From an uncultured Geobacteraceae bacterium (GTDB lineage: Bacteria > Desulfobacterota > Desulfuromonadia > Geobacterales > Pseudopelobacteraceae): a DNA stretch of 34,314 bases. Positions within the stretch are counted from its first letter, which is position 1; each line of letters opens with the position of its first letter. A program made the position numbers and the translations under genes. Below, one piece after another: positions 1 to 34,314 of this stretch. Location: positions 1 to 34,314 of the forward strand of contig CAJBRY010000313.1 of NCBI GenBank assembly GCA_903958085.1, written 5' to 3'. The notes below the pieces were generated by a model that saw only the letters and a list, made by a program, of their open reading frames with translations, was not told the DNA's origin and did not search any database.

Positions 1-1
1 A

Positions 2-169
2 CGCACAATTGAAATATTCACTTTAACAACTCTTGCACTTCTCAACCTCATGACCCTCTGCTGGGGGCCCCCTGGACCACCGCCAACTGTACCGGTCGGC
101 AACGCCGAAATGTCAGTAATTACGATTACCGGTGTAGCGGTTTATGGATTCTGGAAGATGAGGAAGTAG
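2..169 (+). CDS. C-terminal part (or nearly all) of a tiny secreted protein: signal-like hydrophobic segment, Pro-rich linker, TM helix, basic C-terminus; 5' end lies outside the window
   Basis: Frame 2 is open from the window edge to TAG at 167-169: RTIEIFTLTTLALLNLMTLCWGPPGPPPTVPVGNAEMSVITITGVAVYGFWKMRK*. Confidence 0.5.
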   Translation, partial: RTIEIFTLTTLALLNLMTLCWGPPGPPPTVPVGNAEMSVITITGVAVYGFWKMRK

Positions 170-512
170 GTATTCTGTTATATTCATTGAATCTCTCGCC
201 AACAACCATAAGATACTTTAGTCCAACTATATTAGCGCTTTAGGCTAACTCTTTTATAAATGCCTCCAAGCGATTTTTTCTGACATATGCTCCATCCAAA
301 ATTGTTTTCTCTCTCTCGGTTCAATACTACTATGCAATTGTTGTAAATGGTTACAAGAGGCTTTTGTAAAACAAAATATTTCCCCGTGTCATGCCTTCAT
401 CAACGTATTTTTCGGTTTATCCCATCAGTACGCTTTTTGTCGCAAATCAACTGCAATACCAGAAAATCGCGTTATGCTCTTTACATATTCCAACATTTTA
501 GGAGGTGTAATC

Positions 513-1172
513 ATGTTGAAACGCACACTATCGTCCCTATGGCTGATGTTTTTTGTCACCACAATACTTTCTGCCACGGTTGCGGCGCAGAATCGCACGG
601 AAGCGTTTGCTGCCGCCCGGACGCTGTTTGAACAGGGACTGCTCGGTTCAAAAAAGGACAATGAGCAGGCGGCAGAACTGTTCAAGGCTTTGTCAGATCA
701 GGAGCACGGTAATCCGCTCTATCTTGCCTATTACGGCAGCGCCACCACCGTCAAATCCCGTGATGCCTTCTTCCCCTGGAGCAAACTGAAGCTGGGCGAA
801 CAGGGGTTGGATATCATCGATAAGGCATTGAAGATGGTTACCGCGGAGCACGATACGACCATGATCAAAGGGGTACCGGTCAGTGTCGGGACCAGGCTGG
901 TTGCGGTAAGTACCTTCCTGCAAATGCCTGACAAATATTTCCACCGTTTTGTAGCCGGAAAAAGCCTGCTGACAGAAACCATGAACAGCCGTGCTTTTGC
1001 CGCTGCACCTGCGCATATCAAGGCTGCCTTTCATGTCCAGGCTGCAACTGTCGCCCGGACTGACAAACAGAGTACCGAGGAGATACGCCAGCTTAAACAG
1101 GCGCAGGAGCTGGATCCGAAAGGCAAAGCGGCCCCAGCGGTTCATGCTCGGTTGAAGGAGTTGGGGCAATGA
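513..1172 (+). CDS. Exported TPR-like/hypothetical periplasmic protein, first gene of an ABC operon
   Basis: ATG at 513 preceded by AGGAGGTG; signal peptide MLKRTLSSLWLMFFVTTILSATVAAQ; Ala-rich helical repeats; stop overlaps the next start (ATGA). Confidence 0.75.
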   Translation: MLKRTLSSLWLMFFVTTILSATVAAQNRTEAFAAARTLFEQGLLGSKKDNEQAAELFKALSDQEHGNPLYLAYYGSATTVKSRDAFFPWSKLKLGEQGLDIIDKALKMVTAEHDTTMIKGVPVSVGTRLVAVSTFLQMPDKYFHRFVAGKSLLTETMNSRAFAAAPAHIKAAFHVQAATVARTDKQSTEEIRQLKQAQELDPKGKAAPAVHARLKELGQ

Positions 1173-1864
1173 GTGCCACGGCAGCCACAGCAGACGCCAC
1201 GTTGCTTTGTCTGAGCGGCGTGACGAAAACCTACCGGATGGGTGAAGCCACTGTACCGGCGCTGCGCGAGGTGTCTCTGGCCATTCAACCGGGTGAGTTT
1301 ACGGCGCTGATGGGGTCGTCCGGCAGCGGCAAGAGCACCATACTCAATATCTGTGGCCTGGTTGATCGCCCTGACTGCGGTACGGTGGAGCTTGACGGGA
1401 AGGATACGGGAACGCTGGACGAACAGGCGCTGACGCTGGTGCGGCGGGAAAACATCGGCTTTATTTTTCAGGGGTTCAACCTGGTGCCGGTCATGACCAC
1501 CTTTGAAAATGTCGAGTATCCGCTGTTTCTCTCCGGAGTCCCGGCAGGTGAGCGGCGGCAACGGGTCAGCGAGATGCTGACGAAAGTCGGGCTGGCTGAT
1601 CTGGAACGGCGGCGCCCCGATGAACTGTCCGGCGGACAGCGCCAGCGGGTAGCCATTGCACGGGCGCTGGTGAAGATGCCAAAGCTGATTATTGCCGATG
1701 AACCGACTGCCAATCTGGACAGCGCCACATCCAACCAGATCGTCGGCGTCATGCACGAACTGGGGCGGATGATCGGCACAACTTTCCTGATCGCCACCCA
1801 CGACCCGCGCCTGACTGTGTTGTGCGACCGGGTCATCACCATGAATGACGGGGTGCTGCAATGA
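1169..1864 (+). CDS. ABC transporter ATP-binding protein, LolD/MacB type
   Basis: Walker A GSSGSGKST, signature LSGGQRQRVAIARAL, Walker B LIIADEPTANLD. Confidence 0.95.
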   Translation: MSATAATADATLLCLSGVTKTYRMGEATVPALREVSLAIQPGEFTALMGSSGSGKSTILNICGLVDRPDCGTVELDGKDTGTLDEQALTLVRRENIGFIFQGFNLVPVMTTFENVEYPLFLSGVPAGERRQRVSEMLTKVGLADLERRRPDELSGGQRQRVAIARALVKMPKLIIADEPTANLDSATSNQIVGVMHELGRMIGTTFLIATHDPRLTVLCDRVITMNDGVLQ

Positions 1865-3081
1865 AATGGCTCATTTTTGCCGGTAAAAATATCCTGCGTA
1901 ACCGGCGCAGGTCACTGATCACGGTCCTGATCACCGCCGTTGGTACCGCCGGAATCCTCATCAGCGGAGGTTTTGCCCTGTTTACCTATGAATCGCTGCA
2001 GGAAATGGCGGCCCGGGACAGCGGACACCTCATTGTGGCGCACAAAAATTTCTTCACCAGTGACGAAGATACCCCCATGCAGTACGGACTTGATAACGCT
2101 GCCGAAATGAGAAAGCGTCTGGAGCAGGATAGCGGTGTGCGTATGGCTCTGCCGCGGGTGCAGTTTTCAGGCCTGCTCAGCAATGGCGATAAGTCGTCCG
2201 TATTCGTTGGCATGGGGGTTGATCCTGCCGGTGAATTCTACACCAAGGGACCGGCGCTGACAGTTGCTTCCGGAACTACCCTGAGTGCTGCACCGAAAGC
2301 AGACGCTCCGGCGGAAATCATGCTCGGCACGGAACTGGCCCGGCAGATGAAGGCGGTGCCGGGTACTCTACTGACGCTGCTCTCAACCACCACCAACGGC
2401 AGTCTCAATGCGTTGGATGTTACCGTGTGCGGCACGGTCAGCACCGGCGTTCCCGATGTGGATAAGCGGCTGGTGTACGTGAATATTGCCACGGCGCAGC
2501 ACCTGTTGGTGACCGACAGGGTGAGTACGCTGTCGGTGTACCTGAAGGATACGGGGCAGACCGATGTAATGCGGACTCAGGTGGCAGCTCAGTTTCCACT
2601 GCAGACGGTGCAGACCTGGCGTGATCAGGCCTATTATTATGAGGCGGTGCGCAGCCTTTATAACCGGATTTTCGGCCTGCTGGGAATTGTCATTGTTGTG
2701 ATGGTCGGCTTTGCCATATCAAACACCCTGACCATGGCGGTGGTGGAGCGGACCCGGGAAATCGGCACTCTGCGGGCTCTCGGTACACTGCCGCAGCAGA
2801 TTGTCGGGGTATTTGTGTTGGAAGGGATGATCCTCGGTGGGGCCGGCTCGCTCTGCGGTATGCTGACGGCTTTGTCGACAACATTTATATTCCTTTTTGC
2901 CGATTTCCAGATGCCCCCGCCGCCGGGACGCTCGGTCGGCTATCCGCTGCAGATTAATTTTTCACCCTCACTCTATTTGCTGACGACACTGGTTCTGGTG
3001 TTGCTCTCAGTTACCGCCGCCTGGTTTGTCAGCAGAAAGATGGCGGCAAAACCGATCGTGGAGGCATTGACCCATGTGTAA
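1861..3081 (+). CDS. ABC transporter permease, FtsX/MacB/LolC-E type
   Basis: N-terminal TM, large periplasmic domain, three C-terminal TMs with VVERTREIGTLRALGT motif; ATGA overlap with the ATPase gene. Confidence 0.93.
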   Translation: MKWLIFAGKNILRNRRRSLITVLITAVGTAGILISGGFALFTYESLQEMAARDSGHLIVAHKNFFTSDEDTPMQYGLDNAAEMRKRLEQDSGVRMALPRVQFSGLLSNGDKSSVFVGMGVDPAGEFYTKGPALTVASGTTLSAAPKADAPAEIMLGTELARQMKAVPGTLLTLLSTTTNGSLNALDVTVCGTVSTGVPDVDKRLVYVNIATAQHLLVTDRVSTLSVYLKDTGQTDVMRTQVAAQFPLQTVQTWRDQAYYYEAVRSLYNRIFGLLGIVIVVMVGFAISNTLTMAVVERTREIGTLRALGTLPQQIVGVFVLEGMILGGAGSLCGMLTALSTTFIFLFADFQMPPPPGRSVGYPLQINFSPSLYLLTTLVLVLLSVTAAWFVSRKMAAKPIVEALTHV

Positions 3082-3808
3082 ATATATCGTGACGTTCATC
3101 ATTGTCTGTTTCACCGTTCTGCCGGCACGGGCCGGAGAAGTTACCAAATACCTCAAAAAAGCCGACAGCTATCGCCTGGAAGCGAATGCCATGCAGGTTG
3201 AGACGGAGGTAAAGCTGTTCAAATCGGGTAAACTTGATAAAGAACGGCTCTATACCGTGTATCTCAAAAATGGCCGTCGCTCGCTGGTTTTGATGCAGTC
3301 TGCCGGAGAAAAGGGGCAGAAGGTGCTGATGCTGGGCGACGACTTCTGGCAGATCATGCCGCAGAGTCAGCGACCGATCCGCATTACTCCGATGCAGAAG
3401 CTGCTTGGGGATGCCTCGGTTGGCGACATCGCCACCATGAACTGGAGTGAGGATTACGATGGCAGCGTTACCGGTGAGGTGGATGTGGACGGGACACCGT
3501 GTCTGCATCTAAGCCTCACAGCCAAAAACAAAGGGGTGAGTTATAAACGGATCGAACTGTTTATCGCCAAAAACGATTACCGGCCGGTCAAGGCCAATCT
3601 GTATGTCGCTTCCGACAAACTGGCAAAACAGGCACGCTTTACTGTGGCATCGGTTAAGGGGCGCCAGCAGGTAACTGCCATGGCTATCAAGGACCAGATA
3701 CAGACCGGTCGGGAAACGGTGATCAACTATCTGTCCAGAAAAGCGCGCAGCGTGCCGGATGAGTATTACAATCCGATGTTTCTGACGCGTAATGATTTGA
3801 AGGAGTGA
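3074..3808 (+). CDS. Outer membrane lipoprotein-sorting protein-like (LolA-like fold)
   Basis: Signal peptide; core pattern YLKNGRRSLVLMQSAGEKGQKVLMLGDDFWQIMPQSQRPIRITPMQKLLGDASVGDIATMNW is typical of the LolA-like family. Confidence 0.85.
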   Translation: MCKYIVTFIIVCFTVLPARAGEVTKYLKKADSYRLEANAMQVETEVKLFKSGKLDKERLYTVYLKNGRRSLVLMQSAGEKGQKVLMLGDDFWQIMPQSQRPIRITPMQKLLGDASVGDIATMNWSEDYDGSVTGEVDVDGTPCLHLSLTAKNKGVSYKRIELFIAKNDYRPVKANLYVASDKLAKQARFTVASVKGRQQVTAMAIKDQIQTGRETVINYLSRKARSVPDEYYNPMFLTRNDLKE

Positions 3809-5040
3809 GAGGCAAAACTGCAATAACTGTGGTGTGCGCTGCCGGTCTGTTCATTTCACCAGTTGCTGCTTCCGATGTGTCCATCAAAGCCTGGGTCATT
3901 CCGGAGTACCACACTCTCAACTCCTCAAGCCCGTTTGCCCCTGGCGCTGGTCAGAGCGATTTCGGCAGAAACCGGACTAGGGAAGAGGTGGAACTGCGCG
4001 CCAAAGCATGGGATGTCAACCTGGTGGCAACGGCTGCCACTACCGCCATGGAGGGAAAAGAGCCGGAGCAAACTGCCATACTCAACGAACTGAATTACGA
4101 TTTTTCCGTGGCAGGAGAGCGGTTTTCCCTGGGCAAAAAAATTGTCAACTGGGATGTGGGGTTCGGATTCCGGCCGCTTGACCTGCTGCAGCAGGAAAAC
4201 CGGCGCTCCATTGCAGCAACAACGTTAGAGGGGATACCGTACCTGTCGTGGGAAAAATTCAGCGGAGATTCCGCCTGGATGCTGATTTACGTCAATCCGG
4301 TTCAAGGCAGGGCCACAGTAGCAAAAAATGACGAGTCGGTGGCACTGAAATATTATCTGCGTAATGCTGCCACCGACTGGCATGCCGTGATGCGTCTGAG
4401 CGAGCGGCATCATATTGAGACAGGTGCTGCCGTCAGCAGCGTACCTCTGGAGAGCATGGAGGTCCACGGTTCACTGCTGTATCAGCAGCGTTTTGAACAG
4501 CAGTATAATTCGCTGACAGGATCATCCGGAGTGCATTTGAACAGCAGCGATCCGATGCAACTCAATACCCGCAGGCATGGCGTCAAGGCGCTGGCCGGTT
4601 TTACCCTTACCGGTGAAGCGGGGTTTTCACTTCTTGGCGAAGCGTGGTATGACGCCACATCGTACAGTGCGGCCGATTGGCGCGATGTGAAACAACTTGT
4701 CGAGCAACAGGCTGCGCTGCTCAGTCAGGGTGCTCCTGTGGCGGCGGTCAATGGCAATATCGCCTACAGTCTGCGTTACTTCGAACGACCGAACCTGCTG
4801 AAGGAAAACCTACTGCTGCGCCTGTCACATCGCCGTGAGGGGGAAAACTGGGAACCGGCGCTTGATATTCTCTGTACTCCGGTGGATGCCGGTCTGGTTG
4901 CCACGGCATCTCTTGCCTATATTGGAAACCATTTCCGGGTAGACAGCGGCGTTCGTCAATATGGCGGAGCCAGTGGCTCAGCCTACCGGATGCTGCCGGA
5001 GGAGCGGATTGTGTATCTTGCCCTGCAGGGGTTCTGGTAG
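3805..5040 (+). CDS. Putative outer membrane beta-barrel protein, last gene of the ABC/LolA-like operon
   Basis: GTG start overlapping the upstream TGA (GTGA); signal peptide ending in VAAS; alternating aromatic/polar strands; C-terminal ...VYLALQGFW ends in an aromatic residue. Confidence 0.72.
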   Translation: MRGKTAITVVCAAGLFISPVAASDVSIKAWVIPEYHTLNSSSPFAPGAGQSDFGRNRTREEVELRAKAWDVNLVATAATTAMEGKEPEQTAILNELNYDFSVAGERFSLGKKIVNWDVGFGFRPLDLLQQENRRSIAATTLEGIPYLSWEKFSGDSAWMLIYVNPVQGRATVAKNDESVALKYYLRNAATDWHAVMRLSERHHIETGAAVSSVPLESMEVHGSLLYQQRFEQQYNSLTGSSGVHLNSSDPMQLNTRRHGVKALAGFTLTGEAGFSLLGEAWYDATSYSAADWRDVKQLVEQQAALLSQGAPVAAVNGNIAYSLRYFERPNLLKENLLLRLSHRREGENWEPALDILCTPVDAGLVATASLAYIGNHFRVDSGVRQYGGASGSAYRMLPEERIVYLALQGFW

Positions 5041-5090
5041 TAACCGGCTGGAATTAATTATGCTCCACACGCTTTAAAATTGCTGCATTT

Positions 5091-5165
5091 GGCTTCGACT
5101 CCGCTCAGTCAACGCTCGTTCCCTGAACGGAGCGATGCGGTACGCGTGTCGAGCTGTCGAGGGGA
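5091..5165. repeat. Degraded imperfect palindromic intergenic repeat
   Basis: GGCTTCGACTCCGCTCAGTCAACGCTCGTTCCCTGAACGGAGCGATGC; GACTCCGCTCAG and CTGAACGGAGCG are inverted copies matching at 10 of 12 positions. Confidence 0.5.
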
Positions 5166-5311
5166 CGTTTATGTCTGCGCGTTGACATTGTCTCCGGATG
5201 TCTCATGATATAAAATGTTGTCATTGAATACCGCCAAGGAGAGTGGCATGGTGTGAATTGTTCGTCTTGTTGTATGTTAAATTAATTGCAACCTGCCGGA
5301 GTGAGGACACA

Positions 5312-6043
5312 ATGAGTGGAAAATTTTCTGAAAATTATCTGACGAATCTCATAGGTGCGCTGTTTGCGATAGTGGCGGCTCTCTGCTGCTGGCTGCTGTT
5401 CTCCATTTTCAGCAACCATTACGTTGCCGGCAGGTGGCTTGCAGTATCGGCTGTTGTTGATTCTGCCGGAGTAAAAAGTAGTCACAGCAGGAGCATGTCC
5501 CGCTCTCTACCCACCTTCAATTCCAGGGTTATGACGTCTTACCGGTATCAGTTCAAAGGCGTAATGTACACCGGCGAGCGGGTTGACTTTAGCTTCGGCA
5601 GCGACAATTTTGCAGATGCCCGTCGCGCCCGCCAGATAGATCTATTGCGTAGTGGCTCACCAATGGTTTTCGTGGATCCGGACAATCCGTCCAATAGCGT
5701 GCTGGATCGTTCACTGCCGATTGAACAGATTAACTTTGCCATTATTTTTCTGTTTTTCCCCTGTGGACTTGGTACGGCAACCGTACTTGGCTGGCTGGCA
5801 AAACTTGCCGCGCTCGCAGACTGGGAATGGCCGGGCAGGTTCATGATGCCGATGATTGGCCTCGTCCACAGTCTGCCGGCTTTTTATGCTCCTTTTTTTG
5901 CTCCAGCCGATCTCGGGCTTTTTGGTTGGTTGCTGGTACTGATGGCCGGTAGCGTGTTTCTCATCAGCGTACGGGCCATCTGGCGAAGGATTCAGGATCC
6001 GACCATCGGTGCACTCCTGATGACCGGACGATTTCAGCGGTAA
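5312..6043 (+). CDS. DUF3592-like membrane protein
   Basis: ATG at 5312 (MSGKFSENYLTNLIGALFAI); TM - central domain with YRYQFKGVMYTGERV...VFVDPDNPSNSVLDR - TMs. Confidence 0.75.
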   Translation: MSGKFSENYLTNLIGALFAIVAALCCWLLFSIFSNHYVAGRWLAVSAVVDSAGVKSSHSRSMSRSLPTFNSRVMTSYRYQFKGVMYTGERVDFSFGSDNFADARRARQIDLLRSGSPMVFVDPDNPSNSVLDRSLPIEQINFAIIFLFFPCGLGTATVLGWLAKLAALADWEWPGRFMMPMIGLVHSLPAFYAPFFAPADLGLFGWLLVLMAGSVFLISVRAIWRRIQDPTIGALLMTGRFQR

Positions 6044-6165
6044 TTTGTAACACTTCCGGCCCACCTGTTCTGACTTTTGCCGATGCTGGAATCCTTATTC
6101 TTTGCGGCAAATAGAAACAGCTGTTGTCTCAGTATAAGCGGCCAATTTGTGGAGGAGGGCATAGT

Positions 6166-6582
6166 TTGATTCCACCAATTTTACGTCTGACATTGCTACT
6201 AGCGGGAATTTCATTATTATGTGGATGCAGCAACGGATTGCCGTCTGATCTGGTAGGACACTTGGCCAATCGTGGCATTCAGGTCGCCCCGGCGAAAGTC
6301 CACGCCTCTTCATCTTCCCGAACCGGCAATATTCTAGTGCCATACTCTACAGAAACTGCCACCAACATCATAACAACCTTCAAGCTGCAGAGAATTCAAC
6401 CCGAGGACCGGCAATGGAGTTGGGCGATCAGCCGAGTGGGAGAACTTTCTTCAGTGAAAAAGTTATGGGGCCTGTCAGGAAGGCCGACACAATTCAAACT
6501 CGGGAGCGGCAGACAATTTGAATCTCTCCGGGTCTTATTCCCCGAAGCTTGCTTCGATGAGAGAAAACAATTACTGACGTGA
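6166..6582 (+). CDS. Hypothetical lipoprotein with a C-terminus running into a repeat element
   Basis: TTG start with GGAGGAGGG upstream; lipobox ISLLCGC; final residues PEACFDERKQLLT are encoded across the first CTTG hairpin. Confidence 0.55.
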   Translation: MIPPILRLTLLLAGISLLCGCSNGLPSDLVGHLANRGIQVAPAKVHASSSSRTGNILVPYSTETATNIITTFKLQRIQPEDRQWSWAISRVGELSSVKKLWGLSGRPTQFKLGSGRQFESLRVLFPEACFDERKQLLT

Positions 6583-6604
6583 TACCCCGTAGCTTGCTGC
6601 GGGG
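6535..6604. repeat. Two tandem CTTG-loop hairpins (REP-like or terminator-like)
   Basis: CGAAGCTTGCTTCG at 6543-6556 and CCCCGTAGCTTGCTGCGGGG at 6585-6604; both have GC-CTTG-type cores. Confidence 0.65.
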
Positions 6605-6824
6605 TTGTTCATTACTTTTTCCTGATTTTAACTGACGATGGTTTCATGTATTTACTGGCGGAGTATGCCTATGGATAACGAGTAAAAAAGGATCAGAGCA
6701 CATATTAACGTATGTCGTTTTCTATGGATTCAACTCAGGATTCCAGATTTCAGCAAAAATTATGTAACCGGATTTCTTTGAAGCATTATCCTTGCAGTCA
6801 ATTGCCATTTCAGAGGTGATACTC

Positions 6825-7301
6825 ATGCATAGTCAATTAAATCTCCAGAGCAAGCCTGAACTTAATCTCCTCATGTCCATTGGCGTACTACTGATGGGTG
6901 CGCCCCTGTTCTGGCTGGGCCGTACGTATACCGGATATGGCGACAACAGATTTGCGGCGTTTGCCTTGGGATGCCTGCTACTTATCCTTGGCCTGATGGC
7001 ACTGGTAATGGGTGAAACGCGTAGCATCGAACTTGATGTGGAGCGGAAGCGAATCGTGCTTGATATCAAGCGGCGAATTGGTGGCTGCCGACAGGTCGTC
7101 ATTCCGTTTCAGGCGATAGAGAAATTCACTATTCTACGCATGGGAACATCCAGCAATCTCTCGGTCTACTATGATCTTGGTGTCGTACAGCGTTCCGGGA
7201 AAACCGTCTACCTGTTCGGCGGTTGTGCTTTCGATGGTCGGATGAGTAGCGAATGGATTGAGGGTCTCAGAATACAATTTGAACAGGTAGTTTTCATGTG
7301 A
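6825..7301 (+). CDS. Hypothetical membrane protein: two TMs plus a beta-rich cytoplasmic domain
   Basis: ATG at 6825 with AGAGGTG upstream; two hydrophobic helices then RSIELDVERKRIVLDIKRR... Confidence 0.65.
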   Translation: MHSQLNLQSKPELNLLMSIGVLLMGAPLFWLGRTYTGYGDNRFAAFALGCLLLILGLMALVMGETRSIELDVERKRIVLDIKRRIGGCRQVVIPFQAIEKFTILRMGTSSNLSVYYDLGVVQRSGKTVYLFGGCAFDGRMSSEWIEGLRIQFEQVVFM

Positions 7302-7414
7302 AGGGGATTTTTGACGGTTAAGCCCTTGCCAAGAGGCAAAGCGGAAAAACGAATGATCCAACATGAGAGATACACCTGACCTAAATACGGTCACAAACAA
7401 TTAAGGAGTCAAAT

Positions 7415-8191
7415 ATGATGAATATAGACTATGCATTTGCAAAGAAATGCGATGAATTGTCTATAAGGAAATTGTTGTCGGATTCTCAGCTACCGATAGA
7501 GGGAGTTGCGACTTTTCTAGAACACTACATAGTTGCCTCGTTAGAACAGGAGGTTATCGGAGTTATTGGAGTTGAAATTTACGGCAATATCGGTTTACTT
7601 CGTTCATTAGCAGTTAAGAGCGGACTTCAAGGAAAAACTATAGGAAAGGAGCTTTTCTCGCGAATAATGGCATTTGCTCATAATCAACACATGAACGAAC
7701 TATATTTGCTTACAACAACTGCCGAGATTTTTTTTGCTAAACGAGGATTCCATAAAATTGACAGGGAGACTGTCCCAGAGACTCTGAAAGAATCTATAGA
7801 ATTCAAAAACCTTTGCCCAGAATCAGCTATCTGTATGAAATTGCAACTAAACCAACATGCAGTCTATTTTCCGCAAGGAGCATTACCGCTAAAGGAGGAT
7901 GTACCAGGTGCATTTATGTGGGGAGTCGCTCTTGAGAAAACGCTTCTAACCTACTTTGAGGTTTTATCAAATTGCCGTTTTGAACATCATACTCATGAAA
8001 GTGAACAGATCACTATGGTTCTTGAAGGTGAGTTGTTTTTTGAAATTGCTAACGACACATTTTGTATTAAAAAAGGTGAAGTCATCGCAATTCCTTCAAA
8101 TATTCCACATGCTGTGTATACGAAAGATAAAGAGGTGAAAGCAATTGATGCATGGTCACCGGTAATGCCTCAGTATGTAAGAAAAGTTTAA
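7415..8191 (+). CDS. ArsN2-like GNAT acetyltransferase fused to a C-terminal cupin domain
   Basis: N-terminal GNAT with GLLRSLAVKSGLQGKTIGKELF, LYLLTTTAEIFFAKRGFHKIDRE and LCPESAICMK, as in ArsN2-type proteins; C-terminal cupin with FEHHTHESEQITMVLEGELFFEI...IPSNIPHAV; RBS AAGGAG. Confidence 0.82.
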   Translation: MMNIDYAFAKKCDELSIRKLLSDSQLPIEGVATFLEHYIVASLEQEVIGVIGVEIYGNIGLLRSLAVKSGLQGKTIGKELFSRIMAFAHNQHMNELYLLTTTAEIFFAKRGFHKIDRETVPETLKESIEFKNLCPESAICMKLQLNQHAVYFPQGALPLKEDVPGAFMWGVALEKTLLTYFEVLSNCRFEHHTHESEQITMVLEGELFFEIANDTFCIKKGEVIAIPSNIPHAVYTKDKEVKAIDAWSPVMPQYVRKV

Positions 8192-8243
8192 GCGATATAA
8201 CCAAGTAGAAACATGAATATGCTCCGCTGAAAGGTACCACACC

Positions 8244-8825
8244 ATGAACCGCCTCATCGCACGTTTTTTCAATGAAGGCCTTGATGCCTCACTCAGTGTG
8301 GCTTCCAAAGAAACAGTGATTCAAGAACAGAATGGTACATTGTACATAACGTCCAAGCAGTCATCCATGCGATGCTACTTCGCGGCACTTTTTGCTTTGC
8401 CATGCCTGTATTACCTGTATTACAGCTTCACACACCCTGGCATCACCACTGTCGCAATCGCTTTGATCGTCTGCCCGATATTAATGTTCACTGCGTTACT
8501 GCTCTGGAGGGTGGAGGCCAGTAAGGTTATTTACAATAAGCAACGACTGATAACCAGTAGACTCCGTTTTTTCTCATACATGAAGGAGGTTACGGAGCCA
8601 CTGGCAATGAATGGCACCATAGCTCTGACCTGGCGTTGGGAAGCAGGAGGTTCTGAAACAACCGGTTTTAATGTGTACACCATTACCGGCACACCGGGAA
8701 AGGGCCTTCTGTTTTCAACCTTGAACAATTATGTTGAGGCGCGTGCCTTTGCCGAGCGCCTTGCGATTTTCCTCGGGTTTACACTGGAAGACAGAGTGCC
8801 ACCGGAACATCGTAATGATCGTTGA
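8244..8825 (+). CDS. Hypothetical membrane protein: two TMs plus a soluble domain
   Basis: ORF with RBS-like AAGGT; two adjacent TMs followed by a PH-like beta-rich tail. Confidence 0.65.
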   Translation: MNRLIARFFNEGLDASLSVASKETVIQEQNGTLYITSKQSSMRCYFAALFALPCLYYLYYSFTHPGITTVAIALIVCPILMFTALLLWRVEASKVIYNKQRLITSRLRFFSYMKEVTEPLAMNGTIALTWRWEAGGSETTGFNVYTITGTPGKGLLFSTLNNYVEARAFAERLAIFLGFTLEDRVPPEHRNDR

Positions 8826-8956
8826 CAAATCAAACCGATGCCTTATCAGATAGATGATTCAAGCTAAACGGCAGCTGGACGATGCATCAGACGGCTGGCT
8901 TGCGGGCATGGAGTGGCGACCGAAACCGGAAGGCCTTGAATAATAGAGGAAACTAC

Positions 8957-10051
8957 ATGACAATGACAAAAATACATCTGCCACCCTCCGCGTGTGGACG
9001 CTTGAAAAACGGATCAGTTCCACCTCCACTGAAAAACATCGTGCGGGATCTCGTAATCGTCATTACCCTGATGTTCATCCTGGCAGGGTTACTTAACTTT
9101 GCACTTGGGGGGGGATATCTCTTCAACCTCCGCTACTGCCTTGCTATCGGGCTGTCAATCACCCTGTCGTCCCATTTTCTGATGAAATGGCGTAATGCCC
9201 AGAATATCCACTGGCAGACATCGCTGGCAGCCATACTGATCGGAACTACCGTCGGGATTATCATCGGTACTCTCGCCAACGGTATCAATCCGGTATCTTT
9301 GATTGAAAAATATCCCGGTTTGCTGCTTGCCCTGCTGGTGGTCTCGCTGATCTGCGGGCCGGCAATTTCCTACTTTTTCCACTCTCAGGCTGCCATGTCA
9401 GAAGCCGCAGCTGCCTTGCGTCAGGAAGAGCTTGAGCGAATCTCGTACGAACAACGGCTGACCGAGGCTAATTTCAAAATTCTGCAGGCCCAGATAGAGC
9501 CTCATTTTCTCTTCAATACCCTTTCCAACGTACTCAGTCTTATTCAGACACAGCCTGAAAAGGCCGGGCAGATGCTGAGCGATTTTACCGCTTACCTGCG
9601 TGCTTCGCTTCAGCAGACTCGTTGTGACAGAATCCGGCTTGAAGACGAGCTTGCTACGGTACGTTCGTTTCTCGACATCATGGCGGTGCGTATGGGCAAC
9701 AGGCTGAGCTATCGTATCGAAATCCAGCCTGAATTGCTGTCAGTACAGGTGCCGCCGCTGCTCCTTCAGCCGCTGGTGGAAAATGCTGTGGAGCATGGCA
9801 TCGATCCGAAGCCGGAGGGTGGAGATATCATCATCATAGCCTATCTGGCTGCAGATATGCTGCAGATTGAAGTCAGCGACAGCGGCGACGGTATTACATC
9901 ATCAAGTCCGGTGGGTGTCGGTATGAACAACATCCGCGAGCGCCTTAACCTGCTCTACAACGGGGAGGCGTCATTTCAAGTGCTGCCGAATAGTCCGCAC
10001 GGGACGACCATACGCCTGATCATTCCTTTACATAGGGAGGGAAAACAATGA
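8957..10051 (+). CDS. Sensor histidine kinase, LytS/YehU type
   Basis: Multi-TM N-terminus; QIEPHFLFNTLSNVLSLI phosphoacceptor motif; C-terminal HATPase LLLQPLVENAVEHGI...GVGMNNIRERL. In-frame ATG at 8957 preferred over 8882. Confidence 0.93.
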   Translation: MTMTKIHLPPSACGRLKNGSVPPPLKNIVRDLVIVITLMFILAGLLNFALGGGYLFNLRYCLAIGLSITLSSHFLMKWRNAQNIHWQTSLAAILIGTTVGIIIGTLANGINPVSLIEKYPGLLLALLVVSLICGPAISYFFHSQAAMSEAAAALRQEELERISYEQRLTEANFKILQAQIEPHFLFNTLSNVLSLIQTQPEKAGQMLSDFTAYLRASLQQTRCDRIRLEDELATVRSFLDIMAVRMGNRLSYRIEIQPELLSVQVPPLLLQPLVENAVEHGIDPKPEGGDIIIIAYLAADMLQIEVSDSGDGITSSSPVGVGMNNIRERLNLLYNGEASFQVLPNSPHGTTIRLIIPLHREGKQ

Positions 10052-10812
10052 TCAACAGAGGAGAAAAACGCCCCACCGCCATACTCGTTGATGACGAACC
10101 AAACCTCTGTGCCCTGCTGAAGCGTCAGCTCACGGCCTCCTGGCCGGAACTGATCATTGCGGCGGAGGCACACAATGCTGCCGATGCGCTTTCGATGATA
10201 GATGCGCTGCAACCGGAGATAGCCTTTCTCGACATCCGCATGCCGGGCATGAGCGGGCTTGAACTGGCTACCCGGGTCGGTACGGCATGCCATGTTGTTT
10301 TTGTCACCGCCTATGATCAGTATGCGGTCCAGGCATTTGAAAACGCTGCGGTGGATTACCTGCTTAAACCGGTATCTGAGGAGCGCCTGCGTACTACAGT
10401 TGCACGCCTTCAGGGCCGTCTCTGTCAGTCTCCTCCCGATTTATCACCGCTGATTGCACAACTGACGGAACAGATCCGTCCTAAGAAACAGTATCTTCAG
10501 TGGCTGCAGGTTTCTCAGCATAACGATATCGAATTAGTACCGGTGGACGAGGTTGATTATTTCCAGGCATCTGACAAATACACTCTGGTGGTCAATCGCA
10601 AGTCAGAGCGGGTCATTCGCACATCGCTTAAAGAGCTGGAGGATGAACTGGATCCAGAGCGCTTCTGGCGGATCCACCGCAATGCCATCGTCCGGGTGGC
10701 GGCGATCGCCAGGGTTACCCGCGACTTCGGCGGCTTGACTTTGCAACTGCATAACCACGAAAAAACATTGTCGGTCGGTCGCAGCTATACCCATCTGTTC
10801 CGGCAGATGTAA
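10048..10812 (+). CDS. LytTR-family response regulator
   Basis: Receiver AILVDDEPN...AFLDIRMPGMSGLEL...VVFVTAYDQYAV...DYLLKPV; LytTR domain VDYFQASDKYTLVV...FWRIHRNAIV; ATGA overlap with the kinase gene. Confidence 0.95.
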   Translation: MINRGEKRPTAILVDDEPNLCALLKRQLTASWPELIIAAEAHNAADALSMIDALQPEIAFLDIRMPGMSGLELATRVGTACHVVFVTAYDQYAVQAFENAAVDYLLKPVSEERLRTTVARLQGRLCQSPPDLSPLIAQLTEQIRPKKQYLQWLQVSQHNDIELVPVDEVDYFQASDKYTLVVNRKSERVIRTSLKELEDELDPERFWRIHRNAIVRVAAIARVTRDFGGLTLQLHNHEKTLSVGRSYTHLFRQM

Positions 10813-10857
10813 CGCCGGCCAGCACCTGCCAGCACGATCCAAAGGAAAGGAATTAGC

Positions 10858-11436
10858 ATGAGCAAACGAATCCTTATAATTCTTGGTCATCCCTCAAACA
10901 TCGGATATTGCGGAGCACTTGCCGACTCGTATGCTGCCGGAGCAGAGACCGCCGGGAATGAGGTAAAACGAATCTTTCTTGCAGATTTGGTGTTTGATCC
11001 TGTCCTCCGCTCCGGATTTAACTGCGTACAGGAACTGGAGCCTGATCTGGAGGCTGCCCAGGCAGCAATTTCCTGGTCGCAGCATCTCGTTTTTGTATAC
11101 CCGATCTGGTGGGGTGCCATGCCGGCCCTCCTGAAAGGCTTTATTGATAGAGTCTTTCTTCCCGGTTTTGCCTTCAAGTACCGTAGTGGTTCTGCATTGT
11201 GGGACAAGCTTCTGACAGGTCGATCCGCGCATCTGCTGGTAACCATGGACTCACCACCCTGGTATTTCCGCTGGTTCACTCGAATGCCTGGGCACCACCA
11301 GATGAAGCGGGCGATTCTCGAATTCTGCGGCATTAAACCGGTGAAAATTTCAGAATTCGGTTCCGTCAAAAGTTCTACTCAACAGCAGCGGGAAAAATGG
11401 CTTTCCAAGGTAAATTCGTACGGCCTTCACGCCTGA
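10858..11436 (+). CDS. NAD(P)H-dependent oxidoreductase, flavodoxin-like fold (NQO1/MdaB type)
   Basis: ILIILGHPS...; VFVYPIWWGAMPALLKGFIDRVFLPGFAF. Confidence 0.9.
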   Translation: MSKRILIILGHPSNIGYCGALADSYAAGAETAGNEVKRIFLADLVFDPVLRSGFNCVQELEPDLEAAQAAISWSQHLVFVYPIWWGAMPALLKGFIDRVFLPGFAFKYRSGSALWDKLLTGRSAHLLVTMDSPPWYFRWFTRMPGHHQMKRAILEFCGIKPVKISEFGSVKSSTQQQREKWLSKVNSYGLHA

Positions 11437-11452
11437 AATCGAGAAAAATTTT

Positions 11453-11848
11453 ATGAAGCTACATTACAGAAATATCGCTGCCATATTGCTCACCGGCATT
11501 TGGTTGAATGTCTCCGAATTTTTCAGAAATGAAGTCCTTCTGAAATCATATTGGGTTAACCACTACCAAACACTTGGAATGAAATTTCCTTCTGAACCGC
11601 TCAACGGCATGGTTTGGGTTGTGTGGGGATTTTTGTACGCCTCGGCACTATTCACGATTTCAAGAAAATTCAGCCTGATACAAACTGCGCTGCTCAGTTG
11701 GCTCGTGGGGTTTGTATTGATGTGGGTTGTTGCCTGGAATCTGAATGTACTTCCAATGTCAATACTTGTGTACGCTGTTCCGCTCAGCCTGCTGGAAGTC
11801 TTTGTCGCTTCATATATTTGCATCGCCTCGGCAAAGCTGGAAAGATAG
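11453..11848 (+). CDS. Small multi-TM hypothetical membrane protein
   Basis: Four hydrophobic segments; sits between the oxidoreductase and ferredoxin-type genes with minimal spacing. Confidence 0.7.
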   Translation: MKLHYRNIAAILLTGIWLNVSEFFRNEVLLKSYWVNHYQTLGMKFPSEPLNGMVWVVWGFLYASALFTISRKFSLIQTALLSWLVGFVLMWVVAWNLNVLPMSILVYAVPLSLLEVFVASYICIASAKLER

Positions 11849-11850
11849 CA

Positions 11851-12657
11851 ATGAAGTCATCAGGCACACCAACTTGCGGAATTTCCCGTCAGCGTATCAG
11901 AAGAAAACTGATTTTCTTTCTCATGCTCGCCTTCCCCCTGACCTTCAACTATTACTCGCCGGTACTGCCGATTATGGGAACCCTGGGCGGTGTCGTTTCT
12001 TTCAGCCTGCTGTTCTGGTGTCTCTGGTTTCTCGCCTCATTGGTACTGGGCAGAGCGGGGTGCGGTTGGTTCTGCCCGTTGGGTGGACTTCAGGAACTTT
12101 ATGACAGGATAGTCGACAAACCGCTGAAGCGTGTTGCCCGTCTGGGGTGGCTGAGATTCATTCTCTGTCTGCTGTGGCTTGCCGGTATCACCCTGGCCCT
12201 CGCAAAAGCCGGCTTCTGGAGACGGGTTGACCTGCTCTACATGACAGAACACCTGGTGTCGTGGGATAGACTTGAGGGGAGCTACATCTACGTCGGCATG
12301 TTCGGCCTGGTACTCCTGTTTTCCGGTTTTACCGGACGGCGGGGGTTCTGTTATTATTTTTGCTGGTACGCTCCACTGAATATGGCCGGTAATCGGCTGG
12401 CCGGTTGGTGCAAGCTGCCCCGGCTCCATCTGGACCGGTCCAAAAAACCCTGCCGGGGATGTGGTCACTGTACGTCAGTCTGTCCCATGTCGCTTCCGGT
12501 TGCTGAGATGGTACGTGCATACAATCTGCAGCATCCGGAGTGCATACTGTGCGGCAGCTGCTGTGATATCTGCACCGAATCATGTATTTCATTTTCATGG
12601 CGTCAGATCGGGATGCGCCGCCATGAAGAGAGGAGCGTAAAACGTGGCATCCGATAA
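11851..12657 (+). CDS. Membrane-bound 4Fe-4S protein, NapH/NosR/CcoG-like
   Basis: In-frame ATG at 11851; CGWFCPLGG and CYYFCWYAP motifs, then CRGCGHCTSVCPM and CILCGSCCDIC clusters; multiple TMs. Confidence 0.88.
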   Translation: MKSSGTPTCGISRQRIRRKLIFFLMLAFPLTFNYYSPVLPIMGTLGGVVSFSLLFWCLWFLASLVLGRAGCGWFCPLGGLQELYDRIVDKPLKRVARLGWLRFILCLLWLAGITLALAKAGFWRRVDLLYMTEHLVSWDRLEGSYIYVGMFGLVLLFSGFTGRRGFCYYFCWYAPLNMAGNRLAGWCKLPRLHLDRSKKPCRGCGHCTSVCPMSLPVAEMVRAYNLQHPECILCGSCCDICTESCISFSWRQIGMRRHEERSVKRGIR

Positions 12658-12988
12658 GAGTTTCATCGAATTTATTTCCGGGCAGATGGAAGATGCCGGA
12701 ACAATAACGTTCCGGAAAATGTTTGGCGAGTATGCGTTGTACTGCGACGGTAAGGTTGTCGCGCTTGTCTGTGATAACCAGCTGTTCGTCAAGCCGACAA
12801 AAGATGGCAGGGCATATATCGGTGAGGATATTGTCGAGGCGGCGCCGTATCAGGGAGCCAAACCGTACTATCACATCGAAGATCTGTGTGAAGACCGGGA
12901 ATGGCTCAGCGGATTGATCCGAGTATCTGCACTGGAACTTCCTGACCCGAAGCCGAAGAAGATCAGTCAGGGGAGAAAACGGCAATGA
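12644..12988 (+). CDS. TfoX/Sxy N-terminal domain protein
   Basis: ITFRKMFGEYALYCDGKVVALVCDNQLFVKPT...GAKPYYHIEDL; GTG start overlaps the upstream ORF. Confidence 0.9.
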   Translation: MASDKSFIEFISGQMEDAGTITFRKMFGEYALYCDGKVVALVCDNQLFVKPTKDGRAYIGEDIVEAAPYQGAKPYYHIEDLCEDREWLSGLIRVSALELPDPKPKKISQGRKRQ

Positions 12989-13461
12989 AGTTCAAAAAAA
13001 CGCTTATTCTCTCCGCGCTGCTCTTGATCTTTTCCTGTGCCTCTGCCCGGGCCGGTTCTTCTTTGCAGGTGCGACCGCAGGGAGGCATCGGTTTTCTAAG
13101 CGGCACAACATATTCACATGCCGGCTTGAGAGTCCTTCTTCCAGCCGGGGATTATCAGAAATACGGCCTGGAAGTTTCACACCTGAACATCCTGGACGGG
13201 TCTGATGAGTCTACTGCAATCGGGATTGTGCTGGAACAGAGGCTGTGGGAATGGTTCAATATGTCGATCGGCACAATCGGCTATTTCGGGTATGCTGAAA
13301 GGACTGGAAACCCTGTAGGTCTGGTAACGAACCTGGGGTGGGAACCACAGATGAAATCAGACTGGGAACCGTTTGTTACGTACCGGAACGACATTATTTT
13401 TGCAACAAAAATTGCTACAGGAAGTGCGATTAGCGTCGGTGTTTCTTACAAGTTTCAGTAA
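12985..13461 (+). CDS. Small outer-membrane barrel-like protein; PagL/acyloxyacyl hydrolase-like only tentatively
   Basis: Signal peptide SCASARA; alternating strand pattern; C-terminal SVGVSYKFQ; ATGA overlap with the tfoX-like gene. Confidence 0.55.
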   Translation: MKFKKTLILSALLLIFSCASARAGSSLQVRPQGGIGFLSGTTYSHAGLRVLLPAGDYQKYGLEVSHLNILDGSDESTAIGIVLEQRLWEWFNMSIGTIGYFGYAERTGNPVGLVTNLGWEPQMKSDWEPFVTYRNDIIFATKIATGSAISVGVSYKFQ

Positions 13462-13544
13462 AAATAAAGCGATTTATCGCAAACTCTTTATCACCCGAAA
13501 ATCACGCTTCAATCTGATCATATTTCGCAACTGAAGGAGTCCAT

Positions 13545-14633
13545 ATGCAATCCTTTATCTCCCCCAAAATACATTATTTATCACTGCTGGTTGTTCTGAC
13601 GCTGACACTCTGCTCTTGTGCGGTACATACGAAGCCGTACAGTGAAAAAGAATGGGCGGAAAAAGGGGTCACGTCGCTTGAAACCATCGAAGCAGGTGGC
13701 ATTCAGCACGCAGTGCTGATTCGCGGTACCGACCGGAGCAATCCGCTTTTGATTTATCTGCATGGTTTTGCCGTACCCATGATGCCATTTGCCCATCTGT
13801 CGTATCCCGGAACGGAGGACTTGATGGAGCAGCGCTTTGTTATAGTAAATTATGACCAGCGCGGCTCCGGGAAAACGGCACGAATATCAGGAAAAGACAC
13901 GGGCCCTTTTACCATTGACCAATATGTGAAAGACGCGGAGGAGCTGATAGAAACCCTGATGAAACGCTTTGGTCAGCAGAAAGTGTATCTGTCCGGAATT
14001 TCGTGGGGGAGCGTAATCGGGATGAAACTTGTTCAAAAGCATCCGGAGTGGTTCTATGCCTATATTGCTGAAGGACAGGCGGTCAATATTCCGGAAACCT
14101 ATCGGGAGGTGCGCCGGTTTGTTGTTGCGGAAGCTGCCGCAGACAATAATGACAAGGCGTTGGCAGAACTGAAATAAATAGCTGACCCTCACCTTGGTCA
14201 AACGGCTGAAGAAGCGATCAAATCGACCCAGGTTTTGATCAAGTGGGCAGATTATTATACGCAGAAGAAGCATCATCTCCTCGATCTGGAAAAGTTCTTT
14301 ATCAGCTCGATCCGGGCCGCGCCGGAATACAATTTTTTCGACTTCATCGCCACGGTGCGCTCGATGGACTCGTTTACAAATCATAATACCCTGCCGTTGC
14401 TTGCCGTTGATCTGCGCAAGGAGGTGCCTGAAGTACAGGTTCCGGTCTACATGATCACTGGGGAGTACGATTTGATGAAGAGTGCCGGGAAGCACTATTT
14501 TGACCAGCTCAGGGCACAAAAAAAGGAGTGGTTTGATATTAAGAAAGCAGGGCATGCAGTGTCAGCAGACCAACCGGCACAGGTGCAGTCCATTTACATC
14601 GACAGGATGCTTAAAGAGACGTACACAAAATAA
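13545..14633 (+). pseudogene. Alpha/beta hydrolase interrupted by a single in-frame TAA at 14175-14177
   Basis: N-terminal part LLIYLHGFAVP...VIVNYDQRGSGKT...VYLSGISWGSVIGMKL; after TAA the same frame stays open: IADPHLGQTAEEAIKST...VPVYMITGEYDLM...IKKAGHAVSADQP...*. Confidence 0.82.
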
Positions 14634-14647
14634 TCAGGGGAGCGCTC

Positions 14648-15259
14648 ATGAAAACAATTGACTACAAAAAAGAGCTCAAGCAGCTGTATCAGCCCTCCAC
14701 AAAAGAGGTCGTGCGGGTTGAAGTACCGGCAATGAACTACCTGATGCTTGACGGCGAAGGTGATCCCAATACATCACAGGCGTTTGCCGATGCTGTAGAG
14801 GTACTGTTTTCTCTTTCATATACATTGAAGTTTATGGTTAAAAAGGGAGTGCTTGCGATCGACTACGGAGTTATGCCTCTGGAAGGGCTTTGGTGGGCGG
14901 ATGATATGAGTGCATTTGCCGTTGGAGATAAAGCTGACTGGAAGTGGACAGCCATGATCATGCAGCCGGAAGTAATAACCGGTGATCTGGTCGCAGCAGC
15001 CTTTGAGAATGTCAGGAAAAAGAAGAACCCCGCAGCACTTGCCAAAGTCCGTATTGAATCATTTGCTGAGGGCTTGTGTGCGCAAACCATGCATATCGGT
15101 CCCTTTTCTGAAGAGGGGCCGACCATTGAAAAAGTCCACGCTTTTATCGAGGCAAACGGCTTTAAGCGGTCGGGGAAGCATCACGAGATCTATCTCAGCG
15201 ATATCAGGAAGGCGGCTCCGGAAAAGTGGAAAACAGTAGTCAGGCAGCCAATGAAATAA
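14648..15259 (+). CDS. GyrI-like small-molecule-binding domain protein
   Basis: KEVVRVEVPAMNYLMLDGEGDPN...LYTLKF-like region...MHIGPFSEEGPTIEKVHAFIEANGF...HHEIYLSD. Confidence 0.88.
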   Translation: MKTIDYKKELKQLYQPSTKEVVRVEVPAMNYLMLDGEGDPNTSQAFADAVEVLFSLSYTLKFMVKKGVLAIDYGVMPLEGLWWADDMSAFAVGDKADWKWTAMIMQPEVITGDLVAAAFENVRKKKNPAALAKVRIESFAEGLCAQTMHIGPFSEEGPTIEKVHAFIEANGFKRSGKHHEIYLSDIRKAAPEKWKTVVRQPMK

Positions 15260-15277
15260 TTTAGAGAGGAGTATATC

Positions 15278-15622
15278 ATGGCTGAATGCCAGGAATTCAT
15301 AGCCGCACTTGATCCCGAAAAGCAGGCAGTTGTTCAGGTTCTTCGCGACGCTGCTCTTGCTGTTTCCACAGGCATTTCCGAAGGAATCAAGTGGGATGCT
15401 CTCTGTTTCTTTAAAGGCGATAGAGCATTTGTCGGGCTGATGCCCTACAGGAATTACGTTTCAGTCATTTTTGATCGCGGTTCAGAAATGGCTGACGATT
15501 TAGGCGTTTTGGAAGGGAACGGTAAGCAGATGCGCCACATAAAGATACGCAAACTTGAAGAAATTGAGCAGAAGAAGGTATCTCGGTATATCTATGAATC
15601 CTACTTTATTCAGGAGAAGTAG
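15278..15622 (+). CDS. DUF1801-like protein
   Basis: EGIKWDALCFFKGDRAFVGLMPYRNYVSVIFDRG...LEGNGKQMRHIKIRKLEEI. Confidence 0.82.
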   Translation: MAECQEFIAALDPEKQAVVQVLRDAALAVSTGISEGIKWDALCFFKGDRAFVGLMPYRNYVSVIFDRGSEMADDLGVLEGNGKQMRHIKIRKLEEIEQKKVSRYIYESYFIQEK

Positions 15623-15682
15623 AGACATTCTCTCCCTCGCGTCAGGTCGGGACGCACTACACTTTAAGTGAGGAGTCTGGAA

Positions 15683-16123
15683 ATGGTAGATGAGAAGAGT
15701 TACTGGATTGGCGTTGCTTCGAAGGATCATGTACAGATTGGCATCGCCAATGGAATCTGCCAACTGTGTCACGGCAAGGCACAGCCGCTCAGAAGAATGG
15801 CAGTAGGCGACTGGCTCATATATTATTCTCCTAAAAAACGGTTTGAAGAAGCTGCACCGTACCAGAAATTCACTGCAATCGGTGAAGTAGTTGGTGCAGA
15901 GGTCTATCAATATGAAATGTTTCCCGGTTTTGTGCCGTTCCGGCGAGATATCCGTTTTTTAGACGCGGAGGACGTTCCGATTCGCCCACTGCTCGGACAT
16001 CTGTCTTTCATAAAAGATAAAAGTAGATGGGGCTCTGCGTTCCGTTTCGGATACTTGAAAATACCAAAGATGGATTTTGAACTAATTGCAGAACACATGC
16101 TGGGATTTGTGCCAGATACCTGA
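15683..16123 (+). CDS. EVE domain-containing protein
   Basis: SYWIGVASKDHVQIGIANGICQLCHGKAQPLRRMAVGDWLIYYSPK...FTAIGEVVGAEVYQ; in-frame ATG at 15683. Confidence 0.9.
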   Translation: MVDEKSYWIGVASKDHVQIGIANGICQLCHGKAQPLRRMAVGDWLIYYSPKKRFEEAAPYQKFTAIGEVVGAEVYQYEMFPGFVPFRRDIRFLDAEDVPIRPLLGHLSFIKDKSRWGSAFRFGYLKIPKMDFELIAEHMLGFVPDT

Positions 16124-16201
16124 ATGTAATTGCCCGAGGTACCTTGTCATGAACAAACCGATTCTGTCACATCCTGACATGATTGCGCCTCCTCTCGCTC
16201 A

Positions 16202-17827
16202 TCAAACTGTTCCATGCAACTTCGACAGATAGTAATCATAATTACCTTCATAAACCCTCATTTCACCATGATCAACCTCAAAAACGCGATCAACCAGCAA
16301 GCGGAGAAAATGTCTGTCATGGCTGACCAGAACTATCGTCCCGCCGAAATTTTTCAATGTTTCCAGCAGCATCTCGCGGGAACGGATGTCAAGATGGTTT
16401 GTCGGTTCGTCAAGAATCAAAAAATTAACCGGCCTCGCCAGAATTGTAGCCAGTACCACCCTGCTCTTCTCGCCGCCGGAAAGATTCTCGATTCGCTTCT
16501 CAACGGTGTCACCGGAAAACAGGAAAGCCCCCAAAAGGTTCCGAATTGTGCCTATTGTGGCTAGCGGCATACAATCCTGCATGGTTTCAAAAATTGTTTT
16601 TCCTGGATCCAGAAGATCCATGGCATGCTGACTGAAGTAGCCTATTTCAACATTGGCACCGATGGTCATACTGCCGGTAGTTGATTCAGTCTGGCCAGCC
16701 AGTATTTTCAAAAATGTTGATTTACCTGCACCGTTTACCCCTACTACTGCAATCTTGTTAAGTCGCTTCACCATACCGGTTACACCGTGAAATACCGGTT
16801 TTTCAACCCCATCCGGCGTTATCCAGACTTTACCCAGTTCAGTGAAGGCGGCCACATCGTCACCACTGCGTGGTGGGTCGGTAAAACTGAAGCGAACGGT
16901 TCGCTCTTCTGCCGGAATTTCGATACGTTCAATTTTTTCTATTTTTTTAACTCTCGACTGAACCTGTGCAGCATGTGATGCTCTGGCGGCAAAACGGGCA
17001 ATAAACTCTTCCTCCTTGGCAAGCATCTCCTGCTGACGATTGTAGGAAGCAATCAACTGTTCCCGCCTGATATCGCGCTCCCTTTCATAGAAATCGTAAT
17101 TTCCGCCGTATGTGGTTATCGTGGAATTGGCAACTTCAATTACTCTGGTCACAACGCGGTTCATAAAATCACGATCGTGGCTGGTCATTAGCAGAGACCC
17201 CTTGAATTCGTTGGCAAGCCATTCCTCCAGCCAGATTATCGACTCCACATCAAGGTGGTTGGTAGGTTCGTCAAGCAGCAGGACATCGGGCTTGAGCGTC
17301 AGAATGCTGGCAAGAGCTATTCGCATTTTCCATCCACCGCTGAACGACTCCACCGGATGATCGTATCTGTCAGGACCAATCCCGAGACCTGTCAGAACGG
17401 CCTGAGCGCGTGAATCGAGATCATATCCCTCCATATGTTCAAACTCTTCGACAGCGGTGCCGTAGCCTTCCAGAAGCGCAGCCATCTCATCATCTGACTG
17501 TGGGAGGCACATAGCTGCTTCCATTTCCTTCATCTCTGCCGCAAGCTGCACCGTTGGCCCACATGTGGCCATAACCTCTTCGAGTGCACTACGGCCTGCC
17601 ATTTCGCCTACATCCTGTGAAAAATATCCAATCGACGTTTTTTTTGGAAGAATCACTTCGCCTGAATCCGGCTCTTCCTCCCCAGCAATTATTCTGAAAA
17701 CAGTGGTCTTGCCAGCGCCATTAGGCCCGACCAGACCGGTATGCGTGCCGGGAAGAATCTGGCAGGAGGCGTCCCTGAACAGAATCTGCGAACCATGCTG
17801 CCTTGATATGTTTGACAATTGAATCAT
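16202..17827 (-). CDS. ABC-F family ATP-binding protein
   Basis: Two NBDs: GPNGAGKTT...FSGGWKMRIALA...LLLDEPTNHLD and GVNGAGKST...LSGGEKSRVVLA...LILDEPTNHLD; no TMs. Confidence 0.95.
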   Translation of the reverse strand: MIQLSNISRQHGSQILFRDASCQILPGTHTGLVGPNGAGKTTVFRIIAGEEEPDSGEVILPKKTSIGYFSQDVGEMAGRSALEEVMATCGPTVQLAAEMKEMEAAMCLPQSDDEMAALLEGYGTAVEEFEHMEGYDLDSRAQAVLTGLGIGPDRYDHPVESFSGGWKMRIALASILTLKPDVLLLDEPTNHLDVESIIWLEEWLANEFKGSLLMTSHDRDFMNRVVTRVIEVANSTITTYGGNYDFYERERDIRREQLIASYNRQQEMLAKEEEFIARFAARASHAAQVQSRVKKIEKIERIEIPAEERTVRFSFTDPPRSGDDVAAFTELGKVWITPDGVEKPVFHGVTGMVKRLNKIAVVGVNGAGKSTFLKILAGQTESTTGSMTIGANVEIGYFSQHAMDLLDPGKTIFETMQDCMPLATIGTIRNLLGAFLFSGDTVEKRIENLSGGEKSRVVLATILARPVNFLILDEPTNHLDIRSREMLLETLKNFGGTIVLVSHDRHFLRLLVDRVFEVDHGEMRVYEGNYDYYLSKLHGTV

Positions 17828-17847
17828 CTGTAAATACTCCCTTTTTT

Positions 17848-18282
17848 CTACGTTTTAACCAGCCATATATATGGAACCATACCGTAATTCCAGGCGAGGC
17901 AAAGTCGCCTGTAACCAGAAAAGAGTAGACCTTCACCGTCGCTGCAAAGAATTATCGGCGCCTTAAGTGTCAGGGTGCCGGCACTTTGCAACACATCCTC
18001 CATACGGGAATAATTCTTTCTGTAACCTCGCTTCGCTCTGGCAAGAAACATCTGGTAATCTTCATAACTATGATAAGAAAGCGCTACCGGCATATTTCCC
18101 AGGGCAGATGCACGAGGGTAAGGAACCAGATCGCCACTGTCAAATCCGGAAACAATACTTTCCCATGAGACCGAATTAGAGTTGTACCACTCCTGCTTTG
18201 CCGGATGGTTGAAATACTCCCAGCGTTCCTCTTCAATTTCAGGCTTCAGCCATTTTATAGTCAGTGTTGACGATGAAACCAT
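17848..18282 (-). CDS. Hypothetical protein with a ParB/Srx-like C-terminal motif
   Basis: ORF directly upstream of the ABC-F gene on the same strand; C-terminal APIILCSDGEGLLFSGYRRLCLAWNYGMVPYIWLV. Confidence 0.65.
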   Translation of the reverse strand: MVSSSTLTIKWLKPEIEEERWEYFNHPAKQEWYNSNSVSWESIVSGFDSGDLVPYPRASALGNMPVALSYHSYEDYQMFLARAKRGYRKNYSRMEDVLQSAGTLTLKAPIILCSDGEGLLFSGYRRLCLAWNYGMVPYIWLVKT

Positions 18283-18302
18283 GAAATTCCGACTCCATAA
18301 AA

Positions 18303-18329
18303 AACCACAGGGCTGGTATCCCTGTGGTT
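18303..18329 (-). terminator. Rho-independent terminator-type hairpin upstream of 17848-18282
   Basis: Minus strand AACCACAGGG-ATACCAG-CCCTGTGGTTTTTTAT; 10-bp perfect stem plus T-run. Confidence 0.8.
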
Positions 18330-18410
18330 CAGGTGTTGAGAAGATATATCACTTTTTTTGCGGATGCGGCAACGAATTATCGACTCCGCAGGTTCATTCA
18401 ACTGGTCGAA

Positions 18411-19700
18411 CTATTTTGATGCTCCGAACTCCTCAAGTTCAGATTGCATATTAACCATCTCACGAATATCGGTCCATTCGTCCTGTTCAACAGCTGCATC
18501 ATCACCCTTCATAGTTGCAATAATGTCGAAGTAGTCCATCTCATATTTGCTCTTTTTTACCTCAGCCGCAGGCTTTACCTTCACAGCATAAACCGTCTGT
18601 ACAGACTGATGGTCAAATTTGCGCCAGTATTGTTCATCTTTCAGTCCGGTGTATTTGTGACCTTCCAGTGCAATTATTACATCTTTTGTTCTGAATGATT
18701 TTGCCCTTTCAACAGCAGCCTTATATTCATGCAGAATAACGTATGCAGAAGCACCTGATGTCGTTGGATACCGGTTATAACGCTCTTCAAACTTCTTTAC
18801 AAAAGCGATTCCGCGCGGATAGTTGTATTTAAACGGTACACTCCACATCCATGGCGTCGCGCCGACAATTCCTTCCATCGCTTCAGGTCCCGCCCCTTGC
18901 GCCATGTCTTCATTCATTTGTGGCACTATAATCTGCATCCTGTTTTTAAGTCCCATTTCGTCAGCCTGTTTCACAGCAATTTCCATATCACGCCCGAAAA
19001 GTGATAACACCAGTACCTCGGCACCAGAGTTTTTTGCTTCAAGCAGTGCGGCCTTAAAATCCTTGGCCCCAAGTTCGGTCAAAATTTCGGGATATTTGAC
19101 AGTATCTCTGGTATCCGTTAAAGAACGCAATACAGACTCTGTTGTCCAACCCCAGGTGTAATTGGCAGTTATGTAGAAATATTTTCTACCCTTAAAGGTT
19201 TTGTTAAGATAGTCGGACATGACTCTTCCTGCAAAATATGCATCAAAACATTCGCGGAAAATATGACGATGTCCGTACTCTCCGGTTGTTTCGGTCGAGT
19301 ACGAGAGCGTCGCAAAAAACAGCTTATCTTTCTGAAGCGCCACTTCACCGGTCGCAATAGCGACGGCACTGGAGGAACCGCCGAGTATCATCGGCACCCC
19401 CTCTTTTTCGTAGAGATCAACAGCATTGCCGGTTGCAATCTTGGCATTTGACTTGGTATCCCGATAGACCAGCTGAACCTTTTTCCCCAGAATCCCGCCA
19501 GCAGAATTGATTTCATCAACTGCAAGCTCTGCGGCGCGTCTCTGGTCAAGACCCTGCTTGGCGTAAGGACCGGTTTCAGGATAATTGAGCCCTATTTTTA
19601 CTATTCCAGGTTCTGACGCAAATGATTCAGAAATATAACCTGATGTCATAAATGCAATAGTGCAAACAAAAGCAACTACCTTTCTATACATAATATTCAC
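18411..19700 (-). CDS. Periplasmic substrate-binding protein, branched-chain amino acid (LivJ/HAAT) type
   Basis: Signal peptide; IVKIGLNYPETGPYAKQGLDQRRAAELAVDEINSAGGILGKKVQLVYRDTKSN...GGSSSAVAIATGEVA. Confidence 0.92.
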   Translation of the reverse strand: MNIMYRKVVAFVCTIAFMTSGYISESFASEPGIVKIGLNYPETGPYAKQGLDQRRAAELAVDEINSAGGILGKKVQLVYRDTKSNAKIATGNAVDLYEKEGVPMILGGSSSAVAIATGEVALQKDKLFFATLSYSTETTGEYGHRHIFRECFDAYFAGRVMSDYLNKTFKGRKYFYITANYTWGWTTESVLRSLTDTRDTVKYPEILTELGAKDFKAALLEAKNSGAEVLVLSLFGRDMEIAVKQADEMGLKNRMQIIVPQMNEDMAQGAGPEAMEGIVGATPWMWSVPFKYNYPRGIAFVKKFEERYNRYPTTSGASAYVILHEYKAAVERAKSFRTKDVIIALEGHKYTGLKDEQYWRKFDHQSVQTVYAVKVKPAAEVKKSKYEMDYFDIIATMKGDDAAVEQDEWTDIREMVNMQSELEEFGASK

Positions 19701-19776
19701 TTTAATATCCCCCTGTTATGGATAATTACATTTTTAATACACCATTTTATAACATATCTTTTATGGAAATTTAAAC

Positions 19777-19804
19777 AAAAAAAGGGCGTGCCGAGTGGCC
19801 GCCC
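19777..19804 (-). terminator. Rho-independent terminator after the ABC-F gene 19847-21484
   Basis: Minus strand GGGCGGCCACTCGGCACGCCCTTTTTTT: GGGCG/CGCCC and GCC/GGC stem followed by T7. Confidence 0.75.
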
Positions 19805-19846
19805 AAAATATTGTTTTCCAAAAAGAGCCTTAAAATTTCAGAATGA

Positions 19847-21484
19847 CTACAGCGTCAAATCAGCATGACCGTGATACAAATCATCTCGCTCTTTAGATAC
19901 ATCTTCACTCTCAAGATACTCTTCAAAACCCATAGTACGGTCAATAACACCACCAGGAGTAATTTCAATAATACGGTTTGCAACCGTGGATACGAACTCA
20001 TGATCATGAGAAGCAAAAAGTATCACTTCGCTGAAAGCTATAAGTCCATCGTTCAACGCTGTGATTGACTCAAGATCGAGATGGTTGGTCGGCTCATCTA
20101 GAATAAGAACATTGGCGCCTGAGAGCATCATTCTTGACAACATACAGCGAACTTTCTCTCCACCGGAAAGCACTGTCGTTTTCTTCATTGCCTCTTCGCC
20201 GGAAAACAGCATCCTGCCGAGAAATCCGCGGGCAAATGTTTCGCCTTCAGTTGGAGGAGAATACTGACCAAGCCATTCTATAAGGGTCATCTCCTTATCA
20301 AAGAAAAAGCTGTTTTCCTTCGGAAAATATGCGTTTGAAATGGTTACGCCCCAACGAAAGCTTCCGCTGTCCGGTTCAAGTTCACCCGCCAGAATTTGAA
20401 AAAGGGTCGTTCTGGCAAGTGAATTGCCACCGACGAAGGCAATTTTATCTTCCTTGCGAACAATAAGATCGAAGTCATTCAGAATTTTGACCCCGTCAAT
20501 CTCTTTAGTAAGCCCCTGAATTTCCAGTATTATATCGCCGCACGCCCGTTCTGGTTTAAACACCACATGCGGATATTTTCGTGATGAAGTAGGCATATCC
20601 TCAAGGGTAAGTTTATCAAGCAGTTTTTTACGCGAGGTTGCCTGCTTTGCTTTGGATGCATTAGAACTGAAACGCTGGATAAACGCTTTAAGTTCTTCCG
20701 CTTTTTCAGAAACTTTACGATTTTCATTCTGCTTCTGCTTTAAATTCAACTGGCTTGCATGATACCAGAAATCGTAATTGCCAACATAAATCTGAATGCG
20801 CCCGAAATCAATATCAGCAGTATGAGTGCAGACCTGATTAAGGAAATGACGGTCATGCGAAACCACGATAACTGTATTTGGAAAGCGAAAAAGGAGCTCT
20901 TCAAGCCAGTTTATCGACTTGAGGTCAAGATTGTTGGTTGGTTCGTCCAGCAGCAGTACATCCGGACTCCCGAAGAGAGCCTGAGCGAGAAGAACCCGTA
21001 CTTTGTCCCCCGCTTCAAGCTCCTTCATCTGCTTGTTCCGCAACTCTTCAGGTATGCCTAGCCCGTTAAGCAGCACGGCAGCCTCAGACTCTGCTTCATA
21101 GCCGTTCATCTCGGCAAAATCCCCTTCAAGTTCAGCGGAGCGAACGCCGTCTTCTTCAGAAAATTCGGCCTTTGCATAAATAGCCTCGCGCTCGGTCATT
21201 ACATCATATAGCCGTTTATGCCCCATTATGACCGTATTGAAGACTGTTTCCTCGTCGAAGGCAAACTGATCCTGACGCAGGACAGCAATACGCTCGCGCG
21301 GGCCGACAATAATTTCACCTTTATCAGCATCCAGCTCACCAGCCAATATTTTGAGAAAAGTCGATTTCCCGGCACCGTTGGCACCTATCAACCCGTAACA
21401 GTTGCCTGGAGTAAATTTGATGTTTACGTCTTTGAACAGAACACGTTTGCCATAAGAGAGGGTGATATTTGATGCTGAAATCAT
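19847..21484 (-). CDS. ABC-F family ATP-binding protein, YbiT-like, with a non-canonical second Walker A
   Basis: First NBD GANGAGKST...LLLDEPTNNLD; second NBD GGNSLARTT...LSGGEKVRCMLSRMML...LILDEPTNHLD. Confidence 0.94.
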   Translation of the reverse strand: MISASNITLSYGKRVLFKDVNIKFTPGNCYGLIGANGAGKSTFLKILAGELDADKGEIIVGPRERIAVLRQDQFAFDEETVFNTVIMGHKRLYDVMTEREAIYAKAEFSEEDGVRSAELEGDFAEMNGYEAESEAAVLLNGLGIPEELRNKQMKELEAGDKVRVLLAQALFGSPDVLLLDEPTNNLDLKSINWLEELLFRFPNTVIVVSHDRHFLNQVCTHTADIDFGRIQIYVGNYDFWYHASQLNLKQKQNENRKVSEKAEELKAFIQRFSSNASKAKQATSRKKLLDKLTLEDMPTSSRKYPHVVFKPERACGDIILEIQGLTKEIDGVKILNDFDLIVRKEDKIAFVGGNSLARTTLFQILAGELEPDSGSFRWGVTISNAYFPKENSFFFDKEMTLIEWLGQYSPPTEGETFARGFLGRMLFSGEEAMKKTTVLSGGEKVRCMLSRMMLSGANVLILDEPTNHLDLESITALNDGLIAFSEVILFASHDHEFVSTVANRIIEITPGGVIDRTMGFEEYLESEDVSKERDDLYHGHADLTL

Positions 21485-21510
21485 TTTGAGCGGTACTCCT
21501 CATCTTGAAA

Positions 21511-21544
21511 TAAAAAACCACAGGGCATGGTGAGCTCTGTGGTT
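21511..21544 (-). terminator. Terminator-type hairpin directly upstream of the ABC-F start codon
   Basis: Minus strand AACCACAGAGC-TCACCAT-GCCCTGTGGTTTTTTATT; 11-bp stem with one G-U pair, then a T-run. Confidence 0.78.
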
Positions 21545-21669
21545 CACGAACGTCTTGTTTGTATCACACAGTCCGCTCGCAGGGCAATATATTTTGGAAA
21601 CAGCAATTATTCCGAGCTCAATAAATCAGACCGTTTATCATTTAAGTTATAATTGGGAACTAAGCACCC

Positions 21670-24120
21670 TTAAGTTGACGGTGGCAAGTCCAGAATTTCG
21701 CGCACCTTCCGTAGAAGGATTACCGGCATGACCGGTTTTTTTATCAACGGAACGTCGAAGTCGATAGCAATCTTTCCGCTTATGATCTCACTTGTATAAC
21801 CACTGATAAAACAAGCCTTGACCTCAGGTCGAAGAATACGTATTGCTTCCAACGCCTGCTTACCTGTCAATTTAGGCATAATGGCATCCAGTATTACCAG
21901 ATTTATTTCATCTTTATTCCTTGTAAAAACGTCCACAGCATCAGCTCCGTTAATGGCTTTTAGAACTCTGTAACCATTAGATTCAAGGTGATGAGCTGTT
22001 ATATCAATAAGTATTTTATCATCGTCAGCAAGAAGAATTGTTTCCGTGCCTTTAAGGGAGTGCCGTTCTGTTTCTGTTTTAGTGCAGGCTTCCTCTTCAG
22101 GCTCTTCGCAAATGGGAATATAAATTGAGAATGTCGTACCTTTTCCAGGCTCGCTGCTGCAATGAATAGAACCGTTGTGCTGAGATATAATGCCGTGAAT
22201 TATTGAAAGACCAAGTCCTGTACCCTTCTCTTTATCTTTAGTTGTATAGAAGGGATCAAAAATGCGTTCCACCGTTTCTTTATCCATTCCGACACCGGTG
22301 TCGCTCACACTTATCAGAACAAACTTTCCTGTACTTCCGCACCCATCCTTGACTACAAGATTTGCATCCTGAGACTCCGCAATGCAGATAGTAAGCTTTC
22401 CGCCATCCGGCATGGCATCGCGGGCATTAGTAGCAAGATTCATAAGAACCTGCTGAAACTGCGAACGATCAATAAACACATAGAGCGGGTTTAAAGGGTA
22501 CATGGTGACAAGCTCGATATCTTCGCCAATCAGTCGCTTCAGGAATTTAGTGTTGTCGGTTGCGAGCTGAATTAAATTGGTGCGCTCCAGATTGAATGCC
22601 TGCTTCCTGCTGAACGCCAACAACCCCCTTGTCAACTCCGCAGCGCGTTCCGACGCACTCAATATCTGCAAGGTATACTCACGAACTTTCTCATCGCTCT
22701 GTTTTACAGTCAGAAGGTCTCCATAACCCATAATAACAGAAAGGATGTTGTTGAAATCATGGGCTACTCCACCTGCCAACAGACCAATTGCTTCCATCTT
22801 CTGCGATTGCAGCAACTGCTCCTCAAGACGACCATGCTCTTCCTGAATCCGTGTACGTTCGGAAATTTCCTCCTCCAGCATTGAAGTCTGCTCTTCAAGA
22901 CTCTGCTGTGCAGCCTGACGCTCTTCAATCTCATGTTCGAGTTCAAGCGTTTTATTCTGCAGCCCTTCGTGCGCCTTCTGCCGTTCCGCTATCTCAAATT
23001 CAAGCTGAACGGTCTGCTCATGAAGCGTATCTTCCCGCTGTTTCAATGCATTCAGCAATCGATTGAAACCATCTATAAGGTCGCCTATTTCATCATTGCT
23101 GGCAACTGCAAGTGACTGTAAAGGCTTGCTGGCATCTGACATAGCTGCAAGAGCTTCTGCGGCTTCCATCAAAGGAGCAAGCTGGCGTTTAAGTAGCCAC
23201 CAGGTCAGACAACCGGCCAGCAGAGTCAGAAAAAGTGTTGCAATTACAATATGCTTCTGCATATCGTGAACCGGTGCAAACCCCTCATCAGTGGGGAGCA
23301 AAGCAGCAACATACCAATCTGTAGCCGGTACGTTTTTTGCCGATGCGAGGACATTTATGCCTCGCGCATCTATTGTGACACCTGAACCTTCGCGGCCTTC
23401 TATAAACTGATCCAGCAGAGCAATTTTACCCTTTTCAGGAAGCTTCTCCATGACACGGGCTTTATCGGTAATGGCAACGATTGTCCTCTCTGAACGAGAA
23501 ACAAGTAAAAAGTCACCGGTTTTACCGTGTCTCCGATCGGTAACACGATCTAGAAAATTCGGTTTGCCTAAATTGATTGCACCCAGCAGGACACCGATAA
23601 CCTTGCCGTCAGAATCCTTTACCGGTGATGCAATTGCAAATGCCGGTGCCTTCAACTGTTTACCCATTACCGGCTTGCCTATGGTAGTTTTCCCCTGAAG
23701 TGCTCCGATCATGAACGCCCGTTCACTGTAATCTACACCGATTCTTTTTGTGGAAATAGGTACATCAGCGATCCCGACACCATCTACTCCGGTGAACCAT
23801 AGACCGCTGTTAAACAGCGTAATCAGGGTGGTTCTGTCTTCAAGAAATTTCTGCAAAGCAGCATTATCAGCCACCATTGCCGGAGTAATGCGAGCGCAAA
23901 CCGCTTCCAGAGCCTTTATCCGGTCTTCAACCTCGGAATTTAAGTCGGCTGCAATCGCCGAAACCGTAGAAATCTGCTGTTCGCCCAGAACTATCTCCAT
24001 ATCCTGATGAAGTTTCCGATGTGTGTAGTAGGCCAGAGACCAGATACTCAGCAGAAAAATCGTCAGAGTAAAAAAAGTTATCCTGGTTTTGAGTGAGCGT
24101 TTTAAAAAAATCCGGTTCAT
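21670..24120 (-). CDS. Hybrid sensor histidine kinase: Cache-like sensor, HAMP, coiled coil, HisKA-HATPase, C-terminal receiver
   Basis: GLLAGGVAHDFNNILSVIMGYGDLL H-box; DTGVGMDKETVERIFDPFYTTK; receiver ILLADDDK...LVILDAIMPKLTGKQAL. Start moved to ATG 24120 (GAGGAA RBS). Confidence 0.95.
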   Translation of the reverse strand: MNRIFLKRSLKTRITFFTLTIFLLSIWSLAYYTHRKLHQDMEIVLGEQQISTVSAIAADLNSEVEDRIKALEAVCARITPAMVADNAALQKFLEDRTTLITLFNSGLWFTGVDGVGIADVPISTKRIGVDYSERAFMIGALQGKTTIGKPVMGKQLKAPAFAIASPVKDSDGKVIGVLLGAINLGKPNFLDRVTDRRHGKTGDFLLVSRSERTIVAITDKARVMEKLPEKGKIALLDQFIEGREGSGVTIDARGINVLASAKNVPATDWYVAALLPTDEGFAPVHDMQKHIVIATLFLTLLAGCLTWWLLKRQLAPLMEAAEALAAMSDASKPLQSLAVASNDEIGDLIDGFNRLLNALKQREDTLHEQTVQLEFEIAERQKAHEGLQNKTLELEHEIEERQAAQQSLEEQTSMLEEEISERTRIQEEHGRLEEQLLQSQKMEAIGLLAGGVAHDFNNILSVIMGYGDLLTVKQSDEKVREYTLQILSASERAAELTRGLLAFSRKQAFNLERTNLIQLATDNTKFLKRLIGEDIELVTMYPLNPLYVFIDRSQFQQVLMNLATNARDAMPDGGKLTICIAESQDANLVVKDGCGSTGKFVLISVSDTGVGMDKETVERIFDPFYTTKDKEKGTGLGLSIIHGIISQHNGSIHCSSEPGKGTTFSIYIPICEEPEEEACTKTETERHSLKGTETILLADDDKILIDITAHHLESNGYRVLKAINGADAVDVFTRNKDEINLVILDAIMPKLTGKQALEAIRILRPEVKACFISGYTSEIISGKIAIDFDVPLIKKPVMPVILLRKVREILDLPPST

Positions 24121-24157
24121 ATCCGTTTCCTCAACTGAATCGTTCTTTAGCAATAAG

Positions 24158-27100
24158 TCACTGCCACTTCTCCAACACTTTTGCAAGCTCATCCTTTTTT
24201 ACCGGCTTTGACAGATAATCATCCATGCCTGCCGCGATGCAGTTCTCGCGGTCTCCTTTCATGGCGTTGGCGGTCATTGCGATGATCGGCACTCTATGGT
24301 TCAACACCTTTGAGTCGGCACTGCGTATTACCCTGGTCGCCTCAAAGCCATCCATTTCCGGCATCTGACAATCCATCAGAACAATATCATAGTCAATCAA
24401 CTCCAGCGCACTCACCGCCTCAAGTCCGTTTGCAACCAAATCTGCATTGCAGCCCAGCTTACCGAGGATGCTCTGAGCCACTTTCTGGTTAATGATGTTA
24501 TCCTCCGCAAGCAAAATACGGATATTCTTCTTGTCCGGTTCAGCCACTGGAGAATGATAAGTTATTTTTGTTGAAACCTCCGTGGGACAAATATCCTCCG
24601 TAGCTTTGTTTGCACTGCGAAGAACTTTGCAAATACCCTCATACAACTGGGACTGTCGCACCGGCTTAGATATAAATCCGGCAAAACCGTGTTCCGACAG
24701 GACGGTGCCGGAACCTATAGATCCAAGAGCAGTGACCATTATGAGAAGCGTGTCCTTCAGCAGAGGATCAGTCTTAATACGACGGGCAAGCTCCAGACCT
24801 TCCATGCCGGGCATTACCTGGTCGATCATGGCAAGGCGGAAAGGTTCGTTATTTTCAACCGCTTCGTGCATTAATTTCAGCGCGGTTAAACCATCTTCCA
24901 CCGTTTCATACTGGCAACCCCATTTACTCAATAGAGTAATAACCATCATTCGGTAGCTGACATTATCATCAACCACAAGTATTTTTGTACCCGAAATATC
25001 AACAACTGCGCTAACATCCTCTGCAATCGGGATTTCAGAAGTATACTTTTCAAACTTTGCAGTAAACCAGAACGTCGAACCCCTGCCCTCCTCGCTTTCA
25101 ATACCAATTTCGCCATCCATAAGCTCCACCAGCTGTTTGCTGATAGCCAATCCCAGACCGGTTCCACCATATTTGCGAGTAGTCGAACCATCAACCTGCG
25201 TAAAAGGGCTGAAGAGAGCGTCAATTCGATCCTTCGGTATTCCGATTCCGGTGTCCTTGACCTGAAAACGGATGAGAGCAGAGTCCTCTGTTTCTGAGTC
25301 AAGCATTGCATCGATAACTATTTCGCCAGCATGGGTAAATTTGATAGCGTTACCGGCAAGGTTAGTAATGATCTGTCGCAGTCTGCCCGGGTCACCTTTC
25401 AGATATGCCGGCACATCCGGATCAATCCGGCAGATTAACTCCAGGCCGCTTTGGTTTGCTCGAATTGACAGCATTTCAGCGGTGTCTTCCAGAGTGTTTC
25501 GGATGTCAAATTCAAGAATTTCAATTTCAAGCTTACCGGCCTCTATCTTCGAAAAATCCAGAATATCATTAATCAATCCAAGCAGGTTCTCGCCGCTTCT
25601 ATTAACTATCTCTACATATTCTCTCTGTTCATCGGTCAGCTTTGTATCCAGAAGAAGATTGGTCATACCGATGACACCATTCATAGGAGTTCGGATCTCA
25701 TGGCTCATGGTAGCCAGAAACGTACTCTTGGCTTTGGTGGCCTCTTCAGCGACCACCAGCGCCACACCAAGTTCAGCGTTTTTCTGTTCCATTTTTGCAG
25801 CGAAAGAAAGCAGCTTTTCTTCAGCCAGTTTCTGTTCAGTAATTTCAACAAAGCTTTCAATTCCACCTATTATATTTCCCTCAGCATCACGCAGATAATC
25901 GACATTCTTGCTGATAACACGACATTCACCATCTTTGTGCAGTATACTGCATTCCCTTGCTATGATAGGTTTCGGCACATCAACTGCATAAAGACCACAC
26001 CGCCCCTTGCACGGCGAAAGAGTAAAAAAACTGCACTCCCTGCCGATAGCTTCTTCCGCAGAAAAGCCAGTGGCTCTGATCATAGCATCGTTCCAACTGG
26101 TAACTATTTTGTCCAAATCAACGGTAAAGGTTGCGCTGGGAATCAGGCGCAAAATGAGATTAGCTTTTTCTTTGGCAAGCTGGATTTCTCCCAGTGCTTT
26201 TTTGTAATCACTTTCCCGCTGTTCCACCTCACCCATCAAATCATTGAAAGAACCAGCCAGCAGTCCAACTTCGTCGGATCGCTCTTCTTCAAGGCGCACA
26301 CGTTTATATGAATCAGTATGTGCAAGAGTGCTAATTTGCAGAGTAATGTCGGTAAGCGGCCTGGTAATGGCTATGCCAAGTTTCCACGCCAGAGCAATAG
26401 CAGCGAGTAAAGCAGCCAGCATACTCATAAGAAAATAGTTTCTGAAATTTGTTATGGAACGGTAGGCCTCCTCAACCGGATAGTTCGAGGCCAGAATCCA
26501 GTCAGTACTCTGCAGGTGCTTGAATGAAGCCAGAAAGCGCTGTCCCTTGGAGTTGATCGTTTCACCGGAACCTTCAAACCCCTCCAATGCCTTATCGAAC
26601 AGAATATTTACGCCAGGCTTGACATCCTTCTTCATAATGCGGGATGTGTCAGGATGCATGATCATGGTGCGATCAGCGGCATACAGATAAAAATACCCGT
26701 TTTTCCCGACTTTCTGCGTACTAAGGGAATGTAAAATGTTCTTTTCGGCCAACAGGTCCAACGCCCCGCCAAGGATCACGACCAAACGCCCATTAGCATC
26801 AAATACTGGAGCTGTCATCATAATCGATGGATGGCCGTTTTTAGACGAAGTGTACGGATAGGAAATTTGAGGTTTACCGGTAGAAATTGTTTTCGTAAAA
26901 TATTCACGAAAAGAGAAATCTTTGCCACGCCTACCCAGGAACTCCGGTTCCTCCACCAGAAGTTTTCCATCCGGCATAAACAGGTGCAAACCACCGCCAA
27001 AAATTGATTTTATGCCGGTACGGTTTCCCAGCCACTTTTGAGCAGCATCCGGGTTATTAACTATTTCAAGCGGTGCAACTGCAGCAACATTGATCAGCGC

Positions 27101-27298
27101 AGTGTGCGCCGTTGTGATTGAAACATCAAGATTACCGGCAATACTAGAAATCAAAGCAAACTGCTGGTCTGAGATCAGCAACTTTGTAGAATTTCTGAAA
27201 TAGGCGTAGGTTCCAAACGCAATAATTATCAACAGAAGTGCGATAAACAGACCAACTGCAAGAACGAGTTTGTATCTGATTCCGTTAATTTTCTTCAC
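24158..27298 (-). CDS. Hybrid sensor histidine kinase: Cache-like sensor, HAMP, PAS, HisKA-HATPase, two receivers
   Basis: [41 protein letters not shown]; receivers [11 protein letters not shown]...MIDQVMPGM and [11 protein letters not shown]...[12 protein letters not shown]; overlaps the upstream gene by 14 bp. Confidence 0.95.
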
Positions 27299-29348
27299 GG
27301 TGATTCACTCCATCAAGTATTTCCCGCACCTTCCGTAAAAGAACGCCAGGCATGACCGGTTTAGCGATAAACGGCAGACTGTAATCAACTGCAATCTTTC
27401 CGGATATGATCTCATTGGCATATCCGCTGAAAAAACAGGCTTTAATGTTTGGGCGTATTTCACAAATATTATCCCACGCCTGCTTCCCGGTCATCTTAGG
27501 CATGATGGCGTCCAGTATGACAAGATCAATTTCATCAGCATGATTTCTGAATATCTCAACGGCCTCTGCTCCGTCAAAAGCCTGATAAACCCTGTACCCG
27601 CTGGATTCAAGATGATGACTGTTTATCTCCATAAGCATTTCATCATCATCAGCCAACAGAATGGTTTCAGTCCCAAACGGGGAGTTGCGGTCAATTTCTG
27701 CTAAGATGACAGACGACTGTTCTGATTCCGGACAGAGTGGGAGATAGATGGTGAACACTGTCCCCCGTCCCTGTTCACTTCTGCAACTAACAATGCCGTT
27801 GTGCTGAGTTATGATGCCATGAATTATTGAAAGACCAAGGCCTGTACCCTTCGCATTTTCCTTGGTGGTAAAAAACGGTTCAAAAATCCGCTGAACCGTT
27901 TCATTGTCCATTCCAGCTCCAGTATCACTCACCTGAATTCTGGCGTAATCCCCCGGTGTCCCGAAACCATGACCGGAGATAAAACTATCATCCAGCTTTT
28001 CCGATGTGATTCTGATTGTCAGCTTTCCACCCAAAAGCATGGCATCACGCGCGTTTGTTGCCAGGTTCATCAGAACCTGCTGAATCTGAGACTTATCAAT
28101 TGACAAAAATAAAGGTTTAGGATGAAATTCGGTCACAAGTTCAATATCTTCTCCGATTATCCGTTTCAAAAACTTACAGTTTTCAGTTGCCAGTTGATTG
28201 ATATCGATGCGCTCAAGGTTAAAAGTCTGTTTTCTGCTGAACGCAAGAAGCCCCCTGGTCAGTTCTGCTGCCCGTTCCGATGCTTTCAGCAGTTGGATAG
28301 CATTATCATGCATCTTACCGTCGGGCGTTCCCCTTGCCAGAAGATCCCCATAGCCCATAATAACCGAGAGGATATTATTGAAATCATGGGCTACTCCCCC
28401 TGCCAGAAGTCCGATAGCCTCCATTTTCTGGGACTGTCGCAACTGTTCTTCAAGCCTGTCATGCTCTTGCTGTAACCTCTCACGCTCAGCAATTTCCTCC
28501 TGCAGCAACACAGTCTGCTCTAGCAGAGTCTGCTGGGCAGCCCGGCGCTCTTTAACTTCCCCTTCCAGTTCTGCCGTTTTTAACTGTAAAGCTTCATTGG
28601 CGAGTTGACGCTCGGCCATTTCTGTTTCAAGCTGAACCGTCTGTTCATGGATATCATCATATGATTTTGTCAAATTGCAACTCATGCTGCTTATAGCTGT
28701 TGCCAGTGAAACAAGTTCAACAGAATTTCGCATCTCCGGAGCGACTGTTCTCGTCTCGGTAGTGACTGTAGTTGCCCAATCTTTCAGCCTGGTAAGCGGT
28801 TTTACAACCACATACCTGAGCAACGCATACATCACGCAGAAAAGTATTAATACCAGCACTACCAGCTTGATGATAATACGAATTATCTCAGCGCGCAGAA
28901 GCTTATCTAGATACTGACTATTCGTGTACAGGACGACTGTTCCGATGGTTTTGTCGTTATGTACGATATTTTTGCTTATTTTTTTTGCTCCGGATTCAGT
29001 CATATTGCGATGTAAGGAATTGTCCGGATTCCAGTTTTCGATCCTGCCGTCAGTCAATTCAACTTTTCCGGAGTGGATATTCCCGAACTCATCTTTAACA
29101 ATTACTGCCGAAATCATATCTGCTCTGATCTCATAGAGGATGGTCTTCTCAACTTCATCCAGATTCATATTCCATAGCGGATTAACCAGATTATACGCGA
29201 GCCGTTCGGTAACTAATCTGGCTCCAGCGTCAAGTTTCATCTCTTCCATAACAAGAGCATTTCTAATCTCAAAAGCACTCCAGCCACCAAGAACAATCAG
29301 AATGGTAAGCAATAATGTAGAAAGTATCTGTCTGGAAATTGTTCGCAC
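27285..29348 (-). CDS. Hybrid sensor histidine kinase: TM-periplasmic-TM, coiled coil, HisKA-HATPase, receiver
   Basis: GLLAGGVAHDFNNILSVIMGYGDLLARG; receiver ILLADDDEMLMEIN...LVILDAIMPKMTGKQAW; GTG start with AAGGAG. Confidence 0.95.
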   Translation of the reverse strand: MRTISRQILSTLLLTILIVLGGWSAFEIRNALVMEEMKLDAGARLVTERLAYNLVNPLWNMNLDEVEKTILYEIRADMISAVIVKDEFGNIHSGKVELTDGRIENWNPDNSLHRNMTESGAKKISKNIVHNDKTIGTVVLYTNSQYLDKLLRAEIIRIIIKLVVLVLILFCVMYALLRYVVVKPLTRLKDWATTVTTETRTVAPEMRNSVELVSLATAISSMSCNLTKSYDDIHEQTVQLETEMAERQLANEALQLKTAELEGEVKERRAAQQTLLEQTVLLQEEIAERERLQQEHDRLEEQLRQSQKMEAIGLLAGGVAHDFNNILSVIMGYGDLLARGTPDGKMHDNAIQLLKASERAAELTRGLLAFSRKQTFNLERIDINQLATENCKFLKRIIGEDIELVTEFHPKPLFLSIDKSQIQQVLMNLATNARDAMLLGGKLTIRITSEKLDDSFISGHGFGTPGDYARIQVSDTGAGMDNETVQRIFEPFFTTKENAKGTGLGLSIIHGIITQHNGIVSCRSEQGRGTVFTIYLPLCPESEQSSVILAEIDRNSPFGTETILLADDDEMLMEINSHHLESSGYRVYQAFDGAEAVEIFRNHADEIDLVILDAIMPKMTGKQAWDNICEIRPNIKACFFSGYANEIISGKIAVDYSLPFIAKPVMPGVLLRKVREILDGVNHREEN

Positions 29349-29375
29349 AAGCGGCTCCTTAAAATGTTGCCTTGC

Positions 29376-30191
29376 CTACGGGTTCAGCTTTAGTCCCGCT
29401 TGCAATTCTTCCAACTGCTTTGAATACAGACGAGCAAACTCCTTGCTGTTACGAGTTATTTCGATCGTTTTCCAGAGTTTGGCTGCGACTTTGGCGTGTG
29501 ACGTGTAGAATTGATTTGACAAAATAAGGAAGTATGGCTTCTGCTGAATTAGAGGGCCAGTCACTATCTCCAGTTTGTCATTAAACTCCGGGTCCCGGAG
29601 TTGCGCCTCGAAATTGAAGGGGTTAATAATCATACCGGAGATGCGTTGTGCAAGCAACTTTCTCAGGCCACCCTGTACGGTTGGATTGCCGTCATCAACT
29701 TCAATTTTCTGCTCGCGAAGGTACTCTACAACCGAGTAGCCTGATTGAGCCCCAAGCGGACCATTCAGATTAGTGAAGCGTTCACCGTTCCAACTGACCT
29801 TGCTGCCAGTCCGCCTTATCAGCACAAAACCAAGATTGAACATTCGTTTGCTTGCGTCCAGAGTACCATCCGTCTTAAGCGGGTAAGTAAGCGATTTGGC
29901 TCGTTCCGGGGTGAAGCTTCCTGCCAGAACGGCATCGAATTGACCTAGTTCGGCCATCTTCAGACAACGTGCCCACGGGAGAGGTGTAAACTCGAATTTA
30001 AGTTCGGGTAGTTGGCGACCAGCGATTGCAAGTAACTGGCTGGACAGGACTCCTGTTGGCCTACCCTGCATTTCCTGATTCAGACAGACACGCACAACAG
30101 TGCTCGCGTTGGCCGGGGGCGACCAGATTGAACAAAGAATGATTGCAATAAATATCAGAGCAGCTCGGGAAACTTGAACGATAGAACGCAT
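29376..30191 (-). CDS. Periplasmic SBP_bac_3-type solute-binding protein without transporter partners
   Basis: Signal peptide; VVRVCLNQEMQGRPTGVL...FTPLPWARCLKMAELGQFDAVLAGSFTPERAKSLTYP. Confidence 0.87.
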   Translation of the reverse strand: MRSIVQVSRAALIFIAIILCSIWSPPANASTVVRVCLNQEMQGRPTGVLSSQLLAIAGRQLPELKFEFTPLPWARCLKMAELGQFDAVLAGSFTPERAKSLTYPLKTDGTLDASKRMFNLGFVLIRRTGSKVSWNGERFTNLNGPLGAQSGYSVVEYLREQKIEVDDGNPTVQGGLRKLLAQRISGMIINPFNFEAQLRDPEFNDKLEIVTGPLIQQKPYFLILSNQFYTSHAKVAAKLWKTIEITRNSKEFARLYSKQLEELQAGLKLNP

Positions 30192-30272
30192 CGTATTTGA
30201 TCCTCCAAGGTTACTTTATAACTTCCTTAACTCATCCATGGGTAGCTATACAACAAGGTTTCTGTTTCGGAG

Positions 30273-31055
30273 TCATTCCTTACTTTTGTTTTTTTCAATT
30301 CCCGCCTGCTTTTCCTTGATGAGTTTTATCATGGTTCCGTCCAGATTCATTCTATCCAGAATCTTGTTTATTGCCGGAAGCAATTTCATCGCTTCTGATT
30401 TTCTGGATATCCCGAAAAATACTCTGCTATCACTTATGACCTGTTCCGAAACATCCAAAACCCCAACAAGATTGTATTTTCTGATCATGTATTGTGCGAC
30501 AAGCTTATCCATAGCGCCCAGATCGTATCGCTCTTTTTCGAGCATAGTTATCATTGTCTCAATATCCCTGGGGCGTTCAATAGGGCTTACAGACGTAAAT
30601 GCAGATTCCATCTTTTTGTCTATGAATGACCCCAGATTTATCCCTAATTTCAGACTGCTGATATCATCGTAGGTTTTCCAGCTAACCCCTTTCGGGAAGC
30701 GAGATTTTTTGTAAATAAAAACAAAATGTTGCGGGTTAGCCGCGTGACTAAACGCCATGAATTTCTCACGGTCGTCGTTTTTTGATAGTGGCAGAGCACC
30801 GTCCATAGCTCCGGATTCAACCATCGAGAGGCAACGTGCAAAAGGGAGAATTGAAATATTTACCGGGATTTTAAGTTCCTTGAAGACCGCTCGGGCAATA
30901 TTTACTTTGATACCCTCTGCATGCGACGAAGCACCATCTTCATCACCAACAACATACGGCGGGTAGTTGTTGAAGCAGAGATTTACCTGTTTTGGCTCAG
31001 CATGTGCGAAACCCGCTGTCAACATAAGAGCAACAAACAAGAAAACAGACTTCAT
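30273..31055 (-). CDS. Periplasmic SBP_bac_3-type solute-binding protein without transporter partners
   Basis: Signal peptide MKSVFLFVALMLTAGFAHA; NLCFNNYPPYVV...PVNISILPFARCLSMVESGAMDGALPLSKNDDREKFMAFS; ATG at 31055 has better RBS spacing (AGGAGG) than 31061. Confidence 0.88.
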   Translation of the reverse strand: MKSVFLFVALMLTAGFAHAEPKQVNLCFNNYPPYVVGDEDGASSHAEGIKVNIARAVFKELKIPVNISILPFARCLSMVESGAMDGALPLSKNDDREKFMAFSHAANPQHFVFIYKKSRFPKGVSWKTYDDISSLKLGINLGSFIDKKMESAFTSVSPIERPRDIETMITMLEKERYDLGAMDKLVAQYMIRKYNLVGVLDVSEQVISDSRVFFGISRKSEAMKLLPAINKILDRMNLDGTMIKLIKEKQAGIEKNKSKE

Positions 31056-31317
31056 GTTCATTTCCTCCTATACTCAATTAATTATGCATTCTCTTGATGG
31101 CATCGTACCATTCTACCAGATAAAATATGTACCGCAAGCGAGTATCAGCACTTATATATTAAACATATCAGCTTGTCTATTCATGGAAGCCATTAGATTG
31201 TAAGTATATTTTGCAAATTTTATAAATATGGCAGCTAAGTGAAAAATACTCCCGCCAGATTGACTTTTTGCCTCCTGCGGTGATATTCAGAAAGAGTGAT
31301 TCATTAAAGGAGTAATC

Positions 31318-33987
31318 GTGCCTGGAAAGCAAAGCCGTCTGTTCGAATTCATATCAAAGTTTCCACGACTGATTTTGACTGTATCTGTCGTTCTCTCTGC
31401 CATTTCTGTCATTTACACGGCGACAAACATGAAGTTTCTGACCGGCCGCGATGATCTGATGCCGAGAAACGCAAGCTTCCAGGTTGATTATCGTGCCTAT
31501 CGCGCGGAATTTGGCGATCAGGAGGAAATCGTAGCCGTAATCGAGTCGGATGATGCAGCAAAATCAACCCGGGCAGCAGACGCACTTTATGCCGCGCTCA
31601 AAAAGGAACAGGGAGTTTTCAGGGATGTTTTCTATCCAGGCGGACTTCCCTTTTTTCGCCGTAACGGCCTGTTGTTTATGCCGCTGGACGACATCAGGAA
31701 ACTTGGAAAAACTTTAACAATGGCTGCTCCTGTTCTCAAGGACCTTGCCGCCGCTCCATCCGTTCAGACACTATTTAGCAGCCTTACGAATCAGATTGAC
31801 AATTATCTGAAATCTGAAGATTCAACATCTCTGGCAAGCCTCACCTTTATGCTTTCAACTCTGGATCAGGGATTCAAGGCATTTGATGGCAAAAGCAGCG
31901 CACTTTCCATGGACTCTTTTCTTAAAGGTAGCGGTGGAAGTTCTCCGTCCATGCTTGAGAGCGCCGGAAAACAGCAGATCTTAACAATGCTGCCGATTAA
32001 GTCTGAAGGGAGTTTTGTCGCTTCAGAAAAGTCGATAAAGAGAGCCAAAGAGGCACTCTCTGAAATCCTCAATAAACCGGAGTTCAAAGGAGTCACTGGC
32101 GGACTTACCGGCGTACCTGTCCTTGAATATGAAGAGATGGACTCCAGTCAGCGCGACATGAGCGTTGCGACCGTCCTGTCTCTCATCCTCACCGTTATTC
32201 TACTGCTTTTCGCCTTTCGAGGCCTCCTGAATGTTGTATCCGCAATGGTTACTCTTATAGTTGCAATTTCCCTTTCTTTGGGCTTTGCAACCATTGCTGT
32301 CGGGCATCTGAATATCCTCTCAATGGTCTTTGCAGTTATGCTCATCGGGCTTGGAATTGAATACAGCATCCAGGTAGTCCTCCGCTATCAGGAAGAGCTT
32401 ACTTTGCATAAGAATCATAAATCAGCACTCGAAACTTCTCTGAATGTAAATATCAGCTCTATCATTATGGCCGCTGCCACAACAGCTCTGGCTTTTGTAA
32501 CTTTTGTGCTCACCGACTTTAAAGGTATAGCTGAGCTCGGTATTATCGCTGCGGGTGGAATTGTGATTTGTGTCATTTCCACGTTCACTGTTCTGCCAGC
32601 CATGCTGATTCTGATGGAGAAATTCAGAAAGATCTCTTCGCCGCCTGCCAGAATTGATCAATATGAAGGAGAAACAATACCTTCGAAAAGTTTCATTTAT
32701 GGCATTTTTTCAAAACCAATAACTATTATCGCGACAACGATGATTCTTTCATTGGCCTGTCTCTACCCCACTTTTTCCATGCGTTTTGATTACAACCTTA
32801 TGAACCTCCAGGCCAAGGGGCTGCAATCGGTTGAATATGCCTACAAACTGATGCGAAGCAAGGAAAACTCCGGCTATTTTGCAGTAGTAACGGCAAAGGA
32901 CGTCGCTGAGGCTGAAATGCTTTCAAAACAGCTGGAAAAACTTCCTTCCGTCGATCATGTTGTCAGCAAACTGACTTTTGTTCCGGAACAGCAGAGAGAA
33001 AAACTTACAGAATTGGCGGCACTCCGCAACATTATGGATGAGATCAAACCTGTGCCGTATGAAGAGAACCTTCAGGTTATGGCGCTTCCAGCCGTTTTTG
33101 AAAAATTTCGTGACCGGGTGGAGAGGTTATATAATGAACTCAATCGACGTAAGGCTCCTGAAGCAAAGCCAGTGGGCGCTTTTCTGGCAACTCTGGATGG
33201 TTTTTTCAAAACTCTCGAAGCGGAAAAAGATAAGAATGCTCTCGGAATGCTGCGAAATTTCCAGGGTGGAATGTTTGCAGAACTACCGGCTAAACTTTTA
33301 TTGCTGAAAGAGAGTTTCGGAGCTGTGGAAATATCTGAGAGTGACGTACCTGTCGAACTTAAGCAGCGTTTTATAGGTAAAAACGGTAAATTGCTTCTAC
33401 AGGTGGCAGCAAAGAAGGAAATTTTCGAGAGGGAACCGTTGGAAGAATTCGTTATGCAGGTCAAGAGTGTAGCACCCAACGCCACCGGAGAACCGGTTAT
33501 GGTTTATGAGTCGCTTACAGTTCTGCGAGATGCCTATTTAAAAGCTTTCATATACGCATTTGTCGGCATAATAATTCTACTGCTGATAAATTTCAGAAGC
33601 ATCCGTTACGCACTGCTCGGCACGCTTCCTCTGGCTGTCGGCCTGTTGCTTATGATTGGCGGTATGCGTTTGATCGGAATATGCTTCAATTCCGCAAATA
33701 TTATTGTACTTCCGCTGATTTTGGGCATTGGAATTGACTCTGCAATATACATTTTAAACAGGTATCGCCTGGGAGAAGAAACCCCTGGAGAAGTGGCAGT
33801 CAGCAGCGCCGGAGTCGGTGTTTTTCTGAATGCCCTGACTATCCTGTTCAGCTTTGGCGCTCTAATGGTTGCGCATCATCAGGGGGTGTTCAGCATCGGC
33901 GCGGTAATGTCACTGGGGATGGCAGCAAGTGTGGCGTCCTTTTTGATTTTTCTGCCTGCACTGCTTTCTCTTTGGGGAAAGCGCTGA
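31318..33987 (+). CDS. MMPL/RND-family transporter
   Basis: About 890 aa, two repeats of TM1 + periplasmic domain + TM bundle; VFAVMLIGLGIEYSIQVVLRY and LPLILGIGIDSAIYILNRYR motifs; GTG start with AAAGGAG. Confidence 0.92.
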   Translation: MPGKQSRLFEFISKFPRLILTVSVVLSAISVIYTATNMKFLTGRDDLMPRNASFQVDYRAYRAEFGDQEEIVAVIESDDAAKSTRAADALYAALKKEQGVFRDVFYPGGLPFFRRNGLLFMPLDDIRKLGKTLTMAAPVLKDLAAAPSVQTLFSSLTNQIDNYLKSEDSTSLASLTFMLSTLDQGFKAFDGKSSALSMDSFLKGSGGSSPSMLESAGKQQILTMLPIKSEGSFVASEKSIKRAKEALSEILNKPEFKGVTGGLTGVPVLEYEEMDSSQRDMSVATVLSLILTVILLLFAFRGLLNVVSAMVTLIVAISLSLGFATIAVGHLNILSMVFAVMLIGLGIEYSIQVVLRYQEELTLHKNHKSALETSLNVNISSIIMAAATTALAFVTFVLTDFKGIAELGIIAAGGIVICVISTFTVLPAMLILMEKFRKISSPPARIDQYEGETIPSKSFIYGIFSKPITIIATTMILSLACLYPTFSMRFDYNLMNLQAKGLQSVEYAYKLMRSKENSGYFAVVTAKDVAEAEMLSKQLEKLPSVDHVVSKLTFVPEQQREKLTELAALRNIMDEIKPVPYEENLQVMALPAVFEKFRDRVERLYNELNRRKAPEAKPVGAFLATLDGFFKTLEAEKDKNALGMLRNFQGGMFAELPAKLLLLKESFGAVEISESDVPVELKQRFIGKNGKLLLQVAAKKEIFEREPLEEFVMQVKSVAPNATGEPVMVYESLTVLRDAYLKAFIYAFVGIIILLLINFRSIRYALLGTLPLAVGLLLMIGGMRLIGICFNSANIIVLPLILGIGIDSAIYILNRYRLGEETPGEVAVSSAGVGVFLNALTILFSFGALMVAHHQGVFSIGAVMSLGMAASVASFLIFLPALLSLWGKR

Positions 33988-34314
33988 TCAGTTTTTTTGA
34001 CGGTTCAGACGGTTCTTGTAGATATAATTTGTTCCCTGAATATACGCCAAAGCTTCCATCAAAAGATCTTCCTGCGGCTTTATTTCGGTAGTTGCACCAT
34101 CCTTACGGACAAAACTGAAATAATCAGCCTCTTTTTTCGGACCAAGAACAAGAAGCTTGTCATCATGAATAAAGCCGAGTTTCTGGTACGTCGATATAAA
34201 CGCACGATCTGTCCATTTGTCTTCTGTCAAAATATCTTTGCCGATAAACGCACTTGAATATTTTGCCTTGAGCAGACCAAGTACAGTTGGAGCAACATCG
34301 ATCTGGCTCATCAT
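33988..34314 (-). CDS. C-terminal part of an LTA synthase/sulfatase-type protein; 5' end lies outside the window
   Basis: SQIDVAPTVLGLLKAKYSSAFIGKDIL...AFISTYQKLGFIHDDKLLVLGPKKE resembles the C-terminus of the LTA synthase family. Confidence 0.72.
   Translation of the reverse strand: MMSQIDVAPTVLGLLKAKYSSAFIGKDILTEDKWTDRAFISTYQKLGFIHDDKLLVLGPKKEADYFSFVRKDGATTEIKPQEDLLMEALAYIQGTNYIYKNRLNRQKN

Follow-up and report, generated by a model that had tools for sequence, protein, structure and literature searches.

The closest described systems are found in Borrelia, Castellaniella and Pseudomonas. The Borrelia cluster BBJ23-29 comprises seven genes and encodes TPR proteins, a MacB-like ABC ATPase and permease, a LolA-like carrier and an Omp85 barrel (PMC13078400). 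Deletion of ameABCD in Castellaniella lowers the tolerance to monoterpenes (PMC6394551), and the P. putida proteins PP_0765/0766/2018/2019 (DUF1302/DUF1329 with an RND motor) are required for the use of Tween 20 (PMC10866462). For LytTR-type regulation the AlgR consensus CCGTTCGTC is available (PMC4064291). The passage of lipids besides lipoproteins and LPS to the outer membrane or across it has long been a gap in knowledge, and the locus presented here is a compact and testable candidate, in which a motor, a carrier, a port at the outer membrane and an inducer switch are encoded together. No paper describing its seven-gene set as a system was found in our literature search; the set appears to be undescribed as such, and is a variant of a loosely known kind, comparable to Castellaniella AmeABCD and Borrelia BBJ23-29.

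The window is the whole stretch of 34,314 nt that was analysed (contig CAJBRY010000313.1 of an uncultured Geobacteraceae bacterium), and all coordinates refer to it (Table 1). A preliminary description had listed five overlapping ORFs as an operon for a TPR protein, an ABC ATPase, an FtsX-type permease, a LolA-like carrier and an outer-membrane barrel. The ORF check returned the same five ORFs and the same four junctions, which overlap by ATGA at 1169 and 1861, by 8 bp at 3074–3081 and by GTGA at 3805. The first gene starts at ATG 513, preceded by GGAGG at 501–505, and an alternative ORF from 474 is possible but adds an extension ahead of the signal peptide. The calls for the ATPase, permease and carrier had been made from motifs and are upheld by the Pfam and NCBIfam profiles; the TPR protein and the barrel show no family match in Pfam or NCBIfam, and here it is AlphaFold models, built from alignments of relatives, that agree with the calls (pLDDT 92.3 and 91.6 respectively). 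Genes and order of the five-gene operon are therefore real, but the unit is larger, with a kinase, a LytTR regulator and a predicted operator that had been overlooked.

Table 1. Features of the locus, with positions in the window and the basis of each assignment.
Feature	Position	Strand	Basis
Predicted operator of three TTYRTC boxes, phased at exactly 20 bp	396..441	+	396-401 TTCATC, 416-421 TTTATC, 436-441 TTTGTC
Exported TPR protein, 219 aa, signal peptide	513..1172	+	AlphaFold and Foldseek
ABC ATPase, LolD/MacB/FtsE type	1169..1864	+	ABC_tran 122.7 bits; LolD equivalog 214.2 bits
FtsX/MacB-type permease, 4 TM and large periplasmic domain	1861..3081	+	FtsX and MacB_PCD matches
Periplasmic LolA-like carrier	3074..3808	+	LolA_like PF17131 132.5 bits, cut-off 30
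18-strand outer-membrane barrel	3805..5040	+	AlphaFold, Foldseek, C-terminal aromatic residue, 45-sequence alignment
Insertion between barrel and kinase genes (DUF3592, GNAT-cupin, small unknown ORFs), outside the system	5243..8825	+	Comparison with relatives
LytS-type histidine kinase	8882..10051	+	His_kinase PF06580 81 bits; orthologue directly 3' of barrel in G111, G051 and most relatives
LytTR response regulator, last of the conserved seven	10048..10812	+	Response_reg and LytTR, both over cut-off

The kinase and regulator of the window are orthologues of the pair found in the relatives, displaced 3.8 kb downstream. The intervening genes at 5243–8825 are an insertion: nothing equivalent separates barrel and kinase in G111, in G051 or in the Vibrio loci, and in G111, a sister genome, the kinase gene comes directly after the barrel gene. 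All domains of the His_kinase (PF06580) and the Response_reg-LytTR pair score over their cut-offs, as for a LytS/LytTR two-component system. With 3 to 4 hydrophobic segments and no sensor domain evident on the periplasmic side, the kinase probably senses in or at the membrane.

A protein search detected distant homologues of the barrel on Vibrio and Plesiomonas replicons, where a kinase and a LytTR regulator come after the barrel, and a barrel-baited scan of 84,980 species genomes gave 80 loci, with 110 relatives overall. The order TPR-ATPase-permease-LolA-barrel-kinase-LytTR regulator is present in 66 of the 85 related loci with a barrel call, and 7 further loci lack the TPR gene only, while in three loci the kinase/regulator pair is divergent from the operon. 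This conservation of seven genes is far beyond chance. Pairwise distances among the seven families correlate with r = 0.88–0.97 (69 loci), or 0.78–0.96 in a diverse subset, values for which species history accounts in part, and they argue for a common history of the seven families. A search with the LolA-like protein, an independent bait, found close homologues (64–72%) in 8 plasmid records, exactly those in which the barrel is present, and the next match was at 28–30%. The ABC and LolA-like genes thus co-occur with the barrel, a point on which the preliminary description had let its proposal of a coherent trans-envelope unit depend, and the shared seven-gene order bears that proposal out.

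The barrel is present in only 3 of the 141 genomes of the order and recurs in Vibrionaceae, Betaproteobacteria, Enterobacterales, Moritella and Ferrimonas; by this distribution the system is accessory, and it has probably spread horizontally. The 5,426 E. coli genomes contain no full chromosomal copy of the Enterobacter version. The operon is common in culturable Vibrionaceae, and in V. parahaemolyticus the genes VPA0015-VPA0021, in print only as a STRING network note (PMC10469919), include an ABC ATPase, a LolA-domain protein and a LytTR regulator at the spacing expected for the operon and are, judging by the locus numbers, probably its orthologue. Another candidate in this species, VP1498-VP1503, was rejected on account of its NtrC-type regulator, and for VC1517-VC1522 of V. 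cholerae two of the names occur in one paper, with nothing usable.

The TPR protein is all helical in the model, and its best Foldseek matches are TPR proteins, with weak E-values and a probability of about 1.0; the family is kept in most related loci. The permease, with 4 hydrophobic segments, has LolF and LolE as its nearest solved relatives, and because there is a single permease gene it probably forms a homodimer like LolF. Solved relatives of the carrier are found in the LolA superfamily (3buu, 4z48, 9tp6 and 3bk5). The last ORF had been put forward as an outer-membrane barrel and is predicted to be one, with 18 strands and a pTM of 0.86, and among solved structures its fold comes closest to the alginate exporter AlgE and the Occ porins (Foldseek, best E 1.1e-10); a PDB search with the barrel profile gave no sequence relative. 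The most conserved segment of the barrel in the 45-sequence alignment, GK..xWxVGxGxRPLDL at about aa 110–127, is located between strands 5 and 6 and may line the lumen, as judged from the order of the elements in the model, and a helical hairpin is found at aa 289–327.

The phased match of three boxes upstream of the first gene is the only one in the window on either strand, and there are 0 in 100 dinucleotide shuffles. The phase of the three boxes is thus significant, whereas a box pair scored alone in the window reaches 11.0, which is not, with 52 of 68,570 positions scoring equally high. In the relatives a relaxed ACCRTTYRYY pair with 20-bp spacing precedes the operon in 66 of 82 upstream regions compared to 17 of 809 control windows drawn from these loci; the pair is present in far fewer upstream regions at other spacings; the strict TTNRTC triple occurs in 11 of the 82 regions compared to 0 of 1589. 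The boxes can be aligned across three Geobacterales promoters (window, G111 and G051). Since they match the AlgR/LytTR consensus CCGTTCGTC and similar phased boxes precede most relatives, the operon is likely to be self-regulated, and the co-encoded LytTR regulator would be the natural ligand of the predicted boxes.

More distant cousins retain permease-LolA-barrel, and those in Geobacterales retain ATPase-permease-LolA-barrel, with barrels homologous to that of the window (hhalign probability 98.8, E 1.1e-16). A cousin on an E. coli IncK2/Z plasmid has the order TPR-ATPase-permease-LolA-barrel, where the TPR protein and the barrel score 45.8 and 46.3 bits with the models made here, and is flanked on one side by genes for a reductase, an acyl carrier protein, a FabA-like protein, a ketosynthase and a FeeM-type N-acyl amino acid synthase and on the other side by a crotonase gene. 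The Paraburkholderia cousin adjoins a KR-domain protein, a monooxygenase and a phosphopantetheinyl transferase. The cousins are located among fatty-acyl and polyketide enzymes, which suggests a substrate of the acyl-lipid or amphiphile class and not a lipoprotein. For the seven-gene clade this class is borrowed from the distant cousins, since no constant biosynthetic neighbour adjoins the operon in the related loci, nor does a constant lipoprotein or resistance gene. Recurrent neighbours of the clade are generic, e.g. LysR regulators. The dedicated route for a lipid or lipoprotein that had been suggested earlier is hence favoured on its lipid side and disfavoured on its lipoprotein side, by analogy with the cousins.

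The seven genes are best read as a self-regulated system that exports a lipid or another acylated amphiphile, a reading to which we give a probability of roughly 60%. The ABC complex would extract the substrate from the inner membrane, and the half-barrel of the LolA-like protein would receive it and take it to the 18-strand barrel, which would either insert it into the outer membrane or release it through that membrane. The TPR protein could be a periplasmic scaffold or docking factor that couples the carrier to the membrane partners. The membrane-embedded LytS-type kinase would sense the substrate, membrane stress or the activity of the transporter and phosphorylate the LytTR regulator, and this in turn would bind the three phased boxes and switch the operon on, a positive autoregulation. 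A point against export is that the barrel resembles porins, which are also capable of import.

The preliminary description had further called the operon Lol-like and suggested at the same time that it could be distinct from the housekeeping Lol system. Likeness is seen in the permease and in the LolA fold, but the ATPase has 214.2 bits to LolD TIGR02211 where the cut-off is 307.75, and the permease 119.9 bits to LolC/LolE TIGR02212 where it is 362.45. The carrier matches PF17131 only and not LolA PF03548 in Pfam, and none of the five ORFs matches LolB in Pfam or NCBIfam; the barrel stands in the place of LolB and would replace it as acceptor. By the curated cut-offs the operon is not a Lol system, and its distinctness is confirmed by the genome's own lolC/E elsewhere (454.6 bits) and by two LolA PF03548 hits on other contig(s). 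It could still be a Lol paralogue dedicated to the sorting of a single lipoprotein or a few of them, in which the barrel, and not LolB, would be the acceptor or a surface port; a route of this kind has been proposed for Borrelia BBJ23-29. The permease closest to LolF/LolE and the LolA fold of the carrier would suit such a route, and the list of parts (TPR, MacB-like ABC, LolA-like protein and barrel) equals that of the Borrelia cluster (PMC13078400). We consider it unlikely, as the ATPase and permease stay under the equivalog cut-offs, no recurrent lipoprotein gene adjoins the operon, the cousins are surrounded by fatty-acyl and polyketide enzymes, and the barrel of Borrelia is an Omp85 protein whereas the best 50 fold matches of the window barrel in Foldseek are AlgE and porins and include no Omp85.

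To our knowledge Bce modules contain neither a carrier nor a barrel, which speaks against a detoxification or resistance module of the Bce or AmeABCD kind, where the kinase would sense a membrane-active compound and the pump would clear it from the inner membrane. Such a function would agree with the accessory and patchy distribution, with a two-component system that has no evident sensor domain and is co-encoded with a MacB-fold transporter, and with the monoterpene tolerance given by AmeABCD (PMC6394551). It has still less to commend it than the lipoprotein route, as there is no constant adjoining resistance gene, and the nearly identical architecture of a cousin within a biosynthetic cluster speaks for a product of the cell itself, in that cousin at least. 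The MacB/LolCDE-fold (type VII) transporters characterised so far all export or extract, as far as we know. An importer or retrograde system, in which the barrel admits hydrophobic compounds and the LolA-like protein passes them to the ABC complex, is very improbable given that behaviour and the cousins embedded in biosynthesis clusters, even though the barrel fold is near to porins and the P. putida DUF1302/DUF1329 proteins, relatives by analogy, are required for growth on Tween 20 (PMC10866462).

A wider form of the exporter reading, for which the balance lies slightly on the side of doubt, is that the loci represent an undescribed family of inducible shuttles from the inner to the outer membrane in Proteobacteria, composed of a LolF-like ABC extractor, a PF17131 carrier, an AlgE-like 18-strand barrel, a TPR coupler and a LytTR switch, which would bring an acyl lipid other than a lipoprotein to or across the outer membrane, in the plasmid cousin probably an N-acyl amino acid. 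If true, this would be an ABC-driven export of acyl lipids in Gram-negative bacteria without a fixed tunnel such as TolC. The evidence presented here also suggests that the PF17131 annotation "outer membrane lipoprotein-sorting protein" is misleading for the seven-gene clade, and the E. coli plasmid cousin in its lipid-synthesis cluster offers a direct route to the substrate.

Compared to the known systems, the locus shares with Borrelia BBJ23-29 the combination of TPR, MacB-like ABC, LolA-like and barrel proteins in one cluster, a likeness of part lists, but the barrel is Omp85 there and porin/AlgE-like here, and no two-component system is present there. MacAB-TolC has the MacB-fold permease and ATPase in common with it, while here the genes are split, a shuttle-type carrier is found instead, and the seven proteins include no membrane fusion protein or TolC-type channel. 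A LytS-type kinase, a LytTR regulator and an operator matching the same consensus are shared with AlgZR/LytTR systems, but the boxes here are three in number, phased at 20 bp, and precede a transporter operon. AmeABCD and the DUF1302/DUF1329/RND systems, which handle hydrophobic small molecules, likewise have an inner-membrane motor, a LolA-superfamily carrier and an outer-membrane barrel, but their motor is RND (HAE3/MMPL) in contrast to the ABC ATPase and FtsX permease here, and they have no TPR/LytTR module. The window barrel has no match to DUF1302 (PF06980), which is weakly matched by 2 of 45 relatives (best 0.0042), and the profile comparison is not significant (hhalign probability 4%, E 0.0097, over a short common motif only). 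Assignment of the carrier to DUF1329 (PF07044) was rejected, with no Pfam match and a non-significant hhalign probability of 0.2%. With Lol (LolABCDE, LolF) the locus shares the LolD-like ATPase, the LolF/LolE-like permease fold and the LolA-type half-barrel carrier, and it differs in having PF17131 instead of PF03548, a barrel instead of LolB, an additional TPR protein and two-component system, and in being accessory. By analogy, its motor and carrier would work as in Lol, and its end point would be a barrel, as in AmeABCD.

Besides the ABC motor of the seven-gene set, a PF17131 carrier and a barrel are found alongside other motor types in two Geobacterales loci, namely a double MacB permease (850 aa) in L163 and an MMPL protein in L162. 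MMPL/RND proteins are a second kind of motor that is frequently partnered by LolA-like proteins; one is encoded in the window, and no LolA-like match was found near it in the contig. The gene order is rearranged in the related locus L026 (barrel-kinase-regulator-TPR-ATPase), and a Microbulbifer locus, L074, carries barrel-kinase-regulator with no ABC or LolA genes beside it.

In the complete Geobacterales genome G051 the barrel gene contains a single in-frame TGA and is possibly decaying, although the remaining six genes of the set have open reading frames. In the window, what looks like a repeated palindrome (ttcgactccgctcag...ctgaacggagcg) is located directly 3' of the barrel gene, bordering the insertion that parts it from the kinase.

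Features and their coordinates
Feature	Locus	Position	Remark
Palindromic-like stretch	window	5041-5170	
GNAT acetyltransferase and cupin domains	window	7415-8191	one ORF
MMPL/RND protein	window	31318-33987	889 aa
In-frame TGA	L012 (G051)	8817-8819	
Barrel-kinase-regulator	L074	4231-7200	
Carrier and barrel	L163	3573-8252	
Carrier and barrel	L162	6702-11047	
Apparent FeeM cluster for fatty-acyl/N-acyl amino acid biosynthesis	L186	5879-17075	NZ_CP060058.1 11878-23074

A distant relative, a TPR-ABC-LolA-barrel export cassette, lies inside the apparent FeeM cluster of an E. coli IncK2/Z plasmid (L186), and the cluster with its cassette is present in 2 of 5,426 complete E. coli genomes.
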